Part shown: positions 1-64,000 of the stretch, one piece after another
Numbering within the stretch: position 1 is the first letter of the stretch
How the letters are laid out: each line of letters begins with the position of its first letter
NCBI GenBank assembly: GCA_030684395.1
Contig: JAUXTT010000004.1
Span: 310,001-374,000, forward strand
Length of the DNA stretch: 64,000 nt
From: Bacteroidota bacterium
GTDB lineage: Bacteria > Bacteroidota > Bacteroidia > B-17B0 > Aurantibacillaceae
Direction: 5' to 3'
Program-made: the position numbers and the translations under genes
Notes under the pieces: generated by a model
Databases searched by the model: none
Told to the model about the DNA's origin: nothing
What the model saw: the letters and a program-made list of their open reading frames with translations, nothing else

Positions 1-1
1 A

Positions 2-79
2 GGTGATGAAACAACGGCCAACAAAGTTCGCGACTTTTTCAAAGATCTTGGAAAAGGCATGGGTGTAATAGGCCAATAA
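2..79 (+). CDS. C-terminal tail of an unidentified gene (cut by window edge)
   Basis: An open frame enters from the left edge and encodes 25 residues ending ...FFKDLGKGMGVIGQ before TAA. It is followed at once by a hairpin, as expected at the end of a transcription unit. The fragment is too short to name; only the open frame and the hairpin support it as a gene end. Confidence 0.45.
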   Translation, partial: GDETTANKVRDFFKDLGKGMGVIGQ

Positions 80-83
80 AGAA

Positions 84-115
84 AGTACCGGATGCCCCTT
101 AAACATCCGGATACT
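84..115 (+). terminator. Hairpin after the upstream gene
   Basis: CCGGATG pairs with CATCCGG, and the stem extends by AGTA/TACT across one bulged A. The T-tract is weak (ATCTTCTTC), so termination is likely but not certain. Confidence 0.4.
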
Positions 116-216
116 ATCTTCTTCAGGCTATTTTGTTAGTTTATGTACGGATCTGAATTAGTAACAAGCAAATTAATCAAAATAGCAAAGCCCTTTGTTT
201 TTACATGTCAACTCCC

Positions 217-1455
217 CTAGTTCAAACAACCCGCTTCCACAATACGAATATCCAATTGCAGTTGAGTTAAATTTTGAAGTACCAGGCTTATTGGTGTGTG
301 ATAAAAACTATTTACTTCCCATAGCTCCATACCTTGTTCATGAACCGCTGGTTTTTCGGAAAGATCAATAAGTTTAGAGCTGTCCAATTTAAATTCAGAG
401 GAAGCCAATACATTTAATGCATTTAGTTCTTTCTTCAATTGATTGAGCTCAGATTTTGCTTTCCCCGTTTGATCAAAAAGAACTCTTGAGGGGATATCAA
501 AATTATCAGGCATTGTTAAGGATTTGTAATCAACCTTCTTAAACTCAACTCCTTCAACAGCAAGCAGAAGATCGAGCTTTAGTTTTTCTATGGAGGTACA
601 CAAATCATTACATTTTTTGTTGACTTCGCTTAATCCTTTTGTGTTGGACACTGTATCCGACATTACTAATTTATATTTGCCAGCGTTTTGTTGACTCAGG
701 TACTCATAAGAATTAGCTACTTTTTGGTTGGTATAAGCAATGGAGTTTTGAATTTTAATGCTTGGCCTTGTATTTACCAAAGTAAAGAAAAGTCCACAAC
801 CCATTATAATGAGTATGCTCGAAACTATTGTATTTACCTTGGTTTCAGGGTTTCGAATTCCTGAAATAAAATAGATAGGAAGAAATAAAATCAACATCAT
901 GATCACTGCTCCGAGTCCCATCATATTTGCTCCCGGCCAGTGCATCACTTTGAACAGGATACCAAGGCTCATCAGAATCCCGGCCAGTGTTCCTATTCCA
1001 ACTATTAATTTTTCTTTTGTTTCTTTCTTCTCCTTTATTTTTAGGGTAAATAAGAGAGGAAGAAAGATTAAACTAGAGCATCCAATTCCTAATACAAGAA
1101 GTATTCCTGCTCCGGGCCAGTGCATAAATTTAAAAAATATGCCGGCAATCATTAAAACGGCGGAAATAATTCCGGTTCCTATCATTAACTTTTTCATGGT
1201 GTAATAATGTTTAAAAATTTGCAGGGCAATTGTTTCTTCTTCGATTTCCCACAGTTCGTGTTTATAAAACTGCCGTATCGTTTTTTGGTAGAAGTTCTCG
1301 AAGTCCCCGTTTGCTTCGAGATTTTGTTCGATCATACAACAAACATGATCCAGGAGGTTATACTGCAGATCCTCCATCTCAACGCCACGTGCACGTATGT
1401 CGTTAAGAATAAAATCAATTTGTTTATCGTTGATGGTATACATTCTCTTATTCAT
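217..1455 (-). CDS. PadR-linked membrane protein with two GldL-like MHWPGA hairpins
   Basis: A 412-residue integral membrane protein. Residues 1-80 form a soluble helical domain (LLDHVCCMIEQ) of the kind found with PadR regulators in Bacteroidota. Two membrane hairpins follow, and each contains FKxMHWPGA (M111-A116 and M171-A176), exactly 60 residues apart, so the unit was duplicated internally. A further membrane segment lies near 207-228. The region from about 230 to the end is helical, extracytoplasmic-looking and rich in Leu/Lys. The FK-x-x-HW/HF motif recalls the N-terminal hairpin of GldL, the proton-channel subunit of the gliding/T9SS motor, but the rest is unlike GldL and no motor role is claimed. 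The gene lies downstream of the padR gene on the same strand and is probably its regulated target. Confidence 0.75.
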   Translation of the reverse strand: MNKRMYTINDKQIDFILNDIRARGVEMEDLQYNLLDHVCCMIEQNLEANGDFENFYQKTIRQFYKHELWEIEEETIALQIFKHYYTMKKLMIGTGIISAVLMIAGIFFKFMHWPGAGILLVLGIGCSSLIFLPLLFTLKIKEKKETKEKLIVGIGTLAGILMSLGILFKVMHWPGANMMGLGAVIMMLILFLPIYFISGIRNPETKVNTIVSSILIIMGCGLFFTLVNTRPSIKIQNSIAYTNQKVANSYEYLSQQNAGKYKLVMSDTVSNTKGLSEVNKKCNDLCTSIEKLKLDLLLAVEGVEFKKVDYKSLTMPDNFDIPSRVLFDQTGKAKSELNQLKKELNALNVLASSEFKLDSSKLIDLSEKPAVHEQGMELWEVNSFYHTPISLVLQNLTQLQLDIRIVEAGCLN

Positions 1456-1460
1456 TTCTT

Positions 1461-1556
1461 AACACAAAGTTCTCAGAGATTGCAGAGTTACACAGAGTAA
1501 TATTTATTATCAAATCTCAGTGCAACTCCGTTCCCTTTGTGTACTCTGTGTTGTAA
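1461..1556. repeat. Palindromic intergenic repeat, CACAGAG family, copy 1
   Basis: CACAGAGTA (1491-1499) is the exact complement of TACTCTGTG (1542-1550), and the outer arms AACACAAAG and CTTTGTGT also match. The element fills the whole gap between the padR gene and its downstream neighbour. A related element lies at 24815-24905. It may act as a stem-loop in the mRNA between the two genes. Confidence 0.5.
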
Positions 1557-1568
1557 AATTTATACTAC

Positions 1569-1907
1569 TTAAGCTGTTCCTGTTTCTATTCCCAACAAAA
1601 ATTTCATTGTGTTCATATAATCAGCAAACTCATTCACTTTTTCTTTAGAATGTACTTTTCCCTTTGTACTAAGTTTGTAGTATTTTCTTACACGCTTACC
1701 AATGTATTCTGTTTCTGTTTCGAGCAAACCATCAGCTTCTAATGCATGAAGAGTTGGGTACAAAGCACCTTCCGTTATCTGAATTTTATCGTTGGTAAGC
1801 TCTTTCACTTTTTGTGTGATCTCATAACCATACATTCGGTTACCCTCGTTCAGAAGTTTAAGCAAGATGGTCTTAAGCGTTCCTTTTATAAGTTCGGATG
1901 AGTACAT
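1569..1907 (-). CDS. PadR family transcriptional regulator
   Basis: A winged-helix repressor of about 112 residues. LIKGTLKTILLKLL, MYGYEITQKVKELT and ITEGALYPTLHALEADGLL are the hallmark PadR DNA-binding helices and wing, followed by RVRKYYKLSTKGK. PadR proteins usually repress their own operon until a ligand or stress relieves them. I prefer the ATG at 1907 (MYSSELIKGT), because family members start here and AGGAAAAC precedes it. A longer frame begins at a GTG at 1940, but that codon lies inside a dispersed palindromic repeat and is probably not used. The membrane protein gene follows about 110 bases downstream. Confidence 0.9.
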   Translation of the reverse strand: MYSSELIKGTLKTILLKLLNEGNRMYGYEITQKVKELTNDKIQITEGALYPTLHALEADGLLETETEYIGKRVRKYYKLSTKGKVHSKEKVNEFADYMNTMKFLLGIETGTA

Positions 1908-1937
1908 GTTTTCCTGTTTTAAGTTTTCTTTATATGC

Positions 1938-1961
1938 CACTTCGAACGAAGTCGAGAAGTG
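1938..1961. repeat. Palindromic repeat CACTTCGA...TCGAGAAGTG, copy 1
   Basis: An imperfect palindrome with arms CACTTCGA and TCGAGAAGTG. A second copy, with almost the same sequence, lies at 50324-50346. It sits just upstream of padR and provides a false GTG start. Confidence 0.5.
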
Positions 1962-2157
1962 TTGATCTATTCTTTTCTAATTATTTTTATTTAGTATACC
2001 AATGCTTGTTTTAATATGAATGTTTCCGTGCAAAAACACATTATTTCAACTTACATAGGACAAATATACATAATATCTGAATGCATAAGTATACGATGTA
2101 TTAGTTTTATCATAAACAATTGATAATCAGTATGTAAATTTTACCAGAGAAATCAAT

Positions 2158-2165
2158 TATCTTTG
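2158..2165 (+). promoter_or_regulatory. Bacteroidota -7 box of ispF
   Basis: TATCTTTG matches TAnnTTTG. It ends only four bases before the ispF ATG, so the transcript would be leaderless or nearly so. Confidence 0.5.
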
Positions 2166-2169
2166 CCCC

Positions 2170-2652
2170 ATGAATATAAGAATAGGATTTGGCTTTGATG
2201 TACACACTCTTGTAGAAGGCAGAGATTTGTGGTTAGGCGGAATAAAACTGGAGCATACAAAAGGTGCCGACGGACATAGTGATGCTGATGTTTTAATTCA
2301 TGCGATATGCGATGCTTTATTGGGTGCTGCTAATCTTCGCGATATAGGTTTTCATTTTTCTAATACAGATGCTAAATACAAAGACATCGATAGCAAAATT
2401 TTATTGAAAGAAACTGTTACACTATTAGAAAGTAAAAATTACAGAATAGGGAATGTAGATGCGACTTTGTGTTTAGAAAATCCAAAGATCAATCCGCACA
2501 TTCCTTCCATGCAAGCTGTACTTGCACCTTTAATGAAAATAAGTGTAGATGATATTTCTATAAAAGCAACAACCAACGAAGGTCTTGGTTATGTAGGATC
2601 AGAGAACGGCGTTAATGCTTATGCTGTTGCTTTGATTGAAAGAATTAGTTAA
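2170..2652 (+). CDS. ispF: 2-C-methyl-D-erythritol 2,4-cyclodiphosphate synthase
   Basis: A cytoplasmic enzyme of the MEP isoprenoid pathway. It cyclises 4-diphosphocytidyl-methylerythritol 2-phosphate to the 2,4-cyclodiphosphate with release of CMP. At 160 residues it has the normal family length. The metal ligands are visible as D10 and H12 in GFDVH and H44 in ADVLIHA; GHSDAD and the C-terminal IKATTNEGLGYVG signature are also present. It usually works as a trimer. The gene is a single unit whose last eight bases overlap the end of the convergent threonine aldolase gene. Confidence 0.97.
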   Translation: MNIRIGFGFDVHTLVEGRDLWLGGIKLEHTKGADGHSDADVLIHAICDALLGAANLRDIGFHFSNTDAKYKDIDSKILLKETVTLLESKNYRIGNVDATLCLENPKINPHIPSMQAVLAPLMKISVDDISIKATTNEGLGYVGSENGVNAYAVALIERIS

Positions 2653-3664
2653 ACTTCTTTAATGAGCTAATTGTTTTCTCCAACATATCATCTGTAAAAT
2701 CCATATGCGTAACCATACGCATGGTTTGCTTTCCAAATGCAGAAATCTTAATATTATTGTCACTTAATTTTTTTTGAAAATCAGCTCCATTCATTTTTTC
2801 ATTCACATCAAAGATCACAATGTTACTTTCAACCGGCATTACTCTATCAATAAACGATAAACCTGATAAAGTAGTTCCAATTTCTCTAGCGCGTTTATGA
2901 TCTTCTTTTAACCTTGTAATATTATTGTCGAGTGCGTAGATCCCGGTAGCTGCAATAAATCCGGCCTGTCGCATGCCGCCGCCAAATACTTTTCTTATTC
3001 TGCGTGACTGCTTAATAAACTCCTTTTTTCCCAACAGCAACGAACCTAGTGGAGTTCCCAGTCCTTTCGACAAACAAATTGAAATGCTGTCGAATGCGAT
3101 GCCCCAGTCTTTTGCTGACTCATTTGTTTCTACGAGTGCGTTAAAAATTCTTGCTCCATCTAAGTGCAAGCCGAGCTTTTTTTCTTTACAAAGTTTGGTA
3201 ATAGGCAACACTTCACTTAATTTATAAATGCTCCCGCCGGCTTTGTTTACAGTATTTTCCAGCTCTACAAGTGATGTTCTGCATAACCAGTCGTAATCGC
3301 CATTTATATTTTGCTCTATTTGTTCTGCCGTAATTTTTCCCCTGCTTCCCTGAATAAGCTTTGCCTGTACTCCTGAGTTAAAAGCAATACCACCACCTTC
3401 ATAATTATAAATATGTGAATTTACATCGCACAATACTTCTTCTCCTGCTTGTGTATGAACCTTGATAGCAATTTGATTTGTCATTGTACCGCTAGGGCAA
3501 AACAAAGCGGCTTCCATCCCAAACATACTTGCTGCTTTCTCTTCCAGTTTAATTACTGTTGGGTCCTCAGCAAACACATCATCTCCAACTTCAGCATTCA
3601 TCATAGCATCCAGCATTCCTTTGCTTGGCTTGGTAACGGTATCACTTCGTAAATCGATGATCAT
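2645..3664 (-). CDS. ltaE: Low-specificity L-threonine aldolase (PLP)
   Basis: A fold-type I PLP enzyme of 339 residues that splits L-threonine or allo-threonine into glycine and acetaldehyde. LRSDTVTKPS at the N-terminus is the family opening. HLDGAR supplies the aspartate (D169) that pairs with the pyridine nitrogen, and the PLP lysine is K200 in SICLSKGLGTPLGS. It provides an alternative route to glycine in the cytosol. The gene is convergent with ispF and overlaps it by eight bases, and it is not clearly in an operon. Confidence 0.95.
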   Translation of the reverse strand: MIIDLRSDTVTKPSKGMLDAMMNAEVGDDVFAEDPTVIKLEEKAASMFGMEAALFCPSGTMTNQIAIKVHTQAGEEVLCDVNSHIYNYEGGGIAFNSGVQAKLIQGSRGKITAEQIEQNINGDYDWLCRTSLVELENTVNKAGGSIYKLSEVLPITKLCKEKKLGLHLDGARIFNALVETNESAKDWGIAFDSISICLSKGLGTPLGSLLLGKKEFIKQSRRIRKVFGGGMRQAGFIAATGIYALDNNITRLKEDHKRAREIGTTLSGLSFIDRVMPVESNIVIFDVNEKMNGADFQKKLSDNNIKISAFGKQTMRMVTHMDFTDDMLEKTISSLKKFN

Positions 3665-3701
3665 AAATTAAATTTTGCTTGTGATAAATATAGGAAAAAG
3701 T

Positions 3702-3776
3702 ATCTGCAGATTTACACGGATTTCACAGATCAGGCGTTCTCCTAGAAGAAAAGTGAAACCAAATAAATCTGTGGCT
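3702..3776. repeat. Intergenic repeat of the ACACGGAT/CACAGAT type
   Basis: The left part reads ATCTGCAGATTT then ACACGGATTTCACAGAT, and the right part has AAATCTGTGG in the opposite sense, so the ends can pair. It lies in the gap before ltaE. A related element sits at 36751-36836. Confidence 0.4.
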
Positions 3777-3782
3777 AAAAAA

Positions 3783-4448
3783 TTATTTCGGAAAATAAAC
3801 GGGATGTGCATTGTTGTAGTTTCTTAAAAACAATCCCATTTGCTTTTTTCTTTTCCCTTTACTTAATGCCATAAAGGATTTATAGATAACATCATCACGT
3901 TTTAAAATTTCGGTAATATTGGCGAGTGTGTAATCCATAATTTCTCCCGAATAAAAATCCAGCAAAAATTGCCTTACTTCTCTTCCCTTAGTTGGCATAT
4001 TGGTTGCCGTTACTCCATAATTGTAATAATAAGGTGAGTTTGACCCGGCATAATTATTTATTACCTCAACCGATGCAACAAACTGCGAAATGTTTCCGAA
4101 TACAGGGACGCGAAACATTTTTTTATCGTAATTGATGAATACCGTATTGTTCTGTGAGAAGCCCCAAATACTATCGGTTTTTACCTTATGAACATGCCCG
4201 CCAAATTTGAAAAAAATGTACTCACTATTCTCCACGGTTTTGCCAATAAAATCAAGCTGCTCTTTATCTTCCTTGGACTCAATCACATTTTTTGTGATTG
4301 GCCTGTTCATACGAAAGTCACTATACGTAATATAGATCCCTTCATTAAAAACGTAATCGCGCGTATATTTAATACTATCGTTTTGAGCCAACGATACTGC
4401 TGAAAAAAGCAGAATAAAAAAAAAGAGAGATGTTCTAAGCACAATCAA
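3783..4448 (-). CDS. Secreted protein of unknown function
   Basis: A 221-residue protein with a clear signal peptide (hydrophobic core FFFILLFSAVSLA, cleavage expected after ...SLA before QND). The mature part is mixed alpha/beta, with FRMNRPITK, SIWGFSQNNTVFINYDKKMFRVPVFG and a C-terminal helical tail. No catalytic motif was recognised. It resembles the many small periplasmic proteins of unknown role in Bacteroidota. It lies downstream of the oligopeptide-binding lipoprotein gene on the same strand, about 34 bases away, so the two may be co-transcribed. Confidence 0.7.
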   Translation of the reverse strand: MIVLRTSLFFFILLFSAVSLAQNDSIKYTRDYVFNEGIYITYSDFRMNRPITKNVIESKEDKEQLDFIGKTVENSEYIFFKFGGHVHKVKTDSIWGFSQNNTVFINYDKKMFRVPVFGNISQFVASVEVINNYAGSNSPYYYNYGVTATNMPTKGREVRQFLLDFYSGEIMDYTLANITEILKRDDVIYKSFMALSKGKRKKQMGLFLRNYNNAHPVYFPK

Positions 4449-4482
4449 GGCTTTATCATTTTAGTAAAACTAAATCAACTAA

Positions 4483-6243
4483 TTACTTAGCCGAATCAGA
4501 TTTTGTGCCATCATTTACTTCAGAGTTAACGCCTTCTTTGATGTAAACTGAGGAGTAATTTCTGTAACGCATTGGGTTAGTGAAAGCATCTTTAACGTAG
4601 AACTGAGTCAAACGATAGTTTCCTTCATACCACAGTGGCATCAAAGGTGCTTCGTTCATTAAGATCTGTTCTGCCTTTAAGAAATATGCCATGCTGCTAT
4701 CCTTAGATTTTGCATCACGTCCCATTACATAATATTTATCGTAATCAGTATTTTGAAAACGAGAAGTGTTAGGGAAAGATGATTGATTAAGATCAGCAGG
4801 AACGTTTGCTCCATAGAATAAATGCAGGAAAGATTCAGGGCTTGGGAAATCGGCGATCCATGCATCACGAATAATATCTGCGCGACCTGAACGCGCTTCT
4901 TCTAATTTTTTAGCGTAAGGAACAACATCAAAATCAATGTTCACGTTTAAGTTTTCCATTAATTGTTTCTGAATCTCCACCACAACATTACTGTTACGCG
5001 CACCTCCACTATTCAAAATAACTTTTACAGCTGGGAAACCTTTTCCGTTCGGGTATCCTGCTTCTGCCAATAATTTTTTGGCTTCAGTCACATTAAAGTC
5101 GTAACCATTGATACTTGAAATATCATATCCGTCGATGGTAAATGTAGGAGGGGTGATTCCTTTGATGCCCGGACCATAAGCCTGGCCATTGAGGATCTCA
5201 TCTACAATTTTTTGACGATTGATTGCATAGTTAAAGGCTCTTCTCACTTTTACATTATCAAAAGGAGCTTTTTTTGTGTTAAACGAATAGTATTGAGTGA
5301 TCATCTCAGGACTATTATCCAATAAGTATTTTGGTGGACGTGTTTGGAAATCTTTTATTTGGCTTTCTACCATTTCCTTAACAGATTGCGAAGGTAAAGA
5401 TGTAATCATATCCAACTTACCATCTTTAAACATCGTTAATTCCTGTTCTTTTGTTGGAACTATATAAATAACAATAGAATCAAGGAAAGGAAGTTGATTT
5501 CCTAAAGTATCTTTTCCATGGTAGTTTGCATTTCTTTTTAATACCACTTTTTCTTTTCCGGAAGATACATTGTCATATATAAATGCACCTGCCCCCGATT
5601 TTATATCCTTTCCGTATTTTTCCACTGCTTCTTTAGCAACAACAGCACAAGCCGGTTCTGCTAAAATTTGCAGGAAAACCGTACTTGGTTTTGCAAGTGT
5701 AATTTCCAGTTTATAATCATCAATTACTTTAATACCCTGTACATCACTTTTTCCTGAGTTAAAACTCTCCGTTGCTCCGGCAACACGGTCTTTAAAAGTG
5801 GAAGTGAAATTTTCGTTATTATCCGCCTTTTTACACAATAATTCGAAAGCATATTTAAAATCTGAAGCTTTGATTTCCCTGCCGGTTCCTCCTGAGAAAC
5901 ACTCATCATCCTGAAAAAACGCACCTTTCTTTATGTAGAAGGTATATTTTGTTCCGCTAGGGTCAACCTCCCACTTTTCTGCTAAGGATGATTCTACTTT
6001 TAGCGTAGACATATTCAACTTTACCAATCCGTCATGAATTTGCGTTGCCACAAAGCCGGAAACCGCATCCGTTATCGAAACAGGGTTCAGAGTTTGGTAA
6101 ATATCACTTTCGCTAATACGTAAGTATCCTCCGTAAACCTTACCACCTTTGGCAACCGGTTTTTCGGTGCTATTTGTTTTATCCCCTGAACAAGAGGCTA
6201 TAAATAGAGCTACAATAGCTGAAAAAATAAGCGTTTTCTTCAT
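4483..6243 (-). CDS. Oligopeptide/dipeptide ABC transporter substrate-binding lipoprotein
   Basis: A family 5 extracellular solute-binding protein (SBP_bac_5/OppA-DppA class) of about 586 residues. The chosen start is the second methionine of the frame, giving a lipoprotein signal MKKTLIFSAIVALFIASC with lipobox cysteine C20; a frame start 24 bases upstream would add residues not expected in a signal peptide. Family blocks are visible: LAEKWEVDPSGTKYTFYIKKG, KASDFKYAFELL, VRRAFNYAINRQKIV and PLMPLWYEGNYRL. It would capture peptides in the periplasm for a permease, but no permease or ATPase gene lies next to it here, so the partner must be elsewhere. Confidence 0.92.
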   Translation of the reverse strand: MKKTLIFSAIVALFIASCSGDKTNSTEKPVAKGGKVYGGYLRISESDIYQTLNPVSITDAVSGFVATQIHDGLVKLNMSTLKVESSLAEKWEVDPSGTKYTFYIKKGAFFQDDECFSGGTGREIKASDFKYAFELLCKKADNNENFTSTFKDRVAGATESFNSGKSDVQGIKVIDDYKLEITLAKPSTVFLQILAEPACAVVAKEAVEKYGKDIKSGAGAFIYDNVSSGKEKVVLKRNANYHGKDTLGNQLPFLDSIVIYIVPTKEQELTMFKDGKLDMITSLPSQSVKEMVESQIKDFQTRPPKYLLDNSPEMITQYYSFNTKKAPFDNVKVRRAFNYAINRQKIVDEILNGQAYGPGIKGITPPTFTIDGYDISSINGYDFNVTEAKKLLAEAGYPNGKGFPAVKVILNSGGARNSNVVVEIQKQLMENLNVNIDFDVVPYAKKLEEARSGRADIIRDAWIADFPSPESFLHLFYGANVPADLNQSSFPNTSRFQNTDYDKYYVMGRDAKSKDSSMAYFLKAEQILMNEAPLMPLWYEGNYRLTQFYVKDAFTNPMRYRNYSSVYIKEGVNSEVNDGTKSDSAK

Positions 6244-6494
6244 AAAATAATTAATTAGTGCCCTCAAAATTTACAAGGCACACTACAATCTGCAAGTTTA
6301 AGGGAAAAAGTGGAATCACGCAAATTTATTTATCGAAAATAAAGTAGTATTTGACTTTACTTTTAATTCGTCTATATGTAAAAAATAAATGTTCGTTTCT
6401 GAAAAAAAAAGGTGATTTTTTTTTGTTTTTACTGATTTTCGTTATAATATTGCGTTCCAAAACTGATACCGTTTATCAGATATATTTAGAAACT

Positions 6495-7307
6495 ATGAAG
6501 AAATTAGCTCTATTGCTTGGTTTTGTTGGTGCTTTGAGCCTTGGTAACAAGGTTGTGGGGCAGAACGTGATACTTATAGAGGGCAACTACCAAGGCAAAA
6601 ATTTATATGTTCAGAATCCATTTGCCAGTGGTGGCGTTGGTTTTTGTGTATCAGAGGTGAAGGTTAACGGTAACGTTGCCACTGATGAGATCGCATCAAG
6701 TGCCTTTGAAATTGATTTGAAACCGCATCAGTTAAAGATTGGCGATAAAGTTGAAGTTAAAATTGCACACAAATCCGATTGTAAGCCAAAGGTTCTTAAC
6801 CAGGAGGTTTTAAAGCCAAAAAGTACATTTGAAGTTATTACTATGAATGTTACTGGAGATGGTACACTTAAATGGAGCACAAAAGCAGAACAAGGAAAAC
6901 TGGCTTTTGTTGTTGAACAATTTCGTTGGAACAAATGGGTGAAAGTTGGTGAAGTTGATGGTGTTGGAACTGCTGCAACAAACAATTACGAGTTCAAAGT
7001 TTCTCCACATTCAGGAAAAAACCAATTCCGTGTAAAACAAACTGATTACAGCGGACAACCACGTTTGTCTAAACCAATTGATTATACAAGCACAGGATGC
7101 GATGTTACTTTTTCTCCGGCAAAAGTTTCTAAAGACATTAACTTTGATTGCGCCGGTAAATCTTCAGAAACAATGTTCGAGATTTACGATCAATATGGTA
7201 ACATTGTAAAAAGAGGATTCGGAAATAAAATTGATTGCGTTAACCTGCCTAAAGGAGGTTACTTCTTAAACTACGACAACAAAATGGGCGAGTTTGTAAA
7301 GAAGTAA
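6495..7307 (+). CDS. Secreted beta-sandwich protein, possible T9SS-type tail
   Basis: A 270-residue exported protein. The frame is open further upstream, but ATG at 6495 gives a proper signal peptide (MKKLALLLGFVGALSLGNKVVGQ) and is preferred. The mature part begins NVILIEGNYQGKNLYVQNPF, then a segment that looks like a fibronectin-III-type sandwich (LKWSTKAEQGKLAFVVEQFRW, NQFRVKQTDYSGQPRLSKPI). The last 45 residues (FEIYDQYGNIVKRGFGN ... LPKGGYFLNYDNKMGEFVKK) have the strand pattern of a T9SS sorting domain but lack the PNP box. The function is unknown. A strong terminator follows. Confidence 0.75.
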   Translation: MKKLALLLGFVGALSLGNKVVGQNVILIEGNYQGKNLYVQNPFASGGVGFCVSEVKVNGNVATDEIASSAFEIDLKPHQLKIGDKVEVKIAHKSDCKPKVLNQEVLKPKSTFEVITMNVTGDGTLKWSTKAEQGKLAFVVEQFRWNKWVKVGEVDGVGTAATNNYEFKVSPHSGKNQFRVKQTDYSGQPRLSKPIDYTSTGCDVTFSPAKVSKDINFDCAGKSSETMFEIYDQYGNIVKRGFGNKIDCVNLPKGGYFLNYDNKMGEFVKK

Positions 7308-7327
7308 AATGAATAAAAAATTATTAG

Positions 7328-7362
7328 AAGATCCCGACTCGAAACAGTCGGGATCTTTTGTT
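7328..7362 (+). terminator. Intrinsic terminator
   Basis: A perfect 12-base-pair stem (AAGATCCCGACT with AGTCGGGATCTT), a six-base loop and a T-rich tail (TTGTTTT). It closes the secreted-protein gene. Confidence 0.9.
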
Positions 7363-7404
7363 TTAAAACGGAAGACCTGTTAACCAAATAAACCCGAAGA
7401 GCAA

Positions 7405-8116
7405 ATGGCAAACAAAAACAACTGAACGAACAAGGTTTTACAGTTTTCCCTGATGTTTTCTCAGAGATAGAAGTTGAGGCTATTTTGACCATTATTAAAC
7501 CCGCTGAAACTTCTGGATCCACCTTTCGTAAATCGAATGCTCTATTTGCAATCAGACAAGTATTAAAAGAAATTTCTGCATTACACAAACTTATATTCAA
7601 TGCGAAATTAAGATCAGCAATTAACTATGCGCTGGGCAACGATTTTTTTATTGTCAAATCAATTTATTTCGGTAAGCCACCAAAATCAAATTGGTTTGTG
7701 TCTTATCATCAGGATTTAACTATTTCAGTTGACAAAAAAGCAGAGGTTGCTAACTATAGTTCATGGACAATAAAGCAAAATCACTTCGCTGTTCAGCCTC
7801 CGCTAAAGATTCTAAATAGTATATATACTATACGGATTCATCTTGACGACACAAACGAAAACAACGGGGCACTAAAATAATTCCAGAGCCCCATCTCAAA
7901 GGCATCTATAGGCCCGAAACAATTGATTGGGCAAAAGAAACTGAAGCTGTTTGTTCGGTTCCTAAAGGAGGTGTTATGATAATGCGCCCTTTATTGTTGC
8001 ACAGCTCCGGCAGAACAACAAATAATAATCAAAGGCGAGCAGTTCACATAGAATTATCAAACACCGATATTGATGTAAATCTCCACTGGTCCGAAAAGTT
8101 GATTCTATTACACTAA
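7405..8116 (+). pseudogene. Frameshifted phytanoyl-CoA dioxygenase (PhyH)-type oxygenase
   Basis: Two frames together spell a PhyH-family Fe(II)/2-oxoglutarate oxygenase of about 235 residues. The first part carries the HxD iron motif (WFVSYHQDLTISV) and ends at a TAA at 7878 after ...DDTNENNGALK. The next frame continues without gap from 7877: IIPEPHLKGIYRPETIDWAK, then LLLHSSGRT with the distal iron histidine, and ends at 8116. Restoring one A in the A-run at 7874-7877 rejoins them (GALKIIPEPH). At the 5' end, the ATG at 7405 is out of frame with KQKQLNEQGFTVFPDVF, so a second one-base loss there is likely. The substrate is unknown. The lesions could be real decay or sequence errors. Confidence 0.8.
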
Positions 8117-8149
8117 TTACTCCATTGCACCTGACCTTCCTAAAAACAA

Positions 8150-8180
8150 AAAGCCCACTGAAATAGCATCAGTGGGCTTT
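8150..8180. terminator. Bidirectional terminator
   Basis: AAAGCCCACTG pairs perfectly with CAGTGGGCTTT around a nine-base loop, with A and T runs on the two sides. It serves the PhyH remnant on the plus strand and the giant metalloprotease gene on the minus strand. Confidence 0.9.
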
Positions 8181-8200
8181 TAACTAAACAAGTATTGTTC

Positions 8201-11200
8201 TTATTCTATAATCACCTTTGTTACTGAACTTGCTCCTTCAGTACTTCTGATGATGAAGAAATAAACTCCTGTTTTAAGTGTTTTATCTGAGAACTCCTTT
8301 TTGAACTCAGCCGTATTACGAATAACTTCTTTATACAATACTTCACCAAGTACATTTGTGAATTGAGTAGTATATTCAGTTTTATTGTTCAATAAAGCTG
8401 TTACGGAAAACACTCCCATGTTTGGATTTGGATATACAACAACTTGTGTATTCAAAGCACTCGCTTCTTTAATACCAATTCCACTTACAACAACACCTGC
8501 AGAAGTAGCAGTACATCCGTTGGCATCTACTGTCTCAACTGTGTACGTTCCGTTTTGTGTAGCAGTTAATGTTGAGTTGGTTTCTCCCGGCATCAAATTG
8601 CCATCTAAATACCACTGATAAGAAACTGCCCCACTTGCTGTAAGTGTGTTTCCTGTTTGTGAAACTGTAGGTGTATTAACAGGGAACACGTTTACTGTGA
8701 TACTTGAAGTATTAGAACATCCATTAGCATCAGTACCTGTTGCAGTATATGTTGTAGTTGCACTTGGGTTTACAGTAATAATATCTGTAAGATCTCCTGT
8801 ATTCCAAGAGTATGTGCTTGCTCCGGTAGCAGTAAGTGTTACAGCAATTCCACTACATACTGTGGTACTTGCAGAACTGTTTGTAGAAACAGTTGGTGGT
8901 GTGTTTACCGTTACAGTTGCAACTGCCGTATTCTGACAACCCGGTCCGTTAGAGCCCGTTACAGTATAAGAAGTAGTTCCGGTAGGATTAACAGTTATTG
9001 AAGCTGTAACATCACCTGTATTCCAACTGAAAGACGTAGCGCCGTTTCCTGTTAACGTAGCAGACTGTCCGCTGCAAATTGTCATTGAGTTAACCGTAAC
9101 ATTTGGTGCAGAAGTAACCGTAACGTTTGCAACAGCCGTATTCTCGCAGCCATTAGCATCTGTACCAGTTACAGTATAAGATGTGCTGCTTGTTGGACTA
9201 ACTGAAATTGATCCTGTTGTTTCTGTAGTACTCCATAAATAAGCAGAAGCACCACCTGCCGTTAATGTTGTAGCAACACCTGAGCAAGTAGATGGAGAGT
9301 TTACTGTTACTGTTGGCAATGAATTTACCGTAACCGTCTGAATCGTTGTATTTGAACACCCGTTTGCATCAGTACCTGTTACTGTGTATGTAGCCGATGC
9401 ACCCGGGGTAAACGCTGTTGCGTTAATAACGCCACCACTCCATGTATATGAAGTTGCGCCGCCACCGGTTAAGGTAATCTGAGATCCTGTACAAACAGCA
9501 CCACTTAAAGGGTTAGCAGTTGCCGTAACAGTTGGTAAAGAATTTACGGTTATTGATTTGGTAGCAGTGTTCTGACAACCGTTTCCATCAGTACCTGTTA
9601 CAGTATAGGTTAATGTACCCGCAGGTGTAAATGCTACACCATCAGTCACCCCACCGCTCCATGTATAAGAAGTAGCTCCGCCACCGGTTAAGGTAACTTG
9701 AGTTCCCGCACATACCGTTCCACTTACCGGAGCTGAACTTGCTGTTACAGTTGGCAATGAATTTACGGTAATTGCTTTGGTTGCTGTGTTCTGACATCCA
9801 TTGGCATCTGTACCTGTTACAGTATAGGTACCAGAAGACGCAGGAGTAAATGCCACACCATTAGTTACACCACCTGTCCAGGTATATGACGTTGCGCCAC
9901 CACCGGTTAAAGTAAGTGTTGAACCTGCACAAACCGCTCCACTAACCGGAGATGAAGTTGCTGTTACAGTTGGTAAAGCATTCACAGTGATTAGCTTGGT
10001 TGCTGTATTTGTACAACCGTTTGCTCCTGTTCCTGTTACGGTATAGGTTAATGTACCTGCAGGTGTAAAAGCTACACCATTGGTTGCGCCACCTGTCCAT
10101 GTATAAGTAGTAGCTCCGCCACCGGTTAAGGTAACTTGAGTTCCTGCACACACTGTTCCGCTCACCGGAGATGAAGTTGCTGTTACAGTTGGTAAAGCAT
10201 TTACAGTAACCGCTGTAGTTGCTGTTTGCACACATCCGTTTGCATTGGTAACTGTAAGTGTATAAGCGCCGGCCATTGCCGCTGTAGCAGATGCAGATAC
10301 AGTTGGACTTTGTGTTCCACTACTGTACGCGTTTGGACCAGACCATGAATAAGTAGTCATTCCATTATTTCCTCCTGTTAATGACAATGATGATCCGGCA
10401 CAAACCGGACTATTGTTAGTAGCTGATGCAACTGGAAGAGCATTCACCATAACTGCAGTAGTTGCTGTTCTTTGGCAACCATTAGCAGCAGTAATTGTAA
10501 GCGTATAAGTACCTAACATAGCAGCAGTAGCTGCTGCAGAAACTGTTGGACTTTGTGATGTACTGCTGTACGCATTAGGTCCTGCCCATGAATAAGTCGT
10601 CATTCCATTATTCCCACCAGTTAAGGTTAAAGGGTTTCCAACACAAACAGGACCATTGTTAGCAGCGGTTGCAGTTGGTAGCGCATTCACTGTTACAGCT
10701 GTAGTTGCCGTGTTAGAACAAGTGCCATTTGAAATTGTTAAGGTGTATGTTCCCGCCATACCTGCTGTTGCTGTTGCAGATACAGTTGGACTTTGGGTTC
10801 CATTCGCGTATGCACCAGGGCCTGTCCATGAATATGAAGTCATACCATTGTTTCCGCCTGTTAAGGTTAAAGGGCTTCCCGCACAAACAGGACCGCTGTT
10901 AGACGCAGTTGCTGTAGGTAATGCATTAACTGTTACAGCCGTTGTTGCTGTTCTTTGACAACCGTTTCCATCCGTGATAGTGATTGTATATGTTCCTGCC
11001 ATGCCTGCTGTTGCTGTTGCAGATACAGTTGGGCTTTGAGTTGCATTAGCGTATGCAGACGGGCCTGCCCATGAATAAGAGGTCATACCATTGTTTCCAC
11101 CGGTTAAAGTTAAAGGGCTTCCAACACAAACAGGGCCATTGTTGGCCGCAGTTGCAGTTGGTAGTGCATTTACTGTTACTGCTGTAGTTGCCGTACGTTG

Positions 11201-13885
11201 ACAACCGTTTCCATCTGTTATTGTTATTGTATATGTTCCTGCCATGCCTGCTGTTGCAGTTGCTGATACAGTTGGGCTTTGGGTTGCATTAGCGTATGCA
11301 CTTGGTCCAGCCCATGAATAAGTTGTCATACCATTATTTCCACCGGTTAAGGTTAAAGGATTTCCCGCACAAACAGGACCGTTGTTAGCAGCAGTTGCCG
11401 TTGGTAATGCGTTTACTGTTACTGCTGTAGTTGCCGTACGTTGACAACCGTTTCCATCTGTTATTGTTATTGTATATGTTCCGGCCATACCTGCAGTTGC
11501 TGCTGCCGATACTGTTGGACTTTGTGTTGCATTAACGTATGCACTTGGTCCAGCCCAAGAATATGTGCTCATACCATTATTTCCACCAGTCAATGTTAAA
11601 AGACTTCCAACACAAACAGGGCCATTGTTAGCGGCCGTTGCAGTCGGTAATGCATTCACCACAACCGCTTGAGTGTAAGAAGGACTTGAGCCATTCGCAT
11701 TTGTTGAAATCAAACTTACCGTATAAGTTCCCGCAGTGGTAAATGTAATGTTTGGATTTTGCGCAGAAGCATTAGAGATCGTTACACCAACTGTTGGATT
11801 GGTCGTCCATGCCCAGCTTGTTGGTGTGTTTGTTGATGCGTCTGTAAAAGCAATTGCTTGTCCTTCACATTTTGTTGCAGCGGCTGTGAAATTCGCAACT
11901 GGCGGTAAAGCTGATGGTGTGTAAGAAATATTAATATTATCTAAATATAGATTATTACCCCATCCGCTCACTGATTCGAATTTTAAATAAACAACTGGCT
12001 GCCCCGCATAAGAAGACAAACTAACGGTTTCTCTTCTCCAATTGCCATTTGCAGTTGGAGTATAAGCGGCAGTTGAAGCAGGGGTAACCGTAGCTAAAGT
12101 AGCACCCCCCTTATTATATACTTTTGTCCATGTTCCTCCACAATCTGTAGAGATCCAAACATTTAATGAATCAATGTAAGTTGTATTATACATTTTATGG
12201 GAAACGTCAAATTGAACCTGAAGTGTTGAATTTGCCGCAGCAAAACTAATTGGTGGTGTTTGTAAAGCGTCTCTTTGACCGGTAGGATCGATTGTGCCAG
12301 TTGACCAGTTGTCCATTTTAGCCACCGCTGTACTTCCTGCTGTTAAACCAAAAGTATGCGCAACCCTGGCCCATTTGTTTGTTGGATCTACAGCTGTATA
12401 TGACCATCCTGTTGGGGCAAATGTTACTGCTTCGAAACCTTCTGTAAATGGCAGAGCGGTGCCAGCCGGAGCAGCTATTACAGTAAATGGTGCGGTTAAA
12501 GTGTTGTTACCTGCAAATCCATCAGCACCACCATTGGGTGCAGAAACTGTAACAGAAAATGTATGAGCAGCAGCACTTAGCCCTGAATAAACATTTAAAG
12601 TTAGGGTTGCAGTTGCCCCGGCTACTAATGAACCAGTCCACGGAAGCACTGTGTTTGTGCCCCCATCCATATTATAAGTAATTGTTGCGGATGTCAGTGT
12701 AGTTGTCCCGTTATTAGATAAAATAATTTGAGGTGTCACGGAATTATTACAAGTAGACATTCCACTTGTTGGAGATAAAATACTGGTGATAGCTGCATCT
12801 AAAGCAAATGGGCTATTACATTTTGTTGAAGAGGCTAATGGTGCACGATAAGTTCCGTTTGCCATAGCTGTTTGAATCCGTGTTCCCTGATTTAGTGTAA
12901 ACATATACATACACGCATCATCAACATAATCCATATAATTCATAAACATTTCACCCGTAGTGTTTCCGGCACAAACCCCAACGTTGTATGGATGTGTTTG
13001 GCAAGTGAAGTTAGAAGTACTGGCAGGAGGGGTATCTGCACAATAATCAGTAGCACATGAACCGTCTCCCCAAATATGTCTAAGTCCTAACCAGTGACCA
13101 ATTTCATGTGTTGCAGTTCTTCCTCCATTGTAAGGAGCTGCTGCTGTTCCCGTTGTTCCTGTCGCACTTTGGTTTAAAACCACACCACAAGTAGTTGCAG
13201 TTTCAACACCGGTTAATCCCGCTAAACCAGTACCTGCAGGGAAGGAAGCATAACCTAATAAACCCGATCCATTTACTTTTGCAACCCAAATATTCAAATA
13301 TTTTGTAGGATCCCAAATTGAATTTGGTTTTATTGTTCCATCAAAATAGGTTTGTAATGCTCCCGATGTCGTAAACGAGTTTGGATCTGTCCATCCACGT
13401 GTTGACCAACGGATACGCTCAATACCATCTTCCGCTAATACAGCCCCTGTTGGATCAACTTTTGCCAAACAAAATTGAACCCCTGTGTTCCCTGCTTTTA
13501 CACTTGTGAAAGTAGCAGGAACGCTTCCTATATCTGCGTTTGTTCCTGCGTAATCATTATTTAAAACTGTTATTTGCGAAGCTACCTGAGCGGCAGAAAT
13601 ATTTTCCTGCGTTATAGTTGCCTGATTATGAATAATGTGAAAAATAACGGGTATAGTGTAATTCACCATTACGTTATTTGTTCCCTGAATGATACGTTGT
13701 TGATTAAGTTCATTCACCTTTTCCTGCATCCAATCTTCCCATTGTTGATCCGGAATAGCCGTAGCACACTTCACTACCGGTGGTGTAACCATTTTTTGTT
13801 GTGCATAAACTGATGCACTTGTTCCCGCAAATAATAAAGCACCCGCTGCAAGCGACTTTATCAGATTTGTTTTGTTTTTCAGCAT
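8201..13885 (-). CDS. Giant secreted M43 metalloprotease with Ig/PKD repeats and T9SS tail
   Basis: A 1,894-residue exported zinc protease. Order: signal peptide (1-28, ...SASVYAQ); pappalysin-like M43 domain to about 350, with HEIGHWLGLRH (H260, E261, H264, H270) and the Met-turn MNYMDY; a CARDB/Ig-like segment (about 365-470); a MAM/jelly-roll-like domain (FTEGFEAVTFAPTGW, about 475-665); one PKD domain; fourteen Ig/PKD-like repeats; and a type A sorting domain with VYPNPNMG. The first six repeats are about 81 residues and nearly identical, the next four about 73, the rest about 70 and more diverged. Each repeat has a paired VCxG and GC motif that could form a disulfide. It probably cuts extracellular protein while held at the cell surface. 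It follows the subtilase gene with a 31-base gap, so the two form an operon. Confidence 0.93.
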   Translation of the reverse strand: MLKNKTNLIKSLAAGALLFAGTSASVYAQQKMVTPPVVKCATAIPDQQWEDWMQEKVNELNQQRIIQGTNNVMVNYTIPVIFHIIHNQATITQENISAAQVASQITVLNNDYAGTNADIGSVPATFTSVKAGNTGVQFCLAKVDPTGAVLAEDGIERIRWSTRGWTDPNSFTTSGALQTYFDGTIKPNSIWDPTKYLNIWVAKVNGSGLLGYASFPAGTGLAGLTGVETATTCGVVLNQSATGTTGTAAAPYNGGRTATHEIGHWLGLRHIWGDGSCATDYCADTPPASTSNFTCQTHPYNVGVCAGNTTGEMFMNYMDYVDDACMYMFTLNQGTRIQTAMANGTYRAPLASSTKCNSPFALDAAITSILSPTSGMSTCNNSVTPQIILSNNGTTTLTSATITYNMDGGTNTVLPWTGSLVAGATATLTLNVYSGLSAAAHTFSVTVSAPNGGADGFAGNNTLTAPFTVIAAPAGTALPFTEGFEAVTFAPTGWSYTAVDPTNKWARVAHTFGLTAGSTAVAKMDNWSTGTIDPTGQRDALQTPPISFAAANSTLQVQFDVSHKMYNTTYIDSLNVWISTDCGGTWTKVYNKGGATLATVTPASTAAYTPTANGNWRRETVSLSSYAGQPVVYLKFESVSGWGNNLYLDNINISYTPSALPPVANFTAAATKCEGQAIAFTDASTNTPTSWAWTTNPTVGVTISNASAQNPNITFTTAGTYTVSLISTNANGSSPSYTQAVVVNALPTATAANNGPVCVGSLLTLTGGNNGMSTYSWAGPSAYVNATQSPTVSAAATAGMAGTYTITITDGNGCQRTATTAVTVNALPTATAANNGPVCAGNPLTLTGGNNGMTTYSWAGPSAYANATQSPTVSATATAGMAGTYTITITDGNGCQRTATTAVTVNALPTATAANNGPVCVGSPLTLTGGNNGMTSYSWAGPSAYANATQSPTVSATATAGMAGTYTITITDGNGCQRTATTAVTVNALPTATASNSGPVCAGSPLTLTGGNNGMTSYSWTGPGAYANGTQSPTVSATATAGMAGTYTLTISNGTCSNTATTAVTVNALPTATAANNGPVCVGNPLTLTGGNNGMTTYSWAGPNAYSSTSQSPTVSAAATAAMLGTYTLTITAANGCQRTATTAVMVNALPVASATNNSPVCAGSSLSLTGGNNGMTTYSWSGPNAYSSGTQSPTVSASATAAMAGAYTLTVTNANGCVQTATTAVTVNALPTVTATSSPVSGTVCAGTQVTLTGGGATTYTWTGGATNGVAFTPAGTLTYTVTGTGANGCTNTATKLITVNALPTVTATSSPVSGAVCAGSTLTLTGGGATSYTWTGGVTNGVAFTPASSGTYTVTGTDANGCQNTATKAITVNSLPTVTASSAPVSGTVCAGTQVTLTGGGATSYTWSGGVTDGVAFTPAGTLTYTVTGTDGNGCQNTATKSITVNSLPTVTATANPLSGAVCTGSQITLTGGGATSYTWSGGVINATAFTPGASATYTVTGTDANGCSNTTIQTVTVNSLPTVTVNSPSTCSGVATTLTAGGASAYLWSTTETTGSISVSPTSSTSYTVTGTDANGCENTAVANVTVTSAPNVTVNSMTICSGQSATLTGNGATSFSWNTGDVTASITVNPTGTTSYTVTGSNGPGCQNTAVATVTVNTPPTVSTNSSASTTVCSGIAVTLTATGASTYSWNTGDLTDIITVNPSATTTYTATGTDANGCSNTSSITVNVFPVNTPTVSQTGNTLTASGAVSYQWYLDGNLMPGETNSTLTATQNGTYTVETVDANGCTATSAGVVVSGIGIKEASALNTQVVVYPNPNMGVFSVTALLNNKTEYTTQFTNVLGEVLYKEVIRNTAEFKKEFSDKTLKTGVYFFIIRSTEGASSVTKVIIE
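10202..11656 (-). repeat. Six tandem ~243-base coding repeats
   Basis: Six in-phase units inside the metalloprotease gene, each starting with codons for NALP and ending TTAVTV. Five are 81 codons and one is 80. Units 2 and 3 differ at only a few residues, so the DNA is close to identical. Such an array can gain or lose copies and is prone to assembly collapse. Confidence 0.9.
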
Positions 13886-13916
13886 TTGATTTGTTTTTGT
13901 GTATGTTTAGTCGTTA

Positions 13917-16900
13917 TTATTCAATTATTAATTTCTTTGTTACCCCTTGATTTGAATCGGTCATGATTGATACAAAGTAGATTCCGGAGGTGATTCCCTC
14001 CAATTTAATTTCATGGTCGTTTCTAATATTACACTCGTATATTGCCTGACCTATAGTATTCCGAACAACCAATTTACAAAAATTACTTGACTTATCAAAG
14101 CTCACAGCAAACGAACCTGCATTCGGATTTGGATAGATAGAAACTCCGAAAACCGAGGTCATTTCTTCTATTCCTATACAGGGATTCACTGTAACATCAA
14201 TCGTGTCATTATTAGAACAATTGTTTGCGTTTGTTCCAGTTACGATATATGATAGTGAAGAAGCAGGTACAAACGATTGTCCATCAACAACCCCATTATT
14301 CCAAACATACGATGTAGCACCACTTCCTGTTAAGACAATCGCATCTCCACTACAAATAACTGCACTGGTATTTACGTTTGCAACAACAGTTGGTAAGGCA
14401 TTTACAGTAACTGTTTTATTGGCAGAAGTTGTTGAGCAACCTCCTGAATTGGTAACAATAACATTATAAACTCCGGCTTGTGTAGCATTGTAAGTTGCCG
14501 CTGTAGCACCTAAAATTGGAGAACCTCCCATTTGCCATTGGTATCCTGAAATTACAAATCCGCCGCCGCTAGTTCCTGAACCTGTTAACGTAATACTATC
14601 TCCGGCACAAAAACTACTTGGTCCACTTAATGAGGCTGTAGGTTTATTATTTACTACCACACTTGTTGTAGAAGTAGATGAGCAACCATTATCTGTTACG
14701 GTAACCGTGTATGTTCCTGCCATAGAAAGTGTAACAGAATTACGTACCGGATTTTGGCTTGTAGAAGTATATCCGCCCGGACCTGCCCATGAATAAGACG
14801 TTCCTCCTGATGAGTTCAAACTGATAGAACCCTGAACACAAAATGGTCCTGCATTAGATGCAATTGCAGTTGGCGTTTGGTTTATTGTTACCGTTTGTGA
14901 AACCGGAGTGCTTGTTCCAAAGCTATTTGTTGCGGTGTGCGTTACCGTATATGTTCCAGATGTATTGAAAACAATTGTCGGGCTCTGATCGGTAGTGGAA
15001 GATAACGTTCCTCCTGTGGTTGACCACGACCATGATATTGGATTGTTTGTTGAGTTATCTGTTAATGTAATTGTTTGACCACTGCAATTATTAGAAGATA
15101 AAGAGAAAACAGCGGTTGGTGGGACTCCTGCCGTGACACCGGAAATATTTACATTATCCACATAAATTGCCTGACCGTAACGTCCAATATTTCTGAAAGC
15201 AACTAACACATTTCCCTGGCCAACAAAAGAACTGAGATCAATTGTTTCTGTTCTCCATTCTCCTGCAACAGGAACAAAAAGCGCAGCAGCATTATCTGCC
15301 GCAGTTGCAAGACCGGTACCTCCCTTAAAATAGACTTGAGTATATGTCTCTCCGCAATCTGTAGAAACCAATACTGCGAGAGAATCACTGTATTCAGCAT
15401 CATACCTTGCGTATGCAACATCAAAAGTTAATGATGCTGATGTTAAACCGGCAAAATCGTATTTAGGGGTTTTAACATCGTCTGCCTTCCCTCGTGTATC
15501 TGAATTATAATTATCAAAATACATACACGCTCCGCTAGCTGCAAAACCTCCAACGCTTGCGTTCCTATACCATTTTACAGAATCTCCATAATAATCGTAA
15601 TCAGCCCAGCCTGCAGGTGGAAAACTTGCAGTAGAAAAACCCTCAACCAATGGCAAAACACCTGGTCCTGCAACGGTGATGTAAGAGGTTTTTATTTTTG
15701 TTCCATTACCATTAACATTTGTTGCAATCAATTGCACCGAGTAGGTTCCGGGAGCAGCATATGTCACAATTGGATTTTGCAAAGTAGAGTTTGAAGGTGT
15801 TCCTCCTGTGAATGTCCAGTTCCATCCTGTTGGTAAATAATATGTTTGATCATAAAACTGCACAGGAGCTCCCGGGCATGTAACGGTGGTGTTAGCAGTG
15901 AAGTTAACAGTTGGCAAGGGGGCTATTGCTGCGGCGGCACAATTCATTGCAGCAGCAGCATCTATTCTTCCGGCTCCCATTCCACTTGTAGTAAGCGTTG
16001 CGGCAGTTGTGCTGATACAACTTAATACCTGGGTTGGTGTTAAATACGGACTTTTTGATAACATCAAACCGCACAAACCGGCAACAATTGGAGTAGCCAT
16101 AGATGTTCCCGACATATTACCATACGTGCTTCCTGGTAGTGTACTTCTGATAGTACTGCCCGGCGCGGAAATATCAACCCATGTTCCGTAATTTGAAAAA
16201 CTTGATTTTGCATCTGTTGAAGTTGTTGAAGCTACACAATATACATTGTTATATGCGCCCGGATAATTTTGAGTAGAAACATTATCGTTGCCAGCAGCGG
16301 CAACAACAATACTATTACGACTCCACGCATAGTTCATAACAGCTTGCTCGGTAACAGAACTTCCTCCACCACCCCATGAACAACTAATAACACGTGCTTT
16401 TGCATTAACCGCATATATAACGCCTGCATAACCTGCGTCAATTCCTGTTGGATCACTTGCGTCACCAGTAGCTTTAACAGGAATAATTTTTACACTAAAA
16501 CCAATAGAAGAAATTCCTGTGCCATTATTAGTTCGGGCGCTTACTAATCCTGAACAATGTGTTCCATGATCGAAATTGGTGCTAGGTGGATTTGGATCTG
16601 TATCATCATCAGCAATATCATATCCTGTTACATCATCAACATATCCGTTGTTATCATCATCAATTCCGTTACCCGCAATTTCTCCTGCATTTACATACAT
16701 ATTTGCAGAAAGATCGGGGTGATTGGTTTGCATTGCATTATCTACAACCGCTACTGCTACTGTTGATCCTGAACTAAAAACATCCCAAGCTGCGGGAGCA
16801 TTTATTTTTGCCAAAAACCATTGACTCGGATTTCCGGTTGGTGTATAATCATTCGGAGTAAGTGAAGTTTTCATTAAAGGAACACGTTCCGCCAATTCAA

Positions 16901-17234
16901 CACTTCCGGTTTGTTTTAACATATCTATTAATTGCTGATAGTTTCCATAATCAGAGAAATGCACAACATAAGTTCTAAGTAATTCATCCGAACCCTTTGC
17001 AGCAAAAAAAGGCTTTGATATTTTAGTAATGGAAAACGCGGGAATAAGGTTTTTAAGAAACGAAAAGCTGTTGAGTGGAAGATTCTTCCAATCAGGGTGT
17101 TTACCAAATGAAGGGTTCTGGTTTGTATTTATACGTACATACAATTTTCCATCTGTGTAATCAGGATGAATTGTTTGTGCGAAAATAAAAGTACTAACAC
17201 AAAGTCCTACAAAAATAGATAACAGTTTCTTCAT
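13917..17234 (-). CDS. Secreted S8 subtilase with PKD/Ig domains and T9SS tail
   Basis: A 1,105-residue exported serine protease. Signal peptide (MKKLLSIFVGLCVSTFIFAQ); propeptide to about 125; S8 catalytic domain about 130-430 with D165 (AVAVVDNAMQ), H223 (FDHGTHCSG), oxyanion N316 (AAAGND) and S378 (MSGTSMATP). The aspartate motif is DNA instead of the usual D-T/S-G, which is uncommon. A PKD domain, a MAM/jelly-roll-like domain (VEGFSTASFPPAGW), another PKD and three Ig-like repeats follow, then a type A sorting domain (IYPNPNAGSF). An acidic Ca-binding-like run lies at 190-215. It is the first gene of the two-protease operon. Confidence 0.94.
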   Translation of the reverse strand: MKKLLSIFVGLCVSTFIFAQTIHPDYTDGKLYVRINTNQNPSFGKHPDWKNLPLNSFSFLKNLIPAFSITKISKPFFAAKGSDELLRTYVVHFSDYGNYQQLIDMLKQTGSVELAERVPLMKTSLTPNDYTPTGNPSQWFLAKINAPAAWDVFSSGSTVAVAVVDNAMQTNHPDLSANMYVNAGEIAGNGIDDDNNGYVDDVTGYDIADDDTDPNPPSTNFDHGTHCSGLVSARTNNGTGISSIGFSVKIIPVKATGDASDPTGIDAGYAGVIYAVNAKARVISCSWGGGGSSVTEQAVMNYAWSRNSIVVAAAGNDNVSTQNYPGAYNNVYCVASTTSTDAKSSFSNYGTWVDISAPGSTIRSTLPGSTYGNMSGTSMATPIVAGLCGLMLSKSPYLTPTQVLSCISTTAATLTTSGMGAGRIDAAAAMNCAAAAIAPLPTVNFTANTTVTCPGAPVQFYDQTYYLPTGWNWTFTGGTPSNSTLQNPIVTYAAPGTYSVQLIATNVNGNGTKIKTSYITVAGPGVLPLVEGFSTASFPPAGWADYDYYGDSVKWYRNASVGGFAASGACMYFDNYNSDTRGKADDVKTPKYDFAGLTSASLTFDVAYARYDAEYSDSLAVLVSTDCGETYTQVYFKGGTGLATAADNAAALFVPVAGEWRTETIDLSSFVGQGNVLVAFRNIGRYGQAIYVDNVNISGVTAGVPPTAVFSLSSNNCSGQTITLTDNSTNNPISWSWSTTGGTLSSTTDQSPTIVFNTSGTYTVTHTATNSFGTSTPVSQTVTINQTPTAIASNAGPFCVQGSISLNSSGGTSYSWAGPGGYTSTSQNPVRNSVTLSMAGTYTVTVTDNGCSSTSTTSVVVNNKPTASLSGPSSFCAGDSITLTGSGTSGGGFVISGYQWQMGGSPILGATAATYNATQAGVYNVIVTNSGGCSTTSANKTVTVNALPTVVANVNTSAVICSGDAIVLTGSGATSYVWNNGVVDGQSFVPASSLSYIVTGTNANNCSNNDTIDVTVNPCIGIEEMTSVFGVSIYPNPNAGSFAVSFDKSSNFCKLVVRNTIGQAIYECNIRNDHEIKLEGITSGIYFVSIMTDSNQGVTKKLIIE

Positions 17235-17301
17235 TCGTTTTTAATGTTATTGTCTAATCCTATTGCAAAAACTCTTTTTACCTCATTAACATCTGCCAAA
17301 A

Positions 17302-17321
17302 TTTGCTGTTTAAACAGCAAA
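17302..17321. promoter_or_regulatory. Perfect 20-bp palindrome upstream of the protease operon
   Basis: TTTGCTGTTT is followed directly by its exact complement, with the centre about 77 bases upstream of the subtilase start. The position and perfect symmetry suit an operator for a dimeric regulator. A second, shorter one (GTCGA-N5-TCGAC) lies nearby at about 17346-17360. The rest of the stretch from 17235 to 17640 is AT-rich spacer in which I see no gene. Confidence 0.4.
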
Positions 17322-17645
17322 AGTTTCATGCTTTGTATTAAATTGTCGAATTGATCGACGGGTTAGTATAATTTAGAATTGAGGTATGGTGTAAAAACCG
17401 AGCACAATAACAAACAAAAAAAATGTAATTCCAAATTTTTTCGATAAATAAGTTGAGAGACATAGTACTAAAATTAAGTAAGAAATGCAAAAATAATTTA
17501 TAATTAATTTAAAATCAAATGTTTACAATAAAACATATCGATCAATTATTTAGTTTCCGTGTTTATTTAACCCTAAAATTTGGCGACATAAAGCAAACAT
17601 ATCAGATGAATTTGTGGTATAAGAAGAGTGTAATGTTAAATATGT

Positions 17646-17653
17646 TACTTTTG
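17646..17653 (+). promoter_or_regulatory. -7 box of tRNA-Arg
   Basis: TACTTTTG fits TAnnTTTG and lies 13 bases upstream of the tRNA. The same box stands before the other two tRNA genes in the window. Confidence 0.55.
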
Positions 17654-17666
17654 CATTTTACAATCC

Positions 17667-17743
17667 GGTCCCGTAGTTCAACTGGATAGAATCTCAGATT
17701 CCGATTCTGAGGGTTGGAGGTTCGAACCCTCTCGGGGCCACCA
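17667..17743 (+). tRNA. tRNA-Arg (CCG)
   Basis: The acceptor stem GGTCCCG pairs with CGGGGCC (one G-U). The anticodon stem TCAGA/TCTGA holds the loop TTCCGAT with anticodon CCG. The T-arm GGAGG-TTCGAAC-CCTCT is complete, and a CCA end is encoded. It reads the arginine codon CGG. Confidence 0.93.
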
Positions 17744-17772
17744 GAGAAACAAACAATAAAACTTCCTGAAAC

Positions 17773-18049
17773 ATGGATATTCAGGCTGTATTTGCCAATA
17801 ATGAGAAATGGGTGGCTGAAAAACTCGCCTTATCTCCTGATTATTTTCAAATCTGGCAAAGGTCAATCACCTGAATTTTTGTACATAAGATGTTCTGACA
17901 GTAGAGTAACAGCAGAAGATTTGATGGGCATACAACCCGGAGATGCGTTCATTCACAGAAATATTGACAACATGGTTGTAAGTATAGATTTGAATATAAT
18001 GTCAGTGTTGAATTATGCAGCAAGTCTGGAGATATACAGGTTAGATTGA
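17773..18049 (+). pseudogene. Truncated, frameshifted beta-carbonic anhydrase
   Basis: The frame opens [26 protein letters not shown] and breaks. The next frame continues [36 protein letters not shown], which is the zinc-binding CxDxR block of beta-carbonic anhydrases. Restoring one A in each of two short A-runs (near 17849 and 17859) gives a continuous DYFQNLAKGQSPEF. Homology stops after VLNYAAS, and the second zinc site (HxxC) and the rest are gone. The enzyme, which hydrates CO2, is therefore dead here. It lies 30 bases downstream of tRNA-Arg. The stretch from 18050 to 18196 holds only spacer and presumably the promoter of the kinase gene. Confidence 0.85.
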
Positions 18050-18196
18050 TTCTGAAGAATTTTTGATCATTATTTTCTACACCAGAATCTAATTTCTTTA
18101 CCTCACAAAACTTAAGATACTCCTCTATATTTTGTTTGTTAGTTTTGCTAACTGAATTTTTACGCGTTATATACTACTACAATTAACCCTCCCGTT

Positions 18197-19231
18197 TTGA
18201 ACATACAAAAAGATCATAGTAAATGGAGGAGGTTAGCTATACACATTGTTTTTTGTACAGTGTTCATGATCTTGCCATTCGTTTTTCATCATGGGCACCG
18301 TGAGATTAATTTCCTTGAAAACCCTTTTTTCAGAAGTGAATTTTCGGGTTATTTGTTAGTGCTCTTGTTTTTTTACTTCAATTATTTCTATTTGATTCCT
18401 ACCTTTTACTTCTCAAAAAAACATGTCTATTTTTGGATACTCGTCATTGTTTCCTTATTAATTGTATTGGCTATTCCAACGTTACTTATTTATCAGATCC
18501 ATACATCCCCTGTAAATATAATCGAAAAGGAGTTTCGACCACATCCGCCACTTTTTATTCATGCTGAACATAATCTGGCAAAGTTTTCTCTTATTCTTGT
18601 TCTTTCTTTATTATTACGAATAAATGACCAATGGAAACGAGCACAAAAAGAAAAAACAGATGCTGAACTTTCTTATCTGAGAGCTCAAATAAACCCTCAT
18701 TTTTTGTTTAATACCTTAAACAGTATTTATTCCATGGCTTTGTCCAAGTCTGATAACACACCTACTGCAGTAGTGAAACTCTCCGCTATGATGCGTTATG
18801 CAATAACCGAAGCTCACCGAGATCTTGTGCCCCTCGAAAAAGAGATCAACTACATTGCTGATTTTGTCGATCTTCAAAAATTCCGGTTAGGGAATACCGT
18901 TAAGCTTAGCCACAGGGTTACGGGCGATCCAAAAGGGAAAATGATAGCTCCCCTGATTTTAATCTCAATTGTGGAAAACGCCTTCAAATATGGAGTTAAC
19001 CCGGAAGAAAATTCTTCCATAATGGTAGACCTTACGGTGCATGAATACTTTCTTGTTTTCTTAGTGCGTAACAATAAAGTGAGAACCAACGTAGCAGAAA
19101 ACGAAAAAAGTGGCGTTGGTATAGAAAATACAAGAAACAGATTAAATATGATCTACCCCGGAAAACATAAGTTTGAAATAACAGAAAACCCTGTTGACTA
19201 TTCAGTTGTACTAACATTACAATTATCATGA
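18197..19231 (+). CDS. LytS/YehU-type sensor histidine kinase
   Basis: A 344-residue membrane kinase. The first 150 residues hold about four transmembrane segments and no recognisable sensor domain. After a short coiled coil, the His_kinase domain reads LRAQINPHFLFNTLNS, with the phosphorylated histidine H168. The ATPase part has ISIVENAFKYGVNP (N box) and KSGVGIENTRNRL (G box). The start is a TTG; there is no upstream ATG in frame. It shares an ATGA overlap with the LytTR regulator gene, so they form a translationally coupled two-component system. The signal is unknown. Confidence 0.93.
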   Translation: MNIQKDHSKWRRLAIHIVFCTVFMILPFVFHHGHREINFLENPFFRSEFSGYLLVLLFFYFNYFYLIPTFYFSKKHVYFWILVIVSLLIVLAIPTLLIYQIHTSPVNIIEKEFRPHPPLFIHAEHNLAKFSLILVLSLLLRINDQWKRAQKEKTDAELSYLRAQINPHFLFNTLNSIYSMALSKSDNTPTAVVKLSAMMRYAITEAHRDLVPLEKEINYIADFVDLQKFRLGNTVKLSHRVTGDPKGKMIAPLILISIVENAFKYGVNPEENSSIMVDLTVHEYFLVFLVRNNKVRTNVAENEKSGVGIENTRNRLNMIYPGKHKFEITENPVDYSVVLTLQLS

Positions 19232-19920
19232 TTAAAGCAATTGCAATTGACGATGAACCACCTGCATTAGATGTAATTGAAAACTTCTGCAGTAAGATTG
19301 ATTTTATAGATCTTCAGAAAACATTTACAAAACCAACAGAGGCGCTAAAATACCTCCGGAAGTTTCCTGTTGATTTATTGTTTTTAGACATTCAAATGCC
19401 TTCTTTAACCGGCATTGAATTCTATAAAGCGGTTCAACAGGATACTAAGGTTATTTTCACAACAGCTCATAGTGAATATGCAGTTGAAGGATTTAATTTG
19501 CAAGCAGTTGATTTTTTACTTAAGCCCTATACATTCGAACGTTTTGAACAGGCTGTAAACAGGGCTAAAGAGGCAATTGGTATGACCAGGCAAAGTGATT
19601 CAAGTTCGGAGCAGTTTCTTTTTGTGAGAGCTGATTACAGTTTGGTTAAGATCAATATTTCCGATATTTTATATATCGAAGGGTTGGATGATTATTTAAA
19701 AATCCATGTTTATAATCAAAAAACCATTGTTACCCGAATGACAATGAAATCAATCTTAAAACGATTGCCACAAAAAGATTTTGTTCGCATACATCGATCC
19801 TTTATCATTCCTTTCAAAAGGGTAGAAAGCGTAAAAAATAAAGTATTGATACTGGAGGGAAAAGAGTTGCCAATTGGCAATAGTTATGAGGAAGAGTTTT
19901 TTAAACTCTTCAAGCAATAA
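19228..19920 (+). CDS. LytTR family response regulator
   Basis: A 230-residue cytoplasmic regulator. The receiver domain (1-115) has the acidic pocket IDDEPP, the phospho-acceptor D54 in LLFLDIQMPS, TTAHS and K in FLLKPY. The LytTR DNA-binding domain (about 130-230) shows FVRADYSLVKINISDILYIEGLDDYLKIH and FVRIHRSFIIP. It is partner to the kinase encoded just upstream. The next genes on the strand (secreted protein, PrsW) are plausible targets or partners, but that is inference from position only. Confidence 0.95.
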   Translation: MIKAIAIDDEPPALDVIENFCSKIDFIDLQKTFTKPTEALKYLRKFPVDLLFLDIQMPSLTGIEFYKAVQQDTKVIFTTAHSEYAVEGFNLQAVDFLLKPYTFERFEQAVNRAKEAIGMTRQSDSSSEQFLFVRADYSLVKINISDILYIEGLDDYLKIHVYNQKTIVTRMTMKSILKRLPQKDFVRIHRSFIIPFKRVESVKNKVLILEGKELPIGNSYEEEFFKLFKQ

Positions 19921-19975
19921 TTTTTTAGTAGTTTTACGTGACAGATCTCATTTATATGGTTCTGCCGGATAATCA

Positions 19976-20602
19976 ATGGTTAAACAATTTTTTTTCAGTT
20001 TGTTCCTGTTCTCAGGTATTTTGTTGTTCGGGCAACAATACCCTACCGTGCTGAATTTTAAAGGTGAACCGCAAACAAATGGCACAGTTCACCTTACGTT
20101 TACCATTTCACAAAGCACATTTGCTTCCAGTTACTTTGATCTTCAACGATCTTCCGATTCAGCTTTTAATTTTGCATCTGTGTACTTTTATAATGGAGCC
20201 GTTGGTGGTGCAAATGCTCAGGATTATTTTTATGACGACTACCCACCAGATCCCAGTAAAAAATATTACTACAAAATAATTTTCGCTAACGGTTCGCAAT
20301 CCAATGTAATTGTGGTAGATATGGGAAGTGTTTTTGGAAATTATAAAATACTAAGGCATCCAATAGAAGATGACGGGAACTCCAAACTTGAATTCACCTA
20401 TGTTCAGGGTCAACAATGGCTAATGGAAATAGCGGACCCAAAAGGTTATTTTATTTATAAAATTTATAGTATTGTTCAAAATCAAGTCCCTCTAAATGCT
20501 TCCTGGTTTGGAGGTCCCGGAATTTATTTCTTCCGGTTATACCCTTATGATGGCAGTACCGTAATCAAAGGAAGGTTTGTAGTTATTAAACAAGGCTCCT
20601 GA
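19976..20602 (+). CDS. Small secreted protein, Ig/fibronectin-like with T9SS-like end
   Basis: A 208-residue exported protein. Signal peptide MVKQFFFSLFLFSGILLFGQ; a fibronectin-III-like domain follows (SSYFDLQRSSDSAFNFASV, KKYYYKIIFANGSQS). The C-terminal 80 residues (ILRHPIEDDGNSKLEFTYV ... GIYFFRLYPYDGSTVIKGRFVVIK) follow the T9SS sorting-domain strand pattern, with HPIEDDG replacing PNP. It lies 55 bases after the LytTR gene and 30 before the PrsW gene on the same strand. The function is unknown. Confidence 0.7.
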   Translation: MVKQFFFSLFLFSGILLFGQQYPTVLNFKGEPQTNGTVHLTFTISQSTFASSYFDLQRSSDSAFNFASVYFYNGAVGGANAQDYFYDDYPPDPSKKYYYKIIFANGSQSNVIVVDMGSVFGNYKILRHPIEDDGNSKLEFTYVQGQQWLMEIADPKGYFIYKIYSIVQNQVPLNASWFGGPGIYFFRLYPYDGSTVIKGRFVVIKQGS

Positions 20603-20632
20603 TCCAAACACGCTAAAACTTAACTTTCACCT

Positions 20633-22771
20633 ATGAGTACAGGTTATGTTGCCCTGAATATCTTCATTCTCATTGCATTATCAGTTATTTTTCTTGCGCC
20701 CGCCATTCGAAAAATGATCCGGAAAAAGTTGACAATAAAAGAAGTTCTTTTAAAGCCGAGGCTGGAATATGGAATGCTCTACATTTATTTATTCTCAGTT
20801 GTTTGTATTATTGTAACTATAAACTCAAGTGGATTTGATGAAAATAGAGATCCGGATGAAGTGATTGAATACGCCAAAAAAGAAGAATTATTTGAACATC
20901 AATACTGGGCATACAATAAAAAACTTCAAAAGTACAGATACGATTTTGAAGCTGTGTACTACATTAATCTGGCTCAAAAAAAAGCCAGCGAAACTAAAGA
21001 CAAATTTTTTGAATGGAGTGACAATTTCAACTCGATACGTATTTTATCCTATTACGAATTCTATGAATTAACCAAGTCTGATAAATTCATGGAACGCGAG
21101 CTTGGATACTTTGGAAGTGCCGCTACCAAATATATTCATTACTCAGACAAAGAAGAAGCATTAAGGAATCTGGATAGTCTAAAAATAAAAAACAAGCCCT
21201 TTGTAAACTGTCTGTATGGTTTGTGTCAGGAAGACACAGACTTAAAACTCAATTATTTTAAAAAAGAGATAGAAGGAAATGGTGCTCAAAAAATAGCTGC
21301 GCATTTATATGCCAATACCTGCTATTTAAATAATGATTATTCAAAATTTGATTATTTATATGCTAATGCAAAATTAAACTCATATGTTCCCTCTTATATA
21401 AAAATGGAGTACGCTTTCAGGAACGGACATTTACTCGATTTCCTTATGCTGGATATAGAGCGGGTATTTAAAGGAACGAAACCTTTTGTGTTATTTTCGG
21501 GATTATTGATCTTGTTTCTCTGGTTATTTTTCCTCAATAGCCTTGATCCTTTTGAAAAAGAAAAAACAAAAAGGGTTGTATTCACATTTGGTATTAGCAT
21601 CGTTTTCTTTTTCCTATGCGGGTACTTATATCAAAGCGTTCATCATTTCTTTGAATTTGATCTGGGAAAGGGCGCACTGAATGATTTTATTTATTGCACC
21701 TTCGTGATTGGAGCCATCGAAGAACTCATAAAAATTCTTCCCTTTCTTATCGTTCTGAAATTTACTAAGGGCGTTACGGAGCCTATTGACTATCTCTTTT
21801 ATTCAGGTATCAGTGCTTTAACGTTTTCGGTGCTGGAAGATATAATGTATTTTAATACACATACCATTGGAGTTATTTATTCAAGGGCCATATTCACAAG
21901 TTTGTCGCATATTGCTGATACCTCATTTATTGCATACGCGATGGTATTAGGCAAATACTATTACAAACGCAATCACGCATTACTTTTTATCGGTGGTTTT
22001 CTGGTTGCTTGCTTATCGCACGGCATATATGATTTTTTCATAATAAACGAGGAAACCAAAGTGTGGGTGATACCCTTCATAATATTACTGCTTCAATCAT
22101 GGTGGTTTGTACACATCGTTAATAATTGTCTCAATAATTCCACGCATTTCGATCCACAGATAAAACTAAAAACAGGAAACATAGGTACCATAGTTTGCGG
22201 TGGTCTTTTTCTGATAATTGTTATTGTATATGCTCACACCGCTATTACTATCAGTGCAGATTATGCGGTGATCAGGTTTTTCATTGCCCTTATTTATTAT
22301 TTTTATCCTATCTTTTTTTTAAATGTTTGCATCAACAGATTAGATATTTTTGAAGGCGAATGGAATAAATTCAGCTTAAAAAAATTCATTGACCCGCATA
22401 TTTTTTTCGCCGGTATCAACCATAAATATTCCTCCATGCCCGGCAAAAAAATCGTTCTTTCTCCTTATGGAAGGCAAACCCTTAAACTCCTGCCATTCTT
22501 GCCATTGAGATCAGAAGTGAAGGAGAGGCTGAAGATCGGTGACTACAAAGGATGGTTTCATTTTGAACTTGACTTTCCGCTGGTCATAACAGGTAAATAT
22601 TACCATTCGATCTATTTCAGGACAAAAGAAAACGAGGTTCCTTTTGAGGAAGATCAGCGCAATCTCGTAGCTATATACGCCTTAAAAAATCCTGAGCTCA
22701 AAGCAATGGGGAAACCTGAAACCAAAGACCTTGTTTTTATTGACTGGGTCTTTCTTAGCTTTGTTCCTTAA
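20633..22771 (+). CDS. PrsW family intramembrane protease
   Basis: A 712-residue membrane protein. The PrsW domain (about 280-510) has E363-E364-L-I-K in GAIEELIKILPF, then LEDIMYF, ISHIAD-type TSLSHIADTSF and the HGIYDFF motif, all on membrane helices; these form the active site of the PrsW/CPBP glutamic-type intramembrane proteases. PrsW in Bacillus cuts an anti-sigma factor (site-1). Unusually, the protein has a long N-terminal soluble part (about 70-280), rich in Lys, Tyr and Glu and probably TPR-like, and a C-terminal soluble domain after more helices. It is encoded in line with the two-component pair, so a role in envelope signalling is plausible. Confidence 0.85.
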   Translation: MSTGYVALNIFILIALSVIFLAPAIRKMIRKKLTIKEVLLKPRLEYGMLYIYLFSVVCIIVTINSSGFDENRDPDEVIEYAKKEELFEHQYWAYNKKLQKYRYDFEAVYYINLAQKKASETKDKFFEWSDNFNSIRILSYYEFYELTKSDKFMERELGYFGSAATKYIHYSDKEEALRNLDSLKIKNKPFVNCLYGLCQEDTDLKLNYFKKEIEGNGAQKIAAHLYANTCYLNNDYSKFDYLYANAKLNSYVPSYIKMEYAFRNGHLLDFLMLDIERVFKGTKPFVLFSGLLILFLWLFFLNSLDPFEKEKTKRVVFTFGISIVFFFLCGYLYQSVHHFFEFDLGKGALNDFIYCTFVIGAIEELIKILPFLIVLKFTKGVTEPIDYLFYSGISALTFSVLEDIMYFNTHTIGVIYSRAIFTSLSHIADTSFIAYAMVLGKYYYKRNHALLFIGGFLVACLSHGIYDFFIINEETKVWVIPFIILLLQSWWFVHIVNNCLNNSTHFDPQIKLKTGNIGTIVCGGLFLIIVIVYAHTAITISADYAVIRFFIALIYYFYPIFFLNVCINRLDIFEGEWNKFSLKKFIDPHIFFAGINHKYSSMPGKKIVLSPYGRQTLKLLPFLPLRSEVKERLKIGDYKGWFHFELDFPLVITGKYYHSIYFRTKENEVPFEEDQRNLVAIYALKNPELKAMGKPETKDLVFIDWVFLSFVP

Positions 22772-22880
22772 AAGAGGGTTTAGAACATCGTTTTTCTTTG
22801 TTAGTCTTTTCCCGTTTCTGTTCGTAATTCAATTTTCACAATCCTTTATTTGTTAGTAATTTCAACCCTTAAAATCAAGG

Positions 22881-24392
22881 GTGAGCGCATTAAAAAAATT
22901 AGCAGGACAAACCGCCATTTATGGACTCAGTACCATACTGCCCCGCTTTTTAAATTACCTGCTTACACCGCTTCTTACTTATATCTTTCAGAAGCCTGTT
23001 GATTTTGGTATTAACACTGAATTGTATGCCTATATTTCTTTCATCAATATAATTTTTACGTATGGAATGGAAACCGCCTTTTTCAACTTTGCCAGCAAAG
23101 CCGAAAATAAAAATTCGGTTTACAGTACGGCACTGATCTCCATTTTAATCAGTACAGCCTCCATGTCCTTACTGATGTTACTGTTCTCCACCAAATTGGC
23201 TGCCATTACCGATTTCGAAAATCACCTTAACTATATCATTTGGTCAATACTCATTATTGGCTCCGATGCTTTAATGGCTATTCCGTTTGCACGACTGCGC
23301 CTTAATCAAAGAGCCAAACGTTTTGCACTTATTAAAACGGCAAATGTTGTCATAAATGTTTTTCTGAACATCTTCTATTTTATTATCTGTAAACAAGCTT
23401 ATGAAGAGAGTTTGATTAGTGGCTCCACTTCTTTTGTAGCATCCTGTTATAACCCGGAAGTTGGCATCGGTTACGCTTTTCTTGCTAATCTGATTGCAAA
23501 TCTTTTTTCTTTATTAATGCTCGCAAAAGAATTTACGGGCTTCCCTTATCACTTTGACAAAGAGCTTTGGAAAAAAATGATCAGGTATGCCCTGCCACTT
23601 TTGGTAGTGGGATTAGCAGGCATGGTTAATGAAACGTTCGACAGAATTATCTTAAAATATCTTTTGCCCGAAGGTATCGGACAATCCGAAATAGGAGTGT
23701 ATGGTGCCTGTTATAAGATCGCTATTTTGATGACCATTTTTATTCAGGCATTTCGTTACGCAGCCGAGCCCTTCTTTTTTGGAAACGAAAAACATGAAGA
23801 TTCAAAAAAAACAAATGCACTCATTTTAAAGTACTTTGTAATTGGCTGCTCATTGATTTTTTTAGGAACCATGATGAACATAAGTTGGATACAAAAATTC
23901 GTTAGCCCTCCTTTCAGGGTTGGTGTTCATGTGGTACCCATTTTACTTTTGGCAAATTTATTTTTAGGAGTGTATTTCAATTTATCTATCTGGTATAAAC
24001 TTACCGGTCAAACCCGCTTCGGAGCTTATATTACCATTGTTGGAGCAGTTATAACCCTGATTATAAATTTCGTTTTTATTCCAAAGTATAGCTACACTGC
24101 CTCCGCCTGGGCAACTTTTTTCTCTTATGGAATTATGATGATCCTGTCTTACTTCATCGGTAAAAAATACTATCCTGTGAAATACAATCTGAAAAACATG
24201 TTTTTCTTCTTCGGATTCGCAGTAATTTTTTATGCAATTTCACTTTTATATAAAGGATCTTTTAGTAACGCTAACATCGAACTCTTATTCAATAATATTC
24301 TCTTTTTGATTTACTGTTTCATCTTCTACAAATTTGAACTTCCCAATTTAAAACGTAATAAAGCCAAAACAAATGCAGGTAAAAATAGTTAA
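22881..24392 (+). CDS. Polysaccharide flippase, Wzx/MATE-like
   Basis: A 503-residue membrane protein with about 14 helices. The opening [30 protein letters not shown] is typical of lipid-linked oligosaccharide flippases of the polysaccharide synthesis (RfbX/Wzx) family, as are [14 protein letters not shown] and [11 protein letters not shown]. It would move a lipid-linked glycan across the inner membrane, but no glycan cluster surrounds it. The start is a GTG. Its last 20 bases overlap the dut gene, an arrangement that suggests co-translation. Confidence 0.9.
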
Positions 24393-24807
24393 TACAAGCA
24401 AACACGACCTTCCATCGTATGCAACAGAACAAGCTGCGGGAATGGATCTTCGCGCCAATATCTCCGAAGCGATTGAGTTAAAACCATTACAACGTATATT
24501 GGTCCCCACCGGATTATTTATTGAATTACCAAAAGGTGCAGAAGCTCAAATTCGCCCACGCAGCGGATTGGCCTTTAAAAACGGGATCACCGTTCTTAAT
24601 TCACCCGGCACAATTGATGCCGATTACAGAGGTGAAGTGAAAGTGCTATTAGTGAACTTATCTGACGCGCCTTTTACAATTAATGATGGAGAACGTATTG
24701 CTCAAATGGTAATTGCCAAACACGAAACAGCTTCCTGGAGCCTGGTTCAAAGTTTGGAAGAAAGTGAAAGAAATGCAGGTGGATTTGGAAGTACAGGAAA
24801 ACATTAA
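24373..24807 (+). CDS. dut: dUTP diphosphatase
   Basis: A trimeric dUTPase of 144 residues. It hydrolyses dUTP to dUMP and pyrophosphate, keeping uracil out of DNA and feeding dTMP synthesis. The five family motifs are present in order: [38 protein letters not shown] and the C-terminal GGFGSTGKH arm that closes over the nucleotide. The gene overlaps the flippase gene by 20 bases. Confidence 0.97.
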
Positions 24808-24814
24808 AATGTAT

Positions 24815-24905
24815 AACACAGAGGCACTGAGTGTATGGAGTTTCACAGAGTTTTAATTAATAGCAATGCTCTGCGTAACTCTTTCCTCTCTGAAACGCTC
24901 TGTTG
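24815..24905. repeat. Palindromic intergenic repeat, CACAGAG family, copy 2
   Basis: AACACAGAG and TTTCACAGAG on the left face CTCTGCG, CTCTCTGAAA and CTCTGTTG on the right, with an AT-rich centre (TTTTAATTAATAG). It fills the gap between dut and pgk and resembles the element at 1461-1556. Confidence 0.45.
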
Positions 24906-24918
24906 AAAAATAAAAAAC

Positions 24919-26112
24919 ATGAACACAATCAATAATTTCAACTTCGCAAACACACGCGTTATTATGCGTGTAGATTTTAACGTTCCGCTTAACGAACAAT
25001 TTGAAGTAACAGACGACACTCGCACCAGAGCAGCTTTACCAACCATTCAAAAAATAATGAATGATGGCGGAAGCTTGGTTTTAATGTCGCATTTGGGCAG
25101 ACCAAAAGATGGTCCTACCGATAAATATTCATTAAAACATATTGTAAAGTCTTTATCTGCACTTGTAGGTAAAGAAGTGAAATTTGTTTCAGATTGTATT
25201 TCTTCTGAAGCATTTGCTCTTTCATCTTCTCTTAAAGCAGGGGAAATTCTATTATTAGAAAACCTTCGTTTTTATAAAGAAGAAGAAAAAGGAGATCTTG
25301 CTTTCGCCGAGAAATTAAGCAAACATGGAAATTTTTATGTGAACGATGCATTTGGTACAGCCCACCGTGCGCATGCTTCTACAACCATAATTGCTCAATT
25401 CTTTGACAAACAACATAAGTGTTTAGGTAATGTAATGGCAGGAGAAGTAGCAAGCATTAACAAAGTACTGAATCAAAGTGAAAAACCATTCACAGCAATT
25501 ATTGGCGGAGCAAAAGTTTCCGATAAGATCATGATCATTGAGCAATTAATGAGCAAGGCAAACAACATTATTATTGGCGGAGGAATGGCATTTACTTTTG
25601 TAAAAGCAATGGGTGGACAAATTGGAAAATCACTATGCGAAGATGATCGTTTGGAAACAGCTAAAGCATTGTTGGAAAAAGCAAAAACAAGGGGAGTCAA
25701 CTTATACATTCCCACAGACGCTATTATCGCGGATAATTTTTCGAATGATGCGAATAAAAAAGAATGTAAAATAAACGAGATCCCTGAAGGGTGGATGGGG
25801 CTTGACATTGGGAAAGAAACCATCAAAAAATATGGAGAGGTAATTGCTGCTTCTAAAACCATTTTATGGAACGGCCCAATGGGCGTTTTTGAAATGAGCA
25901 GTTTCGAAGCCGGAACAAAATCGGCAGCAAACAGTATTGTTGAAGCAACTTCAAAAGGAGCTTTTTCTTTAATTGGCGGTGGCGATTCTGTTGCCGCGAT
26001 TAATAAATACAATTTAGCTGAAAAGGTTAGTTATGTGAGTACCGGTGGCGGTGCATTATTAGAATACATCGAACAGGGAACCTTACCCGGTGTTAAAGCA
26101 ATTGAAGGTTAA
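24919..26112 (+). CDS. pgk: Phosphoglycerate kinase
   Basis: A monomeric glycolytic kinase of 397 residues, the normal size. It transfers phosphate from 1,3-bisphosphoglycerate to ADP. RVDFNVPL opens the N-domain. DGGSLVLMSHLGRP and NDAFGTAHRAHAS carry the substrate-binding residues. GGAKVSDKI, LWNGPMGVFE and GGGDSVAAI form the nucleotide-binding half. The gene stands alone between two repeats and is followed by a terminator-like hairpin. Confidence 0.98.
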   Translation: MNTINNFNFANTRVIMRVDFNVPLNEQFEVTDDTRTRAALPTIQKIMNDGGSLVLMSHLGRPKDGPTDKYSLKHIVKSLSALVGKEVKFVSDCISSEAFALSSSLKAGEILLLENLRFYKEEEKGDLAFAEKLSKHGNFYVNDAFGTAHRAHASTTIIAQFFDKQHKCLGNVMAGEVASINKVLNQSEKPFTAIIGGAKVSDKIMIIEQLMSKANNIIIGGGMAFTFVKAMGGQIGKSLCEDDRLETAKALLEKAKTRGVNLYIPTDAIIADNFSNDANKKECKINEIPEGWMGLDIGKETIKKYGEVIAASKTILWNGPMGVFEMSSFEAGTKSAANSIVEATSKGAFSLIGGGDSVAAINKYNLAEKVSYVSTGGGALLEYIEQGTLPGVKAIEG

Positions 26113-26130
26113 TACAAAGCCCTTATTTAG

Positions 26131-26200
26131 AAAAAGCCCCTCCCGATCACTGAGCTTGAGTTTATACTGAGCTTGCCAAAGTGAAGGGCGGGACTTTTTT
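26131..26200 (+). terminator. Long imperfect terminator carrying a CTGAGCTTG repeat in its loop
   Basis: AAAAAGCCCCTCCC pairs imperfectly with GGGCGGGACTTTTTT, and the T-run follows. The loop contains two CTGAGCTTG words and resembles the dispersed repeat at 33653-33672. It probably ends pgk transcription. Confidence 0.5.
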
Positions 26201-26255
26201 GTTTTTACATTTTAGTGAAATCATCCGCTAATCCCGTATCTTAGCTTTATCAAAA

Positions 26256-27578
26256 ATGAAACTCTCCTTCCTTAAAAATATCGAAAAGAAAAAACTCTTT
26301 ACAAAAGCGGACAAACTGCTGCTGGGATTAAGCGGAGGGAAAGACAGCATGGCACTTGCTCATCTTTTACTGGATTGCGGTTATACATTTTCTATCGCAC
26401 ATTGCAATTTTAACTTGCGTGGAGAGGAAGCTAATGCAGATGAATTATTTGTAAGAGAATACTTTCAGAAAAAAGGAATAGAGGTTTTTACAGTTAGATT
26501 TCAAACAAAAGAGTATGCTGAGTCACACAGTTGCTCTATTCAAATGGCTGCCCGTGAGCTCCGTTATAATTGGTTTAATGAGCTTCAGGAAAAAGAAAAA
26601 TTCGATTTTGTTTTAACTGCACATCATGCAAATGACAATGTTGAAACTTTTTTTATCAATCTCCTCAGGGGCTCCGGGCTCAACGGATTAAAAGGTATTC
26701 CTGAGAAAACAGAAAACGTTGTTCGCCCCTTGCTTTATGCAACACGGGAAAAGATCGATCAATATATTACTAAACACTCAATTCCCTTTCGTGAAGACAG
26801 TAGTAATAGTGAAGAAAAATATCTTCGTAATAAATTAAGAAATCAGGTAGTGCCATTATTAAAAGAAATCAATCCTTCACTTGAAGAAACAATGAGCAGG
26901 GAAATGCTAATTCTAAAACAAAGCCACAGCTTGCTTTCCGAAACGATTGCAAAAAAACTGGAACAATGTATTTCAACAAACAATGGGGTAACGAAAATTA
27001 ATTTGAAAGAGTTGCACAGTTCTCCATATAGAGAATTACTTATTCATGAAGCAATCAAACAGTTTGGCTTTACAACTGACATAGTTTTGCAGATTAATGA
27101 AAGTATAAACACTATTCAACCCGGTAAAAAATTTTACACTCAGTCACACGTCTTACTTATTGATAGAGCTACACTCATTATTCAAACTTTAGATGAAAAA
27201 CCAGAAATAGGGTCATTAGAAATACCTGCTGAAACTGAAGAAATAAAATCCCCTATACATCTTGTCTTCAAAAAAGAAGATGGTGAGGTAATATTGAAAG
27301 GATCAAACGTTGCTTGTATAGATATAGAAAAGTTGCAATTCCCATTAGGTCTAACCAAATGGCAGGAAGGTGATGTTTTTTATCCATTAGGAATGAAAGG
27401 TTCTAAAAAAGTAAGCGACTTTTTTATTGGCCAGAAATTAAGCATCTTTGAGAAACAAGAACAATGGATCCTTAGATCGGGTAATGAAATTGTTTGGTTG
27501 GTAGGATCAAGAATGGATGACAGATACAAAGTTAACGAGAACACAAAGCAAACACTCATTATTGAGTGGAAAATCTAA
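26256..27578 (+). CDS. tilS: tRNA(Ile)-lysidine synthase
   Basis: An essential cytosolic tRNA-modifying enzyme of 440 residues. It joins lysine to C34 of the CAU-anticodon tRNA-Ile so that it reads AUA. The ATP pyrophosphatase PP-loop is SGGKDS (26-31). HCNFNLRGEEANADELFV, TAHHANDNVETFFINLLRGSGLNGLKGI and REDSSNSEEKYLRNKLR are family blocks. The C-terminal part (about 350-440, FPLGMKGSKKVSDFFIGQKLS) is the TilS C-terminal domain. A membrane-protein gene starts at the base after its stop codon. Confidence 0.96.
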   Translation: MKLSFLKNIEKKKLFTKADKLLLGLSGGKDSMALAHLLLDCGYTFSIAHCNFNLRGEEANADELFVREYFQKKGIEVFTVRFQTKEYAESHSCSIQMAARELRYNWFNELQEKEKFDFVLTAHHANDNVETFFINLLRGSGLNGLKGIPEKTENVVRPLLYATREKIDQYITKHSIPFREDSSNSEEKYLRNKLRNQVVPLLKEINPSLEETMSREMLILKQSHSLLSETIAKKLEQCISTNNGVTKINLKELHSSPYRELLIHEAIKQFGFTTDIVLQINESINTIQPGKKFYTQSHVLLIDRATLIIQTLDEKPEIGSLEIPAETEEIKSPIHLVFKKEDGEVILKGSNVACIDIEKLQFPLGLTKWQEGDVFYPLGMKGSKKVSDFFIGQKLSIFEKQEQWILRSGNEIVWLVGSRMDDRYKVNENTKQTLIIEWKI

Positions 27579-28115
27579 GTGGAAGAAACGCAAATCATAT
27601 TTGAAGAAAAACAATTTCTTGGACACAATAAAGTGTCTATTCTGATTCGTATGGCTCTTGCTCTTTTTTGCTTTATAGGTTATTATTGGAGTGAAAATCC
27701 AAAATCCGTAGAAGTTTCCGGTATCTATATTGCGCCCTATCCGGTTACAAATATCCCTCAATCGGGGCAATTATTCTTCATCTTAGGGATGTTGATCCTT
27801 ATGATTTCAGCTTTATTGGTTTTAGTGTTACACATTCAAACCAGGGTGTACGATTCTTATATTGTATTGGATGGTTTTTGGAACGCACGAAAAGTAAAAA
27901 TTGACCTTAGAAATATTCATACTGTTAAAAAAATGCGCTATAAAAAAAATATTTTGCGTAGGCCCGTATATAATTTACACGCCCGCGGGGTCATCAAATT
28001 TTTTACTTCCGGAAACGAATTTGTTGAGCTGCGGGATAAAGACGGATTAACTTACAGAATAGGCTCACAAAGGGCAGGAGAGCTGGCTAAGGCTATTGGT
28101 AAATTGATAAAATAA
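27579..28115 (+). CDS. Membrane protein with a PH-like tail, unknown function
   Basis: A 178-residue protein with two transmembrane segments (about 24-42 and 65-85). The cytosolic-looking tail VYDSYIVLDGFWNARKVKIDLRNI ... GLTYRIGSQRAGELAKAI resembles bacterial PH-like domains, which is only a fold-level guess. The GTG start directly abuts the tilS stop codon, so the two are translationally coupled. Confidence 0.7.
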   Translation: MEETQIIFEEKQFLGHNKVSILIRMALALFCFIGYYWSENPKSVEVSGIYIAPYPVTNIPQSGQLFFILGMLILMISALLVLVLHIQTRVYDSYIVLDGFWNARKVKIDLRNIHTVKKMRYKKNILRRPVYNLHARGVIKFFTSGNEFVELRDKDGLTYRIGSQRAGELAKAIGKLIK

Positions 28116-28189
28116 ATTTACGGAAAAACGAAACCAATTATCTTTTTTAGAGTATAATTGTAGTACAAAAATCCTAAATCCTGCTTAGT

Positions 28190-28477
28190 ATGGAAACAGC
28201 ACAGTACCAATTGATTGAAAAGGAGGCCATTGCAAACATGCATTTTCCTGAAAATGACGTTCTGAACTCTAAAGAAGAAAAAGCGCTTCGTACAGCTGAC
28301 CTTAACACCGCCATGTCGCTTGGCAATCTTGAACATAGTAAAATTCGTATTTATTTTGAAGACGACGTGTCTCCTAAAGTAGTAGATACAACCGTTTGGG
28401 GCGTAACCGATAAAAGAGTCATTCTTAAACAATCTATTATGATTCCAATTCATCGCATTGTAAGAATCAAATTTTAG
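28190..28477 (+). CDS. Small conserved-looking hypothetical protein
   Basis: A 95-residue soluble protein without signal peptide or membrane segment. A helical front half (LNSKEEKALRTADLNTAMSLGN) leads to a strand-rich end (SKIRIYFEDDVSPKVVDTTVWGVTDKRVILKQSIMIPIHRI). The ending echoes the PH-like tail of the protein encoded just upstream, so the two may be functionally linked. I do not recognise a named family. Confidence 0.65.
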   Translation: METAQYQLIEKEAIANMHFPENDVLNSKEEKALRTADLNTAMSLGNLEHSKIRIYFEDDVSPKVVDTTVWGVTDKRVILKQSIMIPIHRIVRIKF

Positions 28478-28506
28478 TTGGTCTTATTTTTGCTGAGTAA
28501 GCTCTC

Positions 28507-28986
28507 ATGAAAACTTTTACTTTTCTCTTTTTATTTGCGTTTTCGTTACTTTTACCTGACTTGGGCTTTTCTCAGGCGGTTCTAAATCCTGTGAAATGGG
28601 AGTACAGTTATGAAAAAATAACAAATACGGAGGGCTTCATATTAATGAAAGCCAGAATAGACAAGGATTGGCATATATACTCCCAACATCAATCAACCGA
28701 CGGGCCAATTCCCACCTCTTTCCTATTTACGGCAAATGCCGACTTTGACCCTATTGGTAAAACAGAGGAACCGACTGCAGATAAGGCATATTCCGAAGTG
28801 TTTTCAACAGAGGTTATAAGCTTCGGAAATGAAGTTGTCTTTAAACAAAAAATCAAGAGAAAAAACCTCAACTCCTTTGATTTGAATGCAGAACTAGAGT
28901 TCATGGCTTGCAACAATAACACTTGTCTTCCTCCAAAAGTTGTCAAATTCTCCGTACGAATTCCTATTGCCATCTCCGGCAAATAA
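28507..28986 (+). CDS. Stand-alone DsbD N-terminal-like periplasmic domain
   Basis: A 159-residue exported protein. Signal peptide to about residue 22 (LLLPDLGFSQ). The rest matches the immunoglobulin-like N-terminal domain of DsbD: KARIDKDWHIYSQ early on, and CNNNTCLPP near the end, where the two cysteines correspond to the redox pair of DsbD-alpha. In DsbD this domain passes electrons to periplasmic thiol proteins. Here the membrane and thioredoxin-like parts are missing, so it may take electrons from a separate DsbD or act as a chaperone-like reader. Confidence 0.8.
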   Translation: MKTFTFLFLFAFSLLLPDLGFSQAVLNPVKWEYSYEKITNTEGFILMKARIDKDWHIYSQHQSTDGPIPTSFLFTANADFDPIGKTEEPTADKAYSEVFSTEVISFGNEVVFKQKIKRKNLNSFDLNAELEFMACNNNTCLPPKVVKFSVRIPIAISGK

Positions 28987-29091
28987 AATTAATCTGTAAA
29001 TATGCCTTTTCTACACTTTTTACCCTAAATAAATAATTTTAGTGGCTGCGCTTTTTTTTTATAACTTCAGTGCTTCAAACATAGACTGGTA

Positions 29092-30408
29092 TTGAAACTC
29101 TTTAAAAAACATTTCTATATTTTGTGGCTTATGGCCATGGTTGGGTTTTCTTTGTCTGCTCAGGAAAAAGGGTACTTAGAGTTTGCCGGTAGAACAATAA
29201 AAGATCAAAAACCATTGGGCGGATCTCACATTACCGTTTACAAAGGATCGACCAAAATTACCGATGTAACAACGGGTAAAAACGGAAAGTTCATGTTCGA
29301 TCTCGAATTCGGGATGGATTACAAAGTAGTTTTTACATCACCCGGTTGCGTAGATATGTATTGTATGATTTATGCATCGAAATGCCCGGCCGATAAAGCA
29401 ATTTTCCCCATCTATGAACTTGATGCTCCTTTTTTCGAATTCGGGAAACCAACCGTTAATTATGAGAATTTCAAAAACCCTTTTACAAAAATAATTTTTG
29501 ACGGAAAAAAAACATTTCGGGATGACGAAAAGTATGTGGAACAATTCCTTAAAAACTTATACATCGATCCGGAAGAAATGAAGAAAATTGAAGAACAAAA
29601 ACTGGAGAAAGAAAAACAAGAAAAAGAGCTGCTTGCAAAGCTAAGGCTGGCTGAAGAAGAGAAGTTACGTAAAGAACAAATTGCATTGGCAGAACTGAAA
29701 GCCAAAGAAGAAGCCGAAATGCTGAAAAAGCAAATAGAAGAACAAAATAGAATTGAAAAAGAAAACAATGCAAAAAATATTGTTAACACTAAAGAAAATG
29801 AAGCCAATCAGGCATTGGTAAAAGAGGAAATAAAGCTAACTATCAGTAACGAACAAAAAAAGATTAAGGAAAAACAAAACAAAGCCATCAAAACAAATTA
29901 TGAAAATGATTTATTGAAAATGGTTGCTGAAAATGAGAAACAATTAAAGCAAAGCACTTTTGCTAAAGAAAGAAAAGAAGCGGAAAATAACGAGATCATT
30001 GAGATCTTGCGTCAGGAAGCGATCACCAAAGCAAAAGCTGACGAAATTCGTTTTGACAAAAAAATAAAAGCTAAACAGGCTATTTTACATTCCCGTATAC
30101 TCAATCATGAAGTTACCGGTTTGGTCAAAACGGTTGCTCATAATCAGGCGTCATATCGAAGAGCAAGTGTAAAAACATTTCCGGAAGCAAAAAATTACAA
30201 GGCTAAAAAAATGGTTGGCATCACTACCGATTCAGAAAATCAAACATTCAAAAATTTATATACCATAACCGTTTCTGAAGGAGAAACAAAAACTGTTTAC
30301 CGAAAAGAAAAATACAGTTGGGGCTTGGTATATTATTTCAAAAATGATAAAGAAATAAAAGAAGAAGAATACTTTAAAGAACTATCGCTATACAATGTAC
30401 CGCTTTAA
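29092..30408 (+). CDS. Secreted protein: carboxypeptidase-regulatory-like domain plus long coiled coil
   Basis: A 438-residue exported protein starting at TTG. Signal peptide (...MAMVGFSLSAQ), then a CarboxypepD_reg-like beta-sandwich (YLEFAGRTIKDQKPLGGSHIT ... GKNGKFMFDLEFG). From about 160 to 335 the protein is a charged coiled coil rich in Lys, Glu and Ala. It ends in a compact strand-rich tail (KTVYRKEKYSWGLVYYFKNDKEIKEEEYF). It overlaps the start of the next gene by 14 bases, so it may be a stalk or partner of that propeller sensor. The function is unknown. Confidence 0.75.
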   Translation: MKLFKKHFYILWLMAMVGFSLSAQEKGYLEFAGRTIKDQKPLGGSHITVYKGSTKITDVTTGKNGKFMFDLEFGMDYKVVFTSPGCVDMYCMIYASKCPADKAIFPIYELDAPFFEFGKPTVNYENFKNPFTKIIFDGKKTFRDDEKYVEQFLKNLYIDPEEMKKIEEQKLEKEKQEKELLAKLRLAEEEKLRKEQIALAELKAKEEAEMLKKQIEEQNRIEKENNAKNIVNTKENEANQALVKEEIKLTISNEQKKIKEKQNKAIKTNYENDLLKMVAENEKQLKQSTFAKERKEAENNEIIEILRQEAITKAKADEIRFDKKIKAKQAILHSRILNHEVTGLVKTVAHNQASYRRASVKTFPEAKNYKAKKMVGITTDSENQTFKNLYTITVSEGETKTVYRKEKYSWGLVYYFKNDKEIKEEEYFKELSLYNVPL

Positions 30409-33400
30409 ACATATTGCATGTAAAACAGCATACAGGTTATTCCACCTGTTGCTTTTGTGCTTGTTTGTAAACAACACACGTGCCCAAACTACGAGTTTCA
30501 TCACTTACGGGATGGAGCAAGGCCTTATTCAAAACCAGGTAGAATCTGTGGTGCAGGATGATGATGGAAACCTTTGGATCGCAACCATTGCGGGCTTAAC
30601 CAAATACGATGGTGATAAATTTATTTCTTATACAAAAAATCAGGGATTAGCCGAAGACTGGATAACCACAAGCTATAAAGACAAAAAAGGAAATATATGG
30701 TTTGGGCACTGGGCAGGAAGTGTTACCCGTTACAACAAAGAGCTTAAAATATTCGAGAATTTAAATTTAGAAGAATACACTCATTTTAAATCTATCAGAA
30801 GCATCAAAGAAGATTATTCCGGAAAATTTTGGATCGCAACTGAAGGTGCGGGTGTTTTCATTTATGACCCGGCAAATAACAAAATGTTTTCCATCACCAC
30901 TAAAGATGGTCTTGTCAGCAACACCATTTACGACCTGATTTTTGACTCCAACAACAATGTATTATTTGCAAGCGATAAAGGAATTGTGATTTATGATTAT
31001 TCAAAATCGATTTCCTCTCCCGAATCATATACAAAAATTGATCTGACAGATGGTCTCTTCAGCCAAAGCATTACAAGTCTTTATTATTCTTCTCAAAGTG
31101 AATTATGGATAGGCTCTGCTGACAAAGGAGTTGCAGTTACTAAAATAAGCGGCACCGTGGAAGCTATGAAAACACAAATAGCTAAATCACTTGTGTTAAA
31201 CGAAACTAATGGGTTGAAATCCAATTTTGTAAAAACCATTCGCGAAGATCACTCCAAAAATATTTGGGTAGGAACAATCGGAGGCGGTGTTTCCAAATTA
31301 ACCCGCGAAAAAAATCCGGGCAATTACTTTAAAACATACAGTACCCGACAAGGATTAAACTATTTCAATGTCAACAGCATTTTCGAAGATCGTGAAAACA
31401 ATCTTTGGATAGGCACCGACCTTGGTTTAAATCAATACAGAGGTGAACGGCTACAGGTATTTGACGAGGCAGATTCTATTCCTAATAATATTATCTGGAG
31501 TACCTATTGTGATAAAGAAGGTAACATTTGGACCGGTACTAATAATGGTCTGGCGAAACTTTCCTTTACGTATGGCGCAAATAATACGGAATCACATTCA
31601 GTAAAAATGTATGGTTTAAAAAACGGTCTCACTTCAAATGTGATATTGTCTGTTTTCCAGGATTCAAAAAATAATATTTGGGTAGGGTCCGGATTTGGAG
31701 GGGCATTTATGCTTGCCCCGGGATCCGATAAATTTATCCAGTATAATTCAATAAAAGGATTAGCAAACGATATGGTGTATTCCATTGCCGAGGATAAGGA
31801 AGGAAACATTTGGTTAGGCACAAAAGAAGGTGCCTCGCGATTGAATGTTGCAAGCGGAGAAATAAGGAATTTTACTACAAGTGATGGACTGGGCGGTAAT
31901 CATATCTATAGAATTCTTAAAGACAAAAACGGCTTGCTTTGGATCGGAGCATTAGGAGGCAACCTAACTGCATATGATGGTAATGCATTCAAAAAATATG
32001 ATGAAAGCAATGGGTTGAAACATCGCTTTATTTTATGTATCGATGAAGATAAAAAAGGAAATCTTTGGTTTGGCTGTTATGGCGGCGGACTCTATAAATA
32101 TGACGGAAAGAACTTTACAAATTATAATGCAAAACATGGTTTGAGTAATGAGTCGCCGTTTTCAATTGTAACAGATGAAAATGATAATGTGTGGATAGGC
32201 AACAATCATGGAATAGAAAAGTTTGATGTTGCAAAAAACCGCTTTGTGTTTTACGGCCGCAACGACGGTTTTATGGGAGTAGAGTGTAATCCCAATTCAA
32301 CCTGTATCGACAAACGAGGGAACATTTGGTTCGGTACAATCATGGGTGCGGTGAAGTTTAATCCGAAGGAAGACTTACCAAACGAAACCGCGCCGATTAC
32401 AAAGATAATGGGGCTTAAATTACATCTTCAGGACACTGTTTTTCCAAGTGATAATGAATTTCGTTATAATGAGAACAATCTGACATTTAAATTTATAGGA
32501 ATCTGTTTAACAAATCCTGAAAAAGTAAAGTACGAATATACATTAGATGGTTTTGACAGAGGCTGGATCCCCGTTAATCATTTAGTACACGAAGCTACTT
32601 ATACAAATTTACCTGCAGGCAAATATGCTTTTAAAGTTAAAACAGCAAACAACGATGGTGTGTGGAGTGAACCTGCTGTTTACGAATTTACCGTTAAGCC
32701 TCCATTTTGGCAAACTGCCTTATTCTATATTGCCGTAGCCGCCTTTGCCATTTTCACTATTTTTGTTTATGACAGAATCCGGACACGCAAGCTGAAAAAA
32801 GCAAAACTGGAGCTGGAGAAAAAAGTAGAAGAGCGCACCATTGAACTCGCAATAAAAAATGCAGAGTTGGCCGAGAAGAATAAAGATATTACCGATTCTA
32901 TACGCTATGCAAAACGCATTCAGGATGGATCGTTATTACAACATCGTCATTTTAATACACTAATTCCGAATTCATTTATTTTATTTAATCCAAAAGATAT
33001 TGTGAGTGGGGATTTTGTATGGGCTAAACAAACGCATAGCGCCTCATACTTTGCAGTTGTTGATTGTACAGGGCACGGTGTTCCGGGAGCGATCCTGAGT
33101 ATAGTTGCAAATAATTTATTGGAAAAAACATTTGCCGAGTGTAAAGAAACATCGCCTGCAGCTTTATTAAATTATTTAAGTAAGCTGGCTTCTACCGCAC
33201 TTCAATCTTCTACTGATGGGTACCAATTAAGAGATGGAATGGACATTGCACTTTGTAAGATCGATAGAGAAAATGGCAAAGTTGAATTTGCAGGGGCATA
33301 CAATTCATTGTATCTGATTCGTGAAAATAAATTAGTGGAGTACCCGGCTGATCACGTTTCAATTGGTGTTACAACTGATGGACAAAGCTACACCAGTCAT

Positions 33401-33634
33401 TCATTTAATATTGAGAAAAATGATTTGATATATACATTCACGGATGGATTTGCTGATCAGTTTGGCGGAGAAAAAGGCAAAAAATATAAGTATAGTCACT
33501 TCCAGGAATTTTTAGTAAAAATAAATACAAGACCGGTTGAGGAACAATGCAATATGTTGGATGAAGAATTTAGAAACTGGAAAGGAAGGCTGGAACAAGT
33601 TGACGATGTTTGCATTATAGGCGTGAGACTATGA
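30395..33634 (+). CDS. Two-component-propeller / Y_Y_Y sensor with SpoIIE-type PP2C phosphatase
   Basis: A 1,079-residue membrane protein. Signal peptide; periplasmic beta-propeller of Reg_prop repeats (about 40-660), many with the xGNxWxGT pattern such as NNLWIGTDLGLNQY; a Y_Y_Y domain (about 675-765, KYEYTLDGFDRGWIP); one transmembrane helix (about 770-790); a short coiled coil; and a cytoplasmic SpoIIE/PP2C domain (about 830-1079) with DIVSGDFVW, VVDCTGHGVPGAI, GMDIALCKID and FTDGFADQFGG, which carry the metal-binding aspartates. It should sense a periplasmic ligand and dephosphorylate a cytosolic serine/threonine target, for example an anti-anti-sigma factor. No histidine kinase domain is present. 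Confidence 0.93.
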   Translation: MYRFKHIACKTAYRLFHLLLLCLFVNNTRAQTTSFITYGMEQGLIQNQVESVVQDDDGNLWIATIAGLTKYDGDKFISYTKNQGLAEDWITTSYKDKKGNIWFGHWAGSVTRYNKELKIFENLNLEEYTHFKSIRSIKEDYSGKFWIATEGAGVFIYDPANNKMFSITTKDGLVSNTIYDLIFDSNNNVLFASDKGIVIYDYSKSISSPESYTKIDLTDGLFSQSITSLYYSSQSELWIGSADKGVAVTKISGTVEAMKTQIAKSLVLNETNGLKSNFVKTIREDHSKNIWVGTIGGGVSKLTREKNPGNYFKTYSTRQGLNYFNVNSIFEDRENNLWIGTDLGLNQYRGERLQVFDEADSIPNNIIWSTYCDKEGNIWTGTNNGLAKLSFTYGANNTESHSVKMYGLKNGLTSNVILSVFQDSKNNIWVGSGFGGAFMLAPGSDKFIQYNSIKGLANDMVYSIAEDKEGNIWLGTKEGASRLNVASGEIRNFTTSDGLGGNHIYRILKDKNGLLWIGALGGNLTAYDGNAFKKYDESNGLKHRFILCIDEDKKGNLWFGCYGGGLYKYDGKNFTNYNAKHGLSNESPFSIVTDENDNVWIGNNHGIEKFDVAKNRFVFYGRNDGFMGVECNPNSTCIDKRGNIWFGTIMGAVKFNPKEDLPNETAPITKIMGLKLHLQDTVFPSDNEFRYNENNLTFKFIGICLTNPEKVKYEYTLDGFDRGWIPVNHLVHEATYTNLPAGKYAFKVKTANNDGVWSEPAVYEFTVKPPFWQTALFYIAVAAFAIFTIFVYDRIRTRKLKKAKLELEKKVEERTIELAIKNAELAEKNKDITDSIRYAKRIQDGSLLQHRHFNTLIPNSFILFNPKDIVSGDFVWAKQTHSASYFAVVDCTGHGVPGAILSIVANNLLEKTFAECKETSPAALLNYLSKLASTALQSSTDGYQLRDGMDIALCKIDRENGKVEFAGAYNSLYLIRENKLVEYPADHVSIGVTTDGQSYTSHSFNIEKNDLIYTFTDGFADQFGGEKGKKYKYSHFQEFLVKINTRPVEEQCNMLDEEFRNWKGRLEQVDDVCIIGVRL

Positions 33635-33652
33635 TATAATTAAGTCAGTTTA

Positions 33653-33672
33653 CCCTGAGCTTAGCCGAAGGG
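33653..33672. repeat. Palindromic repeat CCCTGAGC...CCGAAGGG
   Basis: An imperfect palindrome whose ends are CCCT and AGGG around GAGCTTAGCCGA. Related CTGAGCTTG words lie at 26150-26176. Its right end touches the phosphatase 3'-end remnant. Confidence 0.45.
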
Positions 33673-33701
33673 ATGTTTGTATTATAGGGGTTAGATTATA
33701 A
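33672..33701 (+). pseudogene. Remnant of a second phosphatase 3' end
   Basis: These 30 bases translate as DVCIIGVRL plus TAA, the same nine residues and stop position as the end of the intact phosphatase gene (33605-33634). The two copies differ at five bases, and every change is synonymous or swaps TGA for TAA. This is the pattern of two coding copies that diverged under selection, so it looks like the last scrap of a lost paralogue and not a chance match. Confidence 0.7.
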
Positions 33702-33711
33702 GAAAGAAAAG

Positions 33712-34590
33712 ATGAATGTATTATATCCGAAAAACTGGAAAGATTACGAATTAATTGATTGCGGTGATTTTGAAAAGCTTGAACGATTTGGAAAGTATAT
33801 AACTATACGCCCCGAACCGCAGGCAGTTTGGCAAAAACGTATGAAAAACACTGAATGGGAAAAACTGGCACACGTTAAGTTCGTTCCAAAATCAAGCTCA
33901 TCAGGTGATTGGAAGAGGCTAAAACAAATGCCGGATCAGTGGAAGATTTCCTATACTTTATTAAAAGAAGCTGAAATCACTTTCCGTTTAGGCTTAACTT
34001 CATTTAAACACGTAGGGATTTTTCCTGAACAAGCGGTAAACTGGGATGTGATTTATTCCTTTTTAAAACCATTGCAAAAACCAAAATTTCTGAATTTGTT
34101 TGCATACACCGGTGGAGCGTCCATTGCTGCAAGAGCTGCGGGGGCTGATGTAACACACGTTGACTCCATCAAACAGGTTGTTACCTGGGCAAACGAAAAC
34201 ATGACTGCATCTAAACTGGATAATATCCGTTGGATTGTTGATGACGCGCTTAAATTCGCCAAGAAAGAAATTCGCAGAGAAAATAAATATCAGGGGATTA
34301 TTTTAGATCCGCCCGCATTTGGTCACGGCCCTAACGGAGAGAAATGGAAGCTTGAAGATAATATTCTCGAAATGATGGATAGTGTATTGCAGTTGATTGA
34401 CCCACAACAACACTTATTGATTCTGAACGCATATTCATTAGGATTCTCTGCTTTAGTAGCAGAAAATTTATTGAGCCCTTTTGCAGATAAAAATAAATCT
34501 GAACTCGCAATCGGTGAGCTATACATTCCTGCAACTTCAGGTGTAAAGCTACCATTGGGTGTTTGGGGAAGACTGACAAAAGGTACTTAA
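33712..34590 (+). CDS. Class I SAM-dependent rRNA methyltransferase (RlmI/RlmK-like)
   Basis: A 292-residue cytosolic methyltransferase. SAM motif I is FLNLFAYTGGASIAARAAGADVTHVD, and the catalytic-loop motif is LDPPAFGHGPNGEKW, both typical of the RlmI/RlmK 23S rRNA cytosine/guanine methylases. The N-terminal EWEKLAHVKFVPKSSSSGDWKRLKQMP segment is a Bacteroidota variant with no PUA domain. The exact modified base cannot be read from sequence. Confidence 0.88.
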   Translation: MNVLYPKNWKDYELIDCGDFEKLERFGKYITIRPEPQAVWQKRMKNTEWEKLAHVKFVPKSSSSGDWKRLKQMPDQWKISYTLLKEAEITFRLGLTSFKHVGIFPEQAVNWDVIYSFLKPLQKPKFLNLFAYTGGASIAARAAGADVTHVDSIKQVVTWANENMTASKLDNIRWIVDDALKFAKKEIRRENKYQGIILDPPAFGHGPNGEKWKLEDNILEMMDSVLQLIDPQQHLLILNAYSLGFSALVAENLLSPFADKNKSELAIGELYIPATSGVKLPLGVWGRLTKGT

Positions 34591-34686
34591 GATTTCGCTT
34601 GGCAAGAATACCCAAATACAGGATAGTGCAACATGGAGGATGTTGTAAATTTGATGTAACAATTAGTACACTATTAAAGCTATATT

Positions 34687-36075
34687 ATGAAATCAAGATC
34701 TATTTTCTTTCTCCTTGTATTCACATGTTTTTTTAATCCGGTAAATGCTCAAATTGGGTGGTATTTAAAAGTAAACGGAACACCCTGGAATCAATCAGCT
34801 GCTATCCCCAACAACGCCAAATTAATTTTTGGAATGAAAGAAGGAACTAATTTGACTCCATGTTACAATCTTTCTGTTACTAAATTAACTTGTGGCGGAC
34901 TTGTGTTAGCTAATCCTACAGGATTAAAAAATCCGTGGAACATTGACCTGTCAACTGTGCTTAATGGGAAAACAGGCACTGTTACTTTAGAGATCAAGGG
35001 TACAGGTTGCAGTAACACTAATAATCAGCATTGGATTGTTAATTTCATCGCTACTCAATCTTCGGCTACAACACCTACAAGTACAAGCACTACTGCCACC
35101 ACCTCAACAACAAGCACTGCTACTTCAACCGCGCCTGCAGGAACAACAGCAATCACCTCCATTTCCAAAACAATGCCTCGCAGGCAACACATAGTTGCAA
35201 AGGTTCGATTTACTAATAAAACCGCTACCGTAACTAAAGTTTGTTTTACAACAGGTTATCCTGTTACAAATGCTTATCAAACCGTAAGTAATTTAAAAAT
35301 CAACAACGGTGTGGTAAAAACCATTTCAACGGGTTCTAAATATTTAGAATTCACTTATGCCAATTTAGCCAAAGGTGCTTCTGTTGATGCCATATATGAA
35401 TATGATATTATTACTTACGCTATAGATATGAATACATCGAAAGCTCTTAGTAAAGCTTATATTAACAATGTCGATTATGTAAACTTTACCCGTTCCGTGC
35501 CTACTCAAACAGACCTAAGTAATACTAAACTAAAATCCATTTGCAATAATTTGTGGTCACAAAGCGCAGGAAATTATATTACCTATGTACAAAAAGTTGT
35601 CGATTGGATGACCCTAAATACGGAATGGAAATTTACCGGAGGCGTTATTCCAAGTAACACCTTCTTTAACTCATTCACTGGAACGAAATGTACAGGAGAT
35701 TGTGGTTCTTTATCAAACGCTATGGTAGCAATGCTTCGTTACAAAGGAATTCCGGCAAGACTGCTAGTTGGTTATGGTTCTGAAAAAATGACTGCTACTG
35801 ATTACAAAGGGCACGCGTGGTTAGAGTTTTACATTCAGGATTTTGGTTGGATTCCCGTTGACCCATCTTATAGAAGTAATAACAAAGTTATAATTGGAAA
35901 AATTCCGCACAAAGGAATCATTGTAACTTACGATGCATTTTATAATGTGATTATGTTAGGAAGCACTTTTAAAGACATGTTCATACAAAGTTATTTATGG
36001 GCATTAAACGGAACTGCTCCCACAAACAGCTACGCGCTAAATTTTACAGTCGCTTCAACAAATTTTAAAGAATAA
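34687..36075 (+). CDS. Secreted transglutaminase-like protein
   Basis: A 462-residue exported protein. Signal peptide (...FFNPVNAQ); an Ig-like domain (23-120) with paired cysteines; a Thr/Ser-rich linker (about 120-155, mostly T, S and A); another sandwich domain; then a transglutaminase-like core with the triad C339 (GDCGSLSNAM), H376 (GHAWLEFY) and D392 (PVDPS). Such domains act as peptidases or cross-linkers. No sorting tail is seen, so it is probably periplasmic. The next gene begins two bases after its stop, so they are one operon. Confidence 0.88.
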   Translation: MKSRSIFFLLVFTCFFNPVNAQIGWYLKVNGTPWNQSAAIPNNAKLIFGMKEGTNLTPCYNLSVTKLTCGGLVLANPTGLKNPWNIDLSTVLNGKTGTVTLEIKGTGCSNTNNQHWIVNFIATQSSATTPTSTSTTATTSTTSTATSTAPAGTTAITSISKTMPRRQHIVAKVRFTNKTATVTKVCFTTGYPVTNAYQTVSNLKINNGVVKTISTGSKYLEFTYANLAKGASVDAIYEYDIITYAIDMNTSKALSKAYINNVDYVNFTRSVPTQTDLSNTKLKSICNNLWSQSAGNYITYVQKVVDWMTLNTEWKFTGGVIPSNTFFNSFTGTKCTGDCGSLSNAMVAMLRYKGIPARLLVGYGSEKMTATDYKGHAWLEFYIQDFGWIPVDPSYRSNNKVIIGKIPHKGIIVTYDAFYNVIMLGSTFKDMFIQSYLWALNGTAPTNSYALNFTVASTNFKE

Positions 36076-36077
36076 AC

Positions 36078-36749
36078 ATGGGATGTGCGCCAAATCCTGA
36101 AGAGGTTGAAATGGGAAGAAGTGGTTCCAAAAATTCCGAGGCAAAAAGCCTTATGGAAAAATTTTCTAAAAACACAGATCACTTTTTCGAAATTTTACAG
36201 CAATTAAAAGATGATTTTAAAGATCACACAGTACTCCTCAAAAAATTAAATACATCTTTTTCCGGAATTAAAAAACCTTCCGCATATATTGAAGCGGAAC
36301 CAAACGAAGGCCCTCCTGATAATTTCTATTATTTCCTGAGCGAACTAAGAAGAGTTGCCGAAGGTAATTATTCCAGGGCAAAAGAAATGGAACGAGTGTT
36401 TTGTGATCTTCACGCGAAATTTTATCCCATCTATGATGCATATCCTGAAGTATTGAATTCAAGAGCGAAAGAGGGAGTGCAGTTAGCCATCACTAATTAC
36501 ATTGAACACCGAAAAGATGATGTGAATACCTGGATAGCATGGCTGAATAAGGAACGTGGCTTTTCAGAATCAGCACTTAAATACGGCGCAGAAGACAGTC
36601 CTGAAAAAGCAAAGGCATTAATTGAAAAAATAGATGCTGAAATTAAACGGGTTCAGAACCTGAGTGAAAAAGATATTTTGTTGGATAATACTTTATTTGC
36701 ACGTAATTCAGATGAGTTTGATTCAACTGAAAATATTTACAAAGATTAA
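36078..36749 (+). CDS. Helical hypothetical protein encoded with the transglutaminase
   Basis: A 223-residue hydrophilic, mostly helical protein (SLMEKFSKNTDHFFEILQQLKDDF, LRRVAEGNYSRAKEMERVF, AKALIEKIDAEIKRVQNLSEKD) with a short Gly/Ser-rich N-terminus beginning MGCAPNPEE. There is no signal peptide and no recognised motif. The two-base gap to the transglutaminase gene argues for linked function. Confidence 0.65.
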   Translation: MGCAPNPEEVEMGRSGSKNSEAKSLMEKFSKNTDHFFEILQQLKDDFKDHTVLLKKLNTSFSGIKKPSAYIEAEPNEGPPDNFYYFLSELRRVAEGNYSRAKEMERVFCDLHAKFYPIYDAYPEVLNSRAKEGVQLAITNYIEHRKDDVNTWIAWLNKERGFSESALKYGAEDSPEKAKALIEKIDAEIKRVQNLSEKDILLDNTLFARNSDEFDSTENIYKD

Positions 36750-36750
36750 T

Positions 36751-36836
36751 GGCACGCGGATAACACTGATCTTAGGATTTACATTTATAAAATAAAATTC
36801 GTTTTAATCAGTCGAATCTGCGTCATCCGTGTTCCA
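36751..36836. repeat. Intergenic repeat with GCGGAT/ATCCGTGTTCC ends
   Basis: GGCACGCGGATAACACTGAT at one end is nearly complementary to ATCAGTCGAATCTGCGTCAT and CCGTGTTCC at the other, around an AT-rich centre. It fills the gap between two convergent genes and is of the same style as 3702-3776. Confidence 0.45.
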
Positions 36837-37352
36837 TTACCCAAGCACCTTTTTCAAAGCAGCCTGATAAATTTTTCTGATACTGTTTTTTTCTTCCCTT
36901 AAAATTATTGCTTCAAGTGCAGGAATAAGGTCTTTGTTGTGCTTGCCTTTTAGCTTAACAATTTCTCCCAATGCAAAAGCAGCAGCCCATCTTACCACAG
37001 TACCAGTATGTTCAGAATTTGTAAGCAATCCTGAAATAGCCTTGTCTAATTTGTTTGGAAAAAGGTGTGCAGTGTTTCCTATTACTTTTGCCGCTTCCCA
37101 TTTAATACGCGGTGCCTTTTCATCCAGACATTTCGTTACAAATTCAAAAGCTGAAATGTCCACAATTTTTGGATCCTGTTTAGATGCAAATTCCAGAGCT
37201 TCCACGCAGGTTGCTTTATTGGGGTCTTTGGCAGTACTTGCAAATGCGATCAGGTCTTTTATACTAACTTCCTTCTTCGAAACTAATTGACAGATCGTTT
37301 CTGTTTTCTCTTTTGGCTTGGCGCTTTTATTGGAAAGGATTTCTGTTAACAT
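36837..37352 (-). CDS. HEAT-repeat protein
   Basis: A 171-residue cytosolic protein made of about four HEAT-like helical pairs. The units show the pattern A-x-E-x-L ... K-x-A-A-x-V-x-G-N (IKWEAAKVIGNTAHLFP, VVRWAAAFALGEIVKLKGK, IRKIYQAALKKVLG). HEAT solenoids bind proteins; the partner is unknown. It is convergent with the gene on its left and divergent from the phosphatase gene on its right. Confidence 0.85.
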   Translation of the reverse strand: MLTEILSNKSAKPKEKTETICQLVSKKEVSIKDLIAFASTAKDPNKATCVEALEFASKQDPKIVDISAFEFVTKCLDEKAPRIKWEAAKVIGNTAHLFPNKLDKAISGLLTNSEHTGTVVRWAAAFALGEIVKLKGKHNKDLIPALEAIILREEKNSIRKIYQAALKKVLG

Positions 37353-37408
37353 AATTCGTAAATTGGTATAGCGTAAATTTAGTAAATTAGCTGCTTAAAT
37401 CAGTGTAC

Positions 37409-38440
37409 ATGAGAAGTGGATTTTTGATCTTTATATTCTTTGTTTTTTTCTTTAAAACATCATTTGCTGATGATCACCTGAAAAAGCATATTGGTTTCTC
37501 CGAAACTTTTTTCGGTAACGAAGAGGATTATCAGGTATGCTATCCAAAAGATCATAAGAATTTTTTTTATTCCATTTTTGGTTTTGGAATTTTAGCAACA
37601 GTTTTGGGTGCTATGATCTTTGTTGTAAAAAGCAGAGCTAATAAACAACTCAAAGCAAAAAACCTGATTATTGAAGAAAAGAATCATGATCTTATTGCAA
37701 GTATCACTTACGCTAAACGAATTCAGAATTCGATTTTACCTCCCAAAGAAATAATCTCAGCACTCGAAAAAAATCTCTTTGTTTATTATCAACCTCGTGA
37801 TATTGTGAGTGGTGATTTTTACTGGATCCATCAAACTGAAAACATATTGTACGCTGCTGTTGTTGATTGTACCGGACATGGAGTTCCGGGAGCTTTTCTT
37901 TCTCTTATAGGACATCAGGCAATTAATCGTGCAGTTAACGAAGATAAATTAACTTCACCAACCGATATTCTTGACAGAATGAATTCCTATGTAAAAACAT
38001 CTTTGCAACAAGAAAAAGAATCTGCTTTAAAAGATGGAATGGAAGTAGCGCTCTTTAAACTAAACACCACCAACAACACACTTGAATTTGCCGGAGCTAA
38101 CCTTAGTTTGGTTTTAATTCAAAACAATGCAGTAAATGTATTAAAAGGAAATAAATGTACAGTTGGTTCTATTCAGGAGCATGTTACACACGCCCCAATT
38201 ACACAATCAGTACAGCTATCCGCCGGTGATGCTTTCTATGTTTTCTCCGATGGCTTTGCTGATCAAATGGGTGGAAAAGATGGAAAGAAATATAAATCTG
38301 TCAAACTGAAAGAAACACTTTTACGGATAGTAAATAATTCACCTCAACAACAGTGTAAAGAATTAAACGAAGAATTTATTTCCTGGAAATCAAATCTGGA
38401 ACAAGTAGATGATGTTTGTTTGATGGGGTATAGAGTATAA
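37409..38440 (+). CDS. Membrane SpoIIE/PP2C-type phosphatase
   Basis: A 343-residue protein. I start it at the ATG six bases after an in-frame GTG. A signal-anchor or signal peptide (to about 22), a transmembrane helix (about 52-72, YSIFGFGILATVLGAMIFVV), a coiled coil and a SpoIIE domain follow: SITYAKRIQNSILPP, DIVSGDFYW, VVDCTGHGVPGAFL, DGMEVALFKL and FSDGFADQMGG. The cytosolic domain is close to that of the propeller phosphatase encoded 4 kb upstream, but the large sensor is missing; the short periplasmic loop may be regulated by a partner. Confidence 0.92.
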   Translation: MRSGFLIFIFFVFFFKTSFADDHLKKHIGFSETFFGNEEDYQVCYPKDHKNFFYSIFGFGILATVLGAMIFVVKSRANKQLKAKNLIIEEKNHDLIASITYAKRIQNSILPPKEIISALEKNLFVYYQPRDIVSGDFYWIHQTENILYAAVVDCTGHGVPGAFLSLIGHQAINRAVNEDKLTSPTDILDRMNSYVKTSLQQEKESALKDGMEVALFKLNTTNNTLEFAGANLSLVLIQNNAVNVLKGNKCTVGSIQEHVTHAPITQSVQLSAGDAFYVFSDGFADQMGGKDGKKYKSVKLKETLLRIVNNSPQQQCKELNEEFISWKSNLEQVDDVCLMGYRV

Positions 38441-38480
38441 AATAAAAAAGTGAAGTAAAACTTTCCTTAAAATTTTATGA

Positions 38481-38524
38481 GGTGTGTAATTGAACACAAG
38501 GAGTGTATATTCCAATTACACACC
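38481..38524. repeat. Inverted repeat touching the left end of the insertion sequence
   Basis: GGTGTGTAATTG and CAATTACACACC are perfect 12-base complements separated by 20 bases. The right arm runs into the left terminal repeat of the IS1595 element. It could be a phosphatase-gene terminator or a scar of an earlier insertion. Confidence 0.45.
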
Positions 38525-39525
38525 CCTACCCCTCTCAAGGGCAATGTCCTAGAATAAGGTAGAATTATTATATTTGTATATGGAACTTATCGAAATAACA
38601 AAGAAGTTGAATACCCAAAAGCGTTGTATTAATTACTTGGAGAAAGCTAGGTGGGGTGATAACACAACTTGTCCTTATTGTGGGTCGGAGAGAATAACTG
38701 GGATGAAGAAGCAGTTACGCCATCATTGTAATTCCTGCAATACAAGCTTTAGTGTATTAGTAGGAACAATATTCGAAGCATCTAATTTACCTTTACCGAA
38801 ATGGTTTATAGCAATAAGTCTTGTTATGAATGCAAGGAAAGGTATATCCTCCAGACAGTTGGCACGTCATATAGATGTTACAAAAGATACAGCCTGGTAT
38901 GTTCAAAAGCGTTTGCGTGATGCTATGCAAAATACGGACAAAAAATTATTAGAAGGGATTATTGAAGTTGACGAAACATATATTGGCGGGCAAACTAAAA
39001 ATAAACACAAAAAAGTAAGGGATGCATTGCACGCTCAAGGGAAAGTGGCTACAGGTGCAATGCACAAAACACCAGTGTTTGGTATTTTATCTAGATCAGG
39101 AAGAGTGAGTACCCAAGTAGTTGAACAGGCAACGGGTAAAACTCTTAAGCCAATTATCCATGATAAAGTTGATCGCAAATCAGTAATTGTCAGTGATGGT
39201 TTTGGCGCTTACGCCGGATTGAATAAGCAATATCATTCTCATGAAGTAGTGAATCATGAAAAGGATGAATATGTAAGAGGAGCATACCATACAAATAATA
39301 TAGAAGGTTTTTGGAGCCTAGTAAAAAGAGGAATCGTTGGTCAATACCATAAGATCACCAGAAAATATCTACAGAACTATTTGGATGAGTTTTGCTTTAA
39401 ATACAATTTTAAGAAGGAAGAAAAAATATTTGAACTATTCCTCTATAATGCACTAATAACAAACAAAGTTAAACCAATTGCTACCAGTTAATAGGACATT
39501 GCCCTTGAGAGGGGCAGGGGTGTGT
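38518..39525 (+). mobile_element. IS1595-family insertion sequence with 34-bp inverted ends
   Basis: The 34 bases at 38518-38551 match the reverse complement of 39492-39525 with a single mismatch. They enclose one transposase gene, for a length of about 1,008 bases. I see no clear target duplication directly outside the point where the match ends, so the true ends may lie a little further in. The transposase is intact, so the element may be active. Confidence 0.85.
38580..39491 (+). CDS. IS1595 family transposase
   Basis: A 303-residue transposase. A zinc ribbon opens it (CPYC...CNSC, 25-50), then a helix-turn-helix region (GISSRQLARHIDVTKDTAWYVQKRLRDAM). The DDE-type core (ISXO2-like) has D131 (IIEVDETYIGG), D206 (IVSDGFGAY) and E242 or the adjacent N residues (TNNIEGFWSLVKRG). 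It cuts and joins the ends of the enclosing element. ATG at 38580 is preferred to a TTG six bases earlier. The frame is full length and undamaged. Confidence 0.95.
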   Translation: MELIEITKKLNTQKRCINYLEKARWGDNTTCPYCGSERITGMKKQLRHHCNSCNTSFSVLVGTIFEASNLPLPKWFIAISLVMNARKGISSRQLARHIDVTKDTAWYVQKRLRDAMQNTDKKLLEGIIEVDETYIGGQTKNKHKKVRDALHAQGKVATGAMHKTPVFGILSRSGRVSTQVVEQATGKTLKPIIHDKVDRKSVIVSDGFGAYAGLNKQYHSHEVVNHEKDEYVRGAYHTNNIEGFWSLVKRGIVGQYHKITRKYLQNYLDEFCFKYNFKKEEKIFELFLYNALITNKVKPIATS

Positions 39526-39544
39526 CTTCCACCCCAAAACACAT

Positions 39545-40135
39545 CTATATGCGTTCTTTCTTTACCACAAAAAACAATTCGTTTCCTTCTCTTGGTTTTA
39601 TTGAGTTATGTGCTGTTTCCATTTTTTGAATAGCCAATTTTCCTTCAAATAAATTTCTGTATTCTGTTTCATTTCCACCAAAAGGAGGCCCGTCAGCATT
39701 TAATGGAATCTTAAATAATAGGCCCATCAATTTACCTTCAGGTGCAAGCAGGTCCTGCATTTTCAAAACATATCTTTCTCTTAAGGATGGATGCAAAGCG
39801 CAAAAAAATGTTTGCTCAACTATTAGATCGTATTTACCGTGATGAAGAAAAAAGTCTTCGCAAATACAATGTGCATCAGGAAAATCAGGTACACGTTTTT
39901 TGAAGGCGGAAATGGGTTCAACGGAAATATCCAACAAAAACACATTTTTAAATCCTTGTTGATGCAAGTATTCAGCTTCGTAAGCATTGCCTGCCCCGGG
40001 AATTAAAATACGGATGTCCTTATTTTTCACCTGATCAAAATACTCTTTTAATGGTGTTGATACGATTCCTAAATCCCAACCTGTTGCGTTGGTTTTATAC
40101 CGCTCAGTCCAATATTCTTTTCCTAATTCACTCAT
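39545..40135 (-). CDS. TPMT-family SAM-dependent methyltransferase
   Basis: A 196-residue cytosolic methyltransferase of the thiopurine S-methyltransferase family. The signature front is YWTERYKTNATGWDLGIVSTPLKEYFDQ, followed by SAM motif I ILIPGAGNAYEAEYLHQQGFKNVFLLDIS and the EQTFFCALHPSLRERYV block. Bacterial members methylate small thiols, selenium or tellurium compounds, or thiocyanate-like substrates; which one is unknown. The gene lies one base downstream of the TPR-protein gene on the same strand. Confidence 0.9.
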   Translation of the reverse strand: MSELGKEYWTERYKTNATGWDLGIVSTPLKEYFDQVKNKDIRILIPGAGNAYEAEYLHQQGFKNVFLLDISVEPISAFKKRVPDFPDAHCICEDFFLHHGKYDLIVEQTFFCALHPSLRERYVLKMQDLLAPEGKLMGLLFKIPLNADGPPFGGNETEYRNLFEGKLAIQKMETAHNSIKPREGNELFFVVKKERI

Positions 40136-40136
40136 A

Positions 40137-41198
40137 TTAATGTCCGCTACAATATTGTTGAATTAATTTATATGCAACCGGGCTTCCCAATTGATCGGCC
40201 TTTTCAAGATCTGTACAACAACCCTTTTTATCTTTCTTCGACATTTTTGCAGCCGCACGGTTTACGTAGGCAGAAGAATAATCAAATTTAAGTTTAATTG
40301 ACATATCAAAATCCTTTATTGCTTCATCGTATTGTTTTAAACCTGTTTTGGCTGTCCCCCTGAAATTATAAGCTACATAATTTTTTTTATCCATCAACAA
40401 TGCTTTATCCAAATCACCAATAGCTCCTGAATTGTCGTTAATATTGATCTTAGCCGCTGCCCTATTTACTAAAGCATCAATATTCTTGGGTTCCCGTTCT
40501 ACAACCTTATCATAATCTTTAAGTGAGGCTTTATAATTCCCGACTTCAAAATAAGCTTTGGCTCTTGTTTGATAGATCTCTGAATTATAATTGGTGTCTT
40601 TTGTTTCTTTAAAACCGTCGTTCAAATCTTTGATGGCATAATTGTATTCACCCATTTCATATTTAAGAACCCCTCTCTTAAATAATGCCGGCGCATAATT
40701 CGGTTTATGAAATAACGCTTCATCCAAACTGGCTATTGCTCCTTTTTTGTCTTTTCCCATTATTTTGAGTTCCGCAATAAAAACCAATAACTCATGATCT
40801 TCCTGAATTATTTTTAAAGCCGAATCGTAATGTTTTTTTGCTTCCGGATATTTTGCATCGTAAAAGTAAGCTCTTCCCAGATATTTTAGACATTCCTGAT
40901 TATCGGGCGCCAGTTTTAATGAATGTTGAAGGTCCTTTTGAGCACCTTTGTAATCCTTTGTCTGCATTTTACAAAAAGCCAGTTTGTTATATGCAGCTGT
41001 AAGTTCAGGATTTTTCTTCACAGCCTTTTGAAGTGTTTTTATAGCTTCCTTGTATTGAGCCGAATCGATCTGTTTTAAAGCGGCTTTATATAAATCCCCA
41101 GCAGGATCAATGGACCGGGTAGTATCTTTTTTTGCTTGTTGTGCTGTAGCGGATATGGTAAACATCAAGGCTACCAATAAAAATAGGTTCTTCATCAT
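40137..41198 (-). CDS. Secreted TPR-repeat protein
   Basis: A 353-residue exported protein. After a signal peptide (MMKNLFLLVALMFTISATAQ) come about eight tetratricopeptide repeats, for example AALKQIDSAQYKEAIKTLQKA, YKGAQKDLQHSLKLAPDNQECLKYLG and YDEAIKDFDMSIKLKFDYSSAYVN. It ends DLEKADQLGSPVAYKLIQQYCSGH. It probably scaffolds a periplasmic or outer-membrane complex. It is divergent from another TPR gene 105 bases away. Confidence 0.9.
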   Translation of the reverse strand: MMKNLFLLVALMFTISATAQQAKKDTTRSIDPAGDLYKAALKQIDSAQYKEAIKTLQKAVKKNPELTAAYNKLAFCKMQTKDYKGAQKDLQHSLKLAPDNQECLKYLGRAYFYDAKYPEAKKHYDSALKIIQEDHELLVFIAELKIMGKDKKGAIASLDEALFHKPNYAPALFKRGVLKYEMGEYNYAIKDLNDGFKETKDTNYNSEIYQTRAKAYFEVGNYKASLKDYDKVVEREPKNIDALVNRAAAKININDNSGAIGDLDKALLMDKKNYVAYNFRGTAKTGLKQYDEAIKDFDMSIKLKFDYSSAYVNRAAAKMSKKDKKGCCTDLEKADQLGSPVAYKLIQQYCSGH

Positions 41199-41303
41199 AT
41201 CATAAAAGTAAAATAATCTTCCAATTAAAGCAAAAATGTTACCACTTATAAAATTAAGCTCTATAATTCAATGAGTATATTAAATTTGCATAAAATTTAC
41301 AGC

Positions 41304-42335
41304 ATGAGGATTCTATTTACAGTATTGGTAGTTGGGCAAATTCTATTTTTTTCTTCTTGTGGAAATTCTTCTAATGAGGTGGCTGATAAAACAGTAGCTG
41401 TGGATTCTACCTTAAGTAAATTAAACAGTCCGGAACTAAAAGCGGTAAACAAATCCTTATTGGAAGACCCGAACAATGCGGCCTTGTATTTTAAAAGAGG
41501 TGAATTGTATTTTAAGAACCATGACCTGGAAGCCAGTAAAAATGATGCTTTGAGAGCAATTAAACTGGATAGCTTAAAACCGGAGTATTTTATGTTACTG
41601 TCGGATGCCTACTTTACCGCTAACGAAACCCGTTTTTCTAAAGAGGCATTGGAGCGTTGTTTAAAAGCCAATCCGGGAAGTATTGATGCTAATTTAAAAC
41701 TGGCTGAACTTTATTTTTATGTAAAAAAATACACAGAAGCCATCAATTACATAAATGCAGCCTTAAAGATAAATGAGAATACGGCGAAAGGATATTTTCT
41801 GAAAGGTATGTGTTACAAGGAAAGCGGCGATACTTCGCTGGCAATCAGTAGTTTTCAAACATGTGTGGAACAGGATAATGATTACTTTGACGGCTACATG
41901 GAACTGGGAATCCTATTGGTTGCGAAAAAAAATCCATTGGCAATAGAATACCTGAAAACGGCTCTGGGCTTGCAACCTGAGAATATGGATATTTATTACA
42001 ACATGGGACTTTTTTATCAAAAAACTAAAAAGTATGATCTTGCTATTGAGACTTACAAAAAGATCCTCTCAAAAAACCTGCAATACAAGGAAGCGCATTA
42101 TAACCTGGGGGCAATAGAAGTAGAAAAAAACAAAAACTACAAAGAAGCCCTGAAACATTTCAGTAATGCCATTAATGCAGATCCTAACTATGCAGATGCT
42201 TATTTTGCAAGAGGTGTGTGTTATGAAGAGCTGAAAGACAAAACCAATGCAATTGCAGATTATCAAATGGCTATTCAATTGCAGCCTAACCACCCATTTG
42301 CGGTGGAAAATCTAAACGAATTGGAGAAAAAATAA
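41304..42335 (+). CDS. TPR-repeat lipoprotein
   Basis: A 343-residue lipoprotein. ATG at 41304 gives a lipoprotein signal (MRILFTVLVVGQILFFSSC with C19 as the lipid-bearing residue); a start 33 bases earlier would place extra residues in front. About eight TPR units follow (AALYFKRGELYFKNHDLEASKNDALRA, YAEAYF-type DPNYADAYFARGVCYEELKDKTNAIADYQMAI). It may pair with the divergent secreted TPR protein, but that is only suggested by position. Confidence 0.9.
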   Translation: MRILFTVLVVGQILFFSSCGNSSNEVADKTVAVDSTLSKLNSPELKAVNKSLLEDPNNAALYFKRGELYFKNHDLEASKNDALRAIKLDSLKPEYFMLLSDAYFTANETRFSKEALERCLKANPGSIDANLKLAELYFYVKKYTEAINYINAALKINENTAKGYFLKGMCYKESGDTSLAISSFQTCVEQDNDYFDGYMELGILLVAKKNPLAIEYLKTALGLQPENMDIYYNMGLFYQKTKKYDLAIETYKKILSKNLQYKEAHYNLGAIEVEKNKNYKEALKHFSNAINADPNYADAYFARGVCYEELKDKTNAIADYQMAIQLQPNHPFAVENLNELEKK

Positions 42336-42379
42336 TTAAAGAAACTTCGAAAAAAATTTGCAAATTTTAAAAATCTGTG

Positions 42380-42387
42380 TACTTTTG
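42380..42387 (+). promoter_or_regulatory. -7 box of tRNA-Gly
   Basis: TACTTTTG matches TAnnTTTG, 40 bases upstream of the tRNA, and a TTTG lies about 20 bases further upstream as a -33 candidate. Confidence 0.55.
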
Positions 42388-42427
42388 TCCTCCTCAATAC
42401 GAAAGTACCGAGAGAAACACCAAAAAT

Positions 42428-42503
42428 GCGAAAGTAGCTCAGTTGGTAGAGCGTAACCTTGCCAAGGTTAAGGTCGCGAGTTCGAGACTCGTCTTTCGCT
42501 CCA
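42428..42503 (+). tRNA. tRNA-Gly (GCC)
   Basis: Acceptor GCGAAAG/CTTTCGC, anticodon stem AACCT/AGGTT with loop TGCCA giving anticodon GCC, T-arm CGAG-TTCGAGA-CTCG, discriminator T and an encoded CCA. A terminator starts three bases after the end. Confidence 0.95.
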
Positions 42504-42505
42504 AG

Positions 42506-42532
42506 ATCCTCCGATTATTCGGGGGATTTTTT
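42506..42532 (+). terminator. Terminator of tRNA-Gly
   Basis: ATCCTCCGA pairs with TCGGGGGAT (one G-T) around a four-base loop and runs into six Ts. Confidence 0.9.
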
Positions 42533-42631
42533 GTTTATAGGTATTTGGGTATATTTGTTACTTGTACAAATTTCGTTTAGAAGGAAGTGCAAGGGGTTGA
42601 ACAACGATACACAATAACAGAAATTTAAAGC

Positions 42632-43171
42632 ATGACAATTCCCTCTTTTGATAAACCAAGTAATCTTCTACTCTTCATTGGAATTGGTATTCTTCTTTAT
42701 GCGTTAAGTTTTCAAATAAAAAGCGGAGAAAATCTAGACAAAAAATATTACGAAGGCAGTCTTAAAACTCTTCAATTAAAATATGACATAAAATTAGACA
42801 GTTCTGAATGTGAAAGCCTTAATAAGAAAATTAATCGTCTTAGATCTGACTCTACTTCTTCGATAGAGGAAATCCGTATAGTTCAACTTGCTATTGACAA
42901 GAAACTAATTCTAAACTCAAAACGTGCAGAAGAAATAAACATAATCAATTCAAATATAAATAGGATTTCAAATCAGTATGAATGGGATTCAACAGGCTTT
43001 TGGCCTATTTTTATAATAATACTTAGCTTTATTTTTATTGGAATGGGTATTGTCCTTCTTGTCAAAGAATATGAATTAAAAACATCGAACGACAATACGA
43101 CAAAAAAAATGACAAATCAATTAAAAAGCGCTTCAAAAGAAAGGCTCAAAAAATACTTTAAAAATAAATAA
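42632..43171 (+). CDS. Two-helix membrane protein with a coiled-coil loop, unknown function
   Basis: A 179-residue protein. One membrane segment near the N-terminus (LLLFIGIGILLYALSF), a helical, charged extracytoplasmic stretch of about 85 residues (ESLNKKINRLRSDSTSSIEEIRIVQLAIDKKLI), a second membrane segment (FWPIFIIILSFIFIGMGIVLLV) and a basic tail. No family was recognised. It is flanked by a tRNA terminator and by 225 bases of AT-rich spacer in which I see only a short TGCCACTTA word repeated twice, so it may be an accessory gene. Confidence 0.65.
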   Translation: MTIPSFDKPSNLLLFIGIGILLYALSFQIKSGENLDKKYYEGSLKTLQLKYDIKLDSSECESLNKKINRLRSDSTSSIEEIRIVQLAIDKKLILNSKRAEEINIINSNINRISNQYEWDSTGFWPIFIIILSFIFIGMGIVLLVKEYELKTSNDNTTKKMTNQLKSASKERLKKYFKNK

Positions 43172-43396
43172 TTGTTATAAAAATGACTAATTAAATCTAA
43201 TCACTGAAGCTTAAGAGAAACCTAATAAGACTTAAGTGCAAGTCATTCCCACATAAGTCGAAGCTATTCTGTATTTATATCAAGGAACAAGTTATCTATA
43301 CGCTGCCACTTACCAATTCATACCTGCCACTTATTAAATACAGCTATGGCTATGTTTTTTAGCAACTACATTTGATTAACGCTAAAAACAAACACC

Positions 43397-44332
43397 ATGA
43401 AAACATTAATTTTAAACCTCGCTCTCATCCTTGTGATGATGCTTTTTTCCTGCAAACAAAAAAGTAATGAGCTTGATTCCGATTCAATAAATGTTGCAAA
43501 CATTGATATTGCGCCACCTTCTGCTTCTATGGAATATAGTGCAGACCTAAATGCCCCACCGCCTCCGGTAAAAGAAATGGTAAAATTTGCACCTCCAGAA
43601 GTGAAAGACGATGCAGTTGAGACAAATGATTTGACATCAAACTCCCCTACAAAAAAATCAGTTGCTAAAAAAATCATCAAGGATGGAAATATCTCTGTGA
43701 AAGCAAAAGATATTGCAGCATCTAAAAAAGGAATTGATGAAACAGTAAAAAAATTAAACGCTTATTATGAAGTAGAAGATCTTCAAAACAATGATCAGTC
43801 AACGTCCTACGATCTAAAAATTAGAGTACCCTCCATAAACTTCGAAAAACTAATTGCAGCTATTGAAGGCGGCAAAGATGAAATAACAAGCAAAAGCATT
43901 CAGGCACGTGATGTTACGGAAGAGTTCATGGACATTGAAACCCGCCTGAGCAACAAAAGAGAATACCTGAAAAGATATAAAGAACTCCTTGCAAAAGCGC
44001 TAAAAGTAGATGATATACTTGCCATTGAAGAAAACATAAGAGTTCTGCAGGAGGAAATTGAGAGCAGCGAAGGAAGATTAAAATACCTGGGCGATCAGGT
44101 TGCCTACAGTACTTTAAACTTAAACATCTACAAAGAAAAAGCCTTCGTTTACAAAGCGCCCGAAGAAGACAAATTCTCGGAAAGAGTAAAAAAATCATTA
44201 GGTAATGGCTGGAGCTCGGTAGTGAACTTTGTATTATGGTTAATTACTATTTGGCCTTTTATTATTGTGATGTTGGTATTGTTTTTTGCTGTGAGAAGAT
44301 TTATTAAGAAATGGAGAAGCAAAAAGAAGTAA
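43397..44332 (+). CDS. DUF4349 lipoprotein
   Basis: A 311-residue protein with a lipoprotein signal (ALILVMMLFSC, C19). After a Pro-rich, low-complexity stretch comes the DUF4349 domain (about 90-255): KKIIKDGNISVKAKDI, DLKIRVPSINFEKLIAAI and DVTEEFMDIETRLSNKREYLKRYKELLAKALKVDDILAIEENI, then a long coiled coil. A C-terminal transmembrane helix (WLITIWPFIIVMLVLFFAV) and a basic end follow. The family function is unknown; the coiled coil may span between the two membranes. Confidence 0.9.
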   Translation: MKTLILNLALILVMMLFSCKQKSNELDSDSINVANIDIAPPSASMEYSADLNAPPPPVKEMVKFAPPEVKDDAVETNDLTSNSPTKKSVAKKIIKDGNISVKAKDIAASKKGIDETVKKLNAYYEVEDLQNNDQSTSYDLKIRVPSINFEKLIAAIEGGKDEITSKSIQARDVTEEFMDIETRLSNKREYLKRYKELLAKALKVDDILAIEENIRVLQEEIESSEGRLKYLGDQVAYSTLNLNIYKEKAFVYKAPEEDKFSERVKKSLGNGWSSVVNFVLWLITIWPFIIVMLVLFFAVRRFIKKWRSKKK

Positions 44333-44402
44333 TAAGCATTGAATATCTTTTTTTAATTTATGTATATTTGATAATGGCAAAACTCTTAGCATCATAAAAC
44401 AT

Positions 44403-44783
44403 ATGGAACACAGCGAAAAAATCAAAGAATGTTATAAAGCAGCTTCAAACTATCCTGATCTTGCAAAACGATTAAATCAAATTGGAGTAGAATCATATAC
44501 TGTAGATACAGCAAGCGGCACAGTACTTTATAGATTTAAAGAAGGAAAAAACACTTTGCATCCGGGAAACATTGCTGCAAGAGTAATTAACGAAAACTTC
44601 AACGAACAAAAAACAATTGAAGCGGTTAGAAACAATCAGCAAGGGAGAACAGATTATCTGGGCTTCATGAATGAAATTGCAGAAGCAGGCGTTAGATTTT
44701 ACGAGGCAACACTATGCGGCGATAACAAAAGAGTAAGTTATATTGGGAAAGGTGGTTTTTATGAAGAGGCAATTCCGTGGTAA
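44403..44783 (+). CDS. DUF1398 family protein
   Basis: A 126-residue soluble protein. The pattern YPDLAKRLNQIGVESYTVDTASG, RTDYLGFMNEIAEAGVRFYEAT and GDNKRVSYIGKGGFYEEAIPW is that of DUF1398, a small family whose members occur as YbcV-like proteins in enterobacteria and in many Bacteroidota. No activity is known. There is no signal peptide. Confidence 0.88.
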   Translation: MEHSEKIKECYKAASNYPDLAKRLNQIGVESYTVDTASGTVLYRFKEGKNTLHPGNIAARVINENFNEQKTIEAVRNNQQGRTDYLGFMNEIAEAGVRFYEATLCGDNKRVSYIGKGGFYEEAIPW

Positions 44784-44794
44784 AAAAAATCTTT

Positions 44795-44879
44795 AACCAT
44801 ATAAGGGCGTAGAAGAAATCAATAACTCAACCTTAAATGACCTTATATGCCTTATATGCCTTATATGCCTTATATGGTT
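44795..44879. repeat. AACCATATAAGG palindromic repeat, copy 1
   Basis: Ends AACCATATAAGG and CCTTATATGGTT are perfect complements. The right side contains four tandem CCTTATATG nonamers (44841-44876). Copies at 45606-45673 and 50848-50949 share the ends. Confidence 0.75.
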
Positions 44880-44886
44880 CAGTAAA

Positions 44887-44986
44887 CTAAACCGGATCCA
44901 CATCAATTTTAATTCAAGTCTTTTTGATATCGTGCTTTTGAAATTGCTGAATAGGCGCTAGGATGTATTTCCGGAATTTAACCACA
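44887..44986 (-). pseudogene. Remnant of a second priA 3' end
   Basis: Read on the minus strand, this gives RKYILAPIQQFQKHDIKKT, a TGA, then IKIDVDPV and a stop. Intact PriA ends REHIRMAIQQFQKHDINKKIRIKIDVDPV. Changing the TGA to CGA restores KKTRIKIDVDPV. The match begins at about 44986 and runs through the stop codon to the palindromic repeat beyond, in the same order as at the intact gene. It is not expressed as a gene by itself. Confidence 0.85.
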
Positions 44987-45010
44987 GTAAATTCACTCTA
45001 ACTAACCAAC

Positions 45011-45436
45011 TCATTTTGAAAACCCCTTAACAACAACCCGAATAGGTTTTGCAATGAGAACATCAAGAAGATGGGTAAGTTTTTCCCAATACTTGTTCCC
45101 TTTTATGATATAATCTTTTGCTCCTGCTCTGAACAAATCAATTGCTATCGCAATATCTTCATTACTTGATAACATAATCACTTCTGTTTTAGGGTTGGTC
45201 TCTTTAATTTTTTTCAAAATATCTAAACCATTTTTACCCTCTAAATAATAATCAAGTATAATAATCTGGGTTTCATTACTGATCTCTTTTAAACAAGATT
45301 CACCATCGTCAAAGGTTGATATAACTAAAGCTGGTCCAAACCTGTTTTGCAGATACGTCTTCAAACTGCTAACAAGTAGCTTGTTATCGTCAACAATAAA
45401 TAGTTTTGTTACTTGCGTATCCATTTGCGCCTCCAT
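45011..45436 (-). CDS. Orphan CheY-like receiver protein
   Basis: A 141-residue single receiver domain. The acidic pair is FIVDDN (D15, D16 if counted from the first Met; an ATG 12 bases later is an equal start choice), the phospho-acceptor aspartate is in IIILDYYLEGKNG, and the conserved serine and lysine are in IMLSSNED and YIIKGN. No output domain or neighbouring kinase is present, so it must work through protein contacts. It lies between two copies of a priA 3' end plus repeat, and therefore may have been acquired. Confidence 0.92.
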   Translation of the reverse strand: MEAQMDTQVTKLFIVDDNKLLVSSLKTYLQNRFGPALVISTFDDGESCLKEISNETQIIILDYYLEGKNGLDILKKIKETNPKTEVIMLSSNEDIAIAIDLFRAGAKDYIIKGNKYWEKLTHLLDVLIAKPIRVVVKGFSK

Positions 45437-45605
45437 TTTATATAATAGTATAAATCCTACTACAAAGGACGGGAAATATAAGTACTAAGGTCTTACATAA
45501 GTAAATCTAAATCATACATATTTCACGCTTTTTCAATTAGAAGCGTTGGTTGGAGCGGAAATTATTAAGTAAATTGAATAATATATAAAATGAATTTATT
45601 TTTAA

Positions 45606-45673
45606 AACCATATAAGGGCATAGAAGAAAAACCGCTCGCCAACCTTATGTGATCTTATATGCCTTATATGGTT
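45606..45673. repeat. AACCATATAAGG palindromic repeat, copy 2
   Basis: The same perfect 12-base ends as copy 1; both copies also share GGGCrTAGAAGAAA after the left end. It lies seven bases after the priA stop codon and may act as its transcript-end hairpin. Confidence 0.75.
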
Positions 45674-45680
45674 AAATATA

Positions 45681-48203
45681 TTAAACCGGGTCCACATCGA
45701 TTTTAATCCTGATCTTTTTATTGATGTCGTGTTTTTGAAATTGCTGAATCGCCATTCTGATATGCTCCCGAATTTTTGCAGCTGAAAATTCTCGCTCGTA
45801 TTTAAGCATGATGTTTTTGTAGAATTCGTTTTTGATCCTCGCTACCAAAGGAAACTCAGGGCCCAATACACGCTCGTGAAAATGTTTTTTTAATTCATCT
45901 GTTAACTGTGCGGCTCCTTCGTTTAATAAGAACAGATCTTTACATATCAAAGTGAACTCAATGATCCTGAAAAAAGGCGGATAATTAAATTGTTGTCGGT
46001 CGTGCATTTGAGCTTCGTAAAAAGCATTATAATCACCTTGTTTTACCAATTGCAATATGGCATGATTGGGTTGTGAAGTTTGAATAACTACTTTCCCTTT
46101 TACATCTTTCCTGCCTGCACGCCCGCTTACCTGAGTAATTAATTGATATGCTTTTTCATGTGTTCTGAAATCGGGATAGTTCAAAGCCTGATCAGCGCTG
46201 ATAACTCCCACCAGGCTCACATTATCAAAATCGAGTCCTTTGGTTACCATTTGCGTACCAATCAAAATATCGATGTTTCCGTGCTCAAAATCATCTATCA
46301 ATTGTTTGTATGCATACTTACTTCGAGTAGAGTCCAGATCCATACGAGCAGTTTTTGCTTCCGGGAATAAGAGTTCAATTTCTTCCTCTATCTTTTCAGT
46401 TCCAAAACCTTTGTAACGTAAATCGGAATTTCCACATGCACCACAAGATGAAGGCGGAGAAACAGATGATCCGCAATAATGACAAACCAAACGATTAGAA
46501 GCTTTGTGATAGATCAATGCCACATCGCACTGAGTACAATGCGGAACCCAATTGCAGGTATAACATTCTGTATATGGAGCAAAACCTCTTCTATTCTGAA
46601 ACAATATCACCTGCTCCTTTCTGTCTAATGCTAATTTAATTTCATCCTTTAAACGTAGAGTGAATAATGAATTCTTATTGTCCTCCGTTCTGTCAGCTTT
46701 AGAATCTACTGTCTCAATTTCAGGAACAGTGGCTTCACCAAATCGTTGACTCAATGTAACCAAACCAAATTTATGTTCGTGTGCATTGTAATAAGTTTCT
46801 AATGCAGGTGTTGCTGAACCCAATACTACTTTTGCTTTGTGAAGATGTGCCAGGTAAATGGATGAGTCACGTGCATTGTAACGTGGTGCGTTATCATGTT
46901 GTTTATAAGATGAATCGTGTTCTTCATCCACAATGATCAAACCTAAATTAGTGAAGGGAAGAAACAAGGCTGAACGTGCTCCCAACACCACATCGTAATT
47001 TACATGTCGGTTCAGTGATTCGGATACAGTTTCGTTTCCGGCAACACTATTCCATATTTCTACACGCTCGTTCTCCGAAAACTTAGAGTGGTATACTCCT
47101 ACTCTGTCTCCAAAAAAATTACGAACTCTATAAATTAACTGTGTGGTAAGCGCTATCTCGGGCACTAGAAAAAGAACCTGTTTGCCTTCTTCCAGGGTTT
47201 TCTCTATTAACTTACAATAGATTTCTGTTTTACCACTTCCGGTAATACCGTGTAACAGAACCACATTCTTTGTTTCGAAATGCTGTTTTATTTCAGCAAG
47301 AGATTTTTCCTGTACATCACTTAAGGAAATAGTTTTACGCGCTTCCTGATCTATCTTCAAACGTGAAATCTCAAAATCCTGCGATTCGAATGCTTCTTTT
47401 TTTATGAGACCATTTATTCCACCTACATCAAAAATTTTAGAAAACTCACTCTTCTTCACCCATCTGTCAATAGGCAGTGTTTTTTTCAAACCGCTGATGT
47501 TGCCCATTTTATTGAGGTAGTATAATAAGACCTCAACCTGCTTATGAGCTTTCCTTTCGAGGGCATTAAAAAATTCTTCAAATAATTTTTCGTCATTAAT
47601 GTATTTTTCATTCAGCCTCACATACGGAACCAATTTAGGTTTGTAACGTTCGCTGATTTCTTCGAAATTGATCACCAATTTTTTCTGACGTAAAGATCTA
47701 ACAATGGGCTGAGGGTTTTTCACCTTCAACAAATCAGCTATCTCACTAACCAACATGGTTTCTCTTGCCTGCAAAGCTTCGATCACCATGCTTTCTTTAT
47801 CGGTAAGCACAGAAAGATCAAGCGAAGAAAAATCATATTCTCCGTTCAATACTATTTTTGTTTCGCTGTTCAGTTTTAATCCTGCCGGTAATGCAGCATT
47901 CATTACTTCACCAATATGGCACATGTAATAACCAGCCATCCATTCCCAAAAAGTGAATTGAGTTTCGTTTACAACGGGTGCTTCATCTACAATAGATTCA
48001 ATGTAACGTGCTTCGTATTGTGATGGCGCATTGGAATGTATATTTCTGACTAAAGCTGTATATAATTTACTTTTACCAAACTGAACAACAACACGAGAAC
48101 CAACACGTACTGCATTGGTCATTTCTACAGGAACACGATAAGTGAACAAATTAGGAACTGCCAAAGGCACCACCACATCTATAAAAAGAGTTGGATGTTC
48201 CAT
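45681..48203 (-). CDS. priA: Primosomal replication restart helicase PriA
   Basis: An 840-residue DNA helicase that reloads the replisome at stalled forks. The N-terminal 3'-DNA-binding domain (VVPLAVPNLFTYRVP) is followed by the helicase lobes with Walker A HGITGSGKTEIY and Walker B IIVDEEHDSSYKQHD. The zinc-binding insert has four CxxC-type pairs (CYTCNWVPHCTQC ... CHYC ... CGACG). GTQMVTKGLDF and ITQVSGRAGR are helicase motifs V and VI, and the end IDVDPV is typical. It overlaps the glycosyltransferase gene upstream by one base. Confidence 0.97.
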   Translation of the reverse strand: MEHPTLFIDVVVPLAVPNLFTYRVPVEMTNAVRVGSRVVVQFGKSKLYTALVRNIHSNAPSQYEARYIESIVDEAPVVNETQFTFWEWMAGYYMCHIGEVMNAALPAGLKLNSETKIVLNGEYDFSSLDLSVLTDKESMVIEALQARETMLVSEIADLLKVKNPQPIVRSLRQKKLVINFEEISERYKPKLVPYVRLNEKYINDEKLFEEFFNALERKAHKQVEVLLYYLNKMGNISGLKKTLPIDRWVKKSEFSKIFDVGGINGLIKKEAFESQDFEISRLKIDQEARKTISLSDVQEKSLAEIKQHFETKNVVLLHGITGSGKTEIYCKLIEKTLEEGKQVLFLVPEIALTTQLIYRVRNFFGDRVGVYHSKFSENERVEIWNSVAGNETVSESLNRHVNYDVVLGARSALFLPFTNLGLIIVDEEHDSSYKQHDNAPRYNARDSSIYLAHLHKAKVVLGSATPALETYYNAHEHKFGLVTLSQRFGEATVPEIETVDSKADRTEDNKNSLFTLRLKDEIKLALDRKEQVILFQNRRGFAPYTECYTCNWVPHCTQCDVALIYHKASNRLVCHYCGSSVSPPSSCGACGNSDLRYKGFGTEKIEEEIELLFPEAKTARMDLDSTRSKYAYKQLIDDFEHGNIDILIGTQMVTKGLDFDNVSLVGVISADQALNYPDFRTHEKAYQLITQVSGRAGRKDVKGKVVIQTSQPNHAILQLVKQGDYNAFYEAQMHDRQQFNYPPFFRIIEFTLICKDLFLLNEGAAQLTDELKKHFHERVLGPEFPLVARIKNEFYKNIMLKYEREFSAAKIREHIRMAIQQFQKHDINKKIRIKIDVDPV

Positions 48204-49327
48204 TATGATACTATTTTTTCAATGGACTTCCAAAGCAGATCAGCTGAGCGATCCCACGAGAATTTATTTCTTTGAACTTTACCTGCGTCTATTAATTCAA
48301 TGCGTTTAGGTCTATCGTTGTACAAATACAACATAGCATTTTTTACTTCGTTTACTTCGTACGGATTTACATATAATGCCGCATCGCCTGCTACTTCAGG
48401 CATAGAAGTAACGTTGGCAGAAATAATGGGAACATCACATTGCATAGCCTCTAAAAGAGGAATCCCAAATCCTTCAAAATAGGGAATAAATGTAAGAGCA
48501 AAAGCCGAACCCAACACTTCATTTAATCCGCTTGCACTTAACCTTCCGGTAAAGATCACATCATCGGTATGTTTCATTCCGGTAAGAACTTGTTTTAATT
48601 CATCCATTCCCCAGAAAGATGCGCCTGCCAATACTAATTTAAAATCGGAATTAGATTCTGTTTTAAATAATTCAAAAGCCTGCAATAAACGTTTAATGTT
48701 TTTACGTGTGTGTAATGACCCCACAAAAACAAAAAACTCCTTTCCATCGGTAAGTTTTGCTTTCACTTTTTGTTTTACCTCATCATCAACCGGGAAAAAA
48801 GTTTCGTTGATACCATTATATACAACATCAATTTTATCAGGATCAACAGCATAAGAATCAACAAGGTCTTTTTTACTGTACTCAGAAACCGTTGCAATAC
48901 GAGCCGCTTCCTTTGCAAATAAAGGGAAGAAACGATTATAATATTTACTTGTCCAAAAAGGAAGGTCTTTTGGAAGATGTTTAAAATTGATATCGTGGAT
49001 GACAGGTAACTGTTTGCACTTTGCTCCTAAAGCAAGCATCCCATCAGGTGAAAGAAAAAGATCCGGCTTTAATTTGTTCAACACCGATTTAACTGAATAC
49101 TGAAACCATGCATAGTACAAAAAGGGATGTCGTGCTTGTGGACCTAATGACATAGGTGTAATATTATCAGCAAACACAAAGTCTTCATCAAAATGTCTAT
49201 CGAATAAAAACACAAAGTGAATGTCTTTTTGCTGTTCAGTAATTCTCTTAAGTGTTTGATAACCGAACCAACCGATTCCATCCAATCGGTTCTTCAATAA
49301 ATAACGGGTATTTACAACTATTTGCAC
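48203..49327 (-). CDS. GT4 family glycosyltransferase
   Basis: A 374-residue cytosolic or membrane-associated retaining glycosyltransferase. The GT-B fold is shown by the acceptor half (NTRYLLKNRLDGIGWFGYQTL) and the donor half with FVFVGSLHTRKNIKRLLQAFEL and the EGFGIPLLEAMQCDVP motif (EX7E). Family 4 members build exopolysaccharide, LPS or mannosyl chains; the sugar is unknown. The stop overlaps the priA start by one base, so they are co-transcribed. Confidence 0.92.
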   Translation of the reverse strand: MQIVVNTRYLLKNRLDGIGWFGYQTLKRITEQQKDIHFVFLFDRHFDEDFVFADNITPMSLGPQARHPFLYYAWFQYSVKSVLNKLKPDLFLSPDGMLALGAKCKQLPVIHDINFKHLPKDLPFWTSKYYNRFFPLFAKEAARIATVSEYSKKDLVDSYAVDPDKIDVVYNGINETFFPVDDEVKQKVKAKLTDGKEFFVFVGSLHTRKNIKRLLQAFELFKTESNSDFKLVLAGASFWGMDELKQVLTGMKHTDDVIFTGRLSASGLNEVLGSAFALTFIPYFEGFGIPLLEAMQCDVPIISANVTSMPEVAGDAALYVNPYEVNEVKNAMLYLYNDRPKRIELIDAGKVQRNKFSWDRSADLLWKSIEKIVS

Positions 49328-49451
49328 GGCTTAAAGATAAGATTTTATTGAAATACGGGATTAATGAAACGAAGAAATTCCTGTGAATTAAACTGTTAGT
49401 AATCAACATGAATGAAGACATGCTTACAATTCCTGTTTCACAATATTTTCG

Positions 49452-49459
49452 TACTTTTG
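49452..49459 (+). promoter_or_regulatory. -7 box of the CCG-domain Fe-S protein gene
   Basis: TACTTTTG fits TAnnTTTG, 15 bases before the chosen ATG, so the leader would be very short. Confidence 0.45.
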
Positions 49460-49474
49460 AGAAAAACTGATCTA

Positions 49475-50269
49475 ATGTCTGAAACAGCGTTGAAAGTAGA
49501 AACAATGGCCGATTATATGGCGCGTGGTGAAGCTCCTGAAATTCTATTTTGGGTAGGATGCTCTGGTAGTTTTGATGATCGTGCAAAAAAGATCACCAAA
49601 GCCATTGTGCGCATTTTGAACCATGTTGGGATGAAGTTCGCTGTTTTAGGAACTGAGGAAAGCTGTAGCGGTGATCCTGCCAAGCGTGCAGGAAATGAGT
49701 TTTTGTTTCAGATGCAGGCCATGAGCAACATTACCTTAATGAATGCTTATGAGGTAAAAAAGATTGTTACAGGCTGCCCGCATTGTTTTAATACCATTAA
49801 AAACGAATACCCTGAACTGGGTGGAAAATACGAAGTAGTACATCACACACAATTGGTGCAGGAACTGATTAATTCAGGAAAACTAAAAGTTCAGGGTGGT
49901 GAATTCAAAGGAAAAAAAATTGTTTATCACGATCCCTGCTATTTAGGAAGGGCGAACGATGTGTATGAAGCGCCTCGTGAGATCATACAAAAACTGGATG
50001 TGGAATTAGCAGAAATGAAACGCAGCAGAGCAAATGGTTTGTGTTGCGGTGCTGGTGGAGCGCAAATGTTCAAAGAATCAGAAAAAGGTGATAAAGAAGT
50101 AAGCACCGAAAGAGCAGAAGAAGCACTGGCCGAAAACCCGGATGTAATTGCGGTTGGTTGTCCGTTTTGTAATACAATGATGACGGATGGTGTAAAGCAT
50201 TTTAATAAAGAAGATAAAACGAAAGTATTGGACATTGCGGAACTTATTGCTTCAGCTAACGACCTATAG
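49475..50269 (+). CDS. CCG-domain (HdrB/GlcF-like) Fe-S protein
   Basis: A 264-residue protein with two cysteine-rich CCG domains (PF02754). The first is GCSGSFDDRA ... GTEESCSGDPAKRAGNE ... TGCPHCFNTIKNEYP. The second is HDPCYLGRAND ... GLCCGAGGAQMF ... GCPFCNTMM. In heterodisulfide reductase B and glycolate/lactate oxidase subunits these bind a special Fe-S cluster or pass electrons. In Bacteroidota the gene is usually single, and its partner oxidase is unknown. I chose the ATG at 49475; a frame start 63 bases upstream lies before the promoter-like box. Confidence 0.9.
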   Translation: MSETALKVETMADYMARGEAPEILFWVGCSGSFDDRAKKITKAIVRILNHVGMKFAVLGTEESCSGDPAKRAGNEFLFQMQAMSNITLMNAYEVKKIVTGCPHCFNTIKNEYPELGGKYEVVHHTQLVQELINSGKLKVQGGEFKGKKIVYHDPCYLGRANDVYEAPREIIQKLDVELAEMKRSRANGLCCGAGGAQMFKESEKGDKEVSTERAEEALAENPDVIAVGCPFCNTMMTDGVKHFNKEDKTKVLDIAELIASANDL

Positions 50270-50280
50270 TTCTCGACTTC

Positions 50281-50298
50281 TCCCGATAGCTATCGGGA
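50281..50298. repeat. Perfect palindrome TCCCGATAGCTATCGGGA, copy 1
   Basis: An 18-base perfect palindrome, also at 57338-57355 and 61371-61388. It lies just after the Fe-S protein gene, beside a second repeat type at 50324-50346. Confidence 0.75.
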
Positions 50299-50323
50299 CG
50301 AACTGACAATAAACACCTTATGT

Positions 50324-50346
50324 CACTTCGAGCGCAGTCGAGAAGT
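50324..50346. repeat. Palindromic repeat CACTTCGA...TCGAGAAGT, copy 2
   Basis: Matches the element at 1938-1961 at most positions. An open frame running back into this repeat would falsely lengthen the next gene. Confidence 0.5.
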
Positions 50347-50367
50347 AGACATACAAAAAAGAAAAAC

Positions 50368-50838
50368 ATGAACGGAAAAGTTTGGGCATATTTATCAAGT
50401 AAAGAATTAAGTGATGAAATGGTAGAAGCTATTTCTAATGAAACCTACTACTTTCTGGATAACTGGAAAGCTCATGGAACGGCATTAGCAGGTAGTTTCG
50501 AAATTCGTTACAACCGTTTTTTGATCATTACCGTTGATGAAGATAATTACAATGCGAGTGGTTGCAGCATAGATAAACAATTACAATTTATTAAAGAGTT
50601 TGAAAAAAAGTACTCTATTGAATTATTGAATCGTTTATTAGTGGCATATAAAAATAGCTCCGAAAAAGTGGAAGTTACTCACGCAACCAAAATAAAAGAT
50701 CTGTTTGCTTCGGGAGAGATCAATGAAAATACTATTATTTATAATCCTTCTATCAGCACCTCAGCTGAGTTAAAAAACAATTTTGAGATTCCTTTAAAGA
50801 AGAGTTGGTTGAATGAGAAATACAATCTCGTTTCTTAA
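50368..50838 (+). CDS. Conserved small cytosolic protein (WAYLSSKEL family), unknown function
   Basis: A 156-residue soluble protein. ATG at 50368 is preferred, because the longer frame begins inside a dispersed repeat and adds MSLRAQSRSRHT. The body is KVWAYLSSKELSDEMVEAISNETYYFLDNWKAHGTALAGSFEIRYNRFLIITVDED. Relatives are often labelled ABC transporter ATPase, but I see no Walker A, Walker B or signature motif, so that label is not supported here. It follows the Fe-S protein gene and may be its partner. Confidence 0.75.
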   Translation: MNGKVWAYLSSKELSDEMVEAISNETYYFLDNWKAHGTALAGSFEIRYNRFLIITVDEDNYNASGCSIDKQLQFIKEFEKKYSIELLNRLLVAYKNSSEKVEVTHATKIKDLFASGEINENTIIYNPSISTSAELKNNFEIPLKKSWLNEKYNLVS

Positions 50839-50847
50839 AACACGTTG

Positions 50848-50949
50848 AACCATATAAGGTCTATAAGTTCATGTAAGGTTTTCGAAAAAAAGGGGTTTGT
50901 TCACACATTTAAGTTTTATCTTCTATGTCCTTAAATGCCTTATATGGTT
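50848..50949. repeat. AACCATATAAGG palindromic repeat, copy 3
   Basis: The same 12-base ends as at 44795 and 45606, with a longer and different centre (about 78 bases). It lies between two convergent genes and could serve as a two-way terminator. Confidence 0.7.
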
Positions 50950-50955
50950 TAAAAA

Positions 50956-51963
50956 CTACTGTATCCTTAGTTTCTGCCCCGCCCTCAAATAGTACTTCTT
51001 GTCTGTACCATTCAAAGCGCATAATTGCTTTACGGTGATTCCGAAACGTTTTGCGATCTCATACCAACTGTCTCCTTTTTCTATACAATATAGAGTTGCA
51101 TTGGAAGGATAAGCACAAATAGCGCTTTTTCCCTTTTTTATAAGCAAAGTATCTGCTTCCATTTTAGCATCTGTGAAGGAAATAAAATTAGAAGGATTTA
51201 ATGCCTGACCTTTAAAACGTACTTCAAAATGTAAATGTGGTCCGCTCGAACGGCCTGTAGAACCTCCCAATCCAAGTAAGTCCCCGGCATTGATGACCTG
51301 TCCCGGTTTCACTTTTATTTTAGAAAGGTGAGCGTAAACAGTTTCTAAACCATTGTAATGTCTTATAATAACAACGTTTCCATAAGCACCTTGTTTGCGG
51401 GCAATACGCACCATTCCGTTAAATGCTGCTTTTACTGTATCGCCTTTGTTTAAATGAATATCAATTCCTTTATGCATGCGGTTATCCCTCCAGCCAAATT
51501 TAGAAGTAACGATTCCACATTTTGGGTGACAATACTTTCCCAATGAATCGCTTTGCACCAATAATGTTTGTGAATCGGGGAATTCAGTTTCGGGTGTAAT
51601 GGTAAATACTGCTTCTTCATCAAATGCCTCGTAAAAATCAGGAGCAGGAATTCCTTCTGCTTTAGCCTTTACAACATGCAAAAGAGATGCATAGTGATTA
51701 ACCAATTCTATATCGCTGGTCTTTACAGAATCCAGATCCAGTAATGAATCTACCAGATAAGTAAGATCTTCCCACGAAATATTTTTAATATTTACCAACG
51801 ATACCGTATCATCACTTTTCTTTTCCGTAGGTTTGTTGAGGATTGAGCGTAAACTATCCCCCTTAAAAGCAAATGAATTCACACTAACAAATAGTACGAA
51901 CAGCAATAACAGATATGTGAGTTTTGTTTTGATGGCGATAAAAATATAAAATTTTATTAACAA
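50956..51963 (-). CDS. M23 peptidase with C-terminal LysM domain
   Basis: A 335-residue exported cell-wall hydrolase. Signal peptide near residues 12-32 (LTYLLLLFVLFVSVNSFA). The M23 (LytM/lysostaphin-like) domain shows SKFGWRDNRMHKGIDIHL with the first His and Asp zinc ligands and GPHLHFEVRF with the last His. A LysM domain for peptidoglycan binding ends the protein (YCIEKGDSWYEIAKRFGITVKQLCALNG). It cuts peptide cross-bridges or supports other lytic enzymes. The only in-frame start in this position is TTG. Confidence 0.92.
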   Translation of the reverse strand: MLIKFYIFIAIKTKLTYLLLLFVLFVSVNSFAFKGDSLRSILNKPTEKKSDDTVSLVNIKNISWEDLTYLVDSLLDLDSVKTSDIELVNHYASLLHVVKAKAEGIPAPDFYEAFDEEAVFTITPETEFPDSQTLLVQSDSLGKYCHPKCGIVTSKFGWRDNRMHKGIDIHLNKGDTVKAAFNGMVRIARKQGAYGNVVIIRHYNGLETVYAHLSKIKVKPGQVINAGDLLGLGGSTGRSSGPHLHFEVRFKGQALNPSNFISFTDAKMEADTLLIKKGKSAICAYPSNATLYCIEKGDSWYEIAKRFGITVKQLCALNGTDKKYYLRAGQKLRIQ

Positions 51964-51999
51964 TGCAAATTATTGATTAATAGTGAATAAAGAACTTTA

Positions 52000-52782
52000 A
52001 TGACAAGTCATACTTTAAACAATACCAAAATAAGGTTCGCTCAGTTTTTTGAAGAGAATAAGAAGCTCATCAGCATCTTCTTTTGTGCCTATTTGGTATT
52101 AATTGCCAACCGCTATCTGTCTGAAACGGATAATCTTATACTCTTATTCGACAAATTAGGTTTTGATGGTTTGAAATTAAAATGCGAAAATCTCTTCATT
52201 TATTCCGAAAAATCACGCTTTTATTCACTTATTTACTGGGTTTCTATCATAAACATCTTTTATCTCATCATTCCGGTTATTGTAATAAAGCTGGTTTTAA
52301 AGGAAAGAGCCCGCGATCATGGTTTAGCTATTAATGTGGAAAAGGATTTTCACAAGTACTATATATTGTTTATGGCAGTTATGATTCCATTGGTGTTTTG
52401 GGCATCTACAACCGATGCTTTTCAGAATAAATACCCGTTTTATAAACTTCCTGCGGGCTCGGCAATTGGCTCCGATTTTATGGTGTGGGAGCTATTCTAC
52501 ATTTCTCAGTTCTTTTGCCTGGAGTTTTTCTTCAGAGGCTTTATGGTAAAAGGCCTGCAACCTAAGTTTGGTGCGCTTTCTATCTTCATTATGGTTATCC
52601 CCTACTGTATGATCCATTTCGGAAAACCCTTAGCAGAAACCATAGGCTCGGTGTTTGCCGGACTGGCATTGGGCTATATCAGCTACAAAGGAAGAGGGAT
52701 TCTTACGGGGTTCTTAATGCATATAACTGTTGCGCTTACGATGGACTTTCTGGCTTTGTATCAGAAGGGATTTTTCGGGTAG
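52000..52782 (+). CDS. CPBP family intramembrane protease (CAAX-like)
   Basis: A 260-residue membrane protein with about seven helices. The CPBP motifs are CLEFFFRGFMV, IPYCMIHFGKP, AETIGSVFAGLALGY and GFLMHITVALTMDF. The usual EE pair is LE here, a variant known in this family. These proteins include Rce1-like CAAX proteases and bacteriocin-immunity proteins; the substrate is unknown. It starts at ATG, divergent from the M23 gene. Confidence 0.88.
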   Translation: MTSHTLNNTKIRFAQFFEENKKLISIFFCAYLVLIANRYLSETDNLILLFDKLGFDGLKLKCENLFIYSEKSRFYSLIYWVSIINIFYLIIPVIVIKLVLKERARDHGLAINVEKDFHKYYILFMAVMIPLVFWASTTDAFQNKYPFYKLPAGSAIGSDFMVWELFYISQFFCLEFFFRGFMVKGLQPKFGALSIFIMVIPYCMIHFGKPLAETIGSVFAGLALGYISYKGRGILTGFLMHITVALTMDFLALYQKGFFG

Positions 52783-52947
52783 GAATGTTTTCCGAAAATT
52801 AACAAATAGTTTTTGATAATTAAACATAGAAAAATCTTTTCAGGATATTTATTGAATATTATCATTAGGTTAATTTTTTTGGTTATAACAAAGTTTTTTT
52901 TGGATAGCAAATTGTTTTATATACTTTCGTATCAAACCTATTTAATT

Positions 52948-54558
52948 ATGAAACACAAATTTTTACTAGCAGCAGCTATGTCTGTTGCATTAGGTGCTAA
53001 AGCTCAAATGCAAGTATTTAGTACAAACCAGATCGCAATTGGATATTATGGAACAATTCCACCACCAACCGGTTTTAAAACTCATGCAACTGGTAAAACA
53101 TTATTTACCAACACATCAACCGGAACTTACGGTGCTCAAATCACAGGAAACGATAATCTAAGTACAGCCAGTACACCAGATTATACGTGGAAGGGAGATG
53201 ATGCAACAACAGGAATATTTCATCCAGCTTCAAACACTATAAGTTTTAGTACTTCAGGTTCTGAAAGATTTAGATTTAATAGTAGTGGTCAATTTGTTTC
53301 ATACAAAACTGCCAGTGCAAGTACTCCTGACCTTACATGGAATGGAGATGTAAGTACCGGGATATACCACCCTGCAACCAACAATATTGGTTTTACAGTT
53401 GCTGGAGCAGAAAGGATGAGAATCTATTCAAACGGAAATGTTGGAATCGGTACAACTACACCAATGGAATCTCTTCAAATTGGGAATAGTTTTACTTTTC
53501 ATACTGGTGGCTCAAAATATATTGGTTATAATACTTATTTTGATGGGTCTAATAATAAACGGCTAGTTACTGACTATGCCACTGCAGTTACTTTTGGATA
53601 TGGTGACATATCACTACAAGTTGCACCAAGTGGAGCTGCAGGTACCATTCCGACATTCATAGATGCATTACATGTTAAAAACAATGGTAATGTGGGTATA
53701 GGGACGTCTGCGCCAAATGCAAAGTTTGACGTGCGGGGCGCAAGTAATTCAACTGCAACAATCATTTATGGCACACACACAAGTGATTACGGTTATGCCT
53801 GTATTGTAGATGTTGATAGGGACTTAACCAAAGCTTTTTCAATTAAAAAAAGTGGAACAGAATATTTCAGAGTTTATGGTAGTGGTGATGCGTGGGGTAA
53901 ATCATGGATATCATGGAGTGACCGTAACCTTAAAGAGAATATTGACAGTATAACAAATGCACTCGATAAATTAAAGCAGTTAACCGGTTATACGTACAAT
54001 ATGAAAGCCTCTTTTACAGGCTCTACAACTAACCGAAGCGAAATGGGCCTTATTGCACAGGAAGTGGAAAAAATTATACCGCAAATTGTAATGACAGATG
54101 AAAATGGAATAAAGGGTGTAGCCTATCAGAATTTAATACCACTTTTAATAGAAGCAATAAAAGAACAAAATAAAAATTTAACAGATCAGCAATATCAAAT
54201 TAAAACCTTGCAAAGCGATTTAAACAATTGTTGCCAAAACTCTAATAATAGTAATGTTAATGGAAGCGTAGGAATTAGCGAAACTGAAAATTATTTCAAT
54301 GCAAACTGGCTTGCTCAAAACAAACCAAACCCTTTCAACAAAGAAACCGTTATAGAATACAACGTTGTTCAAAACGGTAGAGGCAGCATTCTGATCTTTG
54401 ACATGAACGGAAAATTACTAAAAACCATTCCTGTAAAAATACCAGGAAAAGGTTCTGTAACAATTACTTCTGCTGAACTTTCTGCTGGAATGTATTATTA
54501 CACTTTGGTAGTAAATGATGTGGAGATAGACACAAAAAAAATGATCTTAACTGAGTAA
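52948..54558 (+). CDS. Tail-fibre-like surface protein: S74 chaperone domain plus T9SS tail
   Basis: A 536-residue exported protein; the ATG at 52948 gives a signal peptide (MKHKFLLAAAMSVALGAKAQ), whereas the frame opens further up. The passenger has repeated GIYHPATNNIGFTVAG and NGNVGIGTTTP motifs of fibre-like proteins. Next is an S74 intramolecular chaperone domain (about 320-410) with the Ser-Lys pair in SDRNLKENID, five residues apart as in phage endosialidase. A coiled coil and a type A sorting domain (LAQNKPNPFNKETVIEYNV ... GMYYYTLVV) end it. If the S74 part cleaves itself, the passenger would be freed from the sorting tail. Confidence 0.88.
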   Translation: MKHKFLLAAAMSVALGAKAQMQVFSTNQIAIGYYGTIPPPTGFKTHATGKTLFTNTSTGTYGAQITGNDNLSTASTPDYTWKGDDATTGIFHPASNTISFSTSGSERFRFNSSGQFVSYKTASASTPDLTWNGDVSTGIYHPATNNIGFTVAGAERMRIYSNGNVGIGTTTPMESLQIGNSFTFHTGGSKYIGYNTYFDGSNNKRLVTDYATAVTFGYGDISLQVAPSGAAGTIPTFIDALHVKNNGNVGIGTSAPNAKFDVRGASNSTATIIYGTHTSDYGYACIVDVDRDLTKAFSIKKSGTEYFRVYGSGDAWGKSWISWSDRNLKENIDSITNALDKLKQLTGYTYNMKASFTGSTTNRSEMGLIAQEVEKIIPQIVMTDENGIKGVAYQNLIPLLIEAIKEQNKNLTDQQYQIKTLQSDLNNCCQNSNNSNVNGSVGISETENYFNANWLAQNKPNPFNKETVIEYNVVQNGRGSILIFDMNGKLLKTIPVKIPGKGSVTITSAELSAGMYYYTLVVNDVEIDTKKMILTE

Positions 54559-54607
54559 TTTTAAACTACGGATTATGTGTAAAACACTTATTATAAAAAA
54601 CAATGTT

Positions 54608-55933
54608 ATGAATAGATACTTATTCATATTCGCATTAATTGTCTTTTGGAAAACAAATTCCATCGGACAGACCCCCACTGTATCAGGGTACAGATGGGAT
54701 AATGTTGGTTCTATCAGCGATATTTTTAGCAGTCCAGACTCCCTTACTACAACCAATTGGTTTATATCTCCAGATTGGAATTCCTATGAGTTTGGGTTAG
54801 GGTATGATGGAGTAACCAATGCACTAATACTAAAAACTGATGGTAGCACCGATGAATACTCTGCATATCTCCAATCGAATTATTACCTGAAATATGGATA
54901 TTATGAGATAAATGCTCGATTTTATCCGAACACATCAAGTTTAACGAATACCGGAGGAGGGGAGTTTTGGATGTATAAACAGGCTTGTCCAGATTTGCCG
55001 TGTCAAGTTGGTTGTTGGAGATATGGAAACACTTATAGCGAAATAGATATTTTCGAAAATGGCGTTACATACACCCCTATTGGCGGTCCTACTAATAATA
55101 TCAATCAATACAGTGTTCCAAACATTCATTTGTCTATTCTAACTACTTGTTCGATTTCGCCTCCACCCACAAGTGCAGCTTACGTTACAGACAATACCCA
55201 TCCTTATAACACAGCTGGTTCATGCGATCCGGACAATTCAAAAATAACATTGGTTCCAGGCTTATCGGGTGCAACTATCGATAACGCTTTTCATAAATAC
55301 GGGGTGGATGTACATAAAAACTATATCGATTTCTATTTTGATGATCTGTTAATAAAGCACTATACCTCAATGGATAATGCGCCTGGAGATTGCATTACTT
55401 CTCCTACACAATTTGAGACCTTTGATAAGCATATATTTATGAATGTAATTTTGTCAGCAAAGAATTTTGATGCTCCAGCAGATACAAAAGTTATGGATGT
55501 TGAGTATTATAAATTCTACAAAAGTACACCACGGATCTCCGATATTACTTACACAATGGCTTCTTCTACGGTTGCCATTAAATCATCAACTGAATTAGAC
55601 GAATCAAGTTGTTCCTATGGATGGACAATTAATTCTGCACATGGAACCAAATTAAGTGATACCTATACTTCACAGGAATCCACGGTTAACCTCAGTCTAA
55701 ATTCAGGCATTTCAAACTATGATATTACTTGTTGGAATACCAGTTTGATTGGATACAGTTATGCCGGGGGACCGAATGAATGTGCTAGCGTTGTTAATTC
55801 TCTTTCTACCCCTCAAACTCCTACTTCAACCTGGAGCAATGGTGCCGGCATACAGGTAAACACTAGTGATGTTATACTTAAACCAGGTTTTGTACTTAAG
55901 CCAGGTGAAACCTTCAGAGTGGTATTTAATTAA
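54608..55933 (+). CDS. Secreted GH16-like glycosidase
   Basis: A 441-residue exported protein. ATG at 54608 gives a signal peptide (MNRYLFIFALIVFWKTNSIGQ). The GH16 (laminarinase/agarase/kappa-carrageenase class) catalytic motif is SEIDIFENG: E145 nucleophile, D147 and E150 acid/base. YYEINARFYPNT and AFHKYGVDVHKNYIDFYFDD are the flanking beta-strands. The tail VILKPGFVLKPGETFRVVFN resembles the 3-coathanger-stack sorting end found on many surface proteins here. It would cut a beta-glucan or galactan outside the cell. It starts 49 bases after the S74 protein gene. Confidence 0.85.
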   Translation: MNRYLFIFALIVFWKTNSIGQTPTVSGYRWDNVGSISDIFSSPDSLTTTNWFISPDWNSYEFGLGYDGVTNALILKTDGSTDEYSAYLQSNYYLKYGYYEINARFYPNTSSLTNTGGGEFWMYKQACPDLPCQVGCWRYGNTYSEIDIFENGVTYTPIGGPTNNINQYSVPNIHLSILTTCSISPPPTSAAYVTDNTHPYNTAGSCDPDNSKITLVPGLSGATIDNAFHKYGVDVHKNYIDFYFDDLLIKHYTSMDNAPGDCITSPTQFETFDKHIFMNVILSAKNFDAPADTKVMDVEYYKFYKSTPRISDITYTMASSTVAIKSSTELDESSCSYGWTINSAHGTKLSDTYTSQESTVNLSLNSGISNYDITCWNTSLIGYSYAGGPNECASVVNSLSTPQTPTSTWSNGAGIQVNTSDVILKPGFVLKPGETFRVVFN

Positions 55934-55952
55934 TTAGAAGTATACTCAAACC

Positions 55953-55984
55953 AAAAAAGTGCTCTCAAATGGGAGCGCTTTTTT
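55953..55984. terminator. Bidirectional terminator
   Basis: AAAAAAGTGCTCTC pairs with GGGAGCGCTTTTTT (two G-T pairs) around a four-base loop. It serves the GH16 gene and the convergent lhgO gene. Confidence 0.9.
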
Positions 55985-55998
55985 AATTCAATATTTAA

Positions 55999-57213
55999 TC
56001 AAAACTGAAAATACTTACTTGCCATCTTCTCAATCTCCGAACCATAAGCCAAAGATGCCGTAGCTGCCGGGGACGGAGCATTTAATACGTGAATAGCGTT
56101 TCCGTGATACTCTATCTTAAAATCATCCAGCATGTCTCCTTGTGGGGCTAATGCCATTGCTCTTACACCTGCGCGAGCTGAAACAATATCATCCAATTCC
56201 AATGTAGGAATTAATTTTTGAAGGCGTTTTAAGAAATATGCTTTAGAGAAAGCTCCACGGTATTCGTCCATTCCGAACTTCCAGTGTTTACCAAAGAATT
56301 TCCACGTTCCACCAAAAGTAAATGCATCCCATGTATCTTTTAAACTGAAAGATGTTTTCCCATAACCTTCGCGTTTAAATACAAATACCGCATTTGGTCC
56401 GCACTCCACGCCTCCATGAATCATCCGGGTAAAATGTACTCCTAAGAAAGGAAACTTAGCATTAGGAACAGGGTAAATAAGGTTTTTTACCTTGCTTCTT
56501 CCCTTCTCTGTGAGATCATAATAATCTCCACGAAAACCAATAATCTCTGCGTCACTCTTAATTCCTTCTTTCTTAGCTATACGGTCGCTTTGCAAACCTG
56601 CACAGCTAATTATATATTTTGCATTGAAGTTTCCTTTTTCGGTAATAACGGTTGTGTAACCATCGTGCTTTTCAAAAGCAGTAACCTTGTGCCCTGTCAT
56701 TACTTTGCTTCCAAATTTCTCTTCTAACAACTTCACGTAGGTTCTTGCCACATCCGGATAATCAATAATCCCGCAACAAGGAACCCAAATTCCTGATATT
56801 CCCTCACAATACGGTTCAATTTCTTTAATTTTTTTAGCATCGATCATCTCAATGCCTTCAACGCCATTTGCTTGCCCGTTTGCGAATACCTTACTCATGT
56901 GGGCCAACTCACTTTCCTCGGTAGCAACAATAATCTTTCCGCAAATATCATGTTTAATTTTGTGCTCTTTGGCAAATTCAACCAATTCTCTACGACCGCT
57001 CACACAATGGATTGCTTTATAGGAGCCGGGTTTGTAATAGATCCCGGAATGGATTACACCTGAATTATGCCCGGTTTGATGAGCAGCCACTTGGGGTTCT
57101 TTTTCTAAAACAAGGATTTTTTTATCGGGATAACGGCAATTTATTTTGTAAGCAGAGGCTAAACCAACAATTCCACCACCAATAACTATAACGTCGTATT
57201 GTATATCTGACAT
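55999..57213 (-). CDS. lhgO: L-2-hydroxyglutarate oxidase
   Basis: A 404-residue FAD-dependent oxidoreductase of the DAO family. It oxidises L-2-hydroxyglutarate to 2-oxoglutarate and passes electrons to the quinone pool or oxygen. The N-terminal dinucleotide fold is DVIVIGGGIVGLASAY, and TGHNSGVIHSGIYYKPGS is the flavin-contacting block of the LhgO subfamily. SAGVRAMA-type ARAGVRAMALAPQGDMLDDF and the ending APSPAATASLAYG are also typical. It clears a side product of 2-oxoglutarate metabolism. It stands alone. Confidence 0.95.
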   Translation of the reverse strand: MSDIQYDVIVIGGGIVGLASAYKINCRYPDKKILVLEKEPQVAAHQTGHNSGVIHSGIYYKPGSYKAIHCVSGRRELVEFAKEHKIKHDICGKIIVATEESELAHMSKVFANGQANGVEGIEMIDAKKIKEIEPYCEGISGIWVPCCGIIDYPDVARTYVKLLEEKFGSKVMTGHKVTAFEKHDGYTTVITEKGNFNAKYIISCAGLQSDRIAKKEGIKSDAEIIGFRGDYYDLTEKGRSKVKNLIYPVPNAKFPFLGVHFTRMIHGGVECGPNAVFVFKREGYGKTSFSLKDTWDAFTFGGTWKFFGKHWKFGMDEYRGAFSKAYFLKRLQKLIPTLELDDIVSARAGVRAMALAPQGDMLDDFKIEYHGNAIHVLNAPSPAATASLAYGSEIEKMASKYFQF

Positions 57214-57337
57214 AGGAAAAAAATTATGGGAACCAATATAAATTGTTTTTTTGTTGTTTCGCTAAGCTCAATTCACCGTGTTAATCCTGTGTTTTGAAAC
57301 CTTCATCCCAATGATACTACCGGAACTATGGTTTTAA

Positions 57338-57355
57338 TCCCGATAGCTATCGGGA
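57338..57355. repeat. Perfect palindrome TCCCGATAGCTATCGGGA, copy 2
   Basis: Identical to 50281-50298 and 61371-61388. It lies in the divergent spacer between lhgO and the deacylase gene, about 40 bases upstream of the latter's -7 box. Confidence 0.75.
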
Positions 57356-57394
57356 ATTGCTCACCTAAAAAAATCTAATCTATAGAGATTCCAT

Positions 57395-57402
57395 TATCTT
57401 TG
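57395..57402 (+). promoter_or_regulatory. -7 box of the deacylase gene
   Basis: TATCTTTG, the same box as before ispF, 26 bases ahead of the GTG start. Confidence 0.5.
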
Positions 57403-57428
57403 CAAAGATACGTTTTTGACTAAAAGAA

Positions 57429-58562
57429 GTGCTGAAAAGGTTTTTAATATTTATACTCTTTACTTATTGCGTTCAGCTTACTGCTCAGCCTGATAATACT
57501 GATGCTTATTATTTAAAAGTTCAGGGGCATTTCGGTTTTATTATGCAACATCGTAACACAATGGGGCATTTGGTTAATGGGCACATAGGTGGCGCAGAGT
57601 TTAACTTCTCAAAACCAACAAAAGGTACTAAGCTTTGGCATTATGAGAACAATTTTCCTGAGCAGGGTATTTGTGTAAACTACACCTATCTTTCTAACAA
57701 AGAGCAGTTAGGGGATATTATCGCTATTGCCCCTTTTTATGATGTTCCCTTAAGTGATAAAGATAAACCTTCTCGTTTATACATGCGTGTTTCGAGTGGT
57801 TTGGGTATTGCCACAAAGAAATTTGATCCTTTGGAAAATCATAAAAACAATGTAGTAAGTGCTACCATAAATGCTTACATCAACTTTAAGTGGCTTTACA
57901 AATTTAATTTAGGAGAGCGATTGAGATTAGAAACAGGATTGAGTTTTTCCCATATTTCTAACGGAAAATATAAGGCTCCAAACCTGGGCGTAAATATGCT
58001 TACTTTTAATTCAGGTTTAACTTATAAAATAAAAGAAAAAAAACATAAAGAAATTATTGGTATCGATTCTTCTACAAAAGCTAAAAGCAAACACGAACTT
58101 TACGCCATTGCTGCATACGGTGTCAATGAAACGGAACCTCCGGGAGGTCCTAAATTTTTAGCGCAATCCTACACCTTTGGCTATTATTTCAACAAACGAA
58201 ATACTCATAAATTTGGAGGAGGTTTTGATGCTTTTTATTGTCAATCTGTGATGCAGGATATTTTTGATGATGACTCCGTTCGGTATGCTAACAAAGCCAA
58301 ATACATTCAGATTGGTATGCGTGCCAGTTATTCGTATTGCATTGGCAGATTAGCCTTTCCTGTTGAGTTTGGTTATTATCTTCACACCAATTTTACAGGA
58401 GATGGGATGTTCTATCACCGTATCGGGGCCAGGTATTATACCCCAAACAATATCATCCTTACCTTTTCGTTGAAAACACACTGGGCAGTGGCTCATTATT
58501 TTGAATTTGGAGCTGGATATCGCTTACCGGTAAAGAAGAAAGCAAAGAAAATAATTAACTAA
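57429..58562 (+). CDS. PagL-like lipid A acyloxyacyl hydrolase
   Basis: A 377-residue outer-membrane protein. Signal peptide (...LFTYCVQLTAQ), then beta-strand-rich sequence. The block GLSFSHISNGKYKAPNLGVNM carries the PagL active-site histidine and serine (SHISNGKYKAPN), and the TFGYYFNKRNTHKFGGGFDAFY and HFEFGAGYRL strands look like barrel strands. PagL removes an acyl chain from lipid A. The protein is about twice the size of classical PagL, so it may have an added barrel half. It starts with GTG. Confidence 0.82.
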   Translation: MLKRFLIFILFTYCVQLTAQPDNTDAYYLKVQGHFGFIMQHRNTMGHLVNGHIGGAEFNFSKPTKGTKLWHYENNFPEQGICVNYTYLSNKEQLGDIIAIAPFYDVPLSDKDKPSRLYMRVSSGLGIATKKFDPLENHKNNVVSATINAYINFKWLYKFNLGERLRLETGLSFSHISNGKYKAPNLGVNMLTFNSGLTYKIKEKKHKEIIGIDSSTKAKSKHELYAIAAYGVNETEPPGGPKFLAQSYTFGYYFNKRNTHKFGGGFDAFYCQSVMQDIFDDDSVRYANKAKYIQIGMRASYSYCIGRLAFPVEFGYYLHTNFTGDGMFYHRIGARYYTPNNIILTFSLKTHWAVAHYFEFGAGYRLPVKKKAKKIIN

Positions 58563-58616
58563 GGCGGGTTAAGCCGTCGCCTCGTGCAGAGCCGAAACTT
58601 GTTAGGCTTAACGCCT
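58562..58616 (+). repeat. Hairpin-forming GC-rich spacer
   Basis: AGGCGGGTTAAGCC faces GGCTTAACGCCT, a near-perfect pair around about 29 bases, directly at the deacylase stop codon. GCCTGGCAGGCAG follows and shares GCAGGCAG words with the repeat-like segment at 60637-60648. It has no clear T-run. Confidence 0.5.
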
Positions 58617-58665
58617 GGCAGGCAGTTGAAGCTTGGCTTGTTTTTTGTCTGTGACAAACTAAATT

Positions 58666-59985
58666 ATGAAATTGAAATCAAATAAAATAAAATACCTCTT
58701 ATCTCTTCTGCTTATTCTGCTATTGAATATTGGTGAAATAAGAGCACAGGATGATGATTATGTAAAAGATAATTTTATTCGCTATCAGGATTGGGTTTAC
58801 CAATCAAATATTAAAACAGTACAGTTAAGGGAAACTTCCTATGAGCTTGCTCCCGCTATTATAGAGTTTGGAACTGACCAAAAGCTTGAGTTGAGTTTTG
58901 ATGACCTGGATGGAGGATTTAAAAATTATAATTACACATTAATTCACTGCGATGCTGCCTGGGTTCCAACTGATTTTGTTCAAACAGAATACCTTAGTGG
59001 TTTCTTTGAAGATAATATTTCCAACTACACTTATTCAACCAATACACTTCAAAGCTATACACATTACAAAGTAAATTTTCCGAATAACAACATGAACCTC
59101 AGCAAAACAGGCAATTACATTGTATTGGTTTATGAAAATAACAGCAAAGAAAATCCTGTGCTTAGCAAGCGTTTTATGGTGTATCAAAATTTGGTAACAA
59201 TAACCGGAAATGTTCATCAGGCTTCTTCTGCAGATGAGTATTTCAACAAACAGGAAGTTGATTTTACTATTTATCACACTTCCTACAACTTAAGCAACCC
59301 TTTTGCTGATCTGAAAATAGTGATCACACAAAATAACCGTTGGGACAATGCCATTTATGGTATGAAACCTATGTTTACCAAGCAAAGTGAGCTTACTTTT
59401 GATTATGACGATGGTACCAATTGTTTTGAAGGAGGAAACGAATTCAGAAATTTTGATGATAAGAGTTTGAAGTTTTATACTCAATACATCCAAAAGATTT
59501 ATAAAGATTCTTCCTCTTTGTACCGCGTTTTGTTAATACCTGATGAATTGAGGACTTTCAAAAGATACATGCAAAACCCCGATCTCAATGGTGAGTTTTA
59601 TATCCGGACTCAGGAAATGGATAATAATGATAATGAAGCAGATTATTGCTTAGTCCACTTTTTCTTCCCTTATGATAATCCATTAGCGGATGGGAATTTT
59701 TATGTGAATGGAAAATTCAGCGACTGGAGATTAACCAAAGAAAATAAGATGGCTTACAATTCGCATAAATTGGGTTACGAGTGTGACATTTACCTTAAGC
59801 AGGGTTTTTATAACTATCAGTACATTTATGCACAGGATGGCAAAAAAACTCAGGACGTTACAACAATAGAAGGAAACCACTGGGAAACAGAAAATGATTA
59901 TACCATCTTAGTTTACCACCGTAAAATCGGAACCTATTATGATCAACTAATAGGGGTTAAAAAGCTAAACTCTATGCGGAAATAA
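58666..59985 (+). CDS. Type IX secretion system plug protein (DUF5103)
   Basis: A 439-residue exported protein (signal peptide LLSLLLILLLNIGEIRA). The DUF5103 family pattern is clear: YVKDNFIRYQDWVYQSNIKTVQLRE, PAIIEFGTDQKLELSFDDLDGGFKNYNYTLIHCDAAW and YLSGFFEDNISNYTYSTNT. Structural work on SprA identified this family as the Plug that seals the periplasmic side of the T9SS translocon pore when it is idle. Two Ig-like domains and a starch-binding-like end (FYVNGKFSDWRLTKENKM) make up the rest. It fits the T9SS cargo genes in this window. Confidence 0.9.
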   Translation: MKLKSNKIKYLLSLLLILLLNIGEIRAQDDDYVKDNFIRYQDWVYQSNIKTVQLRETSYELAPAIIEFGTDQKLELSFDDLDGGFKNYNYTLIHCDAAWVPTDFVQTEYLSGFFEDNISNYTYSTNTLQSYTHYKVNFPNNNMNLSKTGNYIVLVYENNSKENPVLSKRFMVYQNLVTITGNVHQASSADEYFNKQEVDFTIYHTSYNLSNPFADLKIVITQNNRWDNAIYGMKPMFTKQSELTFDYDDGTNCFEGGNEFRNFDDKSLKFYTQYIQKIYKDSSSLYRVLLIPDELRTFKRYMQNPDLNGEFYIRTQEMDNNDNEADYCLVHFFFPYDNPLADGNFYVNGKFSDWRLTKENKMAYNSHKLGYECDIYLKQGFYNYQYIYAQDGKKTQDVTTIEGNHWETENDYTILVYHRKIGTYYDQLIGVKKLNSMRK

Positions 59986-59987
59986 GA

Positions 59988-61061
59988 TTAGAAATAGCTT
60001 CCCAACACATGAAGTAATTTATCTATTTGGCTATCCCATAACAATTTTGAAGATGCTTTTTCGTCATCATTGTCAGAGAAATCGGTCACGATCAATGAAA
60101 TATCATTTGTAAGGTCATCTTTTTCAATTCTGAACTCAAAATAACTTCCATCAGGTTTATCGAGCCATTGATATCGAATCAATTTTTCTTCCACCATGCG
60201 GATCAATTTTGCCTGCTGCTGACTTCCATCCCAAAAGAAAGTATAAATACCATCACGAATATTTACATCATCACAAAACCATTCGGATAAACCACTTGGT
60301 GATGTAAGAAACTCAAATAATATAGATGTTGATGTATGAATTACATACTCCAACTCATACTTACCTTTTGGTTCCGGTGCGTTTTTTTCAGGAGCCAAAA
60401 CTACAAGTTTAGGTGTATGATTTGTTGAGATAGGTTTAGATGCAATAGCTTTCACCTCAACAGGTGTTTTTGTTACAACAGGCTTTGATACCTTTTCTGC
60501 AATTTTTTTGGCTGGTTTCACAACAGCTACTTTAGAAGGCTTTACAACAACTGTTTTTAGTTTAACAGGTGCTTTCGCAATTTGTTTAACAGCGTTTACT
60601 TTAGAAACAGGTTTTACAACTGATTGACCTCCTTTTCCTGCAGGCAGGCGTGTAGATGACGCTTTTGATTTAACCGAAACTACTTTTTTAGAAAGAGGTT
60701 TTTTAATTGAATGCCGGGAAGATGTTTTTTTTACCGGAACACTCTTTTTTGCAGCTGTTTTACGAACAGGTGCTTTTTTTACTAAAGTTTTTTTTGCCGG
60801 TTTTGACTTTATGACAACCCTTACATTTTTCTTTGGAGCAGGCTTTTTAACCGATTTTTTTGTTACAGCCTTACGAACAGGTTTAGCTATTACCTTACTT
60901 TTTTTAACCGGGGAGGATTTAGATTTAGCAACGACTTTCTTCGCTTTCACAACTGCTTTCCCTTTTTTTGGTTGAGAAGTTTTAGAAATTACTTTCTTTT
61001 TTGTTTGCGTTTTTTTGTCGTTACCTTTTTTTTGCGATGACTTAGCTTTTTTCTTCGACAT
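59988..61061 (-). CDS. START-like domain protein with long histone-H1-like basic arm
   Basis: A 357-residue protein. Residues 1 to about 225 are a disordered arm rich in Lys, Ala, Val, Pro and Ser, with repeats such as KKAPVRKTAAKK and KSVKKPAPKK, very like eukaryote-type H1 tails or bacterial Hc1/HctB-like proteins. The last 130 residues are the Bacteroidota START-like domain (GKYELEYVIHTSTSILFEFLTSPSGLSEWFCDDV ... YFEFRIEKDD). Normally that domain stands alone at about 130 residues. The arm may bind DNA or RNA. A segment RLPAGKGGQ inside the arm is encoded by a palindrome-like repeat. Confidence 0.88.
   Translation of the reverse strand: MSKKKAKSSQKKGNDKKTQTKKKVISKTSQPKKGKAVVKAKKVVAKSKSSPVKKSKVIAKPVRKAVTKKSVKKPAPKKNVRVVIKSKPAKKTLVKKAPVRKTAAKKSVPVKKTSSRHSIKKPLSKKVVSVKSKASSTRLPAGKGGQSVVKPVSKVNAVKQIAKAPVKLKTVVVKPSKVAVVKPAKKIAEKVSKPVVTKTPVEVKAIASKPISTNHTPKLVVLAPEKNAPEPKGKYELEYVIHTSTSILFEFLTSPSGLSEWFCDDVNIRDGIYTFFWDGSQQQAKLIRMVEEKLIRYQWLDKPDGSYFEFRIEKDDLTNDISLIVTDFSDNDDEKASSKLLWDSQIDKLLHVLGSYF
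60637..60648. repeat. Palindrome-rich repeat embedded in the coding sequence
   Basis: CCTGCAGGCAGG, with the perfect core CCTGCAGG, lies in the basic arm of the START-like protein. Read on the minus strand it codes for the residues RLPAG, which break the Lys/Val/Pro/Ala pattern of the arm. Similar GGCAGGCAG words occur in the spacer at 58617. Confidence 0.35.
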
Positions 61062-61174
61062 AGAATAGGATGTATAAGTTTAAACATCTGCAATTTATAA
61101 ATATAATTTATGGTAGCAAATTAAATTTTATTAAATTTTACCCGGTACACTGTTTTTTAATAGAAATAAAATTC

Positions 61175-61182
61175 TATTTTTG
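61175..61182 (+). promoter_or_regulatory. -7 box of tRNA-Met
   Basis: TATTTTTG, matching TAnnTTTG, 37 bases before the tRNA. Confidence 0.5.
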
Positions 61183-61219
61183 CACTCCGTTTTTGAAAAC
61201 GTATAAAACAATCACATTT

Positions 61220-61293
61220 GGCGAGATAGCTCAGTTGGTTAGAGCACAGGATTCATAACCCTGAGGTCTCGGGTTCAACTCCCGATCTCGCTA
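61220..61293 (+). tRNA. tRNA-Met (CAT)
   Basis: Acceptor GGCGAGA/TCTCGCT (first pair G-T), D-arm with AGCTC...GAGC, anticodon stem CAGGA/CCCTG-type pairing around loop TTCATAA with anticodon CAT, and T-arm TCGGG-TTCAACT-CCCGA. CCA is not encoded. An elongator methionine tRNA is most likely; a CAT-anticodon isoleucine tRNA cannot be excluded from sequence alone. Confidence 0.92.
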
Positions 61294-61294
61294 C

Positions 61295-61328
61295 AAAGCC
61301 CTGAATATAATCATTCAGGGCTTTTTTT
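61295..61328 (+). terminator. Terminator of tRNA-Met
   Basis: AAAGCCCTGAAT pairs perfectly with ATTCAGGGCTTT, six-base loop, then seven Ts. Confidence 0.93.
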
Positions 61329-61370
61329 ATGTATTACGTTAATATCGTTCAGATAGGTGGGAACTCACCG

Positions 61371-61388
61371 TCCCGATAGCTATCGGGA
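61371..61388. repeat. Perfect palindrome TCCCGATAGCTATCGGGA, copy 3
   Basis: It abuts the duplicated tRNA 3' end at 61389 with no gap. Confidence 0.75.
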
Positions 61389-61444
61389 TCGCTACAAAGC
61401 CCTGGATGTAATGATTCATGGCTTTTTTTATGCATTATATTAAC
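61389..61444 (+). pseudogene. Remnant of a second tRNA-Met 3' end plus terminator
   Basis: TCGCTACAAAGCCCTG and the following bases repeat 61288-61344 with about 49 of 57 positions equal, including the tRNA acceptor end and the terminator hairpin. The 5' part of the tRNA is missing. The second hairpin (AAAGCC...GGCTTT) still pairs. Confidence 0.8.
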
Positions 61445-61884
61445 ACTTTAATATTCCGGAAACAGGATAGATTTTATTATGGACTAACTCTAATCTTATT
61501 TAAAGCTTAAAGCCGCACAATTTAGTGAAAACTAAGTGTATCAGGGACTTCAATACATATATCCTGATTTATCCCGAATAATTCAGCACTATGAAGGAGG
61601 TGAGATAACAAATATTCTTTTAAAGCTCAGGTTAAACCAATTCGAAAAAAATATTTTTGCATTGGTATATTTTAACTTTCCGTTTTTTGCAAAAAAAATT
61701 TAATCTAACAAATATTACACTTAGTCTTGATTAAACGTATATTCGTTTGTTATTTATCGAAAACAGGTAAAAAACATAAAAATTATTTACCTGTTTTTTA
61801 ACTAATTAGATAAAAAAGGTAAGATTTTGAGCTTTGCAATGTTTATAAACTCTTGTTTATCGACAAAAAAACCTAAATTAGGAT
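61445..61884. other. AT-rich intergenic stretch
   Basis: About 440 bases with no convincing gene. A small hairpin ATCAGGGA/TCCTGAT lies near 61540-61575, and GAAGGAGGTGAG near 61590 looks like a ribosome-binding motif but opens no frame. The right end presumably holds the promoter of the following gene. Confidence 0.5.
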
Positions 61885-62319
61885 ATGATTTCTCAAACTA
61901 ATCGAATAATTATGTATCCAAAGGTGGTGTCGGCTCCCTTTGCGGACTTCATTCTTCTAAAAGAAAGTCTTATACAAATAAAATTTACCAGAAGCGGTCA
62001 ATTAGAGCTGGAAGAGGCTAAGGAAATCCTTAGAATTACTACACAATTAGCCGGAAGTGCCCCTCATGCCTTAATATATGATTTTAACAAATTGAGTGTC
62101 CAGTTCAATCAGGAAGTAAGAGCATTGGCACAAAACCGGGATACCATCTCCGATAATTTATTTGCACGGGCTTTTGTAACCTATAATCTCTCAAATAAGC
62201 TTGAAGTAAATCACTTTATCAAATACAACAAACCTACAACACCTACCACCATCTTTTCATCATTTGATCAAGCCCTTCGTTGGATAGAGGAACACCAAAG
62301 GCATATTGCCGCATCCTAA
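61885..62319 (+). CDS. Small cytosolic protein, STAS-like layout, unknown function
   Basis: A 144-residue protein without signal peptide. The order of strands and helices (LIQIKFTRSGQLELEEAKEILRITTQLAGSAPHALIYDFNKLSVQF ... NLFARAFVTYNL ... TTIFSSFDQALRWIEEHQ) is like small STAS/SpoIIAA-type proteins common in Bacteroidota, but no phosphorylated serine can be assigned. If it is STAS-like, it could be a target of the PP2C phosphatases in this window; that is a guess. Confidence 0.65.
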   Translation: MISQTNRIIMYPKVVSAPFADFILLKESLIQIKFTRSGQLELEEAKEILRITTQLAGSAPHALIYDFNKLSVQFNQEVRALAQNRDTISDNLFARAFVTYNLSNKLEVNHFIKYNKPTTPTTIFSSFDQALRWIEEHQRHIAAS

Positions 62320-62354
62320 TTTCTTAATTTCCTAATTTCTACCGAAAAGTATAG

Positions 62355-62384
62355 GCCCTGTTTTAAATCAAAACAGGGCTTTTT
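62355..62384. terminator. Bidirectional terminator
   Basis: GCCCTGTTTT pairs perfectly with AAAACAGGGC around a five-base loop and has a T-run on the plus side. It overlaps the lon stop codon. Confidence 0.9.
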
Positions 62385-64000
62385 ACTTTTTCTTTCAATA
62401 ATGCAATTTCCAATACTTCCTTCATATCTGTTACATAGCTAAAGTTCAAACCCTTTAAATAATCAGGTTTGATCTCTTCTACATCCTTACGATTATCGGC
62501 ACAAAGTATAACCTCTTTGATGCCTGCACGTTTGGCGGCAAGTAGTTTTTCTTTTATTCCTCCAACAGGTAATACTCTTCCTCTCAGTGTAATTTCTCCA
62601 GTCATAGCAATGCTCTTTTTAACCTTACGTTGCGTAAAAGCAGACGCTAAAGCCGTAAGCATTGCTATACCTGCACTTGGGCCATCTTTAGGTGTTGCCC
62701 CTTCCGGTACGTGCATGTGAACGCCCCAGTTATCAAATATATCAGCAGGCAAGCCCAGGAGATCAAAATGTGATTTAAGGTATTCGTGAGCAATTGTGGC
62801 GCTCTCTTTCATCACATCTCCCAGATTACCAGTGATACTAAGTTTACCCCCTTTTACCTTGCTTAAACTGGTTTCTATAAACAATATATCACCTCCTACG
62901 GGTGTCCATGCTAAACCGGTAACAACCCCTGCCACATCGTTGCCCTGATATTTATCTTTGCTGTGAGATGCACCTAGTACTTTCAATAAAAAGTTCTCAT
63001 CAAATTTAATAGCTGACTTTTTATTCATAGCTACATGCATGGCTATAAAGCGAGCCAGTTTTCCTAAACGTTTTTCAAGAGATCTCACACCACTTTCCCG
63101 GGTATAGTCTTCAATAAGTTTTTCAATTAATTTATCGCTCAATTTAAATTGAGTTTTTTTAATTCCTGTATCAGCTAACACTTTTGGTATTAAATGACGC
63201 TTTGCAATTTCTATCTTTTCTTCTGTTGTGTAACCGTTCACTTCTATAATTTCCATTCTGTCGCGCAATGCCGGTTGAATAGTTGATAGCGAATTGGCCG
63301 TTGCCACAAACATTACTTTACTCAGATCATAATCCAACTCCAAAAAATTATCGTAGAACCTGGAATTTTGTTCAGGATCCAGTACCTCCAGTAAAGCAGA
63401 AGACGGGTCGCCATGAAAATCGTTTCCTACTTTGTCTATTTCGTCCAACACAAATACGGGATTAGATGAGCCTGTTTTTTTTAGATTTTGTAATAACCTT
63501 CCGGGCATAGCACCAATGTAGGTTTTACGATGACCACGAATCTCACTTTCATCTTTTAAACCGCCCAAGCTCATTCTCACATAATTTCTCCCGAGTGCTT
63601 TGGCAATACTCTTACCTAATGATGTTTTACCAACTCCGGGAGGGCCATATAAACAAAGGATCGGTGATTTTAATTCTCCGCCTTTTAATTTAATCACTGC
63701 TAAATGTTCAAGTATACGTTCCTTTACTTTATCCAGGCCGAAATGATCTTCGTCCAATATTTTTTTTGCGTGGCGCAGGTCAAAATTATCTTTTGTATAC
63801 TCGCCCCAGGGCAATTCCAACAAAAGCTCCAGGTAATTTGTTTGAATAGAATACTCAGCTGCATTCGGATTCATACGTTGTAGTTTTTGAATTTGCTTTT
63901 CAAAAATATCACTCACTTCTTTCGACCACTTTTTACTCTTGGCTTTTTCTTTCAGCTCGTTTAATTCCTGTTCATTCTGGTTTCCACCTAACTCTTCCTG
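62363..64000 (-). CDS. lon: ATP-dependent protease Lon (C-terminal two thirds)
   Basis: The gene runs off the right edge; 545 residues are visible. A GTG at 63916 is not the start: the frame stays open upstream to the edge with the Lon sequence [20 protein letters not shown]. The AAA+ domain has Walker [13 protein letters not shown] and Walker [12 protein letters not shown]. The protease domain has the catalytic serine in [12 protein letters not shown] and lysine in [16 protein letters not shown]. Lon degrades misfolded and short-lived regulatory proteins in the cytosol. Confidence 0.97.

Follow-up and report, generated by a model that had tools for sequence, protein, structure and literature searches.

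The question raised by this locus is how a gene for a response regulator receiver came to lie between two copies of the end of priA. The window, by which we mean the whole 64,000-nucleotide stretch of DNA that was analyzed, corresponds to positions 310001–374000 of contig C26 in a Bacteroidota genome (G000; 4.87 Mb, 44 contigs). Along the minus strand, the parts follow in the order glycosyltransferase gene, priA, hairpin element, receiver gene, decayed priA end, hairpin element, and convergent DUF1398 gene. The DNA-repair gene priA (45681–48203, minus strand) is intact and encodes 840 aa with the Pfam domains PriA_3primeBD, PriA_C, Zn_ribbon_PriA, and DEAD, and the DUF1398 gene (44403–44783, plus strand; PF07166, 2.6e-11) meets the second element copy, which now separates it from the receiver gene.

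The last ∼38 codons of priA (∼110 bases) and the adjoining hairpin element are present twice, once intact at 45606 to ∼45800 and once in decayed form at 44795 to ∼45003, and the receiver gene lies between these copies of a ∼200-bp block. Alignment and tblastn thus placed both copies where a preliminary description of this DNA had put a priA end and its repeat, occurring twice in the same order around the receiver. Gapped alignment of 45600–45900 with 44780–45011 scored 205.5, whereas none of 1000 mononucleotide shuffles scored above 93, and contained ungapped matching segments of 24 nt (96%; 44795/45606), 66 nt (85%; 44860/45654), and 79 nt (71%; 44921/45718). A tblastn search of the genome with PriA recovered the remnant independently, with 67% aa identity over PriA residues 805–840 in one run and 63% over residues 802–840, with one TGA and one TAG, in another. 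Homology ends at the outer end of the element on one side and at ∼45003 on the other, ∼10 bp from the receiver stop codon (45011–45013). A direct repeat of resident sequence, the mark of additive integration, flanks the newcomer on either side. Of 305 ORFs with a length of 100 aa or more on this one 397-kb contig, only priA (1/305) is partly repeated in non-genic DNA no more than 5 kb away.

Both copies come from the same lineage. The remnant (44890–45003, minus strand) has lost one codon, carries an in-frame stop, and differs from the resident priA end by a K2P distance of ∼0.28. It shares 84 identities with the resident end (25 mismatches, 5 gaps), compared with 72 (35 mismatches, 7 gaps) and 78 (25 mismatches, 12 gaps) for priA of the same-genus species G001 and G002, respectively. 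The motif QQFQKHDI is common to the remnant and resident PriA, where G001 has QDFNRNEL and G002 has HQFRTHDL. Because the remnant is nearer to resident priA than to that of either same-genus species, we assign both copies to the window's own lineage. The difference between remnant and resident PriA at KYILAP/EHIRMA, previously pointed out as a sign of divergence, is real, but it lies in a remnant that contains stops, and the adjoining IQQFQKHDI...KIDVDPV hardly differs from the resident sequence. The differences between remnant and resident priA are best read as decay.

The element supplies a second line of evidence for this origin. Copy 1 (45606–45673) adjoins intact priA, has inverted arms AACCATATAAGG/CCTTATATGGTT with a predicted fold of −22.4 kcal/mol, and carries a variant, GGGCATAGAAGAAA, found otherwise only in copy 2; copy 2 (44795–44879) lies beyond the remnant and contains extra 9-bp CCTTATATG units. 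Of the 43 exact ends of the element found genome-wide, the variant AACCATATAAGGGC(A/G)TAGAAGAAA is confined to the two priA-linked ends; both read AACCATATAAGG-GC(A/G)TAGAAGAAA, and all others continue otherwise. This common and unique variant indicates that one element was copied from the other, in a duplication that took in the gene end as well.

The element itself is not peculiar to priA, since its 43 exact ends are spread over ∼30 places in the genome, nearly all of them intergenic. It also occurs in G001, G003, G008, G020, and G037. As a dispersed hairpin repeat of the form AACCATATAAGGCAT...CTTATATGCCTTATATGGTT with 9-bp units, it has further copies at 50848–50949 of the window and on contigs C2, C4, C16, C29, C31, C43, and others of the same genome. 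The copies in the window matched no Rfam family. A role as a plain terminator was considered and set aside, as the gaps that hold the element (10 convergent, 7 divergent, 13 co-directional) show no clear preference. The element was likewise rejected as the carrier of the receiver, since no clustered element repeats occur near the receivers of relatives. At the other element copies, no gene-end duplication like that of priA was found. On contig C31, a small gene (GxxExxY-like by eye) lies between two element copies, the first without its second arm (L097 1552–2127; G000:C31:486152–486726), and no gene-end duplication was seen there. The hairpin element is often flanked by another dispersed repeat of intergenic DNA, with the form AACACAGAGGnCACAGAG...CTCTGTGT (L082, L087, L090, L092, L093, L101).

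The gene between the copies (45011–45436, minus strand) encodes 141 aa, of which residues 13–114 match Response_reg (Pfam, 1.4e-20); no other domain was matched, and the product is a receiver without an output domain, that is, a single-domain response regulator. Its phosphorylation residues (DD, the D in ILDYYLEG, the S in MLSSNED, and the K in DYIIKG) align with those of close relatives. An alternative ATG at 45424, which would give 137 aa, is preceded by GGAGG and matches the start in relatives, and it is likely the actual start. Most relatives of the receiver are 162–176 aa long and have a C-terminal membrane helix. The window receiver ends before the position of this helix, where it adjoins the priA remnant, and its best 19-residue hydropathy is 1.11, compared with 1.99–2.97 for the long forms. 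It falls in one clade with the tail-less receivers from G085 and G077 (support 98/94), in both of which a tail-less copy directly precedes a tailed one; the resident paralog at C22:33186 belongs to a different, tailed clade. We therefore rejected the idea of a receiver cut short by the insertion, because the native 137–138-aa forms of G085 and G077, in the same clade, end alike (VKGFFR versus VKGFSK before the stop). Members of the tail-anchored, CheY-like receiver family and its tail-less clade were also noted at L194 (9255–10275), L195 (8982–9957), L040–L047, and L076 (5184–5675). A literature search under the phrase “membrane-bound response regulator” found no paper.

Upstream of the gene, a putative regulatory region (45437–45530, minus strand) aligns with DNA in front of receivers from other genera and would have arrived with the receiver. 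Anchored at the start, the 105 bp before the gene aligned with z scores of 5.0–5.9 against shuffles for three of these receivers; with strict scoring over the whole 166-bp upstream stretch, the alignment was not above shuffles. A conserved motif, roughly GTGTGAAnTATGCAA...TGTGTAAtGCTTTA, precedes several receiver genes (L194, L195, L196, L197, L154; window 45437–45530) and is possibly a shared regulator site. By these sequence comparisons, the receiver gene is complete and has a predicted promoter of its own. Many of the relatives' receivers lie near other receivers and large hybrid kinase-like proteins, so read from their size and context, and thus in signaling clusters. The presence of its kin in such clusters elsewhere, the tail-less clade, and the conserved upstream DNA together suggest that a whole expression unit moved. 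No source copy of high identity was found, the best match being 64–66% at the amino acid level. An origin from a phage or plasmid is unsupported, as there were no relatives of the receiver in viral contigs and none on plasmids at an identity of at least 60%. The computed probability that an ORF under no selection stays without stops at 0.2–0.27 substitutions per site is 0.06–0.035; selection having kept the receiver ORF open is thereby suggested only, and we infer that the receiver still functions.

Comparison with relatives did not turn up the arrangement in another genome. As the preliminary description had anticipated, the region downstream of priA in ∼60 relatives shows only one priA end and lacks a receiver: at 74 priA loci, some of which extend only a few hundred bases beyond priA, and including those of G001 and G002, no second priA end, receiver, or DUF1398 was found near priA. 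G001 (PriA 78% identical) and G002 (72%) have one priA end each, followed by unrelated DNA, and synteny with G001 is kept for the genes before priA and lost behind it. The strict empty site, priA-element-DUF1398 without the receiver, was not found among the ∼60 relatives, and in none does DUF1398 adjoin priA, because synteny with these genomes already stops at the priA stop codon. Only distant counterparts of the downstream genes occur, DUF1398 and DUF4349 in G001 and DUF4349 alone in G002.

On balance, we consider it probable, although by no means certain, that the receiver cassette was inserted additively with a flanking duplication of ∼200 bp after the lineage had parted from the two same-genus species sampled. 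The insertion scar proposed earlier is borne out to this extent by the receiver lying between two priA ends, by the single-ended, receiver-free loci of relatives, and by the kin of the receiver in signaling clusters elsewhere. In an ancestor that had already separated from both of these species, ∼0.6 kb of DNA with the tail-less receiver and its promoter would have been added behind priA. One event would have left ∼200 bp of resident sequence, the last ∼38 priA codons and the element, at either side; priA would have kept an intact end, and the far copy, having no function, would have decayed. The order gene end, element, newcomer, gene end, element is that expected from a single crossover by a small circle with a homologous end, and the same product would follow if a fragment were captured at a break and the staggered ends were filled in. 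We infer that the insertion was one event by either of these routes, perhaps the crossover of a small circle. Counting against this are the failure to find the exact empty site or a high-identity source copy among the genomes compared, the need, for a single crossover, of a circle that already joined a priA end to the receiver, and the state of the junctions, which are too decayed for microhomology to be read.

The main rival to additive insertion, unlikely overall but with a real claim to attention, is that the receiver first lay between the element and DUF1398, and that the unit of priA end, element, and receiver was later duplicated in tandem, with subsequent deletion of the second receiver. 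Tandem duplication of this kind is common in bacteria and results in the same order of parts; however, three events are needed, the deletion must end a few bases from the outer end of the element, and no trace of a second receiver is present in 44783–44795. Integrating elements that rebuild the 3′ end of a gene are well known, e14 at icd being an example, and the earlier account had offered joining of this type as one origin of the scar. That a site-specific element took the 3′ end of priA for its attachment site, rebuilt it, and then eroded to one cargo gene is nevertheless very unlikely: Phage_integrase matches occur on other contigs but none on C26, no viral or close plasmid relative of the receiver was found, as noted above, and the duplication extends through the hairpin element to its far end.

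The other origin offered earlier, a diverged donor whose DNA carried in both the receiver and a priA end of its own, would explain the several residues at which remnant and resident end disagree. Against it, the remnant lies closer to resident priA than to priA of G001 or G002, and its element carries the unique variant. Since decay accounts for the differences in a sequence that is nearest to resident priA and contains stops, we regard the foreign priA end as highly improbable. We give least credence to an assembly error joining two pieces in a draft contig. G001 is a metagenome bin and the genome studied here may be one too, but misassembly of a single genome would not yield a second copy decayed by stops, an indel, and a K2P distance of ∼0.28, and the site is ∼42 kb inside the nearer end of the 397-kb contig.

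A separate matter is whether the hairpin element set the edges of the insertion. The duplication edge (44795/45606) coincides with the outer end of the element, and the synteny break relative to G001 falls at the same gene end. It is a long shot that the element is a site prone to breakage or recombination; if it is, breaks at the base of the element would set the edges of insertions.

Read as an additive insertion, the locus would be a readable fossil of how a regulatory gene and its promoter can be added without harm to a neighbor, the priA end remaining whole while its duplicate falls into decay. The locus also draws attention to a receiver family with a membrane tail, of which little has been described, and to its tail-less clade.

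Several features of the locus recall known systems. As in elements of the e14/icd type, the gene 3′ end is intact on one side of the acquired DNA and a remnant lies on the other; unlike them, the priA locus has no integrase or island, its duplicated block includes an intergenic repeat, and its two copies share one lineage. In its dispersed, short, inverted, and intergenic character (∼30 places), the hairpin element resembles REP- and MITE-like palindromes such as the GTAG/CGTC-tagged REPs (PMC3733652), but it ends in AACC/GGTT and has a 9-bp internal period. Neither a GTAG nor a CGTC tag was seen by eye in the copies inspected or in their consensus, and no Y1 transposase gene lies beside the listed copies, the nearest Y1_Tnp being ∼9 kb away (C11). 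The receiver, with its acidic pocket, phospho-acceptor D, S/T, and K, resembles single-domain CheY-like response regulators, and it is tail-less, whereas its nearest family mostly has a C-terminal membrane helix. The closest parallel to the duplication is Campbell-type integration at the lacZ end in E. coli (PMC3240628), where a copy of the homologous gene end likewise lies on each side of the newcomer. Among recombinants selected to show homology-facilitated illegitimate recombination, 56 of 60 that were Lac− had a duplication of the homologous end, explained by a single crossover with a circular molecule from which part of that end was missing (PMC3240628). Events of this kind are thus already known, and they are ordinary. 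The duplications measured 109–950 bp in the 14 recombinants sequenced, compared with ∼200 bp at priA, and in both systems one copy is cut off at a non-homologous joint (PMC3240628). The priA locus differs from the lacZ case in being known only as an old scar, without a donor molecule, and in that its insert is a 0.6-kb gene with a promoter.
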